Assembly: GCA_002720855.1 (NCBI GenBank)
Contig: PBIN01000002.1
Location: forward strand, 81,930 to 145,929
DNA: 64,000 nucleotides
Source: Rhodospirillaceae bacterium
GTDB taxonomy: Bacteria > Pseudomonadota > Alphaproteobacteria > MPNO01 > UBA2964
Reading direction: 5' to 3'
Shown: positions 1 through 64,000 of the stretch, one piece after another
Layout of the letters: each line of letters starts with the position of its first letter
How positions within the stretch are numbered: the first letter of the stretch is position 1
The notes under the pieces: generated by a model
Told to the model about the DNA's origin: nothing
Database searches by the model: none
The model's input: the letters and a program-made list of their open reading frames with translations, nothing else
Translations under genes and position numbers: made by a program

Positions 1-89
1 GTGCGCAGCCACGCCCAACCGCTGGCGATCGCCAATACCAGAATACCAGTGATTAACGCGGTGCCTCGACCGAGCCATTTCCGAACCAT
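1..89 (-). CDS. N-terminus of a membrane-anchored protein (cut by window edge)
   Basis: An ATG at position 89 on the minus strand opens a frame that stays open to the window edge (29 codons). It reads MVRKWLGRGTALITG and then a hydrophobic stretch ending in a Trp-Ala-Trp-Leu-Arg segment, which looks like a positively charged N-terminus followed by an uncleaved signal anchor. No convincing ribosome binding site is visible. The rest of the gene lies outside the window, so the product cannot be named; large periplasmic hydrolases often start this way, but that is only a guess. Confidence 0.45.
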   Translation of the reverse strand, partial: MVRKWLGRGTALITGILVLAIASGWAWLR

Positions 90-239
90 GATTGGGATAT
101 TTTACCGCTGTCGCCGCGGTGTTGTCTCCTTAATCCGCTGACGCATGCGTTGTTTCCATATTTAAGGCTTCCTGATAAAATCCGATTGTCCTCAGCTGGA
201 CAGGTTGGCGCGGTTTATAACCCTGACGGGATAATCCGG

Positions 240-344
240 ATGCTTCGTTTGGTCCGTAAAACACTTGTTGCGCTGATGTGCCTTTTTGAGGCGCCATTAC
301 CGTCGTTTGCTGGCGCAATTACCTTTACAGAAACAGATTTTTAA
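240..344 (+). pseudogene. Possible 5' remnant of a secreted protein gene
   Basis: The ATG at 240 gives 34 residues: MLRLVRKTLVALMCLFEAPL, then a PSFA-GAITF signal-peptidase-like site, then a stop. It looks like the start of an exported PEP-CTERM-type protein with nothing after the signal peptide, and lies 50 bp before an intact PEP-CTERM-like gene. It may be a degraded copy or chance. The rest of the 304-bp stretch 90-393 shows no other gene, no clear terminator, and no GG-N10-GC promoter of the kind found before other PEP-CTERM genes here. Confidence 0.3.
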
Positions 345-393
345 ACCCTCCTATTGATACGACTGGGGATTTTCAATTCATGAATACCGTCCG

Positions 394-1020
394 ATGATAA
401 AAATTCGTAATATTCTTGTTTCATTTTCAATTTTATTTGTGAGCTCTGCAGCAAATGCCATTCCTTTGCAATCACTGGCAGGGTTGTCGTCGATTACAAT
501 ATATGAGACGACGACTCATATTTTTAATCACACCTTTGGTGTCACCTCGAGCCAAATGCTTACGCGGCTAGGCAATCCACTATCTGCCATAAACAATGAT
601 TTTTCGAACCATTCGCTTGAATGGTACGACGCCTTTTATTCGAATGCCGATGGTACGCACAATACGCAAGGAGCCTACATTACTATTGAAGCACAATTTC
701 CTTCTCCTGGTCCGGGTGGTGGTGGCCTAAATGTCAACGAAGTTGTGTTGAACTTTTCGGGCGGTGGCACCGAGAATGCAAATGTTGTGACGTCATTCAA
801 TTCATTTGGATTTGGAGCTTTTCCATCTACTGTCGGCGCAGTGGCTGATGGAAACGTAAACACATTTACGACTTTGGGAAGTACTTCCACTGCCAGTGAA
901 CGTCTGAGTGTAACTGTTGGCTTTGCGTCGACGGCTGAGGTGTCCGAACCCGGGCCATTCGTTATTCTGACACTAGGCCTTGTAATGACATTGATGGTAC
1001 GCCGCCAAAGAGTTCTTTAG
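394..1020 (+). CDS. PEP-CTERM-type exported protein
   Basis: The 208-residue product begins with a signal peptide (MIKIRNILVSFSILFVSSAANA). It ends with Ser-Glu-Pro-Gly-Pro, a hydrophobic helix and a basic Arg-Arg-Gln-Arg tail, the three-part signal recognised by exosortases. PEP-CTERM proteins are sorted at the cell envelope and processed near the tripartite tail. The middle is Gly/Ser/Thr/Asn-rich with no recognised domain, including a Pro/Gly run near residue 108. The spacer residues (FVILTLGLVMTLMV) diverge from the usual GLxLLGL pattern, so sorting is inferred from architecture. The gene stands alone, 12 bp before a GST gene. Confidence 0.75.
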   Translation: MIKIRNILVSFSILFVSSAANAIPLQSLAGLSSITIYETTTHIFNHTFGVTSSQMLTRLGNPLSAINNDFSNHSLEWYDAFYSNADGTHNTQGAYITIEAQFPSPGPGGGGLNVNEVVLNFSGGGTENANVVTSFNSFGFGAFPSTVGAVADGNVNTFTTLGSTSTASERLSVTVGFASTAEVSEPGPFVILTLGLVMTLMVRRQRVL

Positions 1021-1032
1021 TTCACGCCATCC

Positions 1033-1644
1033 ATGCAACTCATCTATCATCCCGCGTCACCGTATGTCCGCAAGGTTCGTGTGGCTGCTGAGGAGCTTGG
1101 CCTTACTGATCAAATTGAGTTGGTACATGTTGATCTCACCATAGGGGTTTATAACCCAGAGGTTGGCGCCTCTAATCCAATAGGGAAGGTACCCGCACTG
1201 ATAACCGATGACGGCGATGCGCTCCATGACTCTCATGTTATTTGCGAATATCTCGATTCCTTGAGCAACGGGTCGAGACTGGTGCCGGAAAAAGCGCCAA
1301 AACGCTGGCAGGTATTACGGCTGCATGCGCTGAGCGACGAGATAATTCTTGCGGGGCAGCTTCTGCGTCAGGAAACCGTCGTAAGGCCTGCTGATCAGAC
1401 AAGCCCGGAATGGATGGCGATGCAGGAGGCACGGATAAACAGCGGCCTCGATACGGCTGAAAATCTCGCCGATGAATTAGAGGCACCGGTCAATCTTGGT
1501 CAAATTGCATTGGCCTGTGCCATCGATTGGCTGGAATTCAGAGGGTTAGCCCAGCCACTACGCAAAGGGCGGGGCAGAATGTTTGACTGGTTTGACGATT
1601 TCGCAAAGAGACCGTCTATGGCGGAGACGCGACCCGTGGATTAG
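1033..1644 (+). CDS. Glutathione S-transferase family protein
   Basis: The 203-residue protein has the usual length for a bacterial GST. Residues 1-75 form the thioredoxin-fold half: MQLIYHPASPYVRKVRVAAE carries the N-terminal Ser-Pro-Tyr active-site region, SNPIGKVPAL includes the cis-proline that binds glutathione, and DSHVICEYLD matches the gamma-glutamyl-binding turn (normally E/D-S). Residues 85-200 are the helical C-domain. These cytosolic enzymes conjugate glutathione to electrophiles or act as peroxidases or isomerases; the substrate is not predictable. Its end overlaps by 4 bp the convergent hemB gene. Confidence 0.85.
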   Translation: MQLIYHPASPYVRKVRVAAEELGLTDQIELVHVDLTIGVYNPEVGASNPIGKVPALITDDGDALHDSHVICEYLDSLSNGSRLVPEKAPKRWQVLRLHALSDEIILAGQLLRQETVVRPADQTSPEWMAMQEARINSGLDTAENLADELEAPVNLGQIALACAIDWLEFRGLAQPLRKGRGRMFDWFDDFAKRPSMAETRPVD

Positions 1645-2648
1645 GTCAGCTTCTTCGCCGTTTCCAGGGCGGCGTAGGTCAGTATTCCATTGGCGCCGGC
1701 ACGTTTACAGGCGATCAGCGCCTCGTCCATAACCTTCTCGCCATCGACAAGGTTCTGCTGCCCCGCGACTTTGAGCATCGCGTATTCGCCGCTAACCTGA
1801 TAGGCGAACGTCGGCATAGAAAAGATTTCCTTCACACGACGTAGAATGTCGAGATAGAAGAGCCCCGGCTTGACCATCACCATATCGGCGCCCTCTTCGA
1901 TATCGAGCGCGACTTCGCGCAACGCTTCATCAGAATTTGCAGGATCCATCTGATAGGTCTTTTTGTCACCACCGCTGAGATTCGGCGCAGATCCCACCGC
2001 GTCGCGGAAGGGGCCATACAGAGCAGAAGCATATTTGGCGGAATAGGCCATGATCCGTACATGCTGGAACCCTTCTTCATCGAGCGCGCCACGGATCGCA
2101 CCGACCCGACCGTCCATCATGTCACTCGGCGCGATAACGTCGCAGCCCGCCTTGGCTTGTGTCACTGCCTGTTTGCATAAAACATCGACCGTTTCGTCAT
2201 TGACGATTTTTCCATCTCGCATCAATCCGTCATGGCCATGACTCGTAAAAGGATCGAGCGCAACATCGCACATAACCCCAATGCCATCATGAGCCTCTTT
2301 TACCGCCGCGACAGCCCGGCAAACGAGATTGTCTGCGTTATAGGCTTCTTCGGCGTCTTCGGTCTTTAGCGATGGCTCGACCACCGGAAAAACCGCGACC
2401 ATCGGAATACCCACGGATTTTGCATCACCTACATTTTTAACAAGCTCTTTGATCGATAGCCGTGAAACTCCAGGCAACGTCGGCACTTCGATCCGGGCCT
2501 CGTCCCCGCCATGCACAAAAACCGGCCAGATCAAATCATTTGCCGACAGCGCGTTTTCGGCGACCAAACGACGAGTCCAATCGTCATAACGATTGCGCCG
2601 CATGCGCGTCGTCGGGAATCCGGGTTTTGGCATTTTCGGTTCCGTCAT
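1641..2648 (-). CDS. hemB: Delta-aminolevulinic acid dehydratase (porphobilinogen synthase)
   Basis: HemB joins two 5-aminolevulinate molecules into porphobilinogen, the second common step of tetrapyrrole synthesis. The 335-residue length is typical. Visible markers are the two active-site lysines, in AYSAKYAS (Lys205) and MVMVKPG (Lys260, the Schiff-base Lys). The metal-site motif DVALDPFTSHGHDG (residues 128-141) has Asp where zinc enzymes have Cys, so this is the Mg-dependent type common in alphaproteobacteria. The C-terminus (GILTYAALETAKKL) is also characteristic. The gene lies 7 bp downstream of metY on the same strand and is probably co-transcribed with it. Confidence 0.96.
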   Translation of the reverse strand: MTEPKMPKPGFPTTRMRRNRYDDWTRRLVAENALSANDLIWPVFVHGGDEARIEVPTLPGVSRLSIKELVKNVGDAKSVGIPMVAVFPVVEPSLKTEDAEEAYNADNLVCRAVAAVKEAHDGIGVMCDVALDPFTSHGHDGLMRDGKIVNDETVDVLCKQAVTQAKAGCDVIAPSDMMDGRVGAIRGALDEEGFQHVRIMAYSAKYASALYGPFRDAVGSAPNLSGGDKKTYQMDPANSDEALREVALDIEEGADMVMVKPGLFYLDILRRVKEIFSMPTFAYQVSGEYAMLKVAGQQNLVDGEKVMDEALIACKRAGANGILTYAALETAKKLT

Positions 2649-2655
2649 AGCGAGG

Positions 2656-3945
2656 CTAGGCGGCGTCGAGTGCCTGGGTCAGGTCGGCAATGATATCGTC
2701 GATATGCTCAATGCCGATGGAAAGCCGGATATATCCTTCAGTTACACCAGATGCCAGCTGTTCTTCCGCCGTGAGCTGCGAATGGGTGGTTGTTGCGGGA
2801 TGAATTGCCAGGCTTCGTGCATCGCCAATATTGGCGACATGATAGAACATTTGCAGCGCCTCAATGAATTTCTTGCCGCCTTCGGCACCCGACGCGACTT
2901 CAAACCCGATGAGAGAACCGTAACCGCCATTGAGGTACTTGTCGGCACGAGCGCGGGCTTCGCCATCCATCAGTCCCGGGAAGATAACGTTGGTTACCTT
3001 GTCGTGACTCGAAAGAAATTCCGCGACTTTTTGTGCGTTTTCACAATGGCGTTCCATGCGCAGCGCCAGCGTTTCCATGCCTTGAATAAACTGGAAAGCA
3101 TTTGCGGGACTCATTGCCGAGCCGAGATCGCGGAGTTGGGTCACCCGCGCTTTGATGATGTATGCGACAGGTCCAATAGGTTTGACGGCTTCTACCCACA
3201 CGGCACCGTGATAACTTGGGTCAGGCTGATTGAGCATTGGGAAACGGTCAGCATGCGCTTCCCAGTCGAAGTTGCCCCCATCAACAATGATGCCGCCGAT
3301 GGAGGTGCCATGCCCACCGATAAATTTGGTTGTCGAATGCATGACGATGGCCGCCCCGTGGTCGAAGGGTCGGCACAGGATCGGTGATGCGGTATTATCC
3401 ATGATCAACGGAATTCCCAATTCGCGGCCGATGGCGGCGACTTCTCCAATCGGGAACATCTGAAGTTTGGGATTGGGCAGTGTTTCGGCAAAGTAACAAC
3501 GGGTTTTTTCATCCGTTGCTTCGCGGAATGCTTCCGGGTCGGCCGGATCAACAAACCGGCACTCGATGCCCATCGTGATCAGCGTGTTTTGCAACAGGTT
3601 CCAGGTACCGCCGTAGAGATCGGTCGAGCTGACGATATTGTCGCCTGAATGCGCAATATTGGTAATTGCGATAAATGCCGCGGATTGCCCCGAGCTTAAC
3701 GCAAGACCGGCGGCGCCACCTTCAAGCGCTGTCACGCGCTTTTCCAGCACGTCGGTCGTTGGATTCATAATTCGGGTATAGATGTTGCCGAATTCCTGAA
3801 GGGCAAACAGGTTTGCAGCGTGTTCAGGACTATCAAACTGATAAGACGTTGTTTGATAAATCGGCACAGCGACTGCATTTGTTGCGTCATCTTTGCGCCA
3901 ACCCGCATGCAAAGCGATTGTTTCCGGATTTTTACTGTCGGTCAT
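2656..3945 (-). CDS. metY: O-acetylhomoserine sulfhydrylase (PLP enzyme)
   Basis: The 429-residue protein belongs to the Cys/Met-metabolism PLP family. It probably makes homocysteine from O-acetylhomoserine and sulfide. Motifs include ETIALHAGW at the N-terminus, VPIYQTTSYQF, the phosphate loop SSGQSAAF, and MHSTTKFIGGHGTSIGG carrying the PLP lysine. The insert-rich length (about 430, against about 390 for MetB/MetC) favours MetY. I chose the ATG at 3945 because GGGGG sits five bases upstream; an in-frame ATG at 3963 lacks such a site. It lies 67 bp downstream of the MFS gene. I found no SAM-II type riboswitch in that gap. Confidence 0.9.
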   Translation of the reverse strand: MTDSKNPETIALHAGWRKDDATNAVAVPIYQTTSYQFDSPEHAANLFALQEFGNIYTRIMNPTTDVLEKRVTALEGGAAGLALSSGQSAAFIAITNIAHSGDNIVSSTDLYGGTWNLLQNTLITMGIECRFVDPADPEAFREATDEKTRCYFAETLPNPKLQMFPIGEVAAIGRELGIPLIMDNTASPILCRPFDHGAAIVMHSTTKFIGGHGTSIGGIIVDGGNFDWEAHADRFPMLNQPDPSYHGAVWVEAVKPIGPVAYIIKARVTQLRDLGSAMSPANAFQFIQGMETLALRMERHCENAQKVAEFLSSHDKVTNVIFPGLMDGEARARADKYLNGGYGSLIGFEVASGAEGGKKFIEALQMFYHVANIGDARSLAIHPATTTHSQLTAEEQLASGVTEGYIRLSIGIEHIDDIIADLTQALDAA

Positions 3946-4012
3946 CTCGTCCCCCGATGGCATGAATCTGATTTATGCGCGGCATCATCCATGAAATGGA
4001 CGCTACGCCAAG

Positions 4013-5284
4013 TTATTTTTCGGTAAAGGTTTTCCGAATATTGTCTGAACGGATCGCTAGATAGGCCAGCCCGGCGGCACCAAATATAAACAGAATAGAC
4101 ATAACGTAAAAACCGGCACCAAGATTGCCGCCCGCCATATCTATCGCTATTCCGGCAATTGGCGGCACAACGGTCGCACCAAACCGGTTGCCAGTCGTTC
4201 TCAGTCCGACACTAAGGCCGAACTGACTGACGGGGACGCTGCGCGACAACAGCATTAAGATATAGGCCATTCCTAAACCGACACCGGCGCCAAACATAAT
4301 GGTACTCATCGTCAGGCCCGATAGAGATTCAAATACCGGGACCAGAGCATTGCCGACTACTGAAAGAATGATCATCGCGATGACAATCCAGTGCGGTGCC
4401 ATGTATTTTTTGGCCTGCTCGGTGGGTAGTGCTGTTAAGCCAGCAATCAAATAGGCAAAGCCGGTTACAAATCCGATGATCCGGCCTTCATAGCCCACGG
4501 TTTCCATATAGATCGGCATAAAGCTCATCCTTACCTGGATAAGGCCATTCATGAATAAGGAGGCCATCACGACGAAAGCAACGGATGGTATTAAAAACAG
4601 CCGGAAGGCTTCTTTGTAATCTATCAGTTTCGGCCAAAGATCACGTAAGCGGGGGCGCTCCTTGGGTAAGGAAACGGATTGCGGCACCGGCATGGCTAAA
4701 ACTGCAATCAGTAAAAAGATGTTGAACAGGGCGATGACACTGAATGTCGCCCATGCCTCTCCGACAAAGGACGCCTTGCCGACATCCCAAACCCAACCGA
4801 TGATTATGGGTGTAAAAAAATTGGAAAAGTTTGAAACAGAGGTGAAGCGACCCATGTGTTTGGGTGATCCTCTGGTCAATTGTCCTATTTGAGTTTGGCA
4901 GCCGATCCAGCCGATGGTGTGCAAAAAACCGGTAATCAACTGGAGGAGAACGATCAGGATGAACTGGGCCAGCAGGTATGACGAAATATCGGGGATCAAC
5001 GGATAGAGCAGGAAGAGCACGACACTGATTGCCGTGCACCACACCATTACGCGCCGAACGCCAAGCCGGTCCAAAAGCGCGCCGCTGTGTATTGAGAAAA
5101 TTGCGGCCAAGAACGAACGCGCTCCAACGGCAACGCCAATCATCCAGGCATCCATTTGAAGGATTGTCGCGCACCATAGCGGTACGATAATCGTGATCAT
5201 CGGCAGGATACCGATGCTGATGAAGGCCGTTGAGTACGAACTGAACTCAGCGCGAAAACTCAGCTCAGAGGTTTCAGTTCCCAC
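4013..5284 (-). CDS. MFS transporter
   Basis: A 423-residue integral membrane protein with about 12 hydrophobic segments. It has the MFS loop 2-3 signature as GALLDRLGVRRVMVW (near residue 67) and a charged central loop after helix 6 (PVPQSVSLPKERPRLRDLWPK). This fits a major facilitator permease in the inner membrane that moves a small solute in or out using the proton gradient. The substrate is unknown. It is head-to-head with the TauD-type oxygenase at 5436 and upstream of metY, so import of a catabolic substrate or export of a metabolite are both possible. Confidence 0.88.
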   Translation of the reverse strand: MGTETSELSFRAEFSSYSTAFISIGILPMITIIVPLWCATILQMDAWMIGVAVGARSFLAAIFSIHSGALLDRLGVRRVMVWCTAISVVLFLLYPLIPDISSYLLAQFILIVLLQLITGFLHTIGWIGCQTQIGQLTRGSPKHMGRFTSVSNFSNFFTPIIIGWVWDVGKASFVGEAWATFSVIALFNIFLLIAVLAMPVPQSVSLPKERPRLRDLWPKLIDYKEAFRLFLIPSVAFVVMASLFMNGLIQVRMSFMPIYMETVGYEGRIIGFVTGFAYLIAGLTALPTEQAKKYMAPHWIVIAMIILSVVGNALVPVFESLSGLTMSTIMFGAGVGLGMAYILMLLSRSVPVSQFGLSVGLRTTGNRFGATVVPPIAGIAIDMAGGNLGAGFYVMSILFIFGAAGLAYLAIRSDNIRKTFTEK

Positions 5285-5435
5285 ACTTTTTTTGTCTTTT
5301 GGCGACAGTTGTATGTGTCCTTTGCGTGCGCGAAAGCACCTATTGAATGCAGGTGTTTGGTTTGCGTAGCATAACTGGAATAATTATCATATCGCTTAGT
5401 CATTCACGCTGGGCCTTCGGGAGAATTGCTGTCCA

Positions 5436-6266
5436 ATGTCAATAATCGTTACACCGCTTTCCGATGCGTTGGGTGCCGCCGTGACAGGTATAGACCTTAG
5501 TCAACCCGTCAATGAACAGACCCTTTCGGATATTAAACAGGCCTGGTACGAGCACGTAATCCTCGTATTTCCCAATCAGGATATTTCAGATGAAGAGCAG
5601 GAAAATTTTTGCCTGAACTTCGGAGAACTGGAGCGGGTCCGGACAATAGACGCCGGTAGCGAAACGCCGCACGTCATGATGATCACCAATGTAAAGGAAT
5701 TGGATAAACCGACTGCTCTCCCGGATGGCGAGATGATGTTTCACTATGATCAGTGCTATTACGAGCAACCTTGTATGGGCGCTACTCTCTATGCCATCGA
5801 AATTCCCGATGTCGGTGGCAACACATTGTTTGCCAACTGTACGAAAGCCTATGAGGCTTTGTCTCATGACTGGAAGCAGCGGCTCGACGGGCTACGGGCT
5901 CTAAACTACTACGATTATGGGCTGACCCCGACGATGCGACCCGAGGAAATGAATCCGGATGTGCCTCAGTGGACGCATCCGGTGGTTCGGACTCATTCGG
6001 AAACCGGCCGCAAGGCTATATATGTCAGCCGTTTGATGAGTATGCGAATTGAAGGTCTGCCGGAAGAAGAAAGCAACGAAATCCTGAACTTCCTGTTCGA
6101 TCAAATGGAAAAACCGGAATACATCTACGAACACGTTTGGTCCAAGGGGGATCTGATGATGTGGGATAATCGTTGCAGTGTGCATGCACGGACGCATTTC
6201 TCTCCCAATGCAAGACGCATGATGCGCCGGGTAACAGTGCGTGATCCCAAACCGGTTGCGGCCTAA
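5436..6266 (+). CDS. TauD/TfdA-family 2-oxoglutarate dioxygenase
   Basis: The 276-residue protein has the TauD fold: VTPLSDALGAAVTGIDLSQP at the N-terminus, then the Fe(II) ligands His103-x-Asp105 in MFHYDQCYY, and the distal His in WDNRCSVHART near residue 250, followed by the 2OG-binding Arg in ARRMMRRVTV. The family oxidises taurine, 2,4-D, alkyl sulfates and similar acids using 2-oxoglutarate and O2 in the cytosol. It is divergent from the MFS gene and followed by a second 2OG oxygenase (PhyH), suggesting a small oxidative module. It resembles the TauD paralogue at 25774 in motif layout. Substrate unknown. Confidence 0.9.
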   Translation: MSIIVTPLSDALGAAVTGIDLSQPVNEQTLSDIKQAWYEHVILVFPNQDISDEEQENFCLNFGELERVRTIDAGSETPHVMMITNVKELDKPTALPDGEMMFHYDQCYYEQPCMGATLYAIEIPDVGGNTLFANCTKAYEALSHDWKQRLDGLRALNYYDYGLTPTMRPEEMNPDVPQWTHPVVRTHSETGRKAIYVSRLMSMRIEGLPEEESNEILNFLFDQMEKPEYIYEHVWSKGDLMMWDNRCSVHARTHFSPNARRMMRRVTVRDPKPVAA

Positions 6267-6367
6267 GAAAACCGGGAGGGTTTTTCAGTGCCCGAGATTT
6301 TGACACAGAACCAATATGACTGCTTTGCACGAGACAGAATTTTGTCAGTAGAGGCACAACCCTAACG

Positions 6368-7195
6368 ATGCCGCGGGTCCTTACAGATCAGCAGCTTTCA
6401 GAATTTCGTCGCGATGGCTTCGTCGCGCCTCTTGATTGCATTTCGTCTAAAGAGGCTGCGGATTGCATGAAGAAGATTGAAGACTATGAGACGATGACTG
6501 GGGAGGATGTTAGCAAGAATATCCGTGCCCGCGCTGTGCTTGCATTCAAATGGCTCCTTGATTTGGCGCGCCACCCGCAAATAGCCGGTGCCCTGCAGGA
6601 CGCTATTGGACCGAATGTCATTTTGATGTTCTGTGCTGTCTGGTCGAAACATCCGGGGGGTAGCAAATTCGTCTCATGGCATCAGGATGGCGCTTACAAC
6701 CCCTTTGACAAGAACAACGGTGCAACAGCTTGGATTGCGCTGACGGATTCAACGCCCGACACCGGTTGCGTCAAGATGATACCGGGGACGCACAAGAGCG
6801 GATTTTTGCATCATGACGAACGGTACGACGCGGACAATTTGGTTTCGCGCGGGCAAACCGTGGCCGACGTCGACGAAACAAAGGCCATTGATTTGGCAAT
6901 GCGTGCGGGCCAGTTCTCCATTCATCATGAAATGGTTGTTCATGGGTCTGGAGAAAATTGCGGGAATGATCGCCGGGTTGGCGTATCTTTTTCCTGTGTT
7001 GCCACCGAAACAAAGGCGCTGTCCGGTCCGCAAACCGGTGTTTTGATCGCCGGTGAAAACAAACCAGGGCATTGGGCTCTCAACAAGGAACCGGCGTTTG
7101 ACCTTGATCCTGTTGGGCTGGCGGAACTCGAAGCTTTCAAAGACGCCTATTACAATCCGGATAAAATGAAATTGGCGACTGAAACGAACGTATAA
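6368..7195 (+). CDS. Phytanoyl-CoA dioxygenase (PhyH) family protein
   Basis: The 275-residue protein is a nonheme Fe(II)/2OG oxygenase of the PhyH group. LTDQQLSEFRRDGFV at the N-terminus is the usual PhyH opening. WHQDGAYNP gives the metal ligands His105 and Asp107. FSIHHEMVVHGSGEN holds the distal His, and NDRRVGVSFSCV the 2OG-binding Arg. ALTDSTPDTGCVKMIPGTHKSG is the typical core strand-loop. Bacterial members hydroxylate varied small molecules. It lies 101 bp after the TauD gene on the same strand, so they may share a transcript. Confidence 0.9.
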   Translation: MPRVLTDQQLSEFRRDGFVAPLDCISSKEAADCMKKIEDYETMTGEDVSKNIRARAVLAFKWLLDLARHPQIAGALQDAIGPNVILMFCAVWSKHPGGSKFVSWHQDGAYNPFDKNNGATAWIALTDSTPDTGCVKMIPGTHKSGFLHHDERYDADNLVSRGQTVADVDETKAIDLAMRAGQFSIHHEMVVHGSGENCGNDRRVGVSFSCVATETKALSGPQTGVLIAGENKPGHWALNKEPAFDLDPVGLAELEAFKDAYYNPDKMKLATETNV

Positions 7196-7247
7196 CCTCG
7201 CATCAATTTGACTCGCGGAATCTATCGGCTGCGGTTACTATTTTTAT

Positions 7248-8231
7248 ATGAATACGAAACACAGGCGGCGGCGTCTTGCTTGTTTAGTAGTTTTGACGGC
7301 AATGGCCGCACCAATATTTATTTCATATCCCACCGGCGCAGTCGGCGTTACCGACCCCGGCGTTACCGAATGCGATAAACTTGCTTCATACCCGCACGAT
7401 TATAAGCGTGTCGCACCGCCTGTGCGTGACGTTTACGACACAGCGCAGGCAATCGCCGCCTGCCGGGAAGCATTGGTCAAGTTTCCAAACCACCCGCGCC
7501 TGCAGTTTCTTTTGGGTATGCTTCTTGATTCAGAACCAAGGGCGCGTTGGGTGAAATCTCCTGGTTTACCATTTTTGAAGAAAGCCTCCGATCAGGGATA
7601 TCTGGCGGCGACTTATGTAAAGGGTAAAGCGCTTCTTAAAACGTGGGGTCGGGGCCGCCGCAGCGAAGGACGGAATCTTTTATTTGTCGCTGCGCGAAAA
7701 GGACACCTGCAAGCACAGGCAGAGCTACCCCGTCATGTCGGACGTATGAACGAAGCGCAGCGAAAGGAAGCCCTCGAATGGGGTGAGCTGGCGATAAAAC
7801 GCGGCGATGTCGACGCGTATGCCTCGATCGCCAGCGCCTATTTGCTGGTGATGTCCGATGCCAAACATTATCCCAAGGCGATTGATTATCTCCACAAAGG
7901 AGATCGCGCCGGATCTCTCGAAGCGATGGCGTTGTTGGGGAGACTGCAAGTTTTTCCATTTGCGCCAAATGGTATGCGTAATCTTTTGCCGGAAAATCAT
8001 TATGGCGGTATGCAGCGGATGCTGGATGCGGCGCGGGGTGGCAGTAAAAGGGCGGCATTCTATCTTGGGCTGCTCTACACCGGTGTCACCTATAGTGTCT
8101 CGGCGCGTCGCGAGAAAATGATCTATTGGTTTTGCCGCGCCGGGGAGCGTGGTCGCTACATGGTTGCCGAAATGCTGGAAGCTGATGTTTCCACATATCG
8201 ATGCAATAATAAGAAGTCAGTAAAACAATAA
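7248..8231 (+). CDS. Sel1-like/TPR secreted protein
   Basis: A 327-residue protein with a signal peptide (basic MNTKHRRRRLACLVVLTAMA, then a hydrophobic core). The body is helical with Sel1-like units: AACREALVKFPNHPRLQFLLG, FLKKASDQGYLAATYVKGKAL, LLFVAARKGHLQAQAEL, AIDYLHKGDRAGSLEAMALLG, MLDAARGGSKRAAFYLGLLYTG and MIYWFCRAGERGRYMVAEML. Such repeats act as periplasmic or envelope protein-binding scaffolds. Two late Cys residues could form a disulfide. A 7-bp inverted repeat (AGGCTTC/GAAGCCT, 8231-8251) sits directly at its stop codon but has no T-run. Function unknown. Confidence 0.75.
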   Translation: MNTKHRRRRLACLVVLTAMAAPIFISYPTGAVGVTDPGVTECDKLASYPHDYKRVAPPVRDVYDTAQAIAACREALVKFPNHPRLQFLLGMLLDSEPRARWVKSPGLPFLKKASDQGYLAATYVKGKALLKTWGRGRRSEGRNLLFVAARKGHLQAQAELPRHVGRMNEAQRKEALEWGELAIKRGDVDAYASIASAYLLVMSDAKHYPKAIDYLHKGDRAGSLEAMALLGRLQVFPFAPNGMRNLLPENHYGGMQRMLDAARGGSKRAAFYLGLLYTGVTYSVSARREKMIYWFCRAGERGRYMVAEMLEADVSTYRCNNKKSVKQ

Positions 8232-8272
8232 GGCTTCCGACAGAGAAGCCTCCTTACAGTCGTGTATAGATT

Positions 8273-8923
8273 ATGAATTCAAAGCCCAGCGTGACACGTC
8301 GTCAATTTGTAAGCGGTATGACAATTGCCGGTGGTTTCGTAGTGGGAGCGCCAGCCTACGCGGCATTTCTGCCGACCCCGCGGCAGAATGAAGGACCATT
8401 TTACCCCGTCAAAATTCCACTCGATCATGACAATGATCTCATTCAGGTGACAGGAAGGTCGCAAAGAGCGGAAGGCGAGGCAGTCCACCTTCTCGGTCGC
8501 GTTCTAGACCTCAATGGCAAACCTGTATTGGGCGCGCAGATAGAGATTTGGCAGTGCGATGCTCAAGGTCGGTACCATCATCCGGGCGAGAGACATGGGC
8601 AGGCCGATCCTAACTTCCAGGGGTTTGGCAGGACGCTCGCGGACAAGTCAGGTTCATGGCGCTTCCGCACTATAAAGCCTGTTACCTATCCGGGCCGGGT
8701 ACCCCATATTCATTTTGGTGTGTCCGGTCGGGGCATTGAACGGCTGACGACCCAAATGTATCTAAAGGATCACACCGAAAATAATAGTGATTGGATATTC
8801 ACCAGCGTTCCGTCAGAGGCGGAGCGGCAAAGTTTGCTTGTAGAATTCGTGCCAATTGCGGGATTTGACGCACCAGTTGGTAATTTTACGATAGTGCTCG
8901 GGGGCAACACACGGGCAGGATAA
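8273..8923 (+). CDS. Tat-exported intradiol ring-cleavage dioxygenase-like protein
   Basis: The 216-residue protein starts with a Tat-type signal (SVTRRQFVSGMTIAGG, ending APAYA). The rest matches the intradiol (catechol/protocatechuate 3,4-) dioxygenase core. All four Fe(III) ligands can be placed: Tyr101 (GRYHHPGE), Tyr139 (VTYPGR), His145 and His147 (VPHIHF). The family cleaves catechols between the hydroxyls. Exported, stand-alone members are common and poorly characterised; they may act on lignin-type phenols outside the cytoplasm (inference). RQNEGPFYPV near residue 38 is a family hallmark. Confidence 0.87.
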   Translation: MNSKPSVTRRQFVSGMTIAGGFVVGAPAYAAFLPTPRQNEGPFYPVKIPLDHDNDLIQVTGRSQRAEGEAVHLLGRVLDLNGKPVLGAQIEIWQCDAQGRYHHPGERHGQADPNFQGFGRTLADKSGSWRFRTIKPVTYPGRVPHIHFGVSGRGIERLTTQMYLKDHTENNSDWIFTSVPSEAERQSLLVEFVPIAGFDAPVGNFTIVLGGNTRAG

Positions 8924-9007
8924 CGGACGATTTATCGACCCGCATAGAACGGTCAGTTGGATAAATACCCGGCAACCAAAACCAAGATATTTGTTATCGA
9001 TTGCTGG

Positions 9008-9100
9008 TTACGAAATAGCGATACCAGCGAGGGCGACGGTAAAAATGCCTGTGGCCAAAACGCTTGCGGTTAGTGCCTTAATCAATCTCTTTATAATCAT
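9008..9100 (-). CDS. 30-residue hydrophobic peptide
   Basis: A frame too short for usual gene calling but with an excellent ribosome binding site: GGAGG (9109-9113) eight bases before the ATG at 9100. The product begins MIIKRLIKALTASVLATGIF and ends TVALAGIAIS, giving a positively charged N-terminus and one membrane-spanning helix. It could be a small membrane protein or a bare signal-peptide-like sequence. It lies about 170 bp downstream of the ABC permease gene on the same strand. The remainder of the 345-bp stretch 8924-9268 shows no further gene and no clear terminator. Confidence 0.5.
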   Translation of the reverse strand: MIIKRLIKALTASVLATGIFTVALAGIAIS

Positions 9101-9268
9101 AACTGACGCCTCCAAATAGATTTTCCCTACAGGAAGCAAGTTTTGTGCCAGTTTCGAAAAATTATTAAGTAACAATAATTTAGGGAAATCCCTTTGTGGA
9201 GGGCGAACCGAAATGTTTCGAATATAGACAGTATGTCACTTTGGTGAGACAGCTGTGAAAAGGTGGAT

Positions 9269-10045
9269 CTATAAAGTCGACGTTCCATGCCAGCGTTGCA
9301 AAGCCCATTTGGATAAGATGTTCAGAAATGCGTAAATCAATATTCCTACGAGCGACAACAACAGGAGAGCCGCGAAAAGTTTGGGAATTTGTAGCCGATA
9401 TCCGGCTTCAAGAATTCTGAAAGCAAGGCCGGTAGCGGCGCCGCCGGTTCCGGCGACGAACTCAGCCACGACTGCGCCAATCAATGCCAATCCACCCGAT
9501 ATACGAAGGCCGGCAAAAAAATATGGCAGGGCAGTTGGCGCTTCCAACCATGCCTGCGTCTGCCAACGGCTGGCGCCATAAAGCCGGAATAGGTCTTTGA
9601 GGTACGGATCGGCGCTTTTAAGACCCGTCATGGTATTCGACAAGATCGGGAAAAACGCAACGATCCAGGCGCAGAGAACAAGCGACGCAAACGGGCTATC
9701 GACCCAAATTATGATTAGCGGTGCGATAGCAACGATGGGCGTTACTTGCGCTATGATCGCATAGGGCATCAAACTTCGCTCCAGCCATCGCGCTCTCGAC
9801 ATCACAAACGCTAGAGCGGCTCCTCCCAACGCAGCGGCAAGCAGGGCGACAAGCGTGATTTCGAGGGTAATCCAGAGCGACCCAAACAAAAGTGCCGCGT
9901 TACTCCAGAGCGCCTGCATAACCATTAAAGGACCTGGCAGCACATAATGAGGGACTTCAAATAGTCGTACGGCGGCTTCCCAGCCCAAAAGGATGGCAAT
10001 GCCAATAAGTAAAGGCGGGAGCGGGTCCTTGAAACGTTGCGTCAT
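9269..10045 (-). CDS. ABC transporter permease (SsuC/TauC/ThiX type)
   Basis: The 258-residue protein has about six membrane segments. It carries the binding-protein-dependent permease signature around residues 155-185 (SADPYLKDLFRLYGASRWQT), the EAA loop that docks to the ATPase. It forms the inner-membrane channel of the importer encoded with the next two genes. Its start overlaps the ATPase gene's stop by 4 bp, so the genes are translationally coupled. Confidence 0.92.
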   Translation of the reverse strand: MTQRFKDPLPPLLIGIAILLGWEAAVRLFEVPHYVLPGPLMVMQALWSNAALLFGSLWITLEITLVALLAAALGGAALAFVMSRARWLERSLMPYAIIAQVTPIVAIAPLIIIWVDSPFASLVLCAWIVAFFPILSNTMTGLKSADPYLKDLFRLYGASRWQTQAWLEAPTALPYFFAGLRISGGLALIGAVVAEFVAGTGGAATGLAFRILEAGYRLQIPKLFAALLLLSLVGILIYAFLNILSKWALQRWHGTSTL

Positions 10046-10803
10046 GCGGCTTCAGTTTCGGCAAGGAGGGCTGATATAGAACCACAGGTCTGGGCGAACT
10101 CACCGCTGCTCCGGATCGTGCTATTTCGCGAACCAAGATCGATGTCTCTGACCGCGAAGATGCGGCCAGGTCTTGGCGACATGACAGCAATCTGGTCGGA
10201 AAGATAGACAGCCTCGTAAACGCTGTGGGTTACGAAAACGATCGTACAGTTGATCGCCTCCTGAATGCGCAGCAGATCATCGTTGAGTCGAAACCGCGTA
10301 ATCTCATCTAACGCTGCGAAAGGTTCATCCATCAAAAGGATTGACGGTGACGTCGCTAGCGCACGTGCTATCGATACTCGCATGCGCATGCCCCCGGAGA
10401 GTTGATCGGGCCTGTGCCCTTCGAACCCTTCAAGACCGACGAGGGAGATTACGCCCCTGATTTTCTCGTTCACCTCAGGGGATGGTGTCCCGGCGATCCG
10501 GAATGGCAGATGGATATTGTCCCAAACGTTGGCCCAGGGCAGAAGCGTTGCGTCCTGAAATACAAAACCAAGATCACCTGGCTTCGGTACTGCTGTGTTC
10601 CAGTCAAGCGTTCCCGTATCGGCAGAATCCAGACCGGAGAGAATGCGAAGCAAGGTACTCTTCCCACATCCCGAAGGACCTAACAGCGTTGTGATGGAGG
10701 CATCCCTGATAGTCAGTGACACATTTTCGAGCGCAGCCGTTCCGTCGGGGAAAGTACGGCTGATTCCAGTTATCCGGACAAGATTTCCGGCGGAAAGGGT
10801 CAT
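10042..10803 (-). CDS. ABC transporter ATP-binding protein (SsuB/TauB/ThiZ type)
   Basis: The 253-residue ATPase has Walker A GPSGCGKST, Q-loop FVFQDATLLPW, signature LSGGMRMRVSIARAL, Walker B ILLMDEPFAALDE and the switch His in VTHSVYEAV. These are all the residues needed to drive import. VTHSVYEAVYLSDQIAVMSPRPGRI is typical of the nitrate/sulfonate/thiamine-precursor subfamily. It is the middle gene of a three-gene operon with 4-bp overlaps on both sides. Confidence 0.95.
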   Translation of the reverse strand: MTLSAGNLVRITGISRTFPDGTAALENVSLTIRDASITTLLGPSGCGKSTLLRILSGLDSADTGTLDWNTAVPKPGDLGFVFQDATLLPWANVWDNIHLPFRIAGTPSPEVNEKIRGVISLVGLEGFEGHRPDQLSGGMRMRVSIARALATSPSILLMDEPFAALDEITRFRLNDDLLRIQEAINCTIVFVTHSVYEAVYLSDQIAVMSPRPGRIFAVRDIDLGSRNSTIRSSGEFAQTCGSISALLAETEAA

Positions 10804-11774
10804 TTTGAAGGGGCGGGAGGGGCCGGTAGGAACTCGGTTGTGTATGCTTTACGCCAGCCCATCTTGGCGGGGTAAACGCCATTTTCGCTCATTTCACTGT
10901 AAAACCCTTTCCAGCGCTTCTCGCTCATGGCACCGATGCCTCGGGTCTTTGCATCGCCCGAAGAAACAATCCCATGCTCGATCAACTTGGCGCGGCCGTA
11001 GGCAAGCAGGTCGCCCGTCATTTCGGGATTCTGCAGTTTGATCAGGTTATTTCCCGGCGTGGGATCCTTTGTCAGATAGTCGTGCCAGCCTTCAATGGAG
11101 GCTTTGACGAAAGCTCGTACCACTTTCGGTTTCTTCTTGGTCAATTCGCGAGAGGTTTGGAGGAGGGCACCATATCCCTGATACCCCGCGTCGGCCAAAA
11201 GCATCACAACCGGTTTGATACCCTGCTTTTCGATCAGGAATGGCTCGCTGCCAAGATAGCCTTGCTGGATTACCGACCGGCTAACCAGGAAAGGCGAAAT
11301 GGAAAATGTATAGGGCCTGATTTGTTTATCGTTATAGCCGAATTTCTTCTTGAGAAATAACCACCAGCCGACACGCGTATCTGAGCCGATATAGATAGGT
11401 TTCCCTTTAAGCGCCGAGAAACTGTCATTGCCCCTACCGGGATGTGCGATCAGAACGGATGGGTCTTTTTGAAAAATGGCAGCGACAGCAACCATCGGAA
11501 TTTTTTCTCGGGCGTAATTCAGAACGATAAACGAGTTGGAAGACAGGCTGAAATCGACTTTGCCGGCGGCCAGAAGCTGCGCATGGTTTATTTGCGGCCC
11601 GCCTTGGCGAATTTTTACGTCCAGTCCAGCTCTCGCATAGAACCCCTTTGCAAGGGCCTGATAGAAGCCACCATGCTCCGCCTGCGCACGCCAGTCGGTG
11701 CCAAACACAATGGTATCTGCGCGTGCACTGGGAACTAGCGCCATCAATGCCACAATGAAAATCAGGATACGCAT
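10800..11774 (-). CDS. ABC substrate-binding protein, NMT1/THI5-like
   Basis: The 324-residue periplasmic protein has a signal peptide (MRILIFIVALMALVPSARA). The mature N-terminus (FGTDWRAQAEHGGFYQALAK, then KGFYARAGLDVKI) is the NMT1/THI5 fold start seen in ThiY, SsuA and TauA. AAGKVDFSLSSNSFIVLNYA is the ligand-cleft loop. Ligands in this group include hydroxymethylpyrimidine, sulfonates and riboflavin-like compounds. I found no TPP or FMN riboswitch upstream, so the ligand stays open. First gene of the operon, divergent from the aldo/keto reductase at 11854. Confidence 0.88.
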   Translation of the reverse strand: MRILIFIVALMALVPSARADTIVFGTDWRAQAEHGGFYQALAKGFYARAGLDVKIRQGGPQINHAQLLAAGKVDFSLSSNSFIVLNYAREKIPMVAVAAIFQKDPSVLIAHPGRGNDSFSALKGKPIYIGSDTRVGWWLFLKKKFGYNDKQIRPYTFSISPFLVSRSVIQQGYLGSEPFLIEKQGIKPVVMLLADAGYQGYGALLQTSRELTKKKPKVVRAFVKASIEGWHDYLTKDPTPGNNLIKLQNPEMTGDLLAYGRAKLIEHGIVSSGDAKTRGIGAMSEKRWKGFYSEMSENGVYPAKMGWRKAYTTEFLPAPPAPSK

Positions 11775-11853
11775 TTGTTTGCCCGCCTCCGCAGGGTTCC
11801 GTGTTTCCCGCTACATGGTAGCATAGCGTTAAAGTGTTAACAGGAAAGAAGTT

Positions 11854-12783
11854 ATGGAATCACGCAGAATTGGAGGCGAAAGCGGCTTCGATATCACACT
11901 CGTGGGGCTCGGCTGTAATGCGTTTGGACGACGCATTGATCAGGACGCTACAACCCGGGTCATAGATGGCGCGCTGGACGCCGGAATTACCTTTTTCGAT
12001 ACTGCGGAAGGCTACGGCGATGGGCGTTCTGAACAATATATTGGCAATGCGCTGAAAGGCCGCCGAGATCAGGTCATCCTGGCAACCAAAGTTGGCTACA
12101 ACATGCTGCACGTGGAAGGAAAGGGTAGAGGGTCACCCGAAAACATTCGCGTTGCCATCGATTTGAGCCTCGAAAAACTCCAAACAGATTGTGTCGATCT
12201 CTATCAAATTCATCGTCCGGACCCATCGACGCCGATTGCAGAAACACTGGGTGCATTCAATGATCTGCGAACGCAAGGAAAGATAAGGCTCTTTGGCTGT
12301 TCCAACTATTCAGGCGAACAGATGTCTGAAGCCGTCAATTTGGCGAGCGAAGCGGGTTACCAGGGTTTCGTAACGGCACAGAACAAGTGGAATGTTCTGC
12401 AGCGAGATATCGAAGCAGACCTCACGCCAGTTTGTGGCAAAAACGGTATTGGTATTCTTCCGTACTACCCGCTGGAAATGGGATTGCTCACGGGCAAGTA
12501 TCGTCGCGGTGAGGGCGCGCCGCCCGGCACGCGTTTGGATGGCGATGCTCGGTTAGGCGATGCCAATTTTGATCACATCGAAGCGCTCGAGCAATTCGCG
12601 AAATCACGAGGCTACGACCTGATAACGCTTGCCGTATCGTGGCTTGCTTCGCAAAAGGTCACGGCCAGCGTTATCGCGGGAGCAACCCGTTACGAACAAT
12701 TGGTCCAGAACGCCGAAGCGGCATCATGGAAGATGACGGAAGAAGACCTTGCTGAAATTGATCGCATAGTCGGGAAAGGCTAG
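11854..12783 (+). CDS. Aldo/keto reductase
   Basis: The 309-residue TIM-barrel oxidoreductase has the AKR tetrad: Asp and Tyr in FFDTAEGYGDGRSE, Lys in VILATKVGYN, and His in LYQIHRPDPSTP. Late NADPH-binding segments (VIAGATRYEQLVQNAEA) are present. The family reduces aldehydes or ketones in the cytosol with NADPH. It resembles YhdN/YajO-type general stress reductases, with unknown substrate. It ends back to back with the metalloprotease gene on the opposite strand (no spacer). Confidence 0.92.
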   Translation: MESRRIGGESGFDITLVGLGCNAFGRRIDQDATTRVIDGALDAGITFFDTAEGYGDGRSEQYIGNALKGRRDQVILATKVGYNMLHVEGKGRGSPENIRVAIDLSLEKLQTDCVDLYQIHRPDPSTPIAETLGAFNDLRTQGKIRLFGCSNYSGEQMSEAVNLASEAGYQGFVTAQNKWNVLQRDIEADLTPVCGKNGIGILPYYPLEMGLLTGKYRRGEGAPPGTRLDGDARLGDANFDHIEALEQFAKSRGYDLITLAVSWLASQKVTASVIAGATRYEQLVQNAEAASWKMTEEDLAEIDRIVGKG

Positions 12784-13875
12784 TTAGATCTTCTTGCGCC
12801 TTCGAATATAGCCCAACGCGGCCAACCCTATGGTGAAAAGGATACCGTTATCCGGCGCATCGATGTCGGCATTCGATTCCTGATTGAAGAACCAGTTGCT
12901 GCCGGAATTGAAGTAAATCGACGTGTCCGTTATCGCGACGTGATCCGTGCCAATAAACACGCCACTCGAAAATGATGCTGCGAAACTGACCTGGCTATTG
13001 TCAAAATCAACGACGATATCAGCACCGGCATCCAGACCGAGAAATTTTAGAACCAGATTGTAGTCGTCGGCAGTGCCCTGAATTTCATCAATGCCGGAAT
13101 TGGCGTATAGAATACCCGCGACATCTTCAGCGGTTAACTCTCGCTGTGTTTCGCCAAAAAACGTTCCCTGCTGCATAACCGCTTCGGTATTCGCGAAACC
13201 AAGTGCGGCCGCGACCGCTCGATCTCCGTTGGCGGAATAATTGTCGCCTACAGGTAAATCCGCAATATCGCGGCTATACGTTGTTGAGTCGACAATGCCG
13301 AGCCCGCCACCCGGAATATTCACCGGGTTATTGTCGGACTTGCGGAAGTAGTTGAGATTGACGTCATCGCCGCGGATGTCGTCGGCCGAGCCGATTATAC
13401 CGTCTGCGCCGGCATTAACCTCAAAGACATCGTTCGCGCCGTCGGTTGCCTTTGTATAGTTTTGGGCGCTACCCGAAAGGCCGGATTCACTAGCGGCGTT
13501 CGGGTGGGCGATCCCAAGCGAATGACCGACTTCGTGCAACAATGTGGATTCAAAATCCACCTGGCTGCCGCTGATACCCGATGGGTTGAGGTTGCCGGTG
13601 GTCGGCGCGAGCCCATTCCACGTATTGACGACATTTTGTGTCGGGATAACCATCTGAGCGGCGAAAGCGCTCGTCGGATCGATACCGACGGTGACGGTTA
13701 CGGTGCCACCAGTACCGTTATAACCGAGAGCATGTGTGACGACGTCAACACCGTTCGTTTCACCTGCAAATATATAGGCAAAAGAGTGGGCATCGCGCGA
13801 AATTCCCGCTGTAAGAGAAAGACCAAGCAGAGTGGTAGCGGCGAAAAGAAACGAAGTATACGGGTGTCGTTTCAT
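12784..13875 (-). CDS. Secreted metzincin-type metalloprotease with PEP-CTERM-like tail
   Basis: The 363-residue protein has an N-terminal signal region (TSFLFAATTLLGLSLTAGIS). A full zinc motif HExxHxxGxxH lies at His114-Glu115-His118-Gly121-His124 (LLHEVGHSLGIAHPN). This matches the NF038122-type metalloproteases that co-occur with PEP-CTERM systems (family name from memory). The tail DAPDNGILFTIGLAALGYIRRRKK has the hydrophobic helix and basic end of a sorting signal, but the Pro-Glu-Pro core is replaced by Ala-Pro-Asp-Asn-Gly. No sigma-54-type promoter is seen upstream, unlike its neighbours. It could mature or degrade surface proteins (inference). Confidence 0.82.
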   Translation of the reverse strand: MKRHPYTSFLFAATTLLGLSLTAGISRDAHSFAYIFAGETNGVDVVTHALGYNGTGGTVTVTVGIDPTSAFAAQMVIPTQNVVNTWNGLAPTTGNLNPSGISGSQVDFESTLLHEVGHSLGIAHPNAASESGLSGSAQNYTKATDGANDVFEVNAGADGIIGSADDIRGDDVNLNYFRKSDNNPVNIPGGGLGIVDSTTYSRDIADLPVGDNYSANGDRAVAAALGFANTEAVMQQGTFFGETQRELTAEDVAGILYANSGIDEIQGTADDYNLVLKFLGLDAGADIVVDFDNSQVSFAASFSSGVFIGTDHVAITDTSIYFNSGSNWFFNQESNADIDAPDNGILFTIGLAALGYIRRRKKI

Positions 13876-13939
13876 GCCTCAACGCGCAGTCCGATGAAGA
13901 TAGAAATACTATACATCGCGACGGCCACAATAAGGAGTC

Positions 13940-13962
13940 AAAAAAGGCGGCTAAAAGCCGCC
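13940..13962 (-). terminator. Rho-independent terminator of the three-gene PEP-CTERM operon
   Basis: Read on the minus strand, GGCGGCT (13962-13956), a 3-base loop and AGCCGCC (13952-13946) form a perfect 7-bp GC-rich stem followed at once by six T residues (13945-13940). It lies 25 bp after the stop of the last PEP-CTERM gene and upstream of the metalloprotease gene, so it separates the two transcription units. Confidence 0.85.
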
Positions 13963-13986
13963 AAATCCACCGTTGTTGAGTGACTG

Positions 13987-14658
13987 TTAAGCCCTTTTGT
14001 GCCGGCGCGCATAGCCGAGGCCAACAAGGCCGAGACCAAAGATCAATAATGTACCGGGTTCGGATACTGCCGCTTCCGAGGTCACGAATTTTGCATCGTC
14101 CAACCCGAAGAATTCATCGACGGTGGCTGAGTTAAAGACGATATAAGAAGCGACTTCACCGGCGGTAAGCTCGAATCCATGGAAGCCTGTGCCGGCCGTG
14201 TATGAATTAAAGATTCCCAAAGCATTGTCGCCAGCGTCAAAAACCGTAAAGGAACTGGCACGGCTTGGTTCCAAATTCGCGATATCCCCACCCCAGGCTG
14301 AAACGCCGGTGACAAAATCGATCCGCGACTGATCACCGGCAACGCTGCTGGTTGCAAGTCTTACATGAGTGGTTGTGAAACCAAAATGGGGGTCCGTGGT
14401 GGCAATTTCATTGAATGTCGGGTTAGAGGGCGTGAAACCGCTGAAAGTCATATTGCCGACATTTACCGGCGAGGTATGAAATGGCGTGTCTACGGTGATG
14501 CTGTTGAAATTCTCAGTAGTCGACGCACCAACGGCTGTGTCCCAGGCGCTCTCACTGGTGTAGGTGATAAATGCCGCGTTTGCCGTCTGCGTGAAAAGAA
14601 ACGACGCTACTATAATCGCTGTAAGGCGTTTCATGCTGAACATTGGGTTTCCAGTCAT
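13987..14658 (-). CDS. PEP-CTERM protein (third of a tandem set)
   Basis: The 223-residue product has a signal peptide (MKRLTAIIVASFLFTQTANA, starting at the second or third Met) and a canonical tail (VSEPGTLLIFGLGLVGLGYA followed by RRHKRA). The body begins AFITYTSESAWDTAVGASTT and is a beta-rich domain typical of anchored surface proteins. PEP-CTERM proteins are exported, sorted by exosortase and often linked to exopolysaccharide or flocs. The start codon overlaps the stop of the preceding gene (ATGA), so translation is coupled. Confidence 0.88.
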   Translation of the reverse strand: MTGNPMFSMKRLTAIIVASFLFTQTANAAFITYTSESAWDTAVGASTTENFNSITVDTPFHTSPVNVGNMTFSGFTPSNPTFNEIATTDPHFGFTTTHVRLATSSVAGDQSRIDFVTGVSAWGGDIANLEPSRASSFTVFDAGDNALGIFNSYTAGTGFHGFELTAGEVASYIVFNSATVDEFFGLDDAKFVTSEAAVSEPGTLLIFGLGLVGLGYARRHKRA

Positions 14659-15296
14659 TGATTTTGCGCTGCCTTACGCCGCCGTGCATAGCCGAGACCG
14701 ACGAGATCGAGACCAAAGATCAAGAGTGAGCCAGGTTCGGATACAGCCTCTGCCGCATAGAACTGGAAGAACTCATCTGTATTGCCCACGCCGTCATCTT
14801 CGCGAATTTCGACGCGGTCGAAACCAACCGTACTTATGAAGCCGATGAATTCAGCGGTGCCGAAGGATGAGGTCGCGAAACTGGTGCTGCCAACATTACT
14901 GGCCCCATCGAAAAACGTCAGGTTAAACGTGCTGGCGATTGATGCGTCAACATAGTCCATGGCGAAAGCAGTTTGGGTGCTTGAGAAAATCAGATTGAAA
15001 TTTTCATCGCCATTCAGGACATATTCATCGCCGCTCAGCGCGCCGGTGAAATTGGAATAGCCCGCCGTTCCCGTTGCCGGGTTGCCAATGCCTTCCGCGT
15101 TATCCAATGTTAGATTACCGCTGACGCTAACGAGATTGCTGTTGGAAAACCCCGCTGTTGCAAAGCTTTCCGAAGTTAAATTGAAGTCAGCAATATCGGT
15201 CGATGTGATGACCGCCGCAGACGCGTTTGATACACCTAAGATGAGTGCTGCGGTAAGAACTGTTTTTACAATAAATTTCATAGCCGTTTCGTTCAT
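14655..15296 (-). CDS. PEP-CTERM protein (second of a tandem set, paralogue of the first)
   Basis: The 213-residue protein has a signal peptide ending VSNASA and the tail VSEPGSLLIFGLDLVGLGYA plus RRRKAAQ. Its body is clearly paralogous to the upstream gene: both share LTFFDG.SNVGSTSF, AEFIGFISTV and FDRVEIRED before the tail. The tandem copies point to local duplication. The ATG overlaps the preceding stop by ATGA; an internal Met6 gives a tighter signal peptide, so the exact start is uncertain. Confidence 0.88.
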   Translation of the reverse strand: MNETAMKFIVKTVLTAALILGVSNASAAVITSTDIADFNLTSESFATAGFSNSNLVSVSGNLTLDNAEGIGNPATGTAGYSNFTGALSGDEYVLNGDENFNLIFSSTQTAFAMDYVDASIASTFNLTFFDGASNVGSTSFATSSFGTAEFIGFISTVGFDRVEIREDDGVGNTDEFFQFYAAEAVSEPGSLLIFGLDLVGLGYARRRKAAQNQ

Positions 15297-15913
15297 TTTA
15301 TGGCTTTACGACGGCGCATGTACCCGAGACCGACTATGCCGATGCTAAATACTGCCAGTGCCCCCGGTTCGGACACGGCTTCAGCTGAGTAGAACTGGAA
15401 GGCCTCGTTGGTGAAGCCGCCGATATCCTCGCGGATTTCAACCCGGTCAAAAGCGACAGTGCTGATAAAGCCGATGAATTCAGCAGCGCCAATTGATGCT
15501 GTCACGAAGCTTGTGCTTCCAACATTTGTCAGGCCATCGAAAAAGGTAAGCGAAAAGGTGCTGATGTCTCCCTCGTCTAGATAATTTATGGCAAATGCGT
15601 TTTGCAGAGATGAGAATGACAGGTCGAAATTTTCATCGCCGCTTACGATATATTCAAGACCGGACAAGGCGGCAAAATTCTCTGTAAATTTGGCGGAGCC
15701 GGTGGTTGGCAGAAAGTCGGCATTGTCCACGGTTATATTGCCGCTAACGCTGACAATTGGATCGTTGGTAAAGGGCGCGCCAGTGCCACCTGGGAAAGTC
15801 TCAAGCGTCAGATTGAAATCGGCGGTGTTGGTAGAAGAAATCACCACAGCAGACGCGTTTGATACACCTAAAACGAGCAAAGCTGTCGCGAGTGTTTTAA
15901 AAAATTTTGTCAT
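15293..15913 (-). CDS. PEP-CTERM protein (first of a tandem set)
   Basis: The 206-residue product starts with MTKFFKTLATALLVLGVSNA (signal peptide) and ends VSEPGALAVFSIGIVGLGYM plus RRRKAIK, a full PEP-CTERM signal. The mature part contains SGLEYIVSGDENFDLSFSS and GFISTVAFDRVEIREDIGG, shared with the next gene. As the operon's first gene it is directly downstream of a sigma-54-type promoter (15958-15973). Confidence 0.88.
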   Translation of the reverse strand: MTKFFKTLATALLVLGVSNASAVVISSTNTADFNLTLETFPGGTGAPFTNDPIVSVSGNITVDNADFLPTTGSAKFTENFAALSGLEYIVSGDENFDLSFSSLQNAFAINYLDEGDISTFSLTFFDGLTNVGSTSFVTASIGAAEFIGFISTVAFDRVEIREDIGGFTNEAFQFYSAEAVSEPGALAVFSIGIVGLGYMRRRKAIK

Positions 15914-15957
15914 CCCAGTCCCGAAGTCGGTGTTATAATGTTTTCTTGCTTTGTTTT

Positions 15958-15973
15958 ATGCAAGAATCATACC
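15958..15973 (-). promoter_or_regulatory. Sigma-54-type -24/-12 promoter of the PEP-CTERM operon
   Basis: On the minus strand the sequence is CGGTATGATTCTTGCA. It has the invariant GG, a 10-base spacer, then GC preceded by TT and followed by A, fitting the consensus TGGCACG-N4-TTGCW at 8 of 11 fixed or degenerate positions, including all four invariant bases. It lies about 45 bp before the first ATG. The same element type heads three other PEP-CTERM units here (20471, 26727, 52531). The rest of the 334-bp gap 15914-16247 shows no gene. Confidence 0.72.
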
Positions 15974-16247
15974 GTTTTCAGGAAATTTAATTAAACCACA
16001 ACCTTAACAATGAAGTTATGACGGGAATTTGAAATAGTGTAAGAATTACCGACGGTTACGGCGTATTTATTGCCGAATCCGATGGCTCCGTCGTTAACGC
16101 CGAAATTCAATCTGAAGTAGAATTGTTTTTATCAGTTTTGTTGGTGTGAACGGGTCGAATTAGCGCGGCTTTTCCATTTCTATCATGAAATTTAAAAAGC
16201 GGGCGAAACTATATCTGTTTCGTTAAACCGCCTGGCGAATTTATTAA

Positions 16248-16925
16248 TCAGCCGCGCCGCGCTTTAACAGGGCCCGATTTGAGCCCGAGCCAAGCAAGAC
16301 AACTGTCTGTCAGATCCTCGATCAACGCTTCGCCGGTTTCCTGTCCGGTAATGTCTTTCACCTTGTGATGCAGGACATCGTTGGCCCAAAGGCTGTGCAT
16401 GAGTTGCAATGTAAAATCGACCGCACGGGTTGGGTTATCTGAAACGATCTCTGCCTTACGGGCGAGCATCACCGGGCGCAGCCGGTCGCGGACCAATCCC
16501 CATGTTTGTGCGTAACGTTCATGGAATTCCGGATCGACGCCGCTGCGTTGGATGAATACGCGGGTCAACTCACGCCGCTGCCCGGCAAACAAAAACAACG
16601 CGCGTACGCTTTGGCGGACAACGGTTTCCAGTGTTGCGTTTTCGGCCCGTACGAGATCGCCGAGAAAATCAATGCGCTGGGTCAGCAGTGCGCATTGCTG
16701 GTCGTGAATATGGAGGAACAGGCTCTCTTTATCTTTGAATCGGGCATAGAAAGACCCGACGGAGCAGCGTGCCCGGCTGACGATGTCATTGACCGTAGTG
16801 CCGTCATAACCGCGTTCGGCGAACAGGGCTTCGGCGGCATTAATGATGCGCGTCAGGGTTTCGCGGCTGCGGCTTTGCTGCGGGGTGCGGCCGTGATCCC
16901 GGTCAAGGTCGATCGTGTCAGGCAT
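16248..16925 (-). CDS. TetR/AcrR family transcriptional regulator
   Basis: The 225-residue protein has an N-terminal DNA-binding helix-turn-helix (residues about 20-65): LTRIINAAEALFAERGYDGT, then TVNDIVSRARCSVGSFYARF, then KDKESLF, the classic TetR layout. The C-terminal helical part would bind a ligand. It is the last gene of a minus-strand set with the LLM oxidoreductase and alpha/beta hydrolase, so it probably represses that operon and perhaps the divergent bicupin gene (inference). A 14-bp palindrome at 18949-18962 is a candidate operator. Confidence 0.9.
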   Translation of the reverse strand: MPDTIDLDRDHGRTPQQSRSRETLTRIINAAEALFAERGYDGTTVNDIVSRARCSVGSFYARFKDKESLFLHIHDQQCALLTQRIDFLGDLVRAENATLETVVRQSVRALFLFAGQRRELTRVFIQRSGVDPEFHERYAQTWGLVRDRLRPVMLARKAEIVSDNPTRAVDFTLQLMHSLWANDVLHHKVKDITGQETGEALIEDLTDSCLAWLGLKSGPVKARRG

Positions 16926-16937
16926 GCTTGTTTTGAG

Positions 16938-18101
16938 CTACTCGGCGGCCGCCACGTTCGGTACGCCGATATGGCGCAGCTTGGGCATCACCTCTTCGGC
17001 AAACATCTGCATGCTCTTCTTGGTGTGCTCATGATCCAGCGTCGCAAATTGCCCCATGGTGACGAGATTGCCGTACCCCATTTCTTCTTGATATTCCTCA
17101 AGCTTCTCGGCGACCGTCGAAGGACTGCCACAGATAAACATCCCGTTCTCCATGAGCATTTCGATGCTGAGATACTGCTCACGGAATTTCATCTTGTTTG
17201 CCTGGATCATTTTATAGGAATTGATCGATGAATAGCCGGGAGGCATCCGGTACTCGGTGGGTGCCAGCAGGAACTTGTTAAAGAAATTTTCGATATGCGG
17301 ACGAGCTTCTTTGATCGCTTTCTCATCCGTCTCAGCGACATAGAGCGGCAGCGCCCAGCCGAGCTGATTGGGCTGGCACTTATAGCCGTATTCGTCGCAC
17401 TTCTCGGCATATGCTTTCATGTTGCGGATGACATTTTTTATCGGGCTGAAGGTCATCAGCAAGGTATATTTGCGATCCGGATGTGACGCCCAGTCTTTGG
17501 TCTCGGCGGAACCTTGCGATGGAATCCAGATTTCCGGGTGCGGTTCCTGATAGGGGCGCGGCCACATATTTACATACTGGAAGCGATAATATTTGCCTTC
17601 AAAGGCGGTTGGTCCCGGCTGGGTCCAGGCCTGCATGACCAGCTCATGTGCTTCATGAAACTTTGCCAGCGAACTGGATGGATTGACCATATAGGAATGG
17701 TACTCACAACCAATGCCCCGGACGAATCCCGCAATCAAACGCCCGCCTGTGACATTGTCGATCATGGCGTATTCTTCGGCGATCGATAGCGGATTCTCAG
17801 TGAGCGGCAGCGCGCGGCCCAGCACACAAATTTTGGCTTTCTCGGTCCTGCGCGACAGCGCACCGGCGAGCACACTCGGCTGCGGCATGATGCCATAAGC
17901 TGTTTGGTGATGCTCGTTAACACAAACCCCGTCAAAGCCAAGCTCATCGGCATATTCAAGTTCGTCGAGATAACGATTATAGAGTTTGTGTCCTTCTTTT
18001 GGATCGAAATTGCTGTTGGAGAATGTGATCCAGGCAGTGTGATCTATTGCGTCGAGATCGACCGCGCCATAGGGCATAAGATGGAAAAAGGAAAATCGCA
18101 T
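16938..18101 (-). CDS. LLM-class flavin-dependent monooxygenase
   Basis: The 387-residue protein has the luciferase-like TIM-barrel pattern: MRFSFFHLMPYGAVDLD, the early YADELGFDGVCVNEHHQTAY with the conserved Asn-Glu-His-His, and NVTGGRLIAGFVRGIGCEYHSYMVNP. It uses reduced flavin and O2 to oxidise small substrates. It is placed between a TetR regulator (12 bp) and an alpha/beta hydrolase (15 bp), so a pathway in which the monooxygenase product is hydrolysed is likely. The substrate is unknown. Confidence 0.9.
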   Translation of the reverse strand: MRFSFFHLMPYGAVDLDAIDHTAWITFSNSNFDPKEGHKLYNRYLDELEYADELGFDGVCVNEHHQTAYGIMPQPSVLAGALSRRTEKAKICVLGRALPLTENPLSIAEEYAMIDNVTGGRLIAGFVRGIGCEYHSYMVNPSSSLAKFHEAHELVMQAWTQPGPTAFEGKYYRFQYVNMWPRPYQEPHPEIWIPSQGSAETKDWASHPDRKYTLLMTFSPIKNVIRNMKAYAEKCDEYGYKCQPNQLGWALPLYVAETDEKAIKEARPHIENFFNKFLLAPTEYRMPPGYSSINSYKMIQANKMKFREQYLSIEMLMENGMFICGSPSTVAEKLEEYQEEMGYGNLVTMGQFATLDHEHTKKSMQMFAEEVMPKLRHIGVPNVAAAE

Positions 18102-18116
18102 TGTGCTGCTCCCCTG

Positions 18117-18902
18117 TTAATTTTTTGATGTGATTGCGTCGATGCCGGCCAGGAAGTCATCAAGCTTTTCCTGATGGGGCAAGTGACCGCATTCAGGGAT
18201 GACGCGTAATTCCGATCCGGGAATGGCTTCTTTGTATGCCTCACCGTATACGGGTGGGAAAATATTGTCGTTTTCTCCCCATATCAGCATAGTTGGCACC
18301 TTGATCCTGTGCAGCCATTTGATGAGATCGGGGTTGTGAAAACGCGGGTTCCAGGAAAGTTTGCCGGTTGTGAAATAGTTTTTGAGCCGAACGTCTTTTT
18401 CTTCTTCGGTCATCTCAGCAGCGGCGGCAATGCGTTGCTCGGCAATCTCCTGATTAAAAAACATTTTTCGAGCGGCTTCCTCATCGCTCCACATAAAGAG
18501 GTCGCCCATTGCCACGCCGACAACGTTGACCCCGGCCGCTGAAACGAGCGTCAGCGTTTTGATCCGGTCAATACTGCGGACAGCAACTTCGCTCGCGATC
18601 CACCCGCCGAGTGAGTTGCCGACGAGATGGACGTTCTCGAGGCCAAGCTCTTCCATGAAATCAAGATAGAAATAGGCCATGTCGGAAATGTTATCGAGCC
18701 ATTCGGGGTCATCGGTTCCGCCAAATCCGGGATGACTTGGTGCGATGACGTCATAGCGTTCTGCCAGCGCATCGAGATACGGCGCCCATGCGCTAATCCC
18801 GCCAGCGCCGTGCAGGAAAAGAAGCGGTGCGCCGCTGCCGCCGCGGTGAACTTCGGTCGCGCATCCATTGATATTTATGATTTCAGCCTTGTGATCGGCC
18901 AT
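18117..18902 (-). CDS. Alpha/beta-fold hydrolase (MhpC-like)
   Basis: The 261-residue enzyme shows the oxyanion segment LLFLHGAGGISAW, the nucleophile elbow LVGNSLGGWIA (Ser), the acid strand TMLIWGENDNIFPP (Asp) and the catalytic His in PECGHLPHQE. The layout resembles meta-cleavage product hydrolases (MhpC/BphD) but a general ester or carbon-carbon hydrolase is equally possible. It is the first gene of the LLM/TetR operon and is divergent from the bicupin gene. Confidence 0.9.
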   Translation of the reverse strand: MADHKAEIININGCATEVHRGGSGAPLLFLHGAGGISAWAPYLDALAERYDVIAPSHPGFGGTDDPEWLDNISDMAYFYLDFMEELGLENVHLVGNSLGGWIASEVAVRSIDRIKTLTLVSAAGVNVVGVAMGDLFMWSDEEAARKMFFNQEIAEQRIAAAAEMTEEEKDVRLKNYFTTGKLSWNPRFHNPDLIKWLHRIKVPTMLIWGENDNIFPPVYGEAYKEAIPGSELRVIPECGHLPHQEKLDDFLAGIDAITSKN

Positions 18903-18948
18903 TCTCTCGATCCCCCTCTTGGCTTTGTTATGTCTGTAACCCTAAAAC

Positions 18949-18962
18949 AGAATAAGTATTCT
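18949..18962. promoter_or_regulatory. Candidate TetR operator (AGAATA-AG-TATTCT)
   Basis: A 14-bp inverted repeat with perfect 6-bp arms and a 2-bp centre sits in the 261-bp divergent gap between the alpha/beta hydrolase operon and the bicupin gene, 47 bp before the hydrolase start. TetR-family regulators bind short palindromes in just such places. The link to the TetR gene at 16248 is inferred from position only. Confidence 0.4.
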
Positions 18963-19163
18963 AATTTAAGCGGATAACGTCGATGCCAGCAAGAGCGGAT
19001 AGTTGCCCAATTAAATCAGTGCTTTGCGGTGTTGAAGCTGACTGACTGTTAGGATTTTGCGACGAATGATAATGTCTTCCTGACTCAGCTTGCGTCATAA
19101 GGGGCAGCGCCACTAGGATGCCGCAAATTTTGGTCAGTAAAATTCCGGACTAAGGAGCGCGCA

Positions 19164-20285
19164 ATGGACACCCTTGAACAGGAACTCAGATCAACCGAAG
19201 GCGATAAGCCATTTCTGTCGGACCCGTTTCTCGACTGGGCCGAGGGCGAAGGCGTGCCGATTACCGAGGGGTTTGGCATTCATTTGCCGGATGTTGACGT
19301 CAAGCGTTGGGATCGCTTCGATTGCAACGGCGGGTTCGCGCATCTGAAAGGCCGCGGCGACTGGCTGTCCGTGTTTGTCCTCGAATTACCGCCTGGTGGC
19401 AGCACGTCGCCACAGCAACACATGTTTGAAGAGGTCGTCTATTGCTTGTCCGGTCAGGGCAGTACGCAGGTCGAGACTGCGGATGGCACCAAGCACAGTT
19501 TCGAATGGGGGCAGGGTAGCCTTTTTGCGTTACCGCTTAATGCCAAGTATCAACATTTTAATGGCTCCGGTCAGGAACCGGCGCGTCTGTCATCGACCAA
19601 CAACATGCCGATGATCATGAACGTTTTCCATGATCATCAGTTCGTCTTTGATAACCCGTTCCGTTTTCCGGCCCGGGAAGGCACAGCCGACTACTACGCC
19701 GGCGAAGGCACTTTCATTCCCAAGCGTCCTGGCCGCCATATGTGGGAAACCAATTTCATTCCTGACTTGCAAACCTTCGAGCTTCAGAAATGGGAAGCAC
19801 GCGGTGCTGGCGGATCAAATATGATGTTTGTCCTCGCCGATGGCGCGATGCATGCGCATATGTCGGAAATGCCGGTGGGAACCTACAAAAAAGGTCACCG
19901 TCACGGTGCAGACTTCCATGTCATGTGTGTCACGGGCCATGGCTATTCGCTGCTTTGGTTTGAGGGTGATGAAGAATTTACACGCGTTGACTGGAGTCAC
20001 GGCACAGTCTTTGCGCCGCCGGATATGATGTTCCATCAGCACTTTAATGCTGCAGCCACGCCGAGCCGGTATCTGGCAATAGCTTGCGGCGGTTTGCGTT
20101 ATCCGCTAATGGAAGAGAAACGCCGTATCTTCCTCGGGATGGATGTCGATGTGAATAAAGGCGGAGCCCAGATCGAATATGAAGATCAGGATCCGCGTGT
20201 GCATGAAATGTTTATGGAAGCGATGAAGAAAGCTGGTGCCGAGTCTGGTATGGGAAAATTCATCGACGAGACCCAGTTCAAATAA
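19164..20285 (+). CDS. Bicupin protein, possible aromatic-ring dioxygenase-like
   Basis: The 373-residue protein has two cupin barrels. The first holds GGSTSPQQHMFEEVVYCLSG (metal-type His and Glu), the second GTYKKGHRHGADFHVMCVTG (His-x-His) with a later MMFHQHFNAA His. Two-domain cupins include gentisate 1,2-dioxygenases and related ring-opening enzymes, but the sequence is not close enough for me to call gentisate. It faces away from the LLM/hydrolase operon and shares its presumed operator region. A strong terminator follows it. Confidence 0.8.
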   Translation: MDTLEQELRSTEGDKPFLSDPFLDWAEGEGVPITEGFGIHLPDVDVKRWDRFDCNGGFAHLKGRGDWLSVFVLELPPGGSTSPQQHMFEEVVYCLSGQGSTQVETADGTKHSFEWGQGSLFALPLNAKYQHFNGSGQEPARLSSTNNMPMIMNVFHDHQFVFDNPFRFPAREGTADYYAGEGTFIPKRPGRHMWETNFIPDLQTFELQKWEARGAGGSNMMFVLADGAMHAHMSEMPVGTYKKGHRHGADFHVMCVTGHGYSLLWFEGDEEFTRVDWSHGTVFAPPDMMFHQHFNAAATPSRYLAIACGGLRYPLMEEKRRIFLGMDVDVNKGGAQIEYEDQDPRVHEMFMEAMKKAGAESGMGKFIDETQFK

Positions 20286-20335
20286 GGATTGAATTAAGCG
20301 CCGCTAAAAAACAACGAGAAGCGCTTTACTGTGAC

Positions 20336-20364
20336 CGGCGGAGCTTTATGGCTCCGCCGTTTTT
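20336..20364 (+). terminator. Rho-independent terminator after the bicupin gene
   Basis: CGGCGGAGC (20336-20344) and GCTCCGCCG (20351-20359) form a perfect 9-bp stem with a 6-base loop, followed by five T residues (20360-20364). Confidence 0.92.
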
Positions 20365-20470
20365 CTTTGCGGTTCCAGATCCATCGAAATCTGTCGAGAA
20401 AATTTACAATTTTGCCTAACGCGCGGGATCGCGAAATATCAATGCTTTGAAATATCGACCGGAATTTGTG

Positions 20471-20486
20471 TGGCATAAAAATTGCA
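20471..20486 (+). promoter_or_regulatory. Sigma-54-type -24/-12 promoter of a PEP-CTERM gene
   Basis: TGGCATAAAAATTGCA matches the sigma-54 consensus TGGCACR-N4-TTGCW except for one base, with GG (20472-20473) and GC (20484-20485) separated by exactly 10 bases. Transcription would start near 20497, which rules out the upstream in-frame ATG at 20447 as the translation start. Confidence 0.78.
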
Positions 20487-20530
20487 AATATAATCAAAGG
20501 ACTACTGATTATGCGTCGAAAGATAGAAAT

Positions 20531-21187
20531 TTGTTCCAGCTAAAAACGTTGTGCGTGTTCCTAATTGTTGCGGTCGCTGCTCTCGGCGCATCGAAAAAGT
20601 CGTATGCGATTATAGTCCACGACAATCTTGGCCCGGGTGATACCTACAACATAATCGGACATACCATTTTGGGATCGGGTGCACTCGCTCAGGCCTTCGC
20701 GTTTTCGCCGACGGCATCTGGTTTCTTTAGCCAGCTGACGATTGGTTTGGGAAATACGACGGGTTCGCCGGCATCAATGCAAGTGGTCTTACACGCCGAT
20801 GGCGCGGGGACTCCAGGTACGATCCTCGAAACACTGACATTTGATGTCGCTGCCAACACCTTTTTCATAAACAACGGCACGACGACCGTCAGCGCGGCGG
20901 GCACTTCTTTTCTCGACTCCGCCAATACCTATTGGTTGTCGGCGACCTCTATAACGAGCGCCTTTGTACCCTGGATGTACAATAATGCCGGGGCGATCGG
21001 AACGCGGGCACAGACCACTTCCGGTCTTTCGGGCCCATGGACCATTCATGCGCCATCAAATGAAGGCGCGTTCAGGGTAGAAGTCGATACGGCTCCTCCT
21101 GCCGTGCCGGAGGCAAGTTCAATATTAATCTTTGCCGCAGGGCTCGCTGCCCTTGGCCTTATCCGCCGTAGCCGAAATTCGACCTGA
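20531..21187 (+). CDS. PEP-CTERM protein (start uncertain, possible 1-base frameshift)
   Basis: The 218-residue frame runs from a TTG at 20531 through LKTLCVFLIVAVAALGASKK (signal peptide) to a PEP-CTERM tail, VPEASSILIFAAGLAALGLI plus RRSRN. The body includes SPTASGFFSQLTIGLGNTTG and DGAGTPGTILETLTF, typical of choice-of-anchor surface domains. The frame can be extended to an ATG at 20447, but that lies upstream of the sigma-54 element. An ATG at 20511 has a good AAAGGA site but is in another frame and stops after 10 codons. One extra T in the run at 20530-20532 would join it to the signal peptide. So the start is TTG, or the gene carries a small deletion. Confidence 0.72.
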   Translation: MFQLKTLCVFLIVAVAALGASKKSYAIIVHDNLGPGDTYNIIGHTILGSGALAQAFAFSPTASGFFSQLTIGLGNTTGSPASMQVVLHADGAGTPGTILETLTFDVAANTFFINNGTTTVSAAGTSFLDSANTYWLSATSITSAFVPWMYNNAGAIGTRAQTTSGLSGPWTIHAPSNEGAFRVEVDTAPPAVPEASSILIFAAGLAALGLIRRSRNST

Positions 21188-21580
21188 CTAGGTCAAGATC
21201 TGCCAAAGCAGATAGAGACAAACCAACCAGCTAACCGCGAATGCCGGTGTCCGTAAATAAGGTACGCCCATCGTATAGACGATGACATGAACAACGCGCG
21301 CAAAGAAGAACGTTGCCGCGGCGGTTGCTGTCGACGGATCAGCTTTGCCGAGAACCTTTAACATGATCACCAGTGTCGCAAAGGGGATCAGTGTCTCGAT
21401 CAAATTCATATGAGCGCGATGACAGCGTTGGCCCCATTCGGGCAGCTGTGCCGTTGGCGGGACATCTGTGGTTCCCGATTTTAAACCGACTATACCGCCA
21501 TAAAGCGATGTGTACGGTATCCAGATAATGAGACAAAGACCCACCGTAAGTGCCAACCAGAACATTTCACCTGAAACCAT
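21188..21580 (-). CDS. MAPEG family membrane protein
   Basis: A 130-residue protein with four hydrophobic segments. It contains RCHRAHMNLIETLIPFATLV, close to the family motif in which Arg and Asn-x-x-Glu bind glutathione (compare FxRxxxAxxNxxExxP). MAPEG proteins are integral membrane glutathione-dependent transferases, peroxidases or isomerases. Later segments (ARVVHVIVYTMGVPYLRTPAF) match the family's last two helices. Monocistronic, convergent with the PEP-CTERM gene with no gap. Confidence 0.88.
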   Translation of the reverse strand: MVSGEMFWLALTVGLCLIIWIPYTSLYGGIVGLKSGTTDVPPTAQLPEWGQRCHRAHMNLIETLIPFATLVIMLKVLGKADPSTATAAATFFFARVVHVIVYTMGVPYLRTPAFAVSWLVCLYLLWQILT

Positions 21581-21662
21581 TTAAGCCTCCCTTATTGTTG
21601 ATCGCGTTAATTTTACATCAATTGACATCCACGCCGGATCAAATACGTGGCATATAATCGAT

Positions 21663-22970
21663 ATGATTAGAGCAGTGATTTTGTCTAGCCTTGTGCTCGC
21701 GGTGGCGTTGCCGGTATCGGCGCAAACTCTCCACGTTCTTAAAGGGCGTATCGTTCGGGCACTGGCAATCGACGCGAACGATCCAATGCATATTCTCGTT
21801 GGCCATAAGGCAAAAGCAGCGGGGTCGGCGCTGGTGTTTCGCAGTTTCGATGGCGGAAACAGCTGGCGCACGCTCAACGGCAATAAATCCCTTCATCCGA
21901 AAGCGACTGACGTTCAGGCGGTTTTGCCTGTCTCCAAGAAAATTTTACTGGCGGGAACGTGGAAGCACGGGCTTTACCGTTCGATTGATTCCGGTGTGAG
22001 TTTTCAGCGGGTGCGAGCATTTCCCAGTGCCGACATTCGCGATCTAAAAATGATCCAGAAAGTGATTTATGCCGCAACCGCCCGTCATGGCGTGTTTGAA
22101 AGTAAAGACAAAGGCCAAACCTGGAAGGGGATCGGACCGAGCGATGACTTCTTCTGGTCGTTGACGATGACCACGAAAAAGCTGTTTGCCAGCTCGCTCG
22201 AGAAAGTCGTCTACGAACGTTCATTGACCGGTGGAAAATGGCGCAAGATTTTCAAAGATGCGGGTGCCAATGCTATCGCTGCAGCACCTCGTTCCGGTGG
22301 CTTTCGCGTCGTCGCGTCAAACAAAGGTCTTTTTGTCTCGAAGCCAAAGGGATGGCAGAAGGTCAGGAGTAAGGAGAATTTCGCCGAGGTAATTATCACA
22401 CGCAATAACCGAATTCTTGCGGGGTCCTGGGACAAGGGTATCGCTGTGCTGACGTCAGGGGGCCATCTCGAAAAGAGAATCCTACCCAAACAGGCTGTCA
22501 TCCATTTGCAAATTGCAAACCGGAAACTCTATGCCGGTAGCTGGGGCGATGGGTTGCACATCTTATCATTATCTGAGGTTTTGCGGCGTCCGGGAAAGGA
22601 CCCCGCCCTTATTGCTGCTGTACTGGCCGATGATCCAGCTACCGTAAAACGATTGATCGCGAATGGGAGCAAACTGGATGCAGTCGATGACGGAAAAAAT
22701 ACAGCGTTGACCTATGCGGCGCGCGACGGGCAAGCGCAAATTGCGCGGCTACTGATTGAGGCGGGCGCGGATCCTGGTCGGGCCGACGGGGAAGGGGTGA
22801 CGCCTCTGATTCTTGCGTCATTCAAGAACCATCTAAAAATTGTCGAACTGCTGCTCAAGCAAAAGAAAAAAGCGCGTCCAAATCACAAAGATAAATGGGG
22901 ACGCACGGCACTTGATTACGCTGAGCGCCGCGGAAAAGACGACCCGATCTATCAGCTCCTAAACAAATAG
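21663..22970 (+). CDS. Secreted beta-propeller plus ankyrin-repeat fusion
   Basis: The 435-residue protein has a signal peptide (MIRAVILSSLVLAVALPVSA). Residues about 25-300 carry repeated FRSFDGGNSWR, YRSIDSGVSFQR and FESKDKGQTWK blades, the BNR/Asp-box pattern of sialidase-like or YCF48-like propellers. Residues about 315-432 hold ankyrin repeats: NTALTYAARDGQAQIARLLI, VTPLILASFKNHLKIVELLL and GRTALDYAERRG. Propellers and ankyrin repeats are both protein-binding scaffolds, and having both in one exported chain is unusual. No catalytic residues are evident. Its partner is unknown. Confidence 0.8.
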   Translation: MIRAVILSSLVLAVALPVSAQTLHVLKGRIVRALAIDANDPMHILVGHKAKAAGSALVFRSFDGGNSWRTLNGNKSLHPKATDVQAVLPVSKKILLAGTWKHGLYRSIDSGVSFQRVRAFPSADIRDLKMIQKVIYAATARHGVFESKDKGQTWKGIGPSDDFFWSLTMTTKKLFASSLEKVVYERSLTGGKWRKIFKDAGANAIAAAPRSGGFRVVASNKGLFVSKPKGWQKVRSKENFAEVIITRNNRILAGSWDKGIAVLTSGGHLEKRILPKQAVIHLQIANRKLYAGSWGDGLHILSLSEVLRRPGKDPALIAAVLADDPATVKRLIANGSKLDAVDDGKNTALTYAARDGQAQIARLLIEAGADPGRADGEGVTPLILASFKNHLKIVELLLKQKKKARPNHKDKWGRTALDYAERRGKDDPIYQLLNK

Positions 22971-22984
22971 AAACAGCGTCGACG

Positions 22985-24184
22985 TCACGCGGCCTCAAAC
23001 AAGGCAGCGACACCCTGGCCTCCGCCGACGCACATTGTCTCCAGCCCGTATTTGCCGTCGCGGCGTTTCAGCTCATGCAGCAATGAGGTCATGATCCGCA
23101 CGCCGGTGGCCCCGATTGGGTGCCCGAGGGATATGCCAGAGCCATTTACATTGAGACGGTCAGGGTCGTTCCACCCCATTCCCTTGAGACAGGCGAGGAC
23201 CTGACAGGCGAATGCTTCATTGAGTTCAACGAGATCCATATCGTCGATGGAAAGATCGGATTTCGAGAATAGTTTTTCGACGGCACCGACAGGACCGATG
23301 CCCATCGTTGCCGGATGACAGCCTACGGCACTCCAGCCTGACAAATATCCCATCGGTTCCAGCTTGTGTTCGCTGAGGACATCTTCCGCAACAACAAGGC
23401 AGGCTGCCGCGGCATCATTCTGTTGGCTGGCATTACCGGCGGTGACCGTGCCGTCTTTCATGATAGTGCGGAGTTTGGCGAGCTTGTCCATACTGACATC
23501 TGGTCGTACGCCCTCATCCTTTTCGAAAACGATATCATCGGCACGCCGTTGCGGAACGTTGATTGCAATGACTTCGTTATCGAATACACCATTGTCCCAG
23601 GCTGCTGCAGCGCGTTGCTGGCTGCGCATGGCGTACTCGTCGGCTTCCTCACGGGAAATTTGATATTCGGTGGCCAGGTTCTCTGCGGTTTCAATCATGC
23701 CGGAGATTTCGCCGAACCGTTCAACAGGCTGCGAGCGCTCACGACCGCGATCAAGCCGATCATGGAGTTTTACGGATCCGGCACGTTTACCCCAACGCAT
23801 ATCGGTCGTGTAATATTCAACGTTGCTCATGCTCTCGACACCACCCGCAAGAACGACATCGGCCGCACCGGTTTGTACCATCATTGCGGCGGTAATGACC
23901 GATTGCAGACCGCCGCCACAGCGCCGATCTAGCTGCATACCTGCTGTTTCAATTGGTAAACCCGCTTGAAGAGCTGCCCATCGGCCGATGCAGGGTGTTT
24001 CGCCGCTTGCGTAACTTTGCGCGAAGATTACCTCTTCGATTTTTTCGGGCGCGATGCCGGTGCGTTCAAGAATCGCGCGGATGACCACTGCGGACATCTC
24101 CTCAACAGGGACGGGTTTCAAGGTTCCGCCATAAATACCAACGGCAGTTCGGACAGGGCTAACAATTGCGGCGCGTCTCATCAT
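22985..24184 (-). CDS. Acetyl-CoA acetyltransferase (thiolase)
   Basis: The 399-residue enzyme has the thiolase triad: nucleophile Cys89 in QLDRRCGGGLQSV, the His of GHPIGATGVR, and the second Cys in METMCVGGGQGVA. ALNEAFACQ-like text (VELNEAFACQVLAC) is the conserved NEAF motif. It makes or cleaves 3-ketoacyl-CoA in the cytosol. CGGG replaces the usual CxSG in the nucleophile loop, as in some beta-ketoadipyl-CoA-like thiolases. Monocistronic, divergent from an amidohydrolase. Confidence 0.93.
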   Translation of the reverse strand: MMRRAAIVSPVRTAVGIYGGTLKPVPVEEMSAVVIRAILERTGIAPEKIEEVIFAQSYASGETPCIGRWAALQAGLPIETAGMQLDRRCGGGLQSVITAAMMVQTGAADVVLAGGVESMSNVEYYTTDMRWGKRAGSVKLHDRLDRGRERSQPVERFGEISGMIETAENLATEYQISREEADEYAMRSQQRAAAAWDNGVFDNEVIAINVPQRRADDIVFEKDEGVRPDVSMDKLAKLRTIMKDGTVTAGNASQQNDAAAACLVVAEDVLSEHKLEPMGYLSGWSAVGCHPATMGIGPVGAVEKLFSKSDLSIDDMDLVELNEAFACQVLACLKGMGWNDPDRLNVNGSGISLGHPIGATGVRIMTSLLHELKRRDGKYGLETMCVGGGQGVAALFEAA

Positions 24185-24324
24185 TCATCCTTGTGTAATA
24201 TGCAAGCGACCGAAATGGCCGATGGCTCCATATTCTCAAATTTTTGCCCGCTACTCCATGGTGGATTGCACAATGTGTTGCGGTCGCGCGAATATAGGAA
24301 ATTCTACTTTCCTTTGCTTAATTT

Positions 24325-24350
24325 GGTGACGAACTCCGGTGACGAACTCC
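24325..24350. repeat. 13-bp perfect tandem duplication at a start codon
   Basis: GGTGACGAACTCC occurs twice in direct succession (24325-24337 and 24338-24350). Each copy contains a GTG; only the second is in frame with the downstream amidohydrolase gene. It looks like a recent slipped-strand duplication. Confidence 0.8.
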
Positions 24351-25178
24351 CCCCAATTTCAAATGCCAGCAGGTGCGTGCGACTGTCACGTCCATGTCTA
24401 CGGTCCGCCTGAGCGATTTCCATTCGTTGAAAGTCATCGAGACCGTTCACCTGACGGGCCTGCTTCTGCGTTGGAAGCTATGCACGAATCCGTGGGAGTG
24501 GAACGAAGCGTGATCGTGCATCCTCCCGGACACGGAGCCGATCTCGCGGTAACGATCGATGCGATGGAGGCAGGCGAGCGCGAATACCGGGCGATTGCAT
24601 TGGTGGAACCCTCAATTTCCGATGGCCGCTTCGAAGAATTGAATGGGTTAGGTTTTTGCGGCGTTCGCTATAGTCCAACGCTTGATGGCGGAGCACTCGA
24701 CAAACGAGCTGTCCTGGAAATGGCTGAACGGATCAAACCATTGGGGTGGCATATGCTTTTACACTTCAAGGGCAATGCCATACTCAATTATGCGGATCTA
24801 TTAGAACGCATGCCGATACCATTTGTTCTTGATCATTTCGGCGGTGTCGACCCTGCAACCGGTGGCACAAATCAGGACTCATTCAAACTTGTTGCAGAGC
24901 ACATAGGCGACGGCAATGGCTGGGTTAAGACATCGGCCATCGAAAAGGTTTCACGGCAATCTTACCCATTTGAGGACAGTGTAGAGATTGCTGCTGCCTT
25001 CGTGTCGATCGCCCCTGATCGGGTCTTGTGGGGCACGGATTGGCCGCATCCAGGCGTTGGAAAACAGGCGACCGATGACGTCGATCTCGTCAGTTTGATT
25101 CCGATGTATGCAACGGACGATGACATTCAACAGAAGATTTTGGTACACAATCCAGCGACGTTGTATGGGTTCGGTTGA
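24339..25178 (+). CDS. Amidohydrolase (LigI/2-pyrone-4,6-dicarboxylate lactonase-like)
   Basis: The 279-residue TIM-barrel enzyme begins with the His-x-His of GACDCHVHVYGPPERFPF. It carries VLDHFGGVDPA (His) and WGTDWPHPG (Asp), the remaining catalytic sites of the amidohydrolase-2 family. The layout is close to 2-pyrone-4,6-dicarboxylate hydrolase of lignin-derived aromatic catabolism, though other lactonases or decarboxylases are possible. Start is GTG at 24339 or ATG at 24363, since neither has a strong ribosome site. Confidence 0.85.
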   Translation: MTNSPQFQMPAGACDCHVHVYGPPERFPFVESHRDRSPDGPASALEAMHESVGVERSVIVHPPGHGADLAVTIDAMEAGEREYRAIALVEPSISDGRFEELNGLGFCGVRYSPTLDGGALDKRAVLEMAERIKPLGWHMLLHFKGNAILNYADLLERMPIPFVLDHFGGVDPATGGTNQDSFKLVAEHIGDGNGWVKTSAIEKVSRQSYPFEDSVEIAAAFVSIAPDRVLWGTDWPHPGVGKQATDDVDLVSLIPMYATDDDIQQKILVHNPATLYGFG

Positions 25179-25227
25179 CCTCTCCGGTTCTGGTATAAAT
25201 CGGTCACGAAAAAGCAAAGGACAATCT

Positions 25228-25752
25228 ATGAGAATTGCCATCAAATTGATAACGGTTCTGGCTTCGGGTGTTTTGCTCGTTGGCGCATCGCCATATTCTT
25301 CGATGCAAGATCGCGCGATCAAGGCGCTATCGCCGGAAAAAATTTTGGCACTAAAATCTGGTGGCGGCGCAGGTTATGCCTTGTCAGCAGAGCTAAATGG
25401 TTATCCGGGGCCAAAACATGTTCTTGAATTGGCGGACAAACTCGAACTTTCGCGAAGCCAAAGAGGCAAAGCAAAGCAACTCTTCAAAAGTATGAAAAAC
25501 GAGGTCCTCCCTTTGGGTAAAAATTTGCTGGCGCAGGAAGCGCAGTTGGAATTGTTATTTCGTAAACGCCAGATCGACGAGAATTCTTTAATACGAATGA
25601 CACGCGCAATAGGTGTTTTGGACTCAAAGTTGCGGGCCACGCATTTGAAGTATCACTTGGAAATGGCTGATATATTGAACCCGCATCAGCGCGCAGCTTA
25701 TAGTCGGCTAAGAGGATATCATTCGGGTCACAATCACCGTCACGCGCATTAG
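25228..25752 (+). CDS. Spy/CpxP-like periplasmic protein (LTXXQ type)
   Basis: The ATG at 25228 has AAAGG eight bases upstream, and gives a 174-residue protein with a signal peptide (MRIAIKLITVLASGVLLVGA). The body is a charged helical hairpin: LADKLELSRSQRGKAKQLFK resembles the LTxxQ motif, ILNPHQRAAYSRLRGYHSGH a second one. The His-rich end (HNHRHAH) could bind metal. The family includes periplasmic chaperones and zinc or copper responders (Spy, CpxP, ZraP). A longer frame from 25108 overlaps the preceding gene and lacks support. Confidence 0.72.
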   Translation: MRIAIKLITVLASGVLLVGASPYSSMQDRAIKALSPEKILALKSGGGAGYALSAELNGYPGPKHVLELADKLELSRSQRGKAKQLFKSMKNEVLPLGKNLLAQEAQLELLFRKRQIDENSLIRMTRAIGVLDSKLRATHLKYHLEMADILNPHQRAAYSRLRGYHSGHNHRHAH

Positions 25753-25773
25753 GGTGTTCTGGAATAAGGTGTC

Positions 25774-26622
25774 ATGCAGATAAACAAACTCACGGATAGC
25801 TTTGCTGCTGAGGTTGTTGGCGCCAGAATTTCCGATGACATGTCGACTGCCGATCTTCAAACAATCATGGATGCTTTTATTGCGCATCAGGTGATTGTCA
25901 TTCGCGGCCAATCAATGACTCCGGTAGAGCAAAAGAATTTCAGTCGCAATTTTGGCGAGCTCGTTCTGCATATCTCGAGCAAGAACAAGCATGAAGATCA
26001 TCCTGAATTGCTCATTCTTTCCAACAAGAAGATAGATGGCAAATGGGTCGGGGCGACGAATGCCGGTGACGAATGGCATACGGATACGCAATACACAGCA
26101 AAGCCCTGTAAATGCACCATGCTGCATGCGCTTGAGGTGCCAGAGGAGGGCGGTGAGACAGGATTTATCAATACATACGCTGCCTATGAGGCGCTTGATA
26201 AAAAAACAAAGGATCGCCTTGTAAACTTAAGAGGAGTCAATTCGTGGAACCGTCTGCGCAATCCGCGGGTGAAGGTTCCTGAACAGCACGGTGACGGTAA
26301 AAGCGTATATGACATTGGGCACCCCGACGTGTTTCATCCCATTGTGAGAACCCATCCTGAAACGGGGCGCAAGGCGCTTTACGTTTCGCCGCGTCATACA
26401 TTGCATGTTGACGGTATGGACCCCGAAGAGTCTGAGGATTTGCTTCAGAAATTGTTCGCTATGCAGCAACGGCCGGACCATATTTATATTCACAAATGGC
26501 AGCTCGGCGATGTGCTCATCTGGGACAATCGCTGCACCCTCCACAAAGGAATGGGTGGCATAAAAGAGCCTGGTATTCGCCACCTTCACCGGACATTAAT
26601 GGAGGGCACCATTCCGGTCTGA
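25774..26622 (+). CDS. TauD/TfdA-family 2-oxoglutarate dioxygenase
   Basis: The 282-residue protein carries His102-x-Asp104 in DEWHTDTQYTAKP, the distal His in WDNRCTLHKGMGG, and a 2OG-anchoring Arg near the C-terminus (HLHRTLMEG). Its HPIVRTHPETGRKALYVSPR segment is nearly the same as in the TauD homologue at 5436, so the two are paralogous. Substrate unknown; taurine is not specifically indicated. It lies 21 bp after the Spy-like gene. Confidence 0.9.
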   Translation: MQINKLTDSFAAEVVGARISDDMSTADLQTIMDAFIAHQVIVIRGQSMTPVEQKNFSRNFGELVLHISSKNKHEDHPELLILSNKKIDGKWVGATNAGDEWHTDTQYTAKPCKCTMLHALEVPEEGGETGFINTYAAYEALDKKTKDRLVNLRGVNSWNRLRNPRVKVPEQHGDGKSVYDIGHPDVFHPIVRTHPETGRKALYVSPRHTLHVDGMDPEESEDLLQKLFAMQQRPDHIYIHKWQLGDVLIWDNRCTLHKGMGGIKEPGIRHLHRTLMEGTIPV

Positions 26623-26650
26623 GAAACGTAATGACCATCGGCTAACCGTC

Positions 26651-26670
26651 GGAAAAATTAACGTTTTTCC
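26651..26670. repeat. AT-rich inverted repeat downstream of the TauD gene
   Basis: GGAAAAA (26651-26657) and TTTTTCC (26664-26670) form a perfect 7-bp stem with a 6-base loop. It might be a weak terminator, but the stem is AT-rich. Confidence 0.35.
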
Positions 26671-26726
26671 AAATATTATCTTTACTTCATTCCATAAGTG
26701 CTTGAAAACGCGAAAATTCACTGAAA

Positions 26727-26742
26727 TGGCATAATTTTTGCA
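26727..26742 (+). promoter_or_regulatory. Sigma-54-type -24/-12 promoter of a PEP-CTERM gene pair
   Basis: TGGCATAATTTTTGCA has GG at 26728-26729, a 10-base spacer and GC at 26740-26741, differing from the sigma-54 consensus by one base. It is almost the same as the element at 20471. It lies about 60 bp upstream of the ATG at 26803. Confidence 0.78.
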
Positions 26743-26802
26743 TATTTTATAAGTGGTTAGGCTTGATTTCTGTGAGTAGGCGAAAGAGCGTCAGTAAATC
26801 GA

Positions 26803-27480
26803 ATGAAAATTCGCGTTATTTTGACAGTTTTATCCCTTCAGTTTCTGGGGCTTAATGCCTCTGCCGGGATCATTTCGCTTACCCAACATGACATCATCAA
26901 TGAATTCGATGTTGCCAATTCCGGTTCGCTGGTCGTTGCCAATAGTTTAGGCAATGTCCCGATCTCTGGTACGGTAAATAGTGTGGTGTTTGGCGGCGAC
27001 CAGTCTGGCATTGGGAATATGGTCAATGGCAGTGGAAATTATTCTAACCAGTACGGCACGGCGACTGGACTCGATAGGATTCTAAGTAATGCGGTGCTGA
27101 CTGAAAATTTGGATCCGGGGACATTGACGCTTGGCGGTTTGACTGTCGGAAGGACCTATCGGTTACAACTTCTGTTTTCGAATACGCGAAACTCCATTGG
27201 TGATGATCAAAGAATTTCTCTGCTTGGCAGCGATATCGATATCGTTGACATGGGCAACCGTGGCATCAATGTTGTCGCCGAGTTTACGGCGGATACAGTT
27301 TCATTGCTGACGTCGTTTACTGATCCGGTGAACATGGCTGTTCTAAATGCGTATGCGCTGCACGATGTGACGCCAGCGTCGGCACCGGGGACCATAGCGA
27401 TCTTTGGCCTCAGTGTTTTCGGCCTCGGTATCGCCCGTCGGCGGCAGGACGAAGCGGCGCTGAAATTACGAAAGTCCTGA
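26803..27480 (+). CDS. PEP-CTERM-like protein with variant Ser-Ala-Pro-Gly motif
   Basis: The 225-residue product has a signal peptide (MKIRVILTVLSLQFLGLNAS, cut near Ala-Gly). The beta-rich body ends in ASAPGTIAIFGLSVFGLGIA, RRRQ and a short extra EAALKLRKS tail. Ala replaces Glu in the Pro-Glu-Pro position and the basic end is extended, yet helix and RRR are retained. It heads a two-gene unit (4 bp to the next gene) behind a sigma-54-type promoter. Confidence 0.8.
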   Translation: MKIRVILTVLSLQFLGLNASAGIISLTQHDIINEFDVANSGSLVVANSLGNVPISGTVNSVVFGGDQSGIGNMVNGSGNYSNQYGTATGLDRILSNAVLTENLDPGTLTLGGLTVGRTYRLQLLFSNTRNSIGDDQRISLLGSDIDIVDMGNRGINVVAEFTADTVSLLTSFTDPVNMAVLNAYALHDVTPASAPGTIAIFGLSVFGLGIARRRQDEAALKLRKS

Positions 27481-27484
27481 ATAT

Positions 27485-28396
27485 ATGGGATTTCGGCGCT
27501 CTCTGTATCGTGCTCTCATTGTCCTAAGCGTAACTGCGATAACCGCGACGCCGGCAAAGGCCGTTGTTGTTGCTTACGAGAACGATCAGGCGGGATGGTT
27601 GGCCGCTTCGGGATCGGTCAACACCATCGATTTTGAATCTTTCACCGGACAGTTGATTACTGGAAACGAATTTAGTGGGAATCCCGGCGCTCCTAATTTT
27701 GCGCTGCAGTCGGGGACATCTATGACATCCGACGGCGCAATTTCCGATTTTGTTCCAACGAGTGGCAGCAATACATTTTATACCACGACCAGCGGTACCG
27801 TTGCGAATGGCGTGATTAGCAATTTTGAAGATGTGATTATCGATACCGGTTCAAACGTCTCACTTAAAGGCGCATTGGATGCCGATGTGGCAGTAAATTC
27901 GGGCGCTACCGTCAGTGCCGGCAACTCGCCGGGTTTGCTCAACATCGTCGGGAATCTTGATTTAGGTGTTTCTTCGACAACACTGTTTGAATTGGCAGGT
28001 CTAACGCCTGGTGTTGAAGTTGGCGGTTATGACGTAATCGATGTTGCTGACGACCCGGGAACCGGAGGGACGACTGAAGGCGTCGCTACCATCGCCGGGG
28101 GCGCGATTTTCGATATCGACTTCTTTGCCGGTTTCATGGCTGGGTTGGGAGATACGTTTGATGTTCTGGTAGCTGATGCCATCAGTGTTGTCGATTTTGA
28201 TCTACTGGTCTTCGATTTCACGGATGCAGTCCTCGCCGCGAATCTCGGCTGGAGTAAGTCACTTCATGATCTTGGTAATGGTCGAAGCTCCGTGCGTATT
28301 GAGGTGGTGTCCAGCCAGGTGCCGGAACCGGGAACTCTGATTGTTTTCGGCTTTGGTTTGTTAGGTTTCGGATTCGTATCCCGTAGACGTCCCTGA
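27485..28396 (+). CDS. PEP-CTERM protein
   Basis: The 303-residue protein has a signal peptide (RALIVLSVTAITATPAKA) and a canonical tail VPEPGTLIVFGFGLLGFGFV plus SRRRP. After YENDQAGWLAASGSVNTIDF, common in PEP-CTERM proteins, it has TLDFEG-like strands and the passage NSGATVSAGNSPGLLNIVGN, an autotransporter/beta-helix-like GxSPG turn. Probably surface-exposed and anchored. It is 4 bp after the preceding gene and likely co-transcribed from the promoter at 26727. Confidence 0.88.
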   Translation: MGFRRSLYRALIVLSVTAITATPAKAVVVAYENDQAGWLAASGSVNTIDFESFTGQLITGNEFSGNPGAPNFALQSGTSMTSDGAISDFVPTSGSNTFYTTTSGTVANGVISNFEDVIIDTGSNVSLKGALDADVAVNSGATVSAGNSPGLLNIVGNLDLGVSSTTLFELAGLTPGVEVGGYDVIDVADDPGTGGTTEGVATIAGGAIFDIDFFAGFMAGLGDTFDVLVADAISVVDFDLLVFDFTDAVLAANLGWSKSLHDLGNGRSSVRIEVVSSQVPEPGTLIVFGFGLLGFGFVSRRRP

Positions 28397-28475
28397 CAGT
28401 ATTGTCCGGTTGAGGTCGCCTTTGGCTGGATGATAACCTCCGCGGTAAAGAAAAATCGTTGCGGAGGTGCTATCG

Positions 28476-29627
28476 ATGGTTTCAGCCGAAATTTCCTACG
28501 ACAATGCGCCTGTACCGGTCCGCGACGATATTACGTCTGCCCATCGTCGCGCTTGGAGTCACATTGCGTCACCTGGAACATGGCTGGATGGTAAAACGCG
28601 GGTGGCGATTGCCGCAGAGACGCGGAACGCTGCTGCATGCACCATTTGTAACCAAAGAAAACAGGCCCTGAGCCCGTACGCCATTGAGGGGATGCATGAC
28701 GGACTGGGTGAGCTTCCGGAAAATTTTATTGAGGTCATTCACCGGATCGCCACCGATCCTGCGCGGCTGACGGAGACATGGGTAAAGTCTATGCTCGACG
28801 GCGGGATACCGGATACCGAGTATGTCGAATTGGTGTCAGTTCTGGCTCATACGATGTGCGTTGATACGTTCTGCGATGGTATTGGCATTGAACGGCATGC
28901 GTTGCCGGAGCCGCAACCGGGCACGCCGACCAAAAAGAGACCGGAGGGTGCATCGGTTGACGTCGCCTGGTTGCCGACTGTGCCGCCCGAAATGGCGACC
29001 GGCGATCTCCAGAAAATTTACCCGAGTGGTATCGGCGATGCGCCTAACGCGCCAAATGTTCGCCGTGCGATGAGTTTGGTGCCGCAGGAGGCGATCAGCT
29101 TCTTCGCCCTCAATGATGTGCAATATTTGCCGCCGGAGGCGATGTGGCAGGTTGAGGTCAACCCACGATCCATAGAAAAGGCCCAAATCGAGTTGGTGGC
29201 AGGACGCGTGTCCTCCCTCAACGGGTGTTATTACTGAACGGTTAGCCATACCGACAGGCTCCGTGCGAGCCTGCAAAGCGAAGACGATCAGCCAGATCTG
29301 TCTGTCGTGAATGGCGGAGATGATGGCGCAAATATTCCGCATGCGCCGTTGTTTGTGTCCTTTGCGGAAGCTGTTGTTGGCGGAGACCGCGACGCAATTT
29401 CCGATGCTCAAAAAGCTTTGTCGGGACAATGTGGTGCGGCTGCAGCGACGGACGCGGCCGCGGTGGCGGCTTTGTTTAATGCGATTAACCGCGTCGCTGA
29501 CGCCATCGGGATTCGGGTCGAGGAGTCGAAGGAAGAACGCACCGCCTATTTTCGCGAGGCACTCGAACTCGATATCTATCAGACCGCCCGAATGGAAAAG
29601 CGCGTTGCCGGTGCTGGTAACGCTTGA
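28476..29627 (+). CDS. AhpD-like two-domain selenoprotein (TGA at 29235 read as selenocysteine)
   Basis: The frame from ATG 28476 (GGAGG eight bases upstream) is open to 29627 apart from one TGA at 29235-29237, giving 383 residues with Sec254. Around the TGA the reading is Glu239-x11-Cys251-Tyr-Tyr-Sec254-Thr-Val-Ser-His258. This is the spacing of the AhpD core (Glu-x11-Cys-x2-Cys-x3-His), so TGA stands exactly for the second redox Cys. Codons after the TGA continue the same fold (FNAINRVADAIGIRV). A hairpin 17 nt downstream fits a bacterial SECIS. The N-terminal half has a second Cys55-x2-Cys58 (ACTICNQRKQALSP). AhpD-fold proteins are thiol-dependent peroxidases or reductases. Alternative: a pseudogene with a premature stop. 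Confidence 0.82.
29255..29273 (+). promoter_or_regulatory. Candidate bacterial SECIS hairpin
   Basis: CAGGCTC (29255-29261) and GAGCCTG (29267-29273) form a perfect 7-bp stem closing a 5-base loop CGTGC. The loop starts 24 bases after the TGA codon at 29235, inside the usual 16-37 base range. It has G as its second base and a central GU, as SelB-binding loops do. The hairpin lies within the coding sequence. Confidence 0.7.
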
Positions 29628-29661
29628 CACAAATCAGCCGGGCGAGGAAGTTGCCCTTGAA

Positions 29662-30282
29662 ATGAAGGCGTATCCCGGTAGTAAGATGCTCGATCAACTA
29701 AAGGCCAATAACCGCGCGTGGGCTGAGGGTAAAGTCGCGGACGATACGGCCTTTTTCAGTCGGCATGAAAACCACCAATCGCCTGAATATCTTTGGATCG
29801 GCTGTTCGGACAGCCGGGTACCGGCGAATGAAATCGTTGGGCTGGCGCCGGGTGAGTTGTTTGTACATCGCAACGTCGCTAATCAGGCACCGCCGTCGGA
29901 TATTAACTATCGCTCGGTTTTGCAGTACGCCGTTACCGAACTAAAGGTGAAGCACATTCTTGTCGTTGGGCATTACGGATGCGGCGGCGTTGCTGCATCG
30001 CTTCAGGACGGTCTGAGCGGACCGGTGGATCAATGGATAGACCCTATTCGTGAAGTTTATAAACAGCATCGTGCGGACCTTGATAAAGTCGAAGATGAAA
30101 AAGAGCGGCTCAACCGGCTGTGTGAACTCAATGTTATGCGCCAGGTGCAGAACGTTGCGAGCGATAAATACGTCCGCGATGCCTGGGAACACGGACAGGA
30201 AATAAATGTCCACGGCTGGGTCTACAATCTTGGTGACGGGTTGGTTACTGATCTCGACGTTACTGTCAGCCATTCGAGTTAA
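29662..30282 (+). CDS. Beta-class carbonic anhydrase
   Basis: The 206-residue enzyme has the zinc and catalytic residues Cys48-x-Asp50-x-Arg52 (IGCSDSRVPANE) and His104-x2-Cys107 (VVGHYGCGGVAA). It interconverts CO2 and bicarbonate in the cytosol. VHRNVANQAP and SVLQYAVTELKVKHILV are typical strands. The upstream part of the frame overlaps the AhpD-like gene and is not homologous, so I start at ATG 29662 (ATG 29695 is an alternative). It is 34 bp after the AhpD-like gene and may be co-transcribed. Confidence 0.92.
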   Translation: MKAYPGSKMLDQLKANNRAWAEGKVADDTAFFSRHENHQSPEYLWIGCSDSRVPANEIVGLAPGELFVHRNVANQAPPSDINYRSVLQYAVTELKVKHILVVGHYGCGGVAASLQDGLSGPVDQWIDPIREVYKQHRADLDKVEDEKERLNRLCELNVMRQVQNVASDKYVRDAWEHGQEINVHGWVYNLGDGLVTDLDVTVSHSS

Positions 30283-30347
30283 TTCGACCGGCAGCCGTAA
30301 CACTCATTAAAAACCTTCCAATTTTTGTTTCGGGTATCGTCCCACAC

Positions 30348-30395
30348 TTATCCACAACAAACGTTTGCATTGTATTTTTAGGGTAAATATCCACA
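30348..30395. other. Pair of DnaA-box-like sequences upstream of the RTX gene
   Basis: TTATCCACA (30348-30356) matches the DnaA box consensus exactly, and ATATCCACA (30387-30395) matches at eight of nine positions, both in the same orientation in an AT-rich 279-bp gap (30283-30561). Two boxes alone do not make an origin; DnaA regulation or chance are simpler. Nothing else recognisable lies in the gap except the GGGAGAG ribosome site before 30562. Confidence 0.35.
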
Positions 30396-30561
30396 GAAAG
30401 TTTTATTTCTGGCATCCAATCGCCGTTTTTTCTCTTCACTTTGTCTCTGACTGATCACAACCGTTATTCGAGGGTTTTTCATAAGGTTCACTCGCGTATA
30501 GGAAGCTTTTTGCAGCTTCGGGAATGAACTTTAAACCGCATTAATCCAAGGGAGAGAAATT

Positions 30562-33500
30562 ATGGCGACATATACTGGAACTTCCGGCAACGATACCCTG
30601 ACAGGCGTTGGTTTGGCCGATGACATATTTGAAGGCCTCGGTGGTGACGACACAATCGACGGCGGCGATGGCATCGATAAAGCGATTTATAGCGGTAACG
30701 CGTCCGATTACTCCGTTACCTACAATGCGGCGACAGACGAATATAGGATAACCGACAACCGGACCTCATCGCCTGATGGTGTCGACGTTCTACAGGACAT
30801 TGAACAGATAGAGTTTGGTGACGGCACTTTAATCGAAGGTGGTGATCCACTTGTTGCAGCTGACAGTATCATTGAAGTGCCGGTCTCAGGCACGGCGGAT
30901 TGGAAGCTGACGGGCTCAGGCGGATTTGGCAATCTCGTCTATTCGATTGATGGCGTCTCGAAAACGACCACTCATAATGGCGATGATTATTACCAGCTGA
31001 CGACCGCTGCGGGGGCGACGGTTAAAGTCTTTACCGACGGGACGTATGAATACGATGCGACCTCAACTCAGGGACAGGACAGCTTTACCTACACGGTTAC
31101 AGATGAGTTCGGTATTTCAACAACCGCAACGGTGCACGTTGGTGTAGGTCAAGATGTCCAAGGCGAAACCGAAATTGGGAAGGGGATTACCTTCGATGGT
31201 GTTGATGACAAGCTCACTAGTACCTTTTCTGAGGTTGGTGATGACCAAACAACTTGGACTTGGTCAGGTTGGGTAAAGCGGGACGGTTTGGATGTTACGC
31301 AAACCTTGTGGGAAGTCCGCGATGACGGAAGCAACTATAGTTTTATTCGTTTTGATCAGGACGACACCATACGCGTCTCTGCCGCTGATGGCGGAACGGT
31401 GACCTACCGAAAAAATACGACAACAAAAATCGAAGACACCGATTCATGGCATCACATTACGGTTTCTGTCGACACGAATAAGGCTCCTACTGGAGATTGG
31501 GTTGAAGTAACGATCGATGGTGTATTGGAGAGTTCGTATACGAATGTAACCAATCCAAGCACTGGTTATAAGAGCCTGATGAACTCTGCCAGGGATCATC
31601 TCATCGGCGGGAGCGATGCTAATGTTTATTACGAAGGCTCCATGGCGGATATACATTTCATCGATGGTCAGGCTCTCGGTCATACGTCTTTCACGCAACT
31701 CGACAGCAACGGCAATTTGGTTGGTAGGGAGTTTGATGGCACGTATGGAAAAAACGGTTTTCGGCTTGATTTTTCTGATGAGAACGATCTCGGAAGTGAT
31801 GTTTCAGGAAATGACAATGATTTCACGGTTACCAGCGCACCACAGCAAATAGAAGATATACCTCAAGACGCATTTGCGACGCTTGATCCATCCAACGCGA
31901 CATTGGGCGAAGGCAGCACAATCGCGAGCGGTGATTTGCAACTGCGTATCGACACTCAATCTTCATATTTCGATGGGGTGATGGCCAAACAAGTTGTGAC
32001 CGACAAGAGCTATTGGGAAGTAACGGTTACCGATGGCGGTAACGACGCTGTTTCTGGACAAATTTGGCTCGGCGTTCTGCACGCCGATGAAACGATGGAT
32101 ACCAATCAGCATCATCCTGGTGGGGCATACGGTGCCGACAGTATCGGCATTGGAACAGGTCTCAGGATGAAACGCGATGAAGTGCTTGGTACGGACTATC
32201 CCGATGTTATGAATGACGGCGACGTCATGATGTTTGCCTATGACAATGGGAGTCTATGGATTGGCAGAAACGGAAACTGGTTCGGCGGCGGCGATCCGGA
32301 GGCGGGAACAAACGCGGTGGCCACCGGGATCACCCATGAAGTCATTCCCGCTGTTGCCGGGTATCAGGCGTGGCCCGGCCTCGTTAATTTGGCCACGTTT
32401 AATTTTGGACAATCAATATTTGAACATGGTCCGCCTGCGGGCTTCGGATCATTTTATGAAGCTTATGATCCACAATGGACTGCGGGCAATGACAGTTTAG
32501 AGGGAGGATCGGGAGATGATATTCTGGGCGGTGGCCTTGGCGACGATATCCTGATTGGAAATGCAGGCGACGACACGCTGAATGGTGGTGAAGGTTCAGA
32601 CACTGCGAGCTATGAGAACTCGACCGTGGCGGTGACCGTCAATCTCGATACCGGTGTTCATTCGGGAGGCGATGCCGCTGGTGACACTCTGATCAGTATC
32701 GAGAACCTTATCGGGTCAGATCACGTTGATACGCTGACAGGTGATTCCGGTGACAACACAATACAAGGACTCGATGGCGGTGACACCATTGACGGTGGTG
32801 CTGGCAGCAACGACACCGCGAGTTTTGAAAGCTCGGATGAAGGTGTCGATATTACGCTTACCAGCGGTGCGGCATCGGGAACAGCAATTTCCGGCGGCCA
32901 TGCAGATGGTGACAATTTATCGGGTATCGAGAACCTCATTGGGTCTGACTTTGGCGATGAGCTGAGGGGAGATGCCAATGACAACGTCATTTACGGCCTT
33001 GATCATCACGACGATATCTATGGCGGCGATGGCAACGACACGCTCTATGGCGGCGGCGGTATCGACTATATGTATGGTCAAAACGGCACCGACACGCTGT
33101 ATGGCGGAGACAACTTCGATCAAATGTCTGGGGGTAGTGGAGACGATACGCTCTATGGCGGTGGTAGCGGTGACAAGATATACGGCGATGCCGGTGTGGA
33201 CAGTATCTTCGGTGAAGACGGTGACGATCATCTCCTCGGCAATGACGGTGTTGATAGTCTGGCCGGCGGGGAAGGCGACGACCTGCTGATGGGCGGTGAT
33301 GACGGTGATACCATCAATGGTGGCAATGGTAGCGATACCGCTTCTTACAAATACTCCGATGCGGGGGTATGGGTTACGCTTTCTAACGGAGCTGCCTCAG
33401 GAGGTGCCGTTTTATACGGGTATGCGGCCGGCGATACCCTGGTTGATATTGAGAACCTAACCGGCTCGGCCAATTACATTGATGTTTTAACGGGTGATGA

Positions 33501-34257
33501 TGGTGTCAATGTCATAGAGGGTCTCGGTGGAGACGATAATCTTTATGGAGGCGCGGGCAATGACACGCTTGAAGGTGGCGATGGATCGGACGACCTGTTT
33601 GGTGGTGCCGGGGATGACACGCTAGATGGCGGTGCCGGGAATGCTGACTGGGCGAGTTATTACGATGTTACAGGTTCGATTGGTGTTACTGTTGACCTGG
33701 GCAACGACGGGGTCGATGTCGGCGCAGGACAAGGTGCGGACACATTTCTCAATATTGAGAACCTTAGAGGTACAGTGAACGCCGATGATCTTACGGGTGA
33801 CTCTGGTGCCAACCTATTTTGGGGTGAAGATGGGAATGACACGATTGACGGTGCTGGCGGTAATGACATTCTCCACGGATCAAACGGAGACGACACTCTT
33901 GAAGGTGGCGATGGCGCAGATCAACTCCACGGTGGCAATGGTGACGACACGTTAGATGGTGAAGCCGGAAATGATCGCCTCATCGGTCGCGAAGGTACAA
34001 ATCAGCTTACCGGCGGGGCGGGGGATGATACCTTCATCTTTGGTGACTTCGGTGCAACAGATACAGTTACTGATTTCAATACAGGAAATAATAAGCTGGA
34101 TATTAGTGCATTTGATTTCGCGGATGTCGAGGCTGTCAAAGCGGCTTCGAATAATAGCGGATTAAATACAACGATTACCCTCGACGATACAGGCGATACT
34201 GTAACGCTCCTCGGGGTTCAGAAAGAGGACTTTGTATCTGGCGACTTCATATTCTAG
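30562..34257 (+). CDS. RTX exoprotein with LamG-like and SPRY-like modules
   Basis: The 1231-residue acidic protein has no signal peptide. Residues 1-35 and about 645-1190 are made of nonapeptide calcium-binding repeats (GGxGxDxLx, for example LTGDSGDNTIQGLDGGDTID), read by type I secretion systems. Residues about 95-200 form a VCBS/cadherin-like strand region (TYTVTDEFGISTTATVHV). About 205-425 form a LamG-like lectin domain (MADIHFIDGQALGHTSF, FRLDFSDENDLGSDVSGNDN). About 440-640 form a SPRY-like domain (YWEVTVTDGGNDAVSGQIWL, NFGQSIFEHGPPAGF). The LamG-SPRY pair resembles modules of phage tail proteins. The C-terminus ends DTVTLLGVQKEDFVSGDFIF, a T1SS-type tail. It probably binds glycans outside the cell. 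Confidence 0.88.
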   Translation: MATYTGTSGNDTLTGVGLADDIFEGLGGDDTIDGGDGIDKAIYSGNASDYSVTYNAATDEYRITDNRTSSPDGVDVLQDIEQIEFGDGTLIEGGDPLVAADSIIEVPVSGTADWKLTGSGGFGNLVYSIDGVSKTTTHNGDDYYQLTTAAGATVKVFTDGTYEYDATSTQGQDSFTYTVTDEFGISTTATVHVGVGQDVQGETEIGKGITFDGVDDKLTSTFSEVGDDQTTWTWSGWVKRDGLDVTQTLWEVRDDGSNYSFIRFDQDDTIRVSAADGGTVTYRKNTTTKIEDTDSWHHITVSVDTNKAPTGDWVEVTIDGVLESSYTNVTNPSTGYKSLMNSARDHLIGGSDANVYYEGSMADIHFIDGQALGHTSFTQLDSNGNLVGREFDGTYGKNGFRLDFSDENDLGSDVSGNDNDFTVTSAPQQIEDIPQDAFATLDPSNATLGEGSTIASGDLQLRIDTQSSYFDGVMAKQVVTDKSYWEVTVTDGGNDAVSGQIWLGVLHADETMDTNQHHPGGAYGADSIGIGTGLRMKRDEVLGTDYPDVMNDGDVMMFAYDNGSLWIGRNGNWFGGGDPEAGTNAVATGITHEVIPAVAGYQAWPGLVNLATFNFGQSIFEHGPPAGFGSFYEAYDPQWTAGNDSLEGGSGDDILGGGLGDDILIGNAGDDTLNGGEGSDTASYENSTVAVTVNLDTGVHSGGDAAGDTLISIENLIGSDHVDTLTGDSGDNTIQGLDGGDTIDGGAGSNDTASFESSDEGVDITLTSGAASGTAISGGHADGDNLSGIENLIGSDFGDELRGDANDNVIYGLDHHDDIYGGDGNDTLYGGGGIDYMYGQNGTDTLYGGDNFDQMSGGSGDDTLYGGGSGDKIYGDAGVDSIFGEDGDDHLLGNDGVDSLAGGEGDDLLMGGDDGDTINGGNGSDTASYKYSDAGVWVTLSNGAASGGAVLYGYAAGDTLVDIENLTGSANYIDVLTGDDGVNVIEGLGGDDNLYGGAGNDTLEGGDGSDDLFGGAGDDTLDGGAGNADWASYYDVTGSIGVTVDLGNDGVDVGAGQGADTFLNIENLRGTVNADDLTGDSGANLFWGEDGNDTIDGAGGNDILHGSNGDDTLEGGDGADQLHGGNGDDTLDGEAGNDRLIGREGTNQLTGGAGDDTFIFGDFGATDTVTDFNTGNNKLDISAFDFADVEAVKAASNNSGLNTTITLDDTGDTVTLLGVQKEDFVSGDFIF

Positions 34258-34279
34258 GAACCTAATCTTCTCCTCAAAC

Positions 34280-34312
34280 CCCCGGCTGGTACACAGCGCT
34301 AGCTGGGGTTTT
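34280..34312 (+). terminator. Rho-independent terminator after the RTX gene
   Basis: CCCCGGCT (34280-34287) pairs with AGCTGGGG (34301-34308), with one G-T wobble, across a 13-base loop, and is followed by TTTT (34309-34312). It lies 22 bp after the stop codon. Confidence 0.75.
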
Positions 34313-34396
34313 CTTTGCCATAAATAGCAGCCCTTGGCTGACCCTGTTATCAGGCGTTAAAATCATCGAAATGACAAACTCTCGATAGGGCAGGGA

Positions 34397-35488
34397 ATGA
34401 GCCGTCAGGGCACACGCATGTATAACGAGAACCGGTTCAAGCTGGGGCTGTTCGGCATGAATTGTTCAGGCGGGTTGACGATGACGCAGGCACCCGAATA
34501 TTGGGATGCGTCATGGGAGAACAATCTGAAAGCGGCACAGCTCGCAGACGCAGCTGGACTTGAGTTTATTCTACCGATCGGTAGATGGCACGGTTATGGC
34601 GGCGTTACCGACACAGCCAGCTCGACATATGAAACCCTGACTTGGGCTTCTGGATTACTCGCAGCGACCAAAGAAATTTCGATTTTTGGTACGGTGCATG
34701 TCTCGATGATTGGCCCGGTCTTTTGTGCCAAGCAGATGGTGACCGCGGATCACATTGGCGAAGGCCGGTTTGGTCTCAATATCGTTTCCGGTTGGAATGT
34801 CGATGAGCATGAAATGCACGGTGTTGGCATTCGCGATCACGACGCACGCTATGAGTACTCAGAAGAATGGATCACCATCGTCAAAAGGATTTGGGAAGAG
34901 GAAGAGCCATTTGATCACAGCGGCAAGTACTTCACGCTTAAAGGCGTAAAGTGCAAACCCAAGCCATTCGGAAGTGATCGACCGCTTTTGATTAGCGCTG
35001 GTAATTCACCGGTTGGCCGCTCCTTTGCAGCGCGTCACTGTGATTGCCTGTTTACCTCTATTCGCGAGTTGGAGGAGCTGGCAGGCAAGGTCGAGGATCT
35101 GAAAAAAACGGCACCTGAAGACGGTGCGGGGATTTATGCCAGCGGCCATGTAATTACCAAGCCGACAGCGAAGGAGGCGGAAGAGTACTATCATTATATC
35201 GTCCATGAGCACGGTGATTGGGAGGCCGCCGAGCACACTGTGAAAATTCGAACCAAGGGTGGTTCTTCCTCCGGACCGAAACTCGCCAAGATGAAAGAGG
35301 CGATTATCAGCGGCACCGGAACATATCCTGTCGTCGGCAGCTATGACGAGGTAGCCGAACGATTTGAGTTTCTCGCAGGCTGCGGCCTCAGCGGTATGGC
35401 AATTGGACTTGTCAATTACGTAGACGACATGCCGGTTATTCGCGATGAAATTTTACCCAGAATGCAGCGTCTGGGGCTTCGGCAGTAG
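34397..35488 (+). CDS. LLM-class flavin-dependent oxidoreductase (RutA/SsuD-like)
   Basis: The 363-residue protein has the luciferase-like fold: FKLGLFGMNCSGGLTMTQAP, AAQLADAAGLEFILPIGRWH, VTADHIGEGRFGLNIVSGWN, YEYSEEWITIVKRIWEEE and GKYFTLKGVKCKPKPFG. These match RutA and related two-component monooxygenases, which need FMNH2 from a partner reductase. It lacks a reductase neighbour. The ATG at 34418 is an alternative start, also with an AGGG site. It is 3 bp before a GNAT gene, so the two form an operon. Confidence 0.88.
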   Translation: MSRQGTRMYNENRFKLGLFGMNCSGGLTMTQAPEYWDASWENNLKAAQLADAAGLEFILPIGRWHGYGGVTDTASSTYETLTWASGLLAATKEISIFGTVHVSMIGPVFCAKQMVTADHIGEGRFGLNIVSGWNVDEHEMHGVGIRDHDARYEYSEEWITIVKRIWEEEEPFDHSGKYFTLKGVKCKPKPFGSDRPLLISAGNSPVGRSFAARHCDCLFTSIRELEELAGKVEDLKKTAPEDGAGIYASGHVITKPTAKEAEEYYHYIVHEHGDWEAAEHTVKIRTKGGSSSGPKLAKMKEAIISGTGTYPVVGSYDEVAERFEFLAGCGLSGMAIGLVNYVDDMPVIRDEILPRMQRLGLRQ

Positions 35489-35491
35489 GAC

Positions 35492-35980
35492 ATGGCAATC
35501 GATATTAGGCAGGCTGCCGAGAAGGACTGGCCTGAAATCTGGAAGATATTGCAGGAGGCGTTCGCGACGGGGGACACCTATCCCTATCCGCCCGATATTT
35601 CTGAAGCGGACGCTCGGCGAAGCTGGGTGGAGGCGCCGGAGTTACTCTGTGTTGCGGAGGATAAAGGGAACATTGTCGGGGTCTATTACCTCAAGCCCAA
35701 CATGCCTGGGTTGGGAAGCCATATCTGCAATTGCGGTTACATTGTTTCCAAGGCGGCGCGTGGTCAGGGGGTAGGTAAATCCCTCTGCAATCACTCCCTG
35801 GAGGCGGCACGGACATTGGGATATAGGGGAATGCAGTTCAATCTCGTCGTTTCAACCAACGAAAACGCGGTAGGGCTGTGGAAGGCCATGGGTTTCGAAG
35901 TGATCGGTACTGTGCCTGAAGGCTTTGAACATGCCACCAAGGGCTATGTCGACGCGCTGATCATGTATCAAAAACTCTAG
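35492..35980 (+). CDS. GNAT family N-acetyltransferase
   Basis: The 162-residue protein is a complete GNAT domain: IRQAAEKDWPEIWKIL at the start, NCGYIVSKAARGQGVGKSLC holding the acetyl-CoA loop (R-G-Q-G-V-G), and FNLVVSTNENAVGLWKAMGF as the C-terminal core. It acetylates an amine on a small molecule or protein. It begins 3 bp after the LLM gene, so it may modify a related metabolite (inference). Resembles the phosphinothricin acetyltransferase-like group. Confidence 0.9.
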   Translation: MAIDIRQAAEKDWPEIWKILQEAFATGDTYPYPPDISEADARRSWVEAPELLCVAEDKGNIVGVYYLKPNMPGLGSHICNCGYIVSKAARGQGVGKSLCNHSLEAARTLGYRGMQFNLVVSTNENAVGLWKAMGFEVIGTVPEGFEHATKGYVDALIMYQKL

Positions 35981-36012
35981 AGGGAATGCCACCCCTTTCC
36001 ACCCTTTCGTTC

Positions 36013-36768
36013 CTAAGCGACAAAGGTGAGGTAACCTCCGTAAATGACGTAATAACCGGCAATTGCAGTGACGATACGCCCTGCCCAGCGCCGGTACTGT
36101 TCTTCTTCCATCGCCTCCAAAAACTTTTTCGACCAGGCTGTCCCTGCAAAGGACGCGGCAATTGCCAGAATTGCAACATGTAGCGGAATGTTGCCTGCCT
36201 GCTCGATCAGGGCCCCGAAATAGGTGAGCTTTACGGCGTGCCCAAATACCTGGCAGGCTCCTTTTGTGGCAACAATCTCGCGCCGGTCGAGTTTTCCATT
36301 GAGAAAAAACTGATCAAGGACGGGCCCCGCGACTCCGGTCATTAACATCAAAACCATGGCGATAAACCCAAACAGACCGCAATGGCTGAGCCGATCGGGC
36401 GTTGGAAGGTACCGTTGAGGAATTAGCTTGCCGATGAAAGGGACAATTCCCAATACTAGCAAGGCAAGCGCCATGCTCGGGACATATTGATAAAAATTCC
36501 AGATCAGTAGAACGATGAGACACCCGGCTGAATAGGCTATAGCCGCTGGCCACCGGATATGCCGCCACCAGATTGCAGCGCGCCAAACATTCGACGCGAT
36601 CTGCGTTATCGCATGCAGCGCCATCGCGGCGGGTAGCGGCAGCAGGAACAGGAGCACGCCGATCAGGACGAGGCCGCCGGCCATTCCAAACAAGCCGGAA
36701 AGGAACGAGGTAGCGACCATAACCGTACAGATGATGGCAAGCAAAAGAACCGACATAAAAACCTCCAC
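36013..36768 (-). CDS. Sulfite exporter TauE/SafE family (TSUP) permease
   Basis: The 251-residue protein has about seven or eight membrane segments. FLSGLFGMAGGLVLIGVLLF near the N-terminus is the first half of the TSUP repeat. LMTGVAGPVLDQFFLNGKLDRR and VATKGACQVFGHAVKLTYFG are the second half with its usual KxxxQ region. Members move sulfite, sulfoacetate or other organosulfur anions across the inner membrane. Monocistronic and convergent with the GNAT gene. Confidence 0.88.
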   Translation of the reverse strand: MEVFMSVLLLAIICTVMVATSFLSGLFGMAGGLVLIGVLLFLLPLPAAMALHAITQIASNVWRAAIWWRHIRWPAAIAYSAGCLIVLLIWNFYQYVPSMALALLVLGIVPFIGKLIPQRYLPTPDRLSHCGLFGFIAMVLMLMTGVAGPVLDQFFLNGKLDRREIVATKGACQVFGHAVKLTYFGALIEQAGNIPLHVAILAIAASFAGTAWSKKFLEAMEEEQYRRWAGRIVTAIAGYYVIYGGYLTFVA

Positions 36769-36846
36769 GGCTTTTATCGCGCAATTTTCTACAAAAATAC
36801 AAACTGCTTGATGCCGTGCCTTCAGAAGTTGGCTCGCGGTTTTATC

Positions 36847-37863
36847 TTAAGGGGAGTTTGCGGATGCGAACGCATCGAAATTGGCCAGTGCGGCAGCCTT
36901 CTGACTATCTTCCATAAAGGAACCGAGATAGGCATTACGGCCCAACTGACGAATTTCGTCATGCGTCAGATTCAGCGCTTCCTGCACGGCCAGATAGTTC
37001 TCAGACATATATCCGCCGAAATAGGCAGGATCGTCGGAATTAATCGTTGCCAGCAATCCTGCTTCTAGCGCACGCCGTATCGGGTGCTGCTTCATATCGT
37101 CGATTACGCAAAGCCGCAGGTTTGAAAGCGGGCACATCGTGAGCGGAATCTGAGCGGCGGAAATCCGGTCAGTCAGTGTGAGGTCGTCCAGAATGGCGTT
37201 ACCATGATCAATGCGCGAAATTTCCAATAGATCGACAGCGTCGGCAACATTGGCAGCGGAGCCCTCCTCCCCGGCATGTGCGACAGCGATAAATCCCGCT
37301 TCACGGGCTGCCTTAAAAACGCGCATGAACTTGGGCGGCGGATGATCTTTCTCCGAAGAGTCTAGGCCAACGCCGATGATCCGGTCTTGGTGAGGCAATG
37401 CTGCTTCCAGTGTCTCGAAGGCATCTTCTTCCGACAGATGTCTTAAAAAACACATGATGAGTTTCGATGTTATACCCAGGTTGCGTTCAGCTTCATCGAG
37501 CGCTGCGGTGACACCATCCAGAACGGTTTCAAATGACAGTCCACGCGATGTATGTCCTTGCGGATCAAAAAAGATTTCCACATGCGTGACGTTTTGGGCG
37601 AAACATCGCGTGAGATAGGCATTGGTAAGATCGTAAAAATCAAACGCGGTCTGTAAAACACTCATCCCCTGATAATAGAGATCGAGAAAATCCTGCAGTG
37701 AGGTAAACTCATAAGCCGCGCGAATTTCTTCAACGGAATTGTACGGGAGCTCAACGCCGTTTCGTTCGGCGAGACTCATCATCATCTCAGGTTCCAGCGT
37801 ACCTTCGATATGCAGGTGCAGTTCCGCCTTTGGCATGTTTGCGATGAAGCTCTTGATATCCAT
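36847..37863 (-). CDS. add: Adenosine deaminase
   Basis: The 338-residue TIM-barrel hydrolase has every zinc and catalytic site of the family: His-x-His in AELHLHIEGTLEPEM, the His and Glu of VAHAGEEGSA, RIDHGNAI, and the Asp pair of NSDDPAYFGGYMSENY. It converts adenosine (or adenine, in the related adenine-deaminase clade) to inosine or hypoxanthine. The His-Ile-Glu-Gly-Thr and Tyr-Phe-Gly-Gly-Tyr details fit the adenine deaminase-like clade equally well, so the exact substrate is uncertain. Confidence 0.9.
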   Translation of the reverse strand: MDIKSFIANMPKAELHLHIEGTLEPEMMMSLAERNGVELPYNSVEEIRAAYEFTSLQDFLDLYYQGMSVLQTAFDFYDLTNAYLTRCFAQNVTHVEIFFDPQGHTSRGLSFETVLDGVTAALDEAERNLGITSKLIMCFLRHLSEEDAFETLEAALPHQDRIIGVGLDSSEKDHPPPKFMRVFKAAREAGFIAVAHAGEEGSAANVADAVDLLEISRIDHGNAILDDLTLTDRISAAQIPLTMCPLSNLRLCVIDDMKQHPIRRALEAGLLATINSDDPAYFGGYMSENYLAVQEALNLTHDEIRQLGRNAYLGSFMEDSQKAAALANFDAFASANSP

Positions 37864-37954
37864 ATCGCAAGCCTAGTCTGAATTCGTTAGAAATTGATAA
37901 TTTTCTTGATCTAACTGCTGATCTGTCCAGAGTGTAATGCCTACAAATTGGCTA

Positions 37955-38596
37955 TTACGTAGGGATGTTGCCGGTCCATTGAACCGGACTCACCTTTTCA
38001 GTGAATGAACTGAACATCAAATTAAAGCTGATGCTTATTCTTAAATTTTCCGACGGGTTTGGCTCTACGGAGTGGACGAGCCAGGCTGGAAAAAGCAAAA
38101 GAGTACCTGGCTCGACGTTAAGGGTCGCTCGTCCCGAATTTTCCCGTGTTGACTGACTTACCCGTGGCGAAATTAATCTTGGTTGCGCGCGTGGGTCCTC
38201 AAAAACTATTGAACCGGAATTTTCCGGGGTATCGACGTAGTAAACGCCGCCAAGGTAGTTGTTTGGGTGCGTGTGCGCAGGGTTTACCGCTCCTTTCGTA
38301 TTCATATTTGCCCAGCAGCTCGTGATTTCGATACCTTCTTCTGCGACATGCAGGAAATCCATTACCCCTTTTGTCGCTTTGAGAAGAACTTGGTTGAATT
38401 CCTGAAACTCGGGAAGCGTATGAAGATTTTGGTTGGTTTGGTTGGCCTTGTTTTCATGTTGTTGTGCATCGGGACCCAATAGAGAAAGCAACTTGGCTCG
38501 AATGGTGTTGTTTATTCTGACCGTGTCCTCAGGATTGAGTTGATGCATCCAGACGAATGTTGGAAACAACGGAATTGCTTGATTTTCAGCAAACAT
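37955..38596 (-). CDS. 2OG-Fe(II) oxygenase family protein (TIGR02466-like)
   Basis: The 213-residue protein begins PLFPTFVWMHQLN, has AHTHPNNYLGGVYYVDTPEN and SGSIVFEDPRAQ in the core, then GTLLLFPAWLVHSVEPNPSE and RISISFNLMF at the end. This is the pattern of the putative 2-oxoglutarate/Fe(II) oxygenase TIGR02466, common in marine bacteria and cyanophages. Fe ligands would be the first His near AHTHP and the distal His of LVHSVEP. Substrate unknown. It stands alone. Confidence 0.83.
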   Translation of the reverse strand: MFAENQAIPLFPTFVWMHQLNPEDTVRINNTIRAKLLSLLGPDAQQHENKANQTNQNLHTLPEFQEFNQVLLKATKGVMDFLHVAEEGIEITSCWANMNTKGAVNPAHTHPNNYLGGVYYVDTPENSGSIVFEDPRAQPRLISPRVSQSTRENSGRATLNVEPGTLLLFPAWLVHSVEPNPSENLRISISFNLMFSSFTEKVSPVQWTGNIPT

Positions 38597-38748
38597 CTTG
38601 GGTTTTAATCTCCAAGGTCATTTTAAGTCGCGATGCCTAAATTATTGGTTTTCTGATCCCAATTGCTGCAAGGGTCCAGTTTTAGCCATTTTACAGCCGC
38701 CATTCCTTGGAAATCAAACTAGCCCAAATAAATCCTCGGAAAGTTGTT

Positions 38749-39522
38749 TTATTTTCGGGCGCTTTGAATGGCTTTTAGTCCGGCGTTTAGTTGTTCTGCA
38801 CAAGCGCTGTGATCTTTTTTGCGTCGGGATCGGCGCGCCTTTCGATAGTGAGATTTCGCTGCACTGATGGCACTTGGGTTAAGATCGGCAATGCGTGCAG
38901 TACGCATTTCGGCATTGAGCGTACTAAAACCGCTGTCATTGCACCCAACGCCACTTGCGAGAACCTTGGCTTTGGCTGCTTTAGCCTCGTGCGCCTTTTT
39001 GAGCGTGCGCAGGCCGGTAGCGATTTGTCGGGCACAGATTTCCAACTTCTTCTGCGCAAGCAATTTTTTAGACATTAGATAGCGTGATTGAACGGATCGG
39101 ATGAGCGCGTGATTGAGTTTGGCCTTTCGACCCACGCCGATTTGTTGGGCGAGACGGTCGAGGCTCTCGGCATCGCATTTTATATTAGTGGCATCTGAAC
39201 GTTTTCCCGACCGTGCCTGTCGCAAATCATTGAGTGCATTGCGTAGCAAACCTTCGCATTCGGCGGCGCGGGCTCGCATCCGCCAGCGCCGCGCTCGTTC
39301 GTAACGCCGTTTGGCTGCGGCGATCAGGGCAGGGGCAACACTGGCTCGCCGCGCTTTATCTATTTCGTCGGCCAGTACTGCGAAGCCATTATTTTCGCAA
39401 TAAATTGGACGCGGACTATTCTGTTGCGCTGCCGTCGGCGAGACAGCCGAAAATACAAGAATCACCAAAGCGGGGAGTCGCGTAACTACCTTCATAAAGA
39501 AGTTAATAGCGGTCTTTCGCAA
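38749..39522 (-). CDS. Secreted protein with three C-x46-C helical repeats
   Basis: A 257-residue protein with a signal peptide (VVTRLPALVILVFSAVSPTAAQ). The rest is three tandem units of about 65-70 residues, each bounded by cysteines separated by exactly 46 residues (starting CENNGF, CDAESL and CNDSGF). Inside each, positions Leu8, Ile/Met12, Val/Leu20, Ile25 and Tyr32 after the first Cys are conserved. The units are basic and helical, with Cys pairs likely to be disulfides in the periplasm. The same unit occurs in the next gene upstream (39557-40409). I do not recognise the family. Confidence 0.75.
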   Translation of the reverse strand: MRKTAINFFMKVVTRLPALVILVFSAVSPTAAQQNSPRPIYCENNGFAVLADEIDKARRASVAPALIAAAKRRYERARRWRMRARAAECEGLLRNALNDLRQARSGKRSDATNIKCDAESLDRLAQQIGVGRKAKLNHALIRSVQSRYLMSKKLLAQKKLEICARQIATGLRTLKKAHEAKAAKAKVLASGVGCNDSGFSTLNAEMRTARIADLNPSAISAAKSHYRKARRSRRKKDHSACAEQLNAGLKAIQSARK

Positions 39523-39556
39523 ATTTTACCCCACTATTCGCTTCAGCGGTCACCCG

Positions 39557-40409
39557 CTAGAGCTGGTTATTCATGACCTTTACAATTTGCTGAATTGTAA
39601 GGCGCCCATTGTGGTAGCGCAGATTTCGAATAGATGCGTTGGCAGATTTGTACCAGGGTGATCCCAGGTAGAGCGGCGCCCAGTTCAGATGGAGTTTTTT
39701 GCCGATTTTGCATCGGTTATTGCCTTTACCGTTGATATAAATCCATGCAAATCCTGGCGCGAATTGAACGTAAACATGTGACCATTTATTGATTGCGAGC
39801 CCCGATTTCGCATTGCACCCGTCATTCCAATGCTTATTCGTCGCTGTACGGGAGTGAAGCTTGAACGTTTTGGGAATGAAGAAGACGCCCGGTCCACGCA
39901 TCGTATTTTTACTGCCTTTCTGGAAAACCGCTGTCCAATCATTCACCACTTTCGAAGGCTTTATCCAAAAACATCCAAAAACTGTACCCGAACGCTTGTC
40001 CGTGTTTGATCTGGCCCGCTTTGGCAAGAACTTTTCCATTTGCGATCTGTGTCGGTGCCGTGAGGAAAGTACCCGGCCGTTTAGCCGCCGGTTTCGGCGC
40101 GCTGGCGGCTCGCTTAATGCGTATCGCCATTGTCATGAGATAGTTGCCGGACTGAAGCGCATTCTGACACATGACCAGCCTTTTTGCCGCACGGAGTCTC
40201 TTCGCACTGGCATACATGTAGGTTGCGGCGGCGATCGTTGACCCATTCACCTTGTCAGTTTTCCCTCTGTTAATTGACTGCTGTAATTTGCTAAACGCTT
40301 GCGCCTGACAGGGTTTGGGTTTTGTGTTTTGCGCGGACGCCGGGACTGAAACAAAACTCAACGTCGCAGCAGCTGAAAACGCTATCATCGTTGTCGTAAT
40401 CGATCTCAT
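39557..40409 (-). pseudogene. Secreted C-x46-C plus LamG-like protein, broken by a 10-bp tandem duplication
   Basis: Reading starts at 40409 with a signal peptide (MRSITTTMIAFSAAATLSFV). One C-x46-C unit follows (CQAQAF to CQNALQ), and then HGQAFGYSFW, where the frame runs to a stop at 39939. The second frame resumes with IKPSKVVNDWTAVFQKG, KTFKLHSRTA and WSHVYVQFAPGFAWIYINGK, a LamG/concanavalin-like lectin domain. Deleting one copy of a 10-bp tandem repeat (39963-39982) restores a 280-residue frame and the sensible join GYSFWIKPSK. So it is a recent slipped-strand frameshift, a phase-variable switch, or an assembly error. Confidence 0.78.
39963..39982. repeat. 10-bp tandem duplication causing a frameshift
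   Basis: ATCCAAAAAC (plus strand) occurs twice in direct succession, 39963-39972 and 39973-39982. Since 10 is not a multiple of three, the extra copy shifts the minus-strand frame within the start of the LamG-like domain. Confidence 0.9.
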
Positions 40410-40491
40410 GGAATTATCCTTTTTGAAATGTCAAATTATCCCTTTTTACAGGATAGTTTCGAAGTGCATTGTGACAAGATTGAGACAGAAG

Positions 40492-41169
40492 TTAATTGAT
40501 ATCGAAGGCGTCCTTAACGTCCTGAATCTCTTGATCACTGAGAGTCTCTCGATAATCTTTCGTCGATTTCTTAAACTGCTCTTTCATGGCCGTATCAACT
40601 GCTTCGGCGGGACAATCGATCAGTGCGCCGATTTCAGCCGTTTGACTTTCAAGAAAATCGTAGTCGAGACGTGTCACTGGGACACCTTTTGCCTCCAAAG
40701 CAGAAATCCTTTCATTGATGAAATTTCCAATTTCCGCCATTTTCAGCGCATGCGCTTTGAGCCCATCGTCAAATTCGCGTCGCGAATTGACGAGATTGAA
40801 AATATTGCGGTTCAAAAGCGCAAAGCGGATTTCGCAATGCTCTTTTAGGAAGTCGTAAAATTCAACAAAGTCCCACTGGTGCTGCACCTCCCGGTATTTG
40901 CCAGACGGGTAGGAATTATCCTCCAGGATGATTGTGTCGCGCGGCACTTTTTCCAGAAAGTGCAAGGCACCCCGTATGCAGTCCCGTTTCGAATAGTTGC
41001 GGCACCAGATACCATCAAATGCATTGCGAAGCCCTGAGCGGTAGAAACGGTTGAACTCGTCGCCACCATGAGTTTCGACAATCGCCTGCCCCATCACCGG
41101 GTACAGCCCATGATGGCCACATCCTTCAAGTCCGATAATATGAACAAAGAGCGGTGTCTTGCGCTCCAT
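40492..41169 (-). CDS. Sulfotransferase-like P-loop protein
   Basis: A 225-residue cytosolic protein. The N-terminus PLFVHIIGLEGCGHHGLYPV is a P-loop-like strand-loop where sulfotransferases bind the 5'-phosphosulfate of PAPS, with Gly-Cys-Gly-His in place of the usual Gly-Xaa-Xaa-Lys-Ser/Gly-Thr. IRFALLNRNIFNLVNSRREF holds an Arg and Ser that resemble the 3'-phosphate-binding strand. The remainder is helical. The missing P-loop Lys makes this a tentative call; another nucleotide-dependent transferase is possible. Confidence 0.45.
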   Translation of the reverse strand: MERKTPLFVHIIGLEGCGHHGLYPVMGQAIVETHGGDEFNRFYRSGLRNAFDGIWCRNYSKRDCIRGALHFLEKVPRDTIILEDNSYPSGKYREVQHQWDFVEFYDFLKEHCEIRFALLNRNIFNLVNSRREFDDGLKAHALKMAEIGNFINERISALEAKGVPVTRLDYDFLESQTAEIGALIDCPAEAVDTAMKEQFKKSTKDYRETLSDQEIQDVKDAFDIN

Positions 41170-41183
41170 AAGAGACGACCCCG

Positions 41184-42146
41184 CTAAGCGGCCTGTTGCA
41201 GTATGTCTGCGCCTTCGTAGGTGAGCCCGGCCTCTTCAATCGCCACACGGACCGTTTCAATTTGTTCCGCGGTGAGGTTGACCAAAGGTGGTCGAACAAT
41301 GGCTTGGGGCATTCGGCCCAACAGCACCAGTGCCTCTTTCATACGATTATGCATGTCCGTTGCAGGCGGGCTGTAGAAGCACTGCGCCGTTGGGTAAATC
41401 CGATCATTAATGGCCTGCGCCCGTTTTAGATCTCCTTGCTGCACGGCCTCGAACAGAGCGACCTGCAGGTCGGCGATGACGCTACCAGAGCCAGAGAGTA
41501 GCCCATTGGCTCCCATGGTCAAAGAACTCATTAGCCAGGCACTGTTGGTTGTCAGCACGTTGAAAGGCCGGGGAGAGGCCTGCAGCTCGCGGATATGCCG
41601 TTCATGCATCTGCCCCATATTCCAGTCTTTGATCGCGACCAGATTCGGAATTTCCTCGATCATCCGGTGCAGCGTTTCCATCTGATAGGCATGCTCGACC
41701 GGATACTGAAATGCGATCATTGGCAGATCGGTTGCGTCCGCGATGGTTTTGAAATGCGCTAGTCCCATTTCCGGCTTCAGCTGGCCCTGCATCAGCATGA
41801 TTGGTTGCGGTGGAAACACCAGCAGACACGATGCGCCAGCAGCCTCAGACCATTTCGCGATACGGGCAGCTTCGTGACTGCCATCTGCCCACACACCGTT
41901 TATCAATGGAAGGCGGTCACCGACCTCATCGAGCGACACATCGAGGATGCGCTGTTGCTCATCATCAGAACAGGCATGAACTTCGGAAGCGTGGCCATTT
42001 ACAGTAATCGCACTGATACCACGTACGTTGGCGACATGGCTGAGATGCGCGCGGGTAGCAGCCTCATTAATCGAAAAATCTTCGTTAAAGGCCAGCAGAG
42101 TGGCGGGAATAACGCCCGCAGGCATGAAATCCTTAAAACGCGGCAT
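41184..42146 (-). CDS. DapA-like class I aldolase/dehydratase
   Basis: The 320-residue TIM-barrel protein has GVIPATLLAFNEDFSINEAA, NGHASEVHACSDDEQ (where DapA has GTTGE..L), the Tyr of MIAFQYPVEHA, and NLVAIKDWNMGQ with the Schiff-base Lys. This is the dihydrodipicolinate synthase/N-acetylneuraminate lyase superfamily. The GTTGES motif is changed to Asn-Gly-His-Ala-Ser-Glu, so a keto-acid lyase or dehydratase is likelier than lysine synthesis. It is followed on the same strand by the sulfotransferase-like gene. Confidence 0.85.
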   Translation of the reverse strand: MPRFKDFMPAGVIPATLLAFNEDFSINEAATRAHLSHVANVRGISAITVNGHASEVHACSDDEQQRILDVSLDEVGDRLPLINGVWADGSHEAARIAKWSEAAGASCLLVFPPQPIMLMQGQLKPEMGLAHFKTIADATDLPMIAFQYPVEHAYQMETLHRMIEEIPNLVAIKDWNMGQMHERHIRELQASPRPFNVLTTNSAWLMSSLTMGANGLLSGSGSVIADLQVALFEAVQQGDLKRAQAINDRIYPTAQCFYSPPATDMHNRMKEALVLLGRMPQAIVRPPLVNLTAEQIETVRVAIEEAGLTYEGADILQQAA

Positions 42147-42256
42147 GTATTTGTGCTCCTGCAGCTAACCGAAACTGCGACCAGTCATACGGGAACAGAG
42201 CGAAAATTTCAATTTTTACCAGTCCACCCACATTGGGGCGCATGCAATGCTTGGCT

Positions 42257-42547
42257 CTATACTTTCTTGGCACTCTTATATTCCGGGCGGGCTTTCAGGA
42301 TTTGGTAGGTCTGGGCAAAGACGTTGCCGTTCGGATCGAAATTATGTTCCTGCAATTCCTGCGGCGGGATCTGAAATTCGCTTCGTGCATAGGGGTTGGC
42401 GTTCTTCAAATTTCGATGCGCCTTGTTTTTATATGATGCGATTACGCCTGCGACAGCGGGCTGTTCGGCATCAACATGCAGGATGACGATCTTATGATAA
42501 TTCGCGGGATCGGGCAGGTTGAGATCCACTTTGATACTAAACGCCAT
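42257..42547 (-). CDS. Hypothetical 96-residue protein
   Basis: A small soluble protein beginning MAFSIKVDLNLPDPANYHKI, continuing with VDAEQPAVAGVIASYKNKAH and ending in a basic KARPEYKSAKKV tail. No signal peptide or recognised domain. It lies 41 bp downstream of the Tat-exported phage-fibre-like gene and is probably co-transcribed with it; the pair may work together (inference). Confidence 0.6.
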   Translation of the reverse strand: MAFSIKVDLNLPDPANYHKIVILHVDAEQPAVAGVIASYKNKAHRNLKNANPYARSEFQIPPQELQEHNFDPNGNVFAQTYQILKARPEYKSAKKV

Positions 42548-42588
42548 CTTGTCTTCTCCCTGTTTTCATCACGTGCCCACTACCCAGC

Positions 42589-43818
42589 TTAGGCGGTGGT
42601 ATTGTCTTCAATCGATCCCTTGTTGGCGAGTGCAGCCAGCAGTGCTGCCAGTGCTCCGTTTCCACCGCGCGAGCCGGTAACGGTTTGGCGGGCCATCGGT
42701 GTCGCCCCATGAAATCCAATTTTCTGATTTGGCGCTTCGCCGATGGTTAATCCAACCTCTCGTCCGCTAGCGATGGTTCCGCCGTCCTTAAACCGCACGT
42801 TGGAATTAAATTCGGTGTAGCCGTTGCTGCGGATGAAAATTTGGTTTTCCAGCGCGTTGGATTGAATGTGCAAAGGCTTCACCTTGGCGACATCGTCCCA
42901 CAGCACCCACTCATTGTTGCCCATCTGGATATTGAATTTTGCCGCCCGGTTGCGGAACCGCAGCATGTCGTGCGTTCCCCAAATTTCTACACCGTTTGTC
43001 TTCGTCAGGATATCGCCGAACTGTGGCGATAGACCGTCAGCGTACATGGTGAACTTAGGTGTCGTGCCGAAATGCAACGGGGCATTGAATCTAATCCGGT
43101 TCACGGGACCTGAATTGCCGAGGCTTACGTCGTTGGCGGAATCAAGCTTGATGACCGAAACATAAGGCCCACCGGTCGAGGCCTGCATCAAGGGTTCAGC
43201 ATTGTTGGTGTCGTGTTGCTGCTGCAATCCGCCGATCCAAGAAACGCGGTTATTTTGCGGGGCAAAATCGAATTTTACGCGTAACGGCTCGCCCGGAATG
43301 CTGTCATGGATCGAGAAATGATTACAGATGTTTGAGATAAAGCTGAATTTATTGTCGCGCACGTTGTCACGATTAAAAGCCATCTCCTGGATTTTGATCC
43401 GCTCGCCATGCCGATCAATAAAGTTGGTCGACATATACATTGTGTCGATTGGGCCGTCGCCGTCTTCATGAGCGGTATTGATTTCCCAGAAAAGAGCGGT
43501 TTCGTTTTTATCGACCTGGGTGCCGCCTGCCTTCACGTTGACGCCGATGTGGTATGTTGCGCCGTCAACGATCGACTCGTTGCGCTTGCGCATCAGATTA
43601 AAATTAAAGGGGCTAAAGGTCCGGTCGAAAGCCGACGGATTCATTGTCAGCCATGGCGTTTCAGGGTCACTCGCCGCATTGATCTGCAATCCCACACGGA
43701 CGTTGTGGAGCGGAACCCCCTGAATACCGTTACTCTGTGCCGCCGCAGCACCAATTCCCGAGCCGATTGCACCCGCGACACCTATAGACCCCAAAACCGA
43801 ACGGCGTGTTACGTCCAC
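42589..43818 (-). CDS. Tat-signal protein with phage-fibre-like C-terminus
   Basis: The 409-residue protein starts MDVTRRSVLGSIGVAGAIGS, a twin-arginine-like signal. The body is beta-rich (LRFRNRAAKFNIQMGNNEWV, GYTEFNSNVRFKDGGTIAS). The end, QKIGFHGATPMARQTVTG, then SRGGNGALAALLAALANKGS, closely resembles the C-terminal signature of phage tail-fibre or neck proteins (GFxGxTPvxxQTvtGSRgGNaAL). A twin-arginine signal on such a protein is unusual. It could be a domesticated phage module used as a secreted binding protein. No other phage genes flank it. Confidence 0.7.
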   Translation of the reverse strand: MDVTRRSVLGSIGVAGAIGSGIGAAAAQSNGIQGVPLHNVRVGLQINAASDPETPWLTMNPSAFDRTFSPFNFNLMRKRNESIVDGATYHIGVNVKAGGTQVDKNETALFWEINTAHEDGDGPIDTMYMSTNFIDRHGERIKIQEMAFNRDNVRDNKFSFISNICNHFSIHDSIPGEPLRVKFDFAPQNNRVSWIGGLQQQHDTNNAEPLMQASTGGPYVSVIKLDSANDVSLGNSGPVNRIRFNAPLHFGTTPKFTMYADGLSPQFGDILTKTNGVEIWGTHDMLRFRNRAAKFNIQMGNNEWVLWDDVAKVKPLHIQSNALENQIFIRSNGYTEFNSNVRFKDGGTIASGREVGLTIGEAPNQKIGFHGATPMARQTVTGSRGGNGALAALLAALANKGSIEDNTTA

Positions 43819-43982
43819 TTCTCGCTCTCTGACAAATTACTCTGGCCGCATTACATCATATTCTTCAGCGAAATGGAGTCCGGGAGATTCGGTTATTGGT
43901 GAATTTGATACAGGTTTGACGCCCCTCTGCCATTCCCCGACAATGCCCGATAATCAACACAAAGGTATCAGGGGGAAGACAG

Positions 43983-44702
43983 ATGGCGCAGAAGAACGTG
44001 ATCGACAGGCTCGATCAGGAAGTTGATGATTTCGTAAACCGGACGCTAATTTACGAGGGCAATGCCTGGACCAAGAACCGGTGCCGTGCCTTCGTTCTCC
44101 AGCATCGTCAAAATACACGGCACCGCAATTCCGTTCTCAAACTCAAGGTCGCGACCAACTGTCCGATCTGGGACATCAAGCTCGATATTATAGATGCCTG
44201 TTCGCAGGAGATTATTGCCGATAATGAATATGGAGGTGGCAAACCGCACTGGCAGATTCTGGAAGACCTCGGCGTTCGTATTGGTATGGATCGCGATGAG
44301 ATTCAAAACGCCACCCCATCGAAATGGACACAGCTGAGCTGGGATGCCTGGGGCGGTTTGATGACCAACGCGCACTGGCTATTGGGCCTTATCGGAAATA
44401 CCTGTTCCGAGCGCGTCAATGTGCCGGGTTATGGTACCGGTGAAGTTAAGGAACTTGGCTGGTTCGGACATGTCCGGGGGGTCTGGCAGGAAATGTGGGA
44501 CTTATCTGACGAAGACGTTAGCTTTTTTAAACTGCATACTGAGGCAGATTTGGAGCATTCCGAGCTTGGATGGCGCAACGTCGCAAAGTATGCCGAAGAA
44601 CTAAACCTCGAGGATGAAGTTATCGACGCCTGCCATCGCAATCTTGTAGTTTGGGAACATTACTTCAACGGCATCTGCCATCTTGGAGATACATTCGACT
44701 AA
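43983..44702 (+). CDS. Heme-oxygenase-fold iron-containing redox enzyme (HDO-like)
   Basis: The 239-residue all-helical protein has several His, Glu and Asp residues at positions expected for a diiron or TENA/PqqC-like cofactor site: QHRQNTRHRN, ADNEYGGGKPHWQIL, MTNAHWLLGLI, FKLHTEADLEHSELGW and VVWEHYFNGI. In heme-oxygenase-like diiron oxidases, Glu and His in these helices bind two irons and drive oxygenation or decarboxylation. It is 33 bp before the dihydroxyphthalate-decarboxylase-like gene and on the same strand, so a shared pathway is likely. Substrate unknown. Confidence 0.7.
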   Translation: MAQKNVIDRLDQEVDDFVNRTLIYEGNAWTKNRCRAFVLQHRQNTRHRNSVLKLKVATNCPIWDIKLDIIDACSQEIIADNEYGGGKPHWQILEDLGVRIGMDRDEIQNATPSKWTQLSWDAWGGLMTNAHWLLGLIGNTCSERVNVPGYGTGEVKELGWFGHVRGVWQEMWDLSDEDVSFFKLHTEADLEHSELGWRNVAKYAEELNLEDEVIDACHRNLVVWEHYFNGICHLGDTFD

Positions 44703-44735
44703 ACCAATGTTGATTAAATCTGGAGTTGATAAATC

Positions 44736-45731
44736 ATGGCCAATGCGCGGCTCAAACTGACTTTCGCCAGTAGCGATTACGAACATGTTCGCGACCTTAC
44801 GATGGGACCGGTGGAGCCCGAAGGTATCGAGCTTGTGCCTATTACGCTCCAGATAGAGGAGATGTTTTACCGGTTCATCAATTTCGAGGAATTTGACATT
44901 TCGGAAATCTCGTCGGGCAAATACACCTCGATGATCAGCCAGGGTGATGACCGGTTTGTAGGACTGCCGATCTTTCCGTCGCGTGTCGCGCGACAATCGT
45001 CGGTTTATATCCTGCCCGACGGACCAATAAAAAAAGCCGAGGATTTGCGCGGCAAACGGGTGGGTGTGCCGGAGTGGGGTCAGTCTGCATCAGTTTATTC
45101 GCGTGGCTGGATTCAACATGACGTCGGAATTCCGCTGACCGAAATTGAATGGTTTCAGGCTGGCGTCAATCAACCTGGCCGCAAGGAGAAGGTCGCACTC
45201 AACCTGCCGGATGGCATTAACCTGACACCGGTGCCAGGTAAATCGTTAAGTGGAATGCTGCTTGAAGGCGAGATCGACGCCATCCTGTCGGCGCACGCAC
45301 CGGAGCTGGTTGAACAGCGTGACCCCCGTATCGTACGGCTCTACCCGAATTACCGAGAAATCGAGAAACAGTATTATAAAGACACCGGCATCTGGCCGAT
45401 CATGCATCTTTACGCGATCCGACGTGAGGTGTTCGAGAGCAACCCATGGGTGGCACAAAGCATGTGCAAGGCGCTTACTGAGGCAAAGGATCGTTCGATT
45501 GCGCGAATGCTCGATATCACGGCCTGCCGAGCGCCGATCGGTTGGATTTACGATCTTGCAGAAGAAGCGCGTGAATTTTTTGGCGACGATTTTTACCCTT
45601 ACGGGATCGAACCGAACCGGACGACACTCGAAGCGTTTCTGCTCTACGGATTTGAGCAAGGGCTGTTCCACAAGCATTTAACGCCCGAGGAAATGTTCCC
45701 CAAGGAAGTCCAAAGCGAGTTTAAGGTGTAG
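44736..45731 (+). CDS. 4,5-dihydroxyphthalate decarboxylase-like (periplasmic-binding fold)
   Basis: The 331-residue protein lacks a signal peptide. It has the NMT1/SBP-like fold: KLTFASSDYEHVRDLTMGPV, ISEISSGKYTSMISQGDDRF, LRGKRVGVPEWGQSASVYSR, and LEGEIDAILSAHAPE. This layout matches 4,5-dihydroxyphthalate decarboxylases (Pht5) and related cytosolic enzymes that evolved from binding proteins. It follows the heme-oxygenase-fold gene by 33 bp. A ligand-binding sensor is the alternative. Confidence 0.82.
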   Translation: MANARLKLTFASSDYEHVRDLTMGPVEPEGIELVPITLQIEEMFYRFINFEEFDISEISSGKYTSMISQGDDRFVGLPIFPSRVARQSSVYILPDGPIKKAEDLRGKRVGVPEWGQSASVYSRGWIQHDVGIPLTEIEWFQAGVNQPGRKEKVALNLPDGINLTPVPGKSLSGMLLEGEIDAILSAHAPELVEQRDPRIVRLYPNYREIEKQYYKDTGIWPIMHLYAIRREVFESNPWVAQSMCKALTEAKDRSIARMLDITACRAPIGWIYDLAEEAREFFGDDFYPYGIEPNRTTLEAFLLYGFEQGLFHKHLTPEEMFPKEVQSEFKV

Positions 45732-45939
45732 CGGTTAAATATCCGTATTTGCGACCTAAACGGATCATACTATCGACCGAGTGATGTATCATTGATTGTA
45801 AATTAGCAGGGTTTGTTACATACTCACAAAACCGGGATTCGTTAGTTTTACACGTGTTCTGGAGTAGGGGCTGGCAGAATAAAAATTATATAAATCTGGT
45901 TCTATTTGGCCGGATGCTATCTGCTGTTTTGGGGATGAC

Positions 45940-46815
45940 ATGTTGGGGAATTCAAATATTGAATTTAGCAAGCCGAAAAATCGGTTTGGTCTGCAATCGC
46001 GACTGCAGTTTTGGGCTGTGTTGGCGCTTATACTGGCTCTAAAGCCTGGTCAAACTGTGGCGCAAATCACGAGTTCCAATACCAGCCCTGCTGTCTCAGG
46101 TGGTGCCGGCGCAACAGTCAATGAAAACGCAGATATTGTCATTGGCAGCAGCGGTAATGGAACCGTCACCGTCGACGGGGTCGGGACGACGTTAAATGCG
46201 ACTGAAAATGGTGTTTCTCCAACCGAAGATGGTCTGATCATAGTTGGTGGTGATGGTGGAACCGGCGATCTGAATATTCAGAACAACGGTACAGTTAATA
46301 TTACGGCTGACGGAGTCGGCAGCACCGATGCGCATCTCCGTATTTCCGATGGATCTTTTGGTTCATCGCAACAGGGAACGGTGACGCTCAATAACGGCAC
46401 GTTGAATTTATCATCGGAAAATGAAACGTCGCTTTTGGGTGTTGGCCGTCGCGGTCACGGCGTTATCAATGCGACGAATAGTACAATTAACCTATCGACC
46501 GCCTCTGCGGTCGATAGCAGTGTGTTGCATGTGGGTGGTAGCAGTTCGATCGATGGCGATGCAGGTACCTTTGGCGAAGTGACGCTAACGAATACCACCC
46601 TAACCCTCAGTAATACCAATGCCTCCGGTACTGGCGCCAATTCTATTTCTGTAGGCCGCAACACAAATTCTGCTATCGCAGAAGGCAGCCGGCCACTAAA
46701 TACGCTGGTTGTTCAGTCCGGATCGACGATCACGTTGAGTGCGATTCCAACGTTTGGTGTCCCACGCGTTGGTGACGATCTCCGCTCCGGCCGCAGGTCA
46801 AAGCAAAATCGCTGA
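45940..46815 (+). pseudogene. 5' half of an autotransporter/beta-helix-like surface protein
   Basis: The coding frame begins with a long N-terminus (FGLQSRLQFWAVLALILALK) that ends in a signal cut near GQTVAQ. Repeats of Asn/Thr-rich strands follow: GNGTVTVDGVGTTLNA, LNIQNNGTVNITADGVG and TVTLNNGTLNLSSENE, typical of autotransporter or PEP-CTERM beta-helices. Sense coding continues to about 46730 (VVQSGSTIT) and then changes to unrelated residues (RVGDDLRSGRRSKQNR) and a stop. No translocator or anchor domain is present. It is therefore a truncated remnant, cut by the junction described at 46734. Confidence 0.78.
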
Positions 46816-47015
46816 TCCTGTTCGGCAAAATGATGCGGATTACCGCTATTCGGAAATTGGCCAATCGAATGATTTGGCGCGCCATTTGATTGGATGCAGC
46901 GCTGGTCACCATCGACAAAAATTCGGACTTTGTTCTCAGCAGTTTCTCCTGTTGTCGGCGTTGTCGCTAGAATCGAAACCGCAACCAATGGTGCAAACAA
47001 ACCCCGTTTTTGCAT
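46713..47015 (-). pseudogene. 5' half of a YHYH-domain secreted protein
   Basis: From ATG 47015 (AGGGA eight bases upstream) the minus frame gives a signal peptide (MQKRGLFAPLVAVSILATTP). It continues through NGAPNHSIGQFPNSGNPHHF and GTPNVGIALN, matching the opening of YHYH-domain proteins (NGxPxHxxGxFPNxxNP, GVALNG). The usual continuation (G-V-x-F-D-P) is lost after ALN at about 46734, and the frame stops soon after. Its truncated 3' end meets the truncated 3' end of the plus-strand gene, tail to tail. Confidence 0.72.
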
Positions 47016-47151
47016 CACGAAATCCCTTCATTCCAATTCATGTTCTCTTTTTAACTTTGCTGGCATGTCCTTGATTTTACAAGAGACATCGCTTGCGAAA
47101 TGTGTTTCAAGATGCGCACTCTATTTGATAGGGTAGTGAAAAAGGACCCTT

Positions 47152-49164
47152 ATGGATTTAGACAGCATTATAATTTGGTTTACGGAGACGCTGCCAGAAA
47201 AGCTATCTCAGTGGTACGATGTGGCGTCGGCTTCCATAGGGTCATTTTGGGATACGGTCGCTCAGTTCTGTGTCAAGTGGTTTGATCTCTCGGTCGCCTA
47301 TCTGACGCAGGCGTGGGAGAAATTTCCTGCATTGATGGAGGATTGGGGTGCTGCCATAAGCGAATTATTGGCGGGACTTAGAAGAAGTCTCTCTGAGTTT
47401 TTACCAGACGCGGCAATACAGGCGATTGCGCCGGTTCCGGATTGGGCCATTTTTATCGTGGCGCCCTTACTTGTTCTATTATTGCTGATTTTTATCCTCA
47501 AAAAGATTTTCGGCCGTTCCAATGCTGACGAAAAACCGCTTAAAAGTGTTGAAAGCCCCGAAGTGCCGACTCTTGGCGAGTTGCCCAAAGCTGAAGACGT
47601 CACTCCGGAGGATTCGGGAGAGGAGCTTCCGGATGTGCCAGATATTCCTGAACCCGGAAGGAGCGAACCGGTCATCCGGTTGAGGCCTGAGGAAGAAACA
47701 GAGCCTCATGATGAAGTCAGGCGTGAACCAAAATTAACGTCGGTTGAAGAGAACGCCCCGAAAAATGCTACTGAACAGGGGCAGAATGACGAGGCACAAA
47801 CGCCCCAGTCAATTGGCCCGGCCGAATTGCAAAGTCGCATTCGGAATCAGCTAGGCGTGGACGAAAATCCCGATAAAGACGACCTAACTAAAAATGTTGA
47901 AGCTAAATCAGCGGAACCTTCTGAAAATGAAAATCTTTTGGGGACAGCCGCCCAACGCGATATTGCTGACAGCTTAAACAGAATACGCGCGCGCGCAGCC
48001 AACACGGAAGAGCCTGCCAAGATTTCAGGCGATGATACGGGTGACAAGCCCGAGATTACAGAGACACCTGCGGATCCTAAACCAACGGAATCCACAGCAC
48101 CCAGCATGAATCCTTCCGTGCCACCCCCCGAACAGGCAGGGACGCCGTCGAAAGATGCCTCTGAACCATCAGAGTTGGATGATGAAAAAGCGAAATCTGA
48201 ATCCGGGCCCCGAATTACCTTCACGGTTCCACAATCGCGCGACAGTGCCGCAACGGAGACTGATGAAAAACTTCCGGAAAAGACAGATGGTGGAACCCCG
48301 GAAGATTCCGGTACGACGCCGGAAAAGAGTGGAGCGTCTGTTACCTCGACAACCCAGACAGCAGCCGATGAATCAAGTGCCGAAGATGAGCCGCCCTCAG
48401 AATCCTCAGCCGTAGAAAGCGAGGCCGAAGCTGGCCCGGCCAGTACGTCTGTACCAGCGCCTCCAGGTCCGCTTTTGGCAACAATTGCGCGTTTGGAAGA
48501 AGGGCTAAGGGTCAGCGAACGTTTGGCAGCGCAGGATCCTGCGAGCGCTCAGGCACAGCGCGATGTCGCGATTAGCATGAGTCGTCTCGGCGACGCGCTT
48601 GTCGAGGCAGGAGATTTATCGAACGCTATTTCTCGGTTTGAACAAAGTCTTACGATTTCTGAACGTTTAGCAGAACAAAACCCAACGAGTGCGGAGGCGC
48701 TCAGGGACGTTGCGGTAAGTTTGAACAGGTTGGGGGACGCTCAGGTCGAACAGGGCGAAATTGACCAAGCACTTTCCCAGTTCCAAATGGGTCTAAAAAT
48801 TTCACAGCGGCTTGCTGAGCAAAGCCCATCGAATGCGCAAGCTCAAAGAGACGTTTGGATAAGCCTCAACCGTATCGGCGATATTCGGGTGAAAGCAGGC
48901 GATATAGCCAGTGCCACAGCACATTTTGAGACCGGCCATCAAATTTCGCAGCGTCTGGCGGATTTCAATCCTGGAAACATAGAGGCGCAACGCGATTTAA
49001 TTGTTAGCTGCGCCAAATTGGGTGAGGTTTCGCCGGGACAAGGATGGTGGGCGAGAGGTCTCGCGGTTTGCGAGAGGCTTGCGATGGAGGGTCGGTTGCC
49101 GCCCGCTGACGGTTGGATGCTCGAGGATCTTCGGCGCCGCTCCGCTGCCGATTCCGGGCAATAA
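47152..49164 (+). CDS. Membrane-anchored TPR protein with long acidic linker
   Basis: The 670-residue protein has an N-terminal helical region (1-100) and one transmembrane helix (IFIVAPLLVLLLLIFIL near 103-120). A highly charged, Pro/Glu/Ser-rich disordered linker (125-440) follows, then four to five TPR-like units of about 50 residues (445-650). Each unit carries the pattern GLRVSERLAAQDPASAQAQR, then DVAISMSRLGDALVEAGDLS. The linker probably lets the repeats reach away from the inner membrane. Repeats of this exact type recur in diverse bacteria with unknown roles, probably as protein-binding platforms. Confidence 0.82.
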   Translation: MDLDSIIIWFTETLPEKLSQWYDVASASIGSFWDTVAQFCVKWFDLSVAYLTQAWEKFPALMEDWGAAISELLAGLRRSLSEFLPDAAIQAIAPVPDWAIFIVAPLLVLLLLIFILKKIFGRSNADEKPLKSVESPEVPTLGELPKAEDVTPEDSGEELPDVPDIPEPGRSEPVIRLRPEEETEPHDEVRREPKLTSVEENAPKNATEQGQNDEAQTPQSIGPAELQSRIRNQLGVDENPDKDDLTKNVEAKSAEPSENENLLGTAAQRDIADSLNRIRARAANTEEPAKISGDDTGDKPEITETPADPKPTESTAPSMNPSVPPPEQAGTPSKDASEPSELDDEKAKSESGPRITFTVPQSRDSAATETDEKLPEKTDGGTPEDSGTTPEKSGASVTSTTQTAADESSAEDEPPSESSAVESEAEAGPASTSVPAPPGPLLATIARLEEGLRVSERLAAQDPASAQAQRDVAISMSRLGDALVEAGDLSNAISRFEQSLTISERLAEQNPTSAEALRDVAVSLNRLGDAQVEQGEIDQALSQFQMGLKISQRLAEQSPSNAQAQRDVWISLNRIGDIRVKAGDIASATAHFETGHQISQRLADFNPGNIEAQRDLIVSCAKLGEVSPGQGWWARGLAVCERLAMEGRLPPADGWMLEDLRRRSAADSGQ

Positions 49165-49167
49165 GAT

Positions 49168-49773
49168 CTACGCGTCTCCGCTTTGTTTTTCGCTTGAACG
49201 ATCAAACAAATTGGGGACGGCATCGTTGGAATAGCCGGATATAAAATCCTTTTGCGTACCGGTTCCGCTATCGAAAACATGACGCCGGACCGCGCCGATA
49301 TTGGCGCCATATACGTGAATGCTTATCGATGGCTGATCGTTTAACGCATTGGAAACTTTGTGAATATCGCCAATTGTCGGAGAAACTGCGCTGACCAGAC
49401 CAGGCTTAAGAACTTCTTCGTCTGTTTTTTCAAGTTTACCTTCTTGGTCGAGCGAAAAGTTTTCGCCGATCTCGCTGCCGCGCAGCATGCCGATTAAACC
49501 CCAGACAGTGTGATCGTGTATCGGCGTGGTCTGGCCCGGCCCCCAAACAAAACTGACGACCGAAAAACGTTCAAACGGATCACACCACAGCAGATACTGA
49601 CTATAGCGATCCGGATCGGGTGCCGCGCATGCGTCTGGCAGCCAGCCATCGTCGACGATCAATTCTTCCAGTAAGGTTTGACCGTCATTGAGAAGCACAT
49701 GCTCAACGCCTCCGCTATCAATCAAGCGGGTCATGCCGGCCACGAAGTCACGCAAGGGCGCGATATCACTCAT
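49168..49773 (-). CDS. Cysteine dioxygenase type I (thiol dioxygenase) family protein
   Basis: The 201-residue cupin-fold enzyme has FVWGPGQTTPIHDHTVWGLI giving two of the Fe(II) His ligands, the third His in IGDIHKVSNA, and a family-typical DPERFSVV-like FDPFERFSVVSF. Family members add O2 to a thiol such as cysteine or 3-mercaptopropionate. The Cys-Tyr crosslink partner is not clear, as in the bacterial 3-mercaptopropionate group. Convergent with the TPR gene. Confidence 0.87.
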   Translation of the reverse strand: MSDIAPLRDFVAGMTRLIDSGGVEHVLLNDGQTLLEELIVDDGWLPDACAAPDPDRYSQYLLWCDPFERFSVVSFVWGPGQTTPIHDHTVWGLIGMLRGSEIGENFSLDQEGKLEKTDEEVLKPGLVSAVSPTIGDIHKVSNALNDQPSISIHVYGANIGAVRRHVFDSGTGTQKDFISGYSNDAVPNLFDRSSEKQSGDA

Positions 49774-49858
49774 ATTTCAGTTTCCTGACATTGCCGGGTT
49801 CACAACAGACCACTACACTTTCTTATAGACAAACACGCTGAAAAAGGGAGCCCTGTCC

Positions 49859-50956
49859 ATGTTGTTTATTCACAACGATGTCGTCGAAGAAATCCTGAAT
49901 ATGGAGGATTGTATTGCTGCCCAGGAGCAGGCTTTTCGCGATCTCGCTGAAGGGAAAGCAACTCACCGGCCGCGATCGGATATCTATGCGCCGTGCGAGC
50001 GCGATGATGGATATTATCGCTGGGGGACAATGGAAGGGTGCTCTGGCGGGTATCTCGCCATCCGTATGAAATCGGATGTAATGACCTGGCCACGGAGTGA
50101 GGACGGTGGCTGGACGGAAGACAAATATTGTGTGGAACCTGGCACGTATTGCGGTTTGATAATGTTGTTTTCTGCGATGAACGGCGAGCCACTGGCCTTC
50201 ATCAATGACGGCATTCTTCAGCATATGCGCGTCGGTGGCGGTGGCGGTATCGGCGCCAAATACCTCGCACGCGATAACGCGACGACGGTTGGTATGCTGG
50301 GATCAGGCGGTATGGCCAGGACCTATCTGCAGGCCTATTGCTCGGTTCGTGGAATTTCAAAGGTTAAAGTATACAGCCCCACAAAAGCCAATCGCGAAGC
50401 ATATGCAGCGGAAATGAGCCGCCGTTTGAATATTGAAGTCACACCGGTTGACAGCCCGGAAGATGCGGTGCGTGGCGCCGATATTGTTTCCAGCTGTACA
50501 GATTCTATGGAACCGACATTTGATGCCGAGTGGCTATCTCCTGGCCAGCACGTGACTATGCTTGGTCCACTTGAGATATCAAATGACGTCATCCAACGGT
50601 GCGATGTTAAAATTTCTCAAGGCGGTGCGGGATTGCGGTTGGAAGGGGAAGGAATTGAGCAAGGCATCGGCCACAGTCCCATGGCCTGGATCGCGGGATC
50701 ACAGGAAGAACGAAAACGGTTGCCGGAAAAACAGGAGAATTTTAATTTTCTGGTGAATTATCAGACGTTCGGCGACCTCATAAACGATCCGTCGATTGGG
50801 CGTACCGATGATGAGCAAATCACTTTTTATCACAACGTGGGAAATCAAGGCCTGCAGTTCTCCTCCGTGGGTGGGCTTGTCTATGAAAAAGCATTGGAGG
50901 CGAAGGTTGGTCGTCAGGTGCCGACGGAATGGTTCCTTCAGGATATCCGCGACTAG
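49859..50956 (+). CDS. Ornithine cyclodeaminase/mu-crystallin family protein
   Basis: The 365-residue protein has a substrate-binding N-domain and an NAD(P)-binding Rossmann core, TTVGMLGSGGMARTYLQAY with KVKVYSPTKANREAYAAEM and DIVSSCTDSMEPTFDAEWLS. Members convert ornithine to proline or reduce cyclic imino acids. Here the sequence around GHSPMAWIAG is unusual, so the substrate is uncertain. Divergent from the CDO-type gene by 85 bp. Confidence 0.9.
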   Translation: MLFIHNDVVEEILNMEDCIAAQEQAFRDLAEGKATHRPRSDIYAPCERDDGYYRWGTMEGCSGGYLAIRMKSDVMTWPRSEDGGWTEDKYCVEPGTYCGLIMLFSAMNGEPLAFINDGILQHMRVGGGGGIGAKYLARDNATTVGMLGSGGMARTYLQAYCSVRGISKVKVYSPTKANREAYAAEMSRRLNIEVTPVDSPEDAVRGADIVSSCTDSMEPTFDAEWLSPGQHVTMLGPLEISNDVIQRCDVKISQGGAGLRLEGEGIEQGIGHSPMAWIAGSQEERKRLPEKQENFNFLVNYQTFGDLINDPSIGRTDDEQITFYHNVGNQGLQFSSVGGLVYEKALEAKVGRQVPTEWFLQDIRD

Positions 50957-51001
50957 CTCCCTGAATTGGCCTATATTTGTTTGGGATAGGCGGACGTTGC
51001 C

Positions 51002-51808
51002 ATGTCTGACTCCCCTGAAGCTAAAGAATTGGCGATTATCGATCTTGCGAACGATGAACTCTGGCAGCGCATAAAGGCATTTGACTTCGACGATGCTGAT
51101 GCAAATCTGAATTTTTCCGATCGATTGGCACGCGAGAATGGCTGGAAACCTGAATTCGCGGCGCGTGTTCTCGAGGAATACAAACGGTTCGTTTTTATAG
51201 CGATACGAGCCGATCATGAGGTCACGCCCTCAGATGCTGTCGATCAGGCCTGGCACTTGCATCTGACCTACAGCGAGAATTACTGGAAAGAATTTTGCGA
51301 GAATGTTCTGGGTTCACCACTGCATCATGGACCAACCAGCGGCGGCCAGAAGGAAGCCCAAAAATACTGGGATCAGTATCAATCCACGCTGGACTCCTAT
51401 GAGGCGATTTCCGGTGAGCCGCCGCCTCCCGATATTTGGCCGACACCACGTGACCGTTTTGCCGATGTAAGCGCAATGCGCCGGGTCAATACCTGTCGCG
51501 CCTGGGTGATTCCCAAACCAAGTCAACAACAGCTTCAAATTGCGAAATGGATCTGTTTGGTTGCCGGCGTTGGGGTTTTGTTACTTGGGTATCCTTGGGT
51601 CGCAGTGTTTGCTGGTGCGGCGTGGTTCCTCTGCGCGGGAATAGCGGCGCACGAACGCTCTTCTGCGATCAATCGTGCCCGCAATGACGGTAATTACGCC
51701 ATGATGGCGGCCGGGTTTTTGATGATGGATGGAGGACGACCAGAAAACCACGATGGTGGAGATTTCACCGGTGGTGACGGTGGCGGAGGTTGTGGAGGCG
51801 GTGGTTAG
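51002..51808 (+). CDS. Glycine-rich-tail membrane protein (GRDP-like N-terminus)
   Basis: The 268-residue protein has a soluble N-domain (DQAWHLHLTYSENYWKEFCE, similar to glycine-rich domain proteins) with repeated His and Trp. Two adjacent transmembrane helices lie near residues 175-220 (ICLVAGVGVLLLGYPWVAVF, then AAWFLCAGI). The C-terminus ends in GGDGGGGCGGGG, the Gly/Cys tail seen in TIGR04222-type membrane proteins. The tail probably interacts with a membrane partner. Its final codon overlaps the end of the convergent PEP-CTERM gene. Confidence 0.72.
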   Translation: MSDSPEAKELAIIDLANDELWQRIKAFDFDDADANLNFSDRLARENGWKPEFAARVLEEYKRFVFIAIRADHEVTPSDAVDQAWHLHLTYSENYWKEFCENVLGSPLHHGPTSGGQKEAQKYWDQYQSTLDSYEAISGEPPPPDIWPTPRDRFADVSAMRRVNTCRAWVIPKPSQQQLQIAKWICLVAGVGVLLLGYPWVAVFAGAAWFLCAGIAAHERSSAINRARNDGNYAMMAAGFLMMDGGRPENHDGGDFTGGDGGGGCGGGG

Positions 51809-52479
51809 GCGCGTCTGTGTCTGCGAATTCCTGCAAGACCTAAAAGGCTCAACCCGAAAATCGCAATAGTACCTGGTTCGGGAATGGTTGAAGCCAGTTC
51901 CCCAAACCGGATTTCGTCGATACCCACAGAGTCGTCATCCCTACCGTAGGTGACAGTAACTTCTGTAAAGGTGGCAGTGTCATTTATGATGCCAAAGAAA
52001 CTCGCACCTGTTCCAAAGTTAGGTGTTCCCAACCCGGATAGGACGTCCCCAGCATTCGTAGTAATGGACAGCGAGTCCACGACATTGTGATGGCTCAGAG
52101 TAAAAGAAAATGCGTTGATTGCATCGTCAAAAGTATAGGTTGTTGAGCCGCTGGCATGAATAAAATTGGTGCCATCGGTCGCTGTCGTGAACGCTGCGCA
52201 GAACCCTGCGGGACATGTTCGCAAATCGTTGGCGAATGTGCCGCCAAAATTGTCGGCCATCTCGAATGCCCCGAAGTCGATCGAGGGCACTGGTGCTCCA
52301 TTAGGTGTGATGCCTTCAAAACTCTCAAAACTGAGCCCGCCGCCCGCTGCCGCCAGGAAATTGGTCTGCTCGACGCCGCCAACGTTACCGCTATAGAGGG
52401 TTGTAATCGCGCGCGCAGTTGTGGCGGTAAACGCCAGTGCGGAAGCTACTGCTGCTGTTGTTAAAAGGCGTTTGATCAA
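51805..52479 (-). CDS. PEP-CTERM protein
   Basis: From a TTG at 52479 (GGAAAG four bases upstream) the 224-residue product starts LIKRLLTTAAVASALAFTAT, a signal peptide. It ends IPEPGTIAIFGLSLLGLAGI plus RRHRRA, a canonical sorting tail. The body (GLSFESFEGITPNGAPVPSI, STTYTFDDAINAFSFTLSHH) is a typical beta-rich domain. A longer frame from 52536 overlaps the promoter's -12 element and cannot be the real start. Convergent overlap with the preceding gene. Confidence 0.82.
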   Translation of the reverse strand: MIKRLLTTAAVASALAFTATTARAITTLYSGNVGGVEQTNFLAAAGGGLSFESFEGITPNGAPVPSIDFGAFEMADNFGGTFANDLRTCPAGFCAAFTTATDGTNFIHASGSTTYTFDDAINAFSFTLSHHNVVDSLSITTNAGDVLSGLGTPNFGTGASFFGIINDTATFTEVTVTYGRDDDSVGIDEIRFGELASTIPEPGTIAIFGLSLLGLAGIRRHRRA

Positions 52480-52530
52480 GACGCTTTCCAAGTTGTTTGC
52501 ACGATTGTCGACTATCGCAAGCCCGAATTC

Positions 52531-52546
52531 ATGCAAAATTTATACC
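52531..52546 (-). promoter_or_regulatory. Sigma-54-type -24/-12 promoter of a PEP-CTERM gene
   Basis: On the minus strand CGGTATAAATTTTGCA has GG, a 10-base spacer, then GC preceded by TT and followed by A. It nearly copies the element at 15958 (CGGTATGATTCTTGCA). It lies about 55 bp before the TTG start at 52479. Confidence 0.72.
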
Positions 52547-52647
52547 GGAATCGCAAAATTACAGAAATTCAATATGTTATCACATTGCCGACATGATGTT
52601 ATTCCGCAGATTGTAAGAGGTACCGACATTTTTTCCGGAATTCCGCG

Positions 52648-53163
52648 TTAATCTCCGAAAAAAGCTCCATCGCGAAAAATCACTGGTACGGTCTTATTTT
52701 CTTTTGAATCGCCACGCATTTCTTCGCCCTGCGCGTTGAGACGATAGGGTGCAGCCTGCTTTTTGTAATTGGGGTTACCGACGCGGATCATGACGAGGGG
52801 CTCTTCGCTGGTTGCGAAGAATTTATAGAGATTGCCACGCGGCAACATAATTCCTTCCCACTGGCCAAGCTCAATGGCTTCGTCTTCCGGTCCGAAGAAA
52901 CGCGCAGAGCCCTGCAGGATCATGAAGCTGTGGTCTTCGTGTGGATGTGCATGAAGTTCGTTTTCGCCACCGGACGCATATATCTTTAGTCGAATCGTAA
53001 GATCATCTGTCGCGGCCAAAACGCTGTCGGTGCGGCCTTGCTCCAGGAGCTGACCCTTGAGGGAAAAAACGTATGGTTTCTTCTTATCGGAGAGCGCGAC
53101 TTCCTGATCCTTCATTTCCTTATGCGTCAGAGCAGGCGGCGTAAACTGCGGTGAATCAAGCAT
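52648..53163 (-). CDS. Cupin-domain protein
   Basis: The 171-residue protein has a single cupin barrel: ELHAHPHEDHSFMILQGSARFFG provides His-x-His and a later His, and GIMLPRGNLYKFFATSEEPL the second conserved box. I start at ATG 53163 because GGAGG is 9 bases away; the upstream ATG at 53172 has none. It is divergent from the UbiD gene and may take part in the same pathway as a small-molecule dioxygenase or isomerase. Substrate unknown. Confidence 0.8.
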   Translation of the reverse strand: MLDSPQFTPPALTHKEMKDQEVALSDKKKPYVFSLKGQLLEQGRTDSVLAATDDLTIRLKIYASGGENELHAHPHEDHSFMILQGSARFFGPEDEAIELGQWEGIMLPRGNLYKFFATSEEPLVMIRVGNPNYKKQAAPYRLNAQGEEMRGDSKENKTVPVIFRDGAFFGD

Positions 53164-53268
53164 TGCTGGCATCCTCCATCAATATATTATTGTCGAAATT
53201 ATACGGTGGAATTCACCGCTTCAGTAGGGGCATTCATTTGTCGATGCTATTGTTGATCGTAGAGCTTT

Positions 53269-53288
53269 ATTGTACGTACACATACAAT
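53269..53288. promoter_or_regulatory. Candidate operator between the cupin and UbiD genes
   Basis: ATTGTA (53269-53274) and TACAAT (53283-53288) form perfect 6-bp arms around an 8-base centre, which itself begins a TGTACGTACA palindrome. It lies 39 bp before the ubiD-like ATG and in the gap shared with the divergent cupin gene. This fits a GntR or TetR-type operator, but no regulator is encoded nearby. Confidence 0.4.
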
Positions 53289-53326
53289 TATAATTTTAGC
53301 GAATAGATGCCGCAGGAGGAGATATT

Positions 53327-54892
53327 ATGGCAGACCGGATGGCTGTGAAGCTTGAAGACAAAGGGGCGAACGGGCTGACGCGTGAGGAAGCGCTGGTTGA
53401 TCTGCGCACTACGCTTGAGTGGCTGGGCGATGATGTTCAGTACATCGATGGCGAGGTCGATCCATTGGTCGAGATGTGCACCATCACAAAAGCGTTTGAC
53501 AACTCCAAGGTGATCGTCGCGAACAATATCAAGGGCTATCCGGGCGTCCGGATGATCTCCAACCTTTATTCGCGCAAAGAACGGGTCAATAAATTCCATG
53601 GCGTCGAGGATTTTCGCGAAATCAAGCACCAGCTTCTGGAACAGGTAAACAATCCGATCCAGCCGCGTATTATCGATGATGGCCCTGTCCACGAAGAGGT
53701 TCTCATCCCCGGTAAAGATTTCGATCACATTCATGACATCATTCCCGTAGCAACCCACACCTTTAATGATGGTGGTCAAATCTTTGGCGCCGGATCGCAT
53801 CTCTTTATGGGAGAGCCGTGGGTCCCGGGCGGCGGAAGCCAAATTTCGATGTATCGCATGTCATTCCGCGAGGGACAGAAATACGCCTCGATCAACATGG
53901 TGCCGGGTGGGGCAGGTGACGTAATCTGTTCGCATCATCCAGGCAAGAAAGTGCCCTGCACTGTGAATGTTTGCCCGCCGGTCGGTCCGGAGCTTGTTTC
54001 CGTTTCAACCATGAACCCGGTGATCTTTCCGGGGCAAACGGACAAACTCGGTTTTGCGGGCGCCATACAGGGTTATCCCGTCGATGTCGTAAAAGCGCGC
54101 ACCGTCGATGCCTATACCATCGCCAATGCAGAATGGTCGCTTGAAGGCTATGTACTGGAAGGCGAACGCGTCTGGGAAACCGAAGAAGCAGAACGGATGG
54201 GTAAACAGGGTGTTGCGCTACTACATCCTGAGTGGGCGCGCTCCATGGGACACGCCTATCGTACACCGCGCGCATTTGAACTTACAGCTGTTACACGCCG
54301 CAAGAAGAACCCCATTGTTTACACACCGCATTTTGGTGCCTTTTGGTATGAGGCGCCGTTCATGTGTGCCAGCGTGTATGAGCTTTGTGAGCGCATGGCA
54401 CCGGGCTTTGTCAAAGATGTGGCGAGCTGGCTTGGCCTTACGCTTTGGGGTGGATTGGTTATCCAGGTCAAGAAACGCCGCCGTTCTGATGAAGGAATGC
54501 AGCGTAATCTGTTGACTGCGATCATGGGGCTCTATCGGGGTATGCGGCTGGTGGTAGTCGTCGATGAGGATATCGATCCGTGGCAGCCTGAAGACGTGAT
54601 GTGGGCGATCCAATCGCGTGCGTCGGCTCAGAAAGACTATATCGTTTATAACGAATATGGCCGCGGGCAGGCATTCCAGCCGTCTGAGCTCAAAATCGGG
54701 AATATCTCAGTCTCGGATGGCGGAATGGGCATTGATGCAACCGCACCCTTGGGCGTTCAGGTATACGAACGTTCCAAATACCCTGTTGACGAGATGGACT
54801 TTTCGAAATGGCTGAGCGAGGACGAGATTGCCGAGCTCAAGAATATGCAGGATCCCTATTTCCGCTGGTTGGGAGAAACCGGTCACGGCTAA
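53327..54892 (+). CDS. UbiD family decarboxylase (prFMN-dependent)
   Basis: The 521-residue protein matches UbiD: FRVMISNLYSRKE-like PGVRMISNLYSRKERVNKFH at the start, the core DIIPVATHTFNDGGQIFGAG, MYRMSFREGQKYASINMVPG, and VVVDEDIDPWQPEDVMWAIQ near the C-terminus with the conserved acidic and Arg region. Family enzymes use prenylated FMN, made by UbiX, to (de)carboxylate aromatic or unsaturated acids. It is preceded by a strong GGAGG site. The genes on both sides suggest aromatic degradation. Substrate not predictable. Confidence 0.92.
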   Translation: MADRMAVKLEDKGANGLTREEALVDLRTTLEWLGDDVQYIDGEVDPLVEMCTITKAFDNSKVIVANNIKGYPGVRMISNLYSRKERVNKFHGVEDFREIKHQLLEQVNNPIQPRIIDDGPVHEEVLIPGKDFDHIHDIIPVATHTFNDGGQIFGAGSHLFMGEPWVPGGGSQISMYRMSFREGQKYASINMVPGGAGDVICSHHPGKKVPCTVNVCPPVGPELVSVSTMNPVIFPGQTDKLGFAGAIQGYPVDVVKARTVDAYTIANAEWSLEGYVLEGERVWETEEAERMGKQGVALLHPEWARSMGHAYRTPRAFELTAVTRRKKNPIVYTPHFGAFWYEAPFMCASVYELCERMAPGFVKDVASWLGLTLWGGLVIQVKKRRRSDEGMQRNLLTAIMGLYRGMRLVVVVDEDIDPWQPEDVMWAIQSRASAQKDYIVYNEYGRGQAFQPSELKIGNISVSDGGMGIDATAPLGVQVYERSKYPVDEMDFSKWLSEDEIAELKNMQDPYFRWLGETGHG

Positions 54893-54930
54893 TGCCTTAA
54901 TTTCGTAACTTGACGAAAAGTTGAAGGATA

Positions 54931-54965
54931 CCCCGGGATTCGTTTCGACTCCCGGGGTTTTCTTT
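54931..54965 (+). terminator. Rho-independent terminator after the UbiD gene
   Basis: CCCCGGGA (54931-54938) and TCCCGGGG (54950-54957) form a perfect 8-bp stem with an 11-base loop, followed by TTTTCTTTT (from 54958). Confidence 0.92.
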
Positions 54966-55011
54966 TGATTAACACTCCCTAACTATGGTTAACGCAAAAG
55001 GAGTGGGGCTT

Positions 55012-56670
55012 ATGAAAGCATCTGATTTATTCGTAAAATGCCTTGAAGCAGAAGGGGTTGAGCGCATATTCGGCGTTCCCGGAGAAGAAAACGCCGATTT
55101 AATGATTTCGCTGATGGATAGCGATATCGAGTTTGTTCTCTGCCGACATGAGCAGGCGGCCGCATTTATGGCAGACACCTATGGCCGTTTGACGGGTAAA
55201 GCAGGTGTATGTCTTGCGACGCTTGGCCCCGGTGCGACCAATCTCGTAACCGGTCTGGCGGATGCCAATATGGATCGTTCTCCCGTTGTTGCCATCATCG
55301 GGCAGGGTTCGACACGGCGGCTCCACAAAGAAAGCCATCAGAACATGGATGCGATTGGCATGATGAAGCCAATCAGCAAATGGGCCCACAGTGTCTATAC
55401 CGCGCAATCAATCCCTGAAATCGTCCGCAAGGGCTTCAAGATTGCTGAAGCCGAAAAACCTGGCGTAACCGTTATTGAGCTCCCGGAAGATATTGCCAAA
55501 CGAGACACTGATGAGGAGCCAATGGAGCCGATTCGGACGCGGCGTCCTGCGGCCGATCATAAGGCCGTGGCGCGTGCGGTGGATTTGATAACCAACGCTA
55601 AATCGCCGGTCATCCTGGCGGGTAACGGTTCGGTGAGAAAACGAGCCGCGACCCAGCTTCGCCGCCTTGCCCAGAAAACAGGTATCCCCGTTGTGAATAC
55701 GTTCATGGGTAAGGGTGCGGTTCCCATGGATGATCCGCACACCTTGTTCACGATGGGACTTCAGGGTCGTGACCATGTAATCAAGGCATTCGCGGATTCT
55801 GACGTCGTGATCACGGTTGGATACGACCTCGTCGAATATTCACCCGAATTCTGGAATTCGGAACGCAATCATAAAATCGTTCATATCGATTTTGAACCAG
55901 CGGAGATCGACCAGTTTTATCCGGTATCAGTCGATGTGGTTTCCGATCTCGCTGATGGACTCTGGCAGATCAATGAAGAGATTAATCGGCGCCATGGCGA
56001 CATCCTGCCATTATTCGATATCGGGAATTGGGCGTCGCTGCGACAGACCATTGTCGATGATCTAGCTGCAGAAAAAGATGATGACTCATTCCCGATGAAA
56101 CCCCAGCGAATTCTCAACGATGTAAGGGCATTCCTGGGTGACGAAGACATACTTTTGTCGGATGTCGGTGCGCACAAGATGTGGATCGCGCGGTATTACC
56201 AGTGTCAGGAGGCGAATACCTGTCTCATCTCCAATGGTTTTTGCACGATGGGTTTTGCGATGCCTGGCGCACTCGGTGCTAAGATTGCCTTTCCCGACCG
56301 AAAGATCATGTCGATCAGCGGTGATGCGGGTTTCTTAATGAATGTACAGGATCTGGAAACCGCAGCACGGCTTGGGCTGAATACTGTAAACATGGTCTGG
56401 CTGGATGGTGAGTACGGGCTGATTAAGTGGAAACAACAAAACCATTTCGACGGCAAGCACTCGAATCTAAAATTCAATAACCCTGACTTTGAATTGTTGG
56501 CACAATCCTTTGGAATCTGGGGCAAAGTAATAGATGGTCCCGGGCAGGTGGCGAGTGCTTTGGAGGACGCGTTTGCGCAGGACAAACCCGCCCTCATTGC
56601 TGTGCCTGTTGATTATTCGGAAAACCAGAAACTTACAAAACGCCTCGGCGATATCGACGTTTCGATCTAA
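55012..56670 (+). CDS. Acetolactate synthase-like TPP-dependent enzyme
   Basis: The 552-residue enzyme has all three TPP domains: KASDLFVKCLEAEGVERIFG with GVPGEE (active-site Glu), the FAD-like middle region, and GDAGFLMNVQDLETAARLGL followed by the Asn of the TPP diphosphate motif. Start ATG 55012 has AAGGAG eight bases upstream; the longer frame has none. The pattern is close to catabolic acetolactate synthase, but glyoxylate carboligase or oxalyl-CoA decarboxylase-like roles cannot be ruled out by eye. It follows the UbiD terminator and so has its own transcription unit. Confidence 0.85.
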   Translation: MKASDLFVKCLEAEGVERIFGVPGEENADLMISLMDSDIEFVLCRHEQAAAFMADTYGRLTGKAGVCLATLGPGATNLVTGLADANMDRSPVVAIIGQGSTRRLHKESHQNMDAIGMMKPISKWAHSVYTAQSIPEIVRKGFKIAEAEKPGVTVIELPEDIAKRDTDEEPMEPIRTRRPAADHKAVARAVDLITNAKSPVILAGNGSVRKRAATQLRRLAQKTGIPVVNTFMGKGAVPMDDPHTLFTMGLQGRDHVIKAFADSDVVITVGYDLVEYSPEFWNSERNHKIVHIDFEPAEIDQFYPVSVDVVSDLADGLWQINEEINRRHGDILPLFDIGNWASLRQTIVDDLAAEKDDDSFPMKPQRILNDVRAFLGDEDILLSDVGAHKMWIARYYQCQEANTCLISNGFCTMGFAMPGALGAKIAFPDRKIMSISGDAGFLMNVQDLETAARLGLNTVNMVWLDGEYGLIKWKQQNHFDGKHSNLKFNNPDFELLAQSFGIWGKVIDGPGQVASALEDAFAQDKPALIAVPVDYSENQKLTKRLGDIDVSI

Positions 56671-56682
56671 TTTGCCAGAAGG

Positions 56683-57423
56683 TCAGCCGCCGAAGTTTGA
56701 GCCGCCATTGATGTGCATGTTTTCGCCGGTCATGAAGCTCGCTTTGTCGGAAATCAAATAAATCGCACCTTCGGCTATTTCCTCTGGTTTGGCAAAACGG
56801 CCAAGCGGAAAACGTTGCTGCATGGCGGTCTTTTGCTCGTCGGTATAGCCAGCCACCATCGGTGTGTCGGTTATACCCGGACTCACCGCATTGACACGTA
56901 TTCCATCCGGCCCCAAACCTCGGGCAAGAGAACGTGTTAGGGCCAGAACTGCGCCTTTGGAACTCACATAGGCTGGGCCACCCTGACCATTGCCGCCAGT
57001 AACGCCAAACAGGACAGATGCTGAAGTTGTGAGAACGATTGATCCCTTACCCTGTTTTTTCATTTGCTGGGCCGCGGCGCGCGCGATCAGAAATGAACCT
57101 GTTACGTTGATCGCGAGGATCTTGTTCATTTCTTCGGGATCAAGTTCATCCCAGCGAGCGCTGGAATGCGCGGCACCGCAATGGATCAAACCATCAAGTT
57201 TGCCAAAGTTTTCAATTGCTGTGGCTACAGCGTTGATACAATCGTTTTCAACGGAAACGTCGCCGCTGATAAATTGCAGGTTCGTATGTTGACCCAGGGT
57301 TTCCCGCATTTTCTCCATCTGCGGATCAAAACCCACAACATCAGCGCCTCTTTCTAATAGCAACCGTGCACAGGCGTTGCCGATGCCACTGGCAGCACCA
57401 GTAATAAGAACCGTTTTATCCAA
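56683..57423 (-). CDS. SDR family oxidoreductase
   Basis: The 246-residue Rossmann enzyme has TGAASGIGNACARLLLERGA (NAD(P) loop), NNAG-like HCGAAHSSAR, Ser in VLTTSASVL, the catalytic Tyr-x3-Lys in AYVSSKGAV, and PGITDTPMV. Cytosolic dehydrogenases of this classical type act on alcohols or ketones. The HCGAAHS replaces the usual NNAG, which may affect the Asn-based proton relay. It ends 12 bp before the convergent synthase gene. Confidence 0.92.
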   Translation of the reverse strand: MDKTVLITGAASGIGNACARLLLERGADVVGFDPQMEKMRETLGQHTNLQFISGDVSVENDCINAVATAIENFGKLDGLIHCGAAHSSARWDELDPEEMNKILAINVTGSFLIARAAAQQMKKQGKGSIVLTTSASVLFGVTGGNGQGGPAYVSSKGAVLALTRSLARGLGPDGIRVNAVSPGITDTPMVAGYTDEQKTAMQQRFPLGRFAKPEEIAEGAIYLISDKASFMTGENMHINGGSNFGG

Positions 57424-57586
57424 TGCATCTGACCTTTCTTGGTTTCGCTTAGCTATTAGAATTCTCTATTGCGACTGGTGCTGGATAGCAAGTGAGCAAA
57501 AGAGCGCAATCTGGTTTTGGAACAACTGTAAATTGTGGTAATTTAAATAGAACAATTGCGCTGTAAATTTATAGGGAAACAGAGAT

Positions 57587-57997
57587 TTGGAAATTGTTGG
57601 CTCATCACTAAATGAATTGCCTTGGTTCCTTGCTTACCTTGGAACGGCGTTCGCACTCACCTTGATTTATATGATTATCTATATGTGGGTAACGCCACAT
57701 GATGAAATTAAACTCATTCGTGAAAACAATCTGGCGGCATCTTACGCGTCGGTTGGAAGCCTGGTTGGATTTTCTATTCCGCTGGCGAGCGCAATCGCAC
57801 ACTCTGCCGCGCTTGTTGATTGCGTAATCTGGGGTGTCATCGCTTTAATCGTTCAGGTCGCTGTTTTTTATTTGGTTCGGTTACCAGTACCGAAAATTTC
57901 AGAAAGAATTGAAAGCGGTGAAGCAGCGAGTGGTTTATGGTTAGGTGCAGCATCCTTAACCGGGGGGCTGCTCAACGCAGCCTGTATGACCAGTTAG
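57587..57997 (+). CDS. DUF350 membrane protein
   Basis: A 136-residue protein with four hydrophobic segments: FLAYLGTAFALTLIYMIIYM, the middle NLAASYASVGSLVGFSIPLA and VDCVIWGVIALIVQVAVFYL, and a last AASGLWLGAASLTGGLLNAA. This is the DUF350 pattern, which is often encoded with YgiB/YgiC-like genes. The start is TTG at 57587, after an AGGGAAAC site. It is the first gene of the operon that continues with DUF1190 (12 bp) and a glutathionylspermidine synthase-like gene. Confidence 0.78.
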   Translation: MEIVGSSLNELPWFLAYLGTAFALTLIYMIIYMWVTPHDEIKLIRENNLAASYASVGSLVGFSIPLASAIAHSAALVDCVIWGVIALIVQVAVFYLVRLPVPKISERIESGEAASGLWLGAASLTGGLLNAACMTS

Positions 57998-58009
57998 TCG
58001 GGAGATATA

Positions 58010-58555
58010 TTGATGAAAAACCTAACGTCAATTTCCGTTGTCGCCCTAGTGGCGGCTGGAGCGCTTTGGTTTACGACAAGAGAGGAACCGAAGACTGATG
58101 CCGCAGTGTATGAATCTCTCCAGCAATGCCTGGCGGATGTAAATATGGTGCGATCGGATTGTGAAAAGAATTACGCTGCAGCAAAGCAACAACATGCATC
58201 AGTAGCACCAAAATTTGCCACGCAAAGAGAGTGCGAGGAGGAGTTTGGTGCTGCACGTTGTGAAAAAGCCCCTCAAACAACATCGACGGGGAGTTCAATG
58301 TTTATGCCTCTGATGATGGGGTACATGATGGGCTCAGTTATTGGCGGTCGTGGCTATGGAAATGGCCAGCCGCTCTACCGGACACGTGCCAACCCAGGAA
58401 CATTCAGAACAGCTGACAATAAAAGCGCTGGTCGTACCGTAGGGCGAACCAAGGTTGCGAAGTCATCGACGACGCGGCCGACAGCAAAATCTTCCACCCG
58501 GTCTCGCGGTGGGTTTGGCTCGCTTGGACGCCGTTTTGGTTCGGCAGCAACCTGA
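58010..58555 (+). CDS. DUF1190 (YgiB-like) protein
   Basis: The 181-residue protein has a single N-terminal membrane or lipidation-like segment (LTSISVVALVAAGALWFT). A helical region with three Cys follows (QQCLADVNMVRSDCEKNYAA, then QRECEEEFGAARCE), then MFMPLMMGYMMGSVIGGRGY and an Arg/Ser/Thr-rich disordered tail. The Cys pattern and GGxGYGxGQPLYRTR fit the DUF1190/YgiB family. Located 25 bp before the ygiC-like gene, as in other genomes (known pairing). Role unknown. Confidence 0.78.
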   Translation: MMKNLTSISVVALVAAGALWFTTREEPKTDAAVYESLQQCLADVNMVRSDCEKNYAAAKQQHASVAPKFATQRECEEEFGAARCEKAPQTTSTGSSMFMPLMMGYMMGSVIGGRGYGNGQPLYRTRANPGTFRTADNKSAGRTVGRTKVAKSSTTRPTAKSSTRSRGGFGSLGRRFGSAAT

Positions 58556-58580
58556 TAACAATTAGAAAAAACAATAGCTG

Positions 58581-59741
58581 ATGAAGCGTAATCCCGTCAG
58601 AGAACGGCAGGGCTTGGCGGGGGCTGCGGCACGGCACGAATTCGATTTTCGTCCCGGAGAAGGTATCCCATTTTGGGATGAGACCGCATTCTATCAATTT
58701 TCGACCAGTCAGATCGAAGACGATCTGGTCGCGCCTGCTGAAGAGATCGAAAACCTCTGTTATGAGGTCATAGCGCGTGCAATGGAAGACGAAACCGTTC
58801 TCCAAAGGATGGGAGTGGCACGCTTTCATTGGGATTTGATTGCCGATAGTTGGCAAAATCAGGAACGAAACCTCTATGGCCGCATGGACTTTTCCTATAG
58901 CGGTGAAGGTCCTGCCAAGCTTCTCGAGTACAATGCTGATACGCCAACGACTCTCTATGAGTCGGCCGTGTTTCAGTGGGAGTGGCTCGAAGAAGCCGTC
59001 GTAGAAGGATTGCTTCCCGATTCAAGTGATCAATTCAACGAGGTTCACGAGAAGATAGTCGAGGCCTTTTCGCACATGGGGATCGACAGCGTGCTTCATC
59101 TTGCCAGTAATCAGGAGATCGAGGATGACAAGGGAACCTTGGAATATATCGGCGAGTGTGCAAACGAAGCTGGGTTGTTGACGCACGTCTTGGCGATGGA
59201 AGATATCGGTATCAATGGGGATGCTCAGTTTACCGATCTTGATGACAAGCAAATAACGACGTTGTTTAAGCTATACCCCTGGGAATGGATATTGGCTGAG
59301 GAATTCAGCGCAAACATCTCAGCGAGCGGTACTCGTTTTATTGAACCGGCATGGCGTTCAATTCTGTCGAACAAAGGGTTGCTTCCAGTTCTCTGGGAAA
59401 TGTTTGAAGGACACCCGAATCTTCTGCCGGCATATTTCGAAGATGACCCAGCGGCCGACAGCTTGGGTGAAACCTATGTTCGAAAACCACTAAATGGCCG
59501 CCAGGGAGCCAATATCGAAATTTTCCGCGATGGCAGGTTAGAGGTCTCAAGAGAAGGGCCTTACGGAGATCAAAGCCATATTCTTCAGGCCTATTGTCCA
59601 TTGCCGGAATTTGATGGCGCATTTCCTTTAATTGGATGTTGGATGATCGCCAGTAAAGCTGTTGGCATGGGAATTCGTGAAGACAAGAACCTTATTACGG
59701 GCACCGAGGCGAACTTTGTCCCTCATGTGATCCTCGATTGA
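58581..59741 (+). CDS. Glutathionylspermidine synthase family protein (YgiC-like)
   Basis: The 386-residue protein matches the ATP-grasp ligase part of glutathionylspermidine synthase without the amidase domain. Marks are NLYGRMDFSYSGEGPAKLLE (substrate Asn/Asp), YNADTPTTLYESAVFQWEWL, YPWEWILAEEF, the SNKGLLPVLWEMF region and YVRKPLNGRQGANIEIFRDG holding the Lys and Gly-rich ATP loop. The family joins a peptide acid to an amine; YgiC's own substrate is uncertain. It ends 59 bp before an AdoMet decarboxylase-like gene, consistent with a role in polyamine or glutathione-like chemistry (inference). Confidence 0.88.
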   Translation: MKRNPVRERQGLAGAAARHEFDFRPGEGIPFWDETAFYQFSTSQIEDDLVAPAEEIENLCYEVIARAMEDETVLQRMGVARFHWDLIADSWQNQERNLYGRMDFSYSGEGPAKLLEYNADTPTTLYESAVFQWEWLEEAVVEGLLPDSSDQFNEVHEKIVEAFSHMGIDSVLHLASNQEIEDDKGTLEYIGECANEAGLLTHVLAMEDIGINGDAQFTDLDDKQITTLFKLYPWEWILAEEFSANISASGTRFIEPAWRSILSNKGLLPVLWEMFEGHPNLLPAYFEDDPAADSLGETYVRKPLNGRQGANIEIFRDGRLEVSREGPYGDQSHILQAYCPLPEFDGAFPLIGCWMIASKAVGMGIREDKNLITGTEANFVPHVILD

Positions 59742-59800
59742 CGCGGCGCTGGACGGGTGTAATCCTCAAATCTTCTAAAGCGCGCATGACCGGAGAAAAT

Positions 59801-60172
59801 ATGGAAAAATATGGGGTTGAACTGATCCTCGACATGCATGGCTGCGATCCAAAAACATTTACGCGCGATAGCATAAGCAGGTATTTTGAAAAACTTTGTG
59901 TCCTAATAGATATGAAACGTGAGGACCTGCATTTCTGGGACGATGTTGGCGTTGCAGAAGAGGATAAGCAGACCTCGCCTCATACACAGGGTACATCTGC
60001 CGTACAATTTATATTGACGAGTTCAATTGTCATTCACGCGCTCGATCAACTCGAAGCAGTTTATATCAACATGTTTTCCTGCAAGGAGTTTGACCCCAGA
60101 ATAGCTGAAGATTTTTCTGTCGAATGGTTCGGGAGCAAGCAATGTTCAGCGCGTTTTATCGAACGTGTTTGA
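59801..60172 (+). CDS. S-adenosylmethionine decarboxylase-like protein
   Basis: The ATG at 59801 has GGAG five bases upstream and gives 123 residues, the size of the small bacterial AdoMet decarboxylase proenzyme. The residues that make the pyruvoyl cofactor and acid/base pair can be placed: Ser74 in ILTSSIVIHA, His79, and Cys94 in MFSCKEF. These align with Ser63, His68 and Cys83 of the Thermotoga enzyme. The usual Glu-Ser-His context is Thr-Ser-Ser here, so self-processing may differ. It provides decarboxylated AdoMet for aminopropyl transfer (family role). The stop overlaps the next gene. Confidence 0.78.
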   Translation: MEKYGVELILDMHGCDPKTFTRDSISRYFEKLCVLIDMKREDLHFWDDVGVAEEDKQTSPHTQGTSAVQFILTSSIVIHALDQLEAVYINMFSCKEFDPRIAEDFSVEWFGSKQCSARFIERV

Positions 60173-61556
60173 GGAGGCGCGTTTGAAACTCTCCGAAAAA
60201 GAAATATTAATCCCAGCCTCTCCGGGACACCGAGATCTGATTACTCATTTGCAGGGTATTCAGGAGTTCGCTACCAACGAAACGGTTCCCGTACGGTTTG
60301 CCGTAACACGTCTTGACGATATCCATTATCAGTGCGAGTTGGGCGTTCTAGTAGACGCGAACTCCAGATCATCCAAATTACCGCCTTCCATCTTCAAATT
60401 TGAGAAGCGAAAGGTAGTACGCAACGATTCCTTCAATGCAGTTTTTATCGTTCCCACAGGTATCGGCGCCGAAATTGGAGGGCATGCGGGCGACGCTACT
60501 CCGGCCGCCCGAGTTGTTGCGGCTGCTTGTGATCGTTTGATCCTTCATCCCAATGTCGTCAATGCCTCGGATCTCAACGAGATGCCTGATAACGCGCTAT
60601 ACGTTGAGGGAAGCACCATTGACCGTCTGTTGATGGGGACGGTCGGATTGCAGCCAGTCCGCAATAATCGCGTACTGATCATCATTGACGAACATGAAAT
60701 TCCAGCATTTGCCGATGATACGATTAACGCGATTAGTGCTGCCCGGGCAACCTACGGTCTCAACTGCCCGGCCGTAATCAAACTTGCCCCCCCATTGCGG
60801 ATGAAAGCGGCATTTACGGAATCTGGGCGCGCCGCAGGAAAAGTAGATGGCCTTGACCGGGTTGGTGCAATACTTGACGAATTCGCAGGGCAGTTCGATG
60901 CAATAGGGATAGCATCTGTCATTGAATGTTCTGAAGAATACCACGAAGCCTATTTCCACAGCGACGGCGGCTTGATCAACCCTTGGGGTGGCGTTGAAGC
61001 AATGCTGACGCATGCTGTGTCATTGCTCCACGGTTTTCCAGCCGCCCATTCGCCAATGCTCGAAAATCAAACCGTTGCCAATTTCGAATTGGGGCGCGTA
61101 GATCCACGGCTTGCAGCCGAAGCAGCTTCATTGACGTTTTTACAATGTATGTTGAAGGGATTGCAGCGGAGCCCCCAGATTATCAGTGACACCGAAGCGG
61201 TGCGTGAACATGGTGTATTAACGGCAGCGGACGTTTCTTGTTTGATTATTCCGGATAAATGCATTGGCCTGCCGACATTAGCCGCACTGGAACAAGGCAT
61301 TCCCGTAATCGCCGTGCGTGAAAATGAAAATCTTATGCAAAACGATCTACAGGCATTGCCTTGGGCCCCTGGACAGTTTCACATTGTTGAAAACTATTGG
61401 GAGGCGGTTGGCATCATGACTGCTTTAAAGGCGGGCATTGAACCTGACTCTTTGCGACGACCTTTAAATTCCACAAATGTCGAATCCCGTAAGGCAGAGA
61501 ACATTAAAGTCATCGCAGAAGAGTCGGCAAATGTTGGGCGTTTAGCTGAGCCCTGA
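60165..61556 (+). CDS. DUF3326 family protein
   Basis: A 463-residue cytosolic protein. It contains VFIVPTGIGAEIGGHAGDAT, VVAAACDRLILHPNVVNASD, YVEGSTIDRLLMG, HSDGGLINPWGGVEAMLTHA and HPIIGTP-like VADVSCLIIPDKCIGLPTLA, the DUF3326 signature. There is no experimental function that I can recall. The frame overlaps the AdoMet decarboxylase gene by 8 bp, so the two are translationally linked. The gene end overlaps the glycosyltransferase gene on the other strand by 15 bp. A function linked to the polyamine module is inferred only from context. Confidence 0.8.
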   Translation: MFEEARLKLSEKEILIPASPGHRDLITHLQGIQEFATNETVPVRFAVTRLDDIHYQCELGVLVDANSRSSKLPPSIFKFEKRKVVRNDSFNAVFIVPTGIGAEIGGHAGDATPAARVVAAACDRLILHPNVVNASDLNEMPDNALYVEGSTIDRLLMGTVGLQPVRNNRVLIIIDEHEIPAFADDTINAISAARATYGLNCPAVIKLAPPLRMKAAFTESGRAAGKVDGLDRVGAILDEFAGQFDAIGIASVIECSEEYHEAYFHSDGGLINPWGGVEAMLTHAVSLLHGFPAAHSPMLENQTVANFELGRVDPRLAAEAASLTFLQCMLKGLQRSPQIISDTEAVREHGVLTAADVSCLIIPDKCIGLPTLAALEQGIPVIAVRENENLMQNDLQALPWAPGQFHIVENYWEAVGIMTALKAGIEPDSLRRPLNSTNVESRKAENIKVIAEESANVGRLAEP

Positions 61557-62753
61557 ATCAGGACGGTCCCCCCAAACCCTAAACCATGAGTCCGATATGT
61601 TTTTGGCGAAGTCGTCCATACTGTAATTTGTTTCGACGTAATGGCGGGCATTTGCGCCAAGGACATCTCTGTTGCCGCGATCGGATACGATTGCAGCGAC
61701 GGCCGCTGCCATTTCCGCGGCGTCAAACCCAACCAAGCTGCCGGTTTTTCCGTCGATGACATAATCCTCTGGCCCGCCGCAGTGTGTCGACACGACGGGG
61801 ACTCCGCTGGCCATTGCCTGGATGCCTGCCATATTGAGGCCTTCCTGTAGCGATGGAATTACAAAAACATCCAGCGATTGATAAAATTCTGGTAGCTCGT
61901 CTGCATTGAGCCAACCCGACCAGGAGACGTGTTCTGCGAGATCCAGTCTTTCAATTTCTCTAGTGAGCTGAGCGGAGGGTGACCCCGTTAGCTGAAGGGA
62001 AACGTTTTGTTTTTGATCTAGAAGCACCTTAAGTGCGGAAAACAATAGGGACAGATTCTTTCGGCCGTCCTCGGGACGACCTGCGAAGCCGATTACGCCT
62101 TGTTCTGGTGGCATTGCTGGGGGATGAAACCGTATAACATCCACGGGGATAGGGGTTTTTGAGATTTTCTTATCATCAAGTCCAACGGCCACCATACTAT
62201 TTCGCGTATATTCGCTGACCGCCATGAAATGGCCATCCGCCATCAAAATATTTTTTTCCATTACGCGGAGGATTGGAGAAAGAATGGTCTGATCGAATAA
62301 CCGCCTTGGTAACGGCATAGATTGCCGACGATCAATACGATCTTCAATCATTGTGCCGGCACACCAGACTAAATGCGGCATGCCCAATTTCGCGATCATA
62401 TTTGCCGTCAGCACGGTGCCCGTGACAACAATGTGCCTGTCATATTCTGAAATCACATCCTGCCAACGTTTTGACGACAGGTAATAGGGAAACTCCAATT
62501 CGGGGAACCGGCATCCGATCGAAAGACAAGGCACATCACCAAAACATATGCCCTCACGGACCATTGGACGTCTGGCAGAGAGGATTTTCCAACTAGGCAC
62601 TACAAGATCGGGGTAATCACTGAGTGTTGCAAAATGCGCAACCGTTACCGCATGGCCAAGGGACCGAAGATGTTGGATCAGAATGCGGGCCTTGTCAGGC
62701 ACGCCCCCGGTCAGCGGCGGCAGGGTTATGATCAATACGGATTGTGCTGTCAT
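61542..62753 (-). CDS. Glycosyltransferase family 4 protein
   Basis: The 403-residue GT-B enzyme has a N-domain with IITLPPLTGGVPDKARILIQ and a C-domain donor site VFVIPSLQEGLNMAGIQAMA, the usual E-x7-E, then SGVPVVSTHCGGPEDYVIDG. RPEDGRKNLSLLFSALKVLL is the conserved mid-domain strand. It transfers a sugar from a nucleotide donor to a lipid or glycan at the cytosolic membrane face. It overlaps by 15 bp the end of the DUF3326 gene and is divergent from the acyl-CoA synthetase. Confidence 0.9.
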   Translation of the reverse strand: MTAQSVLIITLPPLTGGVPDKARILIQHLRSLGHAVTVAHFATLSDYPDLVVPSWKILSARRPMVREGICFGDVPCLSIGCRFPELEFPYYLSSKRWQDVISEYDRHIVVTGTVLTANMIAKLGMPHLVWCAGTMIEDRIDRRQSMPLPRRLFDQTILSPILRVMEKNILMADGHFMAVSEYTRNSMVAVGLDDKKISKTPIPVDVIRFHPPAMPPEQGVIGFAGRPEDGRKNLSLLFSALKVLLDQKQNVSLQLTGSPSAQLTREIERLDLAEHVSWSGWLNADELPEFYQSLDVFVIPSLQEGLNMAGIQAMASGVPVVSTHCGGPEDYVIDGKTGSLVGFDAAEMAAAVAAIVSDRGNRDVLGANARHYVETNYSMDDFAKNISDSWFRVWGDRPDSGLS

Positions 62754-62860
62754 TACCCTCCTTTTGAGCAGTCTGGAGGCCGCAGTGTCAACATGTTGTG
62801 GTGTGGAAAAGCTTGGCCCGGCGCGTTGCTGTGCCGTAATACCAATGCTAAACCACGGAC

Positions 62861-64000
62861 ATGTCGGAGATATCTTTACAGGACGCTAAATCTTTTCATA
62901 GCGTGGTCGCTGAGAACGCGGCCAAGTGGCCTGATCGGACTTATGTCCATTGTATTGATCAGGACAAATCGCTCAGCTATGGCGCCCTTTACAGCGTATC
63001 CAATCGCATCGCCCGTTTTCTCCAGGATAGAAAGCTTGGTGCGAATGATCGTGTTCTTTTGCTCGCGGAAAACTCGGTTGAGAACCTTGCAATATTCGTG
63101 AGCGTATTACGGTATGGCGCCACGCTCGCGACTGTTCACGTTGAAATGAACCAGGCGCATCTGTCTGAGATTATTCAGGCCATCGCGCCAAAAATCGTTC
63201 TTTTTCAGGAAGGGCTCGGTCTTGAGAAATTGCGAGACAATGCGCAGGGCGATTGGTTTGCTCTCGGAGAATGGTCAGAAAGAGCTGAAGCAGCGACAGG
63301 GTTTTTTGCTGATCTTGAGCAGCTTTCCGATGCCGACAATGTCGAAAGTATCGCTGCACCCGATGATCACGGAGTCATCTTTTATACGTCTGGGACAGTG
63401 GCGAAACCTAAAGGTGTCATTCAGACGCATGCAACTGCGTATTATAATTATGACGCCACCGCCGACTATTTACAGCTTGCGCCAGGGGATACGGTTTTTG
63501 ACTGCCGGTCCTATAGCTGGCTTTCCGCGCAGCACATGAGCCTCGGCGCACCGCTTGTCGCCGGTGCTACCTGTGTAATGGCAAAGCACTTTTCTCAAAG
63601 CCGATATTTTGAATGGCTCAAGACATCGCAAGCAAATGTTGGATTCGTCGTGCCGACGATTGTCAATATGCTGATCAACCGCCCGCAGGAAATTCACGGA
63701 AGCGACCTTCCGCATTTGCGGTTTTTGACGTCGAGTTCTGCGCCTTTGTTGGATGAACAGTGGCGTCAATTTGAAGAACTCTACGGAATTACGCTCGCTC
63801 AGAGCTGTGGCTCCAGTGAAGGCGGGAATACAGCAGCACATCGAGGCGCCGACCGAAAATTTGGAACGATCGGTCCAGCCCAAAAATATCAGGACATTCG
63901 TATTGTTGATGGTGACGGGAAACGACTGCCTCAGGGCGAAACCGGTGAAATCATTATTGGGGGCGGAAAACAACAGGCCTTCGGTTATTTGATGTCGGAC
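62861..64000 (+). CDS. AMP-dependent acyl-CoA synthetase/ligase (cut at window end)
   Basis: The frame from ATG 62861 is open for all 380 codons to the window edge. It has the adenylate-forming motif FYTSGTVAKPKGVIQTH, the SCGSSEGGNTAAHRG signature, and LPQGETGEIIIGG at the end of the visible part. The N-terminus (SFHSVVAENAAKWPDRTYVH) is a typical start. It activates a carboxylic acid as an acyl-AMP and transfers it to CoA or a carrier protein. The C-terminal lid domain lies beyond the window. Substrate unknown. Confidence 0.88.
   Translation, partial: MSEISLQDAKSFHSVVAENAAKWPDRTYVHCIDQDKSLSYGALYSVSNRIARFLQDRKLGANDRVLLLAENSVENLAIFVSVLRYGATLATVHVEMNQAHLSEIIQAIAPKIVLFQEGLGLEKLRDNAQGDWFALGEWSERAEAATGFFADLEQLSDADNVESIAAPDDHGVIFYTSGTVAKPKGVIQTHATAYYNYDATADYLQLAPGDTVFDCRSYSWLSAQHMSLGAPLVAGATCVMAKHFSQSRYFEWLKTSQANVGFVVPTIVNMLINRPQEIHGSDLPHLRFLTSSSAPLLDEQWRQFEELYGITLAQSCGSSEGGNTAAHRGADRKFGTIGPAQKYQDIRIVDGDGKRLPQGETGEIIIGGGKQQAFGYLMSD

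Follow-up and report, generated by a model that had tools for sequence, protein, structure and literature searches.

An AhpD-related selenoprotein of the NF041238 family with a predicted sestrin-like two-domain build in a Rhodospirillaceae bacterium

The window, meaning the whole 64,000-nucleotide stretch of contig PBIN01000002.1 analysed here, carries what is, on well-supported evidence, a real selenoprotein gene of a known family, whose two-centre, sestrin-like build is a point of mild interest. An initial annotation had proposed an AhpD-like selenoprotein whose centre is Cys-x2-Sec, and this proposal is upheld by the family match, the selenocysteine machinery of the genome, the conservation of the internal TGA, covariation in the hairpin that follows it and selection on the sequence. 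The gene and a paralogue in the same genome are well-supported additions to a selenoprotein family of unassigned function, for which the sestrin-like architecture offers a first mechanistic picture. The relevant features, all on the forward strand, are as follows.

28463-28467 (+): Shine-Dalgarno-like GGAGG, 8 nt 5' of the ATG (from sequence)
28476-29627 (+): AhpD-related selenoprotein gene (NCBIfam NF041238), 383 residues, Sec at 254 (E 5.1e-133)
28638-28649 (+): N-terminal Cys55-x2-Cys58, located at the turn and in helix 2 of the N-domain helix-turn-helix (homologue conservation, model, hhalign)
29190-29249 (+): C-terminal AhpD centre Glu239-x11-Cys251-x-Tyr253-Sec254-x3-His258 (invariance; Pfam CMD at 223-271)
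29235-29237 (+): in-frame TGA, predicted selenocysteine 254 (one TGA per copy, 48/48 class copies)
29255-29273 (+): predicted SECIS hairpin CAGGCTC-CGTGC-GAGCCTG (four-fold-site constraint, predicted fold, covariation)
29662-30282 (+): beta-class carbonic anhydrase gene (PF00484), 34 bp downstream (E 1.1e-52)

The gene and its family

The gene consists of 383 codons and a stop, its terminal TGA lying at 29625-29627, and the ribosome-binding site ahead of its ATG is judged good. Codon 254 is the sole internal stop of the frame. As first described, this single TGA falls exactly on the second Cys of a Glu-x11-Cys-x2-[Cys]-x3-His motif in an otherwise open frame. An ORF caller using table 11, where TGA is a stop, splits the gene at this codon, and naive annotation yields a 253-residue protein and a leftover ORF.

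The protein matches NF041238 over residues 15-369, scoring 443.7 bits where the cut-off is 175. This is a full-length match with the CxxU at the same place, and residues 251-255 read CYYUT, a CxxU followed by Thr like the CFYUT of the family name (AhpD_rel_CFYUT); the Tyr in place of Phe is the only difference. The true AhpD model (TIGR00777) gives 23.5 bits, far below its cut-off of 191.95. According to a 2026 review of prokaryotic selenoproteins, NF041238 corresponds to "hypothetical protein 1" in the Sargasso Sea selenoproteome (PMC13188914, Table 1); the 2005 Sargasso Sea paper had predicted that this is a redox protein containing CXXU and that its gene has a SECIS element (PMC1088965). 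Since NF041238 covers the family and can be traced to 2005, this kind of selenoprotein was already known; the gene is a fresh member of a catalogued family, and the high novelty implied at the outset was overstated.

The residues of the C-terminal centre are almost entirely fixed. In the family alignment E239, C251, residue 254 and H258 are invariant and Y253 is nearly so, while C251, residue 254 and T255 are invariant among 29 aligned members. The extra Cys-x2-Cys noted in the N-terminal half is also borne out, C55 and C58 being conserved in 33 of 37 homologues. One divergent subclade (L072, L072b, L073 and L074) has lost this N-terminal CxxC and kept the CxxU.

Evidence for selenocysteine decoding

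Five independent lines of comparative evidence make it well supported that the internal TGA is read as selenocysteine. The genome encodes the complete machinery that this reading calls for, namely selA, selB, selD and tRNA-Sec. On contig C15, selA (114421-115794), selB (115815-117692) and the tRNA-Sec gene (117772-117863, anticodon TCA; Rfam RF01852 was used in the search) are consecutive, and selD is present on the same contig as an oxidoreductase-SelD fusion.

Conservation of the TGA was assessed across a sample of 385 genomes from the same class, with family copies counted over E 1e-30 and sequence context taken from 37 distinct copies. All 48 copies contain exactly one in-frame TGA, and the residues downstream of it are conserved; one further locus (L024, in G003) was left unscored for the Sec site, its contig ending just before the codon. 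No Cys form was found over E 1e-30 among these 385 genomes. Selenocysteine is nonetheless not claimed to be universal in the family, because Cys-containing homologues were counted in the 2005 survey, seven from the Sargasso data and five from complete genomes (PMC1088965). Every one of the 27 genomes carrying the family is selB-positive, against 54 of 385 overall (Fisher p 8e-27, a value that does not correct for phylogenetic relatedness).

Comparison of the gene with two orthologues from the genus gives dN of 0.12-0.14 and dS of 1.6-1.7 for the 115 codons after the TGA, and dN of 0.10-0.11 before it. The resulting dN/dS of about 0.07-0.09 downstream is similar to that upstream, which shows purifying selection on both sides of the TGA, strong on its downstream side.

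A plain nonsense mutation, with the gene decaying and its downstream part a relic, would agree with the table 11 meaning of TGA and with the break made by the ORF caller, but it is rendered vanishingly improbable by the TGA in 48/48 copies, the downstream selection and conserved residues, the complete Sec machinery and the perfect nesting of carriers within selB-positive genomes. Neither a lack of machinery, nor a loss of downstream conservation, nor decay of the C-terminal part was found on examination. The TGA conservation, selection and machinery in practice rule out a pseudogene, and a recoded genome is rejected, as the gene itself ends in TGA and no part of the Sec machinery is missing.

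The SECIS hairpin

The 7-bp hairpin with its CGTGC loop, present as described 17 bases after the TGA, coincides with the predicted RNA fold. Its apical loop (CGUGC, 29262-29266) lies 24 nt after the TGA. The element thus has the form of a bacterial SECIS, a stem-loop just 3' of the UGA with a small, guanosine-bearing apical loop. Its folding energy (z -1.58) is only modestly unusual, and energy alone is not strong evidence. No Rfam SECIS family matches in the window at gathering score, and none matches the hairpin stretch by E-value.

The comparative evidence for the predicted hairpin goes far beyond chance. Variability was compared at 117 four-fold degenerate columns across 37 homologues; Sec+8, Sec+10 and Sec+9, all inside the hairpin, vary least. 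Pairing is kept at 86.6%, compared with 33-48% in slid controls. The hairpin shows compensatory changes: 15 cells carry double changes, and none of 500 shuffles, which are uncorrected for relatedness, reached its covariation score of 0.244. Pair columns 22/38 and 23/37 covary through C-G, A-U, U-G and G-C.

Predicted two-domain architecture

An AlphaFold2 model built with 29 family members (mean pLDDT 92.1, pTM 0.92) shows a helix-turn-helix in both halves of the protein, formed by helices 39-54 and 56-63 around C55-x2-C58 and by helices 235-248 and 252-265 around C251-x2-U254. The C-terminal one holds the relay typical of the AhpD family, consisting of Glu, Cys-x-(His/Tyr)-Cys and His. Aligning the two halves with hhalign pairs C55 with C251 and C58 with U254, a weak match (probability 16%, single-comparison E 0.0016). 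The two-domain form originally proposed is thus borne out by the model, hhalign and VIA-align as two AhpD-like domains, of which the N-terminal carries a Cys-x2-Cys of its own.

The top VIA-align match is Sestrin2 (Z 17.1, rmsd 3.2 over 239 residues), which aligns across both domains in the same order and spans model residues 1-347, in keeping with the tandem AhpD domains of sestrins (5t0n, 5dj4). Single-domain AhpD-like peroxidase-related proteins match only residues 161-358, with Z up to 14.9. In Foldseek these single-domain proteins come first (E 1.8e-3), with Sestrin2 close behind. The debrominase Bmp8 is also among the structural matches (Z 13.2).

The single-domain proteins (6k40, 2oyo, 2prr and 3c1l; TIGR01926) have the same fold as the C-domain (Z 13.6-14.9 on 161-358) and share its E-x11-C-x-Y-C-x3-H centre, but they consist of one domain with two Cys, whereas the window protein has an additional AhpD-like domain at its N-terminus and Sec in place of the second Cys. 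Also related in plan are the fused AhpD-dimer proteins of Corynebacterium ureicelerivorans and Comamonas aquatica and YciW, all with two AhpD domains per chain (PMC11429811). In the Corynebacterium and Comamonas fusions the active Cys pair lies in the C-domain, as it does here, but their N-domains are without Cys, in contrast to Cys55 and Cys58. None of these fused dimers, YciW included, is reported as a selenoprotein in PMC11429811.

In Sestrin2 the active Cys125 lies in the N-domain and the second Cys is replaced by Leu (PMC4674687), whereas the window protein has its complete centre in the C-domain and a CxxC in the N-domain. The sestrin C-domain motif has become a helix-loop, while the C-domain helix-turn-helix is intact here. 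This arrangement of the active centre, an identity of only 11-12% and the lack of any sestrin match in the sequence search argue against sestrin ancestry. Two-fold pseudo-symmetry and a likeness to the 2PRR dimer have been described for Sestrin2 itself (PMC4674687), and bacteria have further fused AhpD dimers (PMC11429811); the resemblance of the window protein to sestrins therefore shows a common AhpD pseudo-dimer plan and not descent. The window protein lets sestrins be compared with a bacterial AhpD protein of two domains. Neither the sestrin-like two-domain architecture nor the second CxxC is described in PMC1088965 or PMC13188914, and no open-access paper was found that joins the sestrin architecture with NF041238-family selenoproteins.

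Proposed mechanism and function

The gene product is very probably a soluble two-domain AhpD-fold selenoenzyme that works along the following lines. SelB carrying Sec-tRNA(Sec) would bind the hairpin just 3' of the UGA and direct insertion of selenocysteine at position 254. In the C-domain, Cys251 and Sec254 would form a redox pair, with Glu239, Tyr253 and His258 supplying the AhpD proton relay. Sec254 is the likely attacking selenolate, reducing an organic hydroperoxide, or else a peroxiredoxin or small disulfide, and Cys251 would resolve it as a selenenylsulfide. Cys55-x2-Cys58 of the N-domain probably moves electrons from a thioredoxin-like donor to this selenenylsulfide, and one chain may thereby replace an AhpD dimer.

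Peroxidase or thiol-reductase activity is suggested by homology. In Pseudomonas PA0269, which has weak peroxidase activity, the relay consists of E36, C48, Y50, C51 and H55 (PMC3141380); all five positions are kept in the window protein, matched one by one by sequence. The retained relay counts against a different reaction at the same catalytic Sec, such as reductive dehalogenation, thiol transfer or sensing. Such a reaction is a serious alternative, if short of an even chance: the AhpD/CMD fold hosts other chemistries, as in Bmp8; the two-domain AhpD-like YciW is linked to cysteine metabolism (PMC11429811); and the gene next to the family copy in G103 and G134 has a product whose thioredoxin-like N-terminus is fused to a domain that Pfam does not recognise. 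No conserved peroxiredoxin neighbour was seen beside family genes.

Within the preferred selenoenzyme reading, the electron route through the N-domain is tentative. The subclade that lacks the N-terminal Cys pair yet retains CxxU speaks against it, as does the weak alignment of the two halves. A stronger version, in which the protein is a bacterial "seleno-sestrin", a fused AhpD pseudo-dimer with Cys55-Cys58 as intramolecular relay to Cys251-Sec254 in a lineage strictly dependent on Sec and never using Cys, at least in Alphaproteobacteria, is speculative and rather unlikely.

Gene neighbourhood

The selenoenzyme had also been proposed to be coupled to the adjacent carbonic anhydrase. The neighbour itself is conserved in three genomes of the genus, that of the window and G007 and G011, but it occurs in no other homologue's flanks examined, being absent from those of the genus's second paralogue on C14 and of L022, the nearest relative outside the genus. 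Because the neighbour is conserved within the genus only, the case for functional coupling is weak. A role in a carbonic-anhydrase-linked pathway, which the same-strand position 34 bp away would favour, is accordingly quite improbable, the recurrent neighbours elsewhere being sel genes. The proximity of family copies to selB, within 5 kb in six genomes (G019, G196, G289, G366, G103 and G134), is more telling than the carbonic anhydrase.

The protein encoded directly 3' of the family copies of G103 and G134 (L082:490-2076 and L083:602-2185, both on the reverse strand) has about 529 residues; its thioredoxin-like N-terminus contains FVKEDCPTC, with the motif CPTC, and the unrecognised C-terminal domain is long. 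Further along the window, the product of 30562-34257 is 1231 residues long, with a LamG-like middle part and numerous GGxGxDxL-type (RTX-like) repeats, and PEP-CTERM-like proteins encoded at 26803-28396 adjoin its locus.

Paralogues and distribution

A peptide-pattern scan of genome contigs yielded only two close relatives. The window's own genome has a second copy (L019, G000:C14:825632-826681), which is 46% identical, has a TGA in a CAYU motif and lies in a different neighbourhood. The two copies fall into separate, well-supported tree clades, each with genus orthologues, so the duplication predates the genus. Across 398 genomes of a phylum scan the family appeared only in the window's own genome, and the viral contigs and plasmids searched contained no relative.

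Two side observations concern other selenoprotein genes. At L072 (G308:C9:214157-216428) two family copies stand in tandem, both with the TGA and both without the N-terminal CxxC. A deiodinase-like protein (PF00837, E 9.6e-23) encoded in the window's genome is a selenoprotein of another kind, with its in-frame TGA at SYT-U-PPF; its gene (L084:1157-1861, forward strand, on G000:C15) lies just upstream of selA, 5' of the selA-selB-tRNA-Sec cluster.
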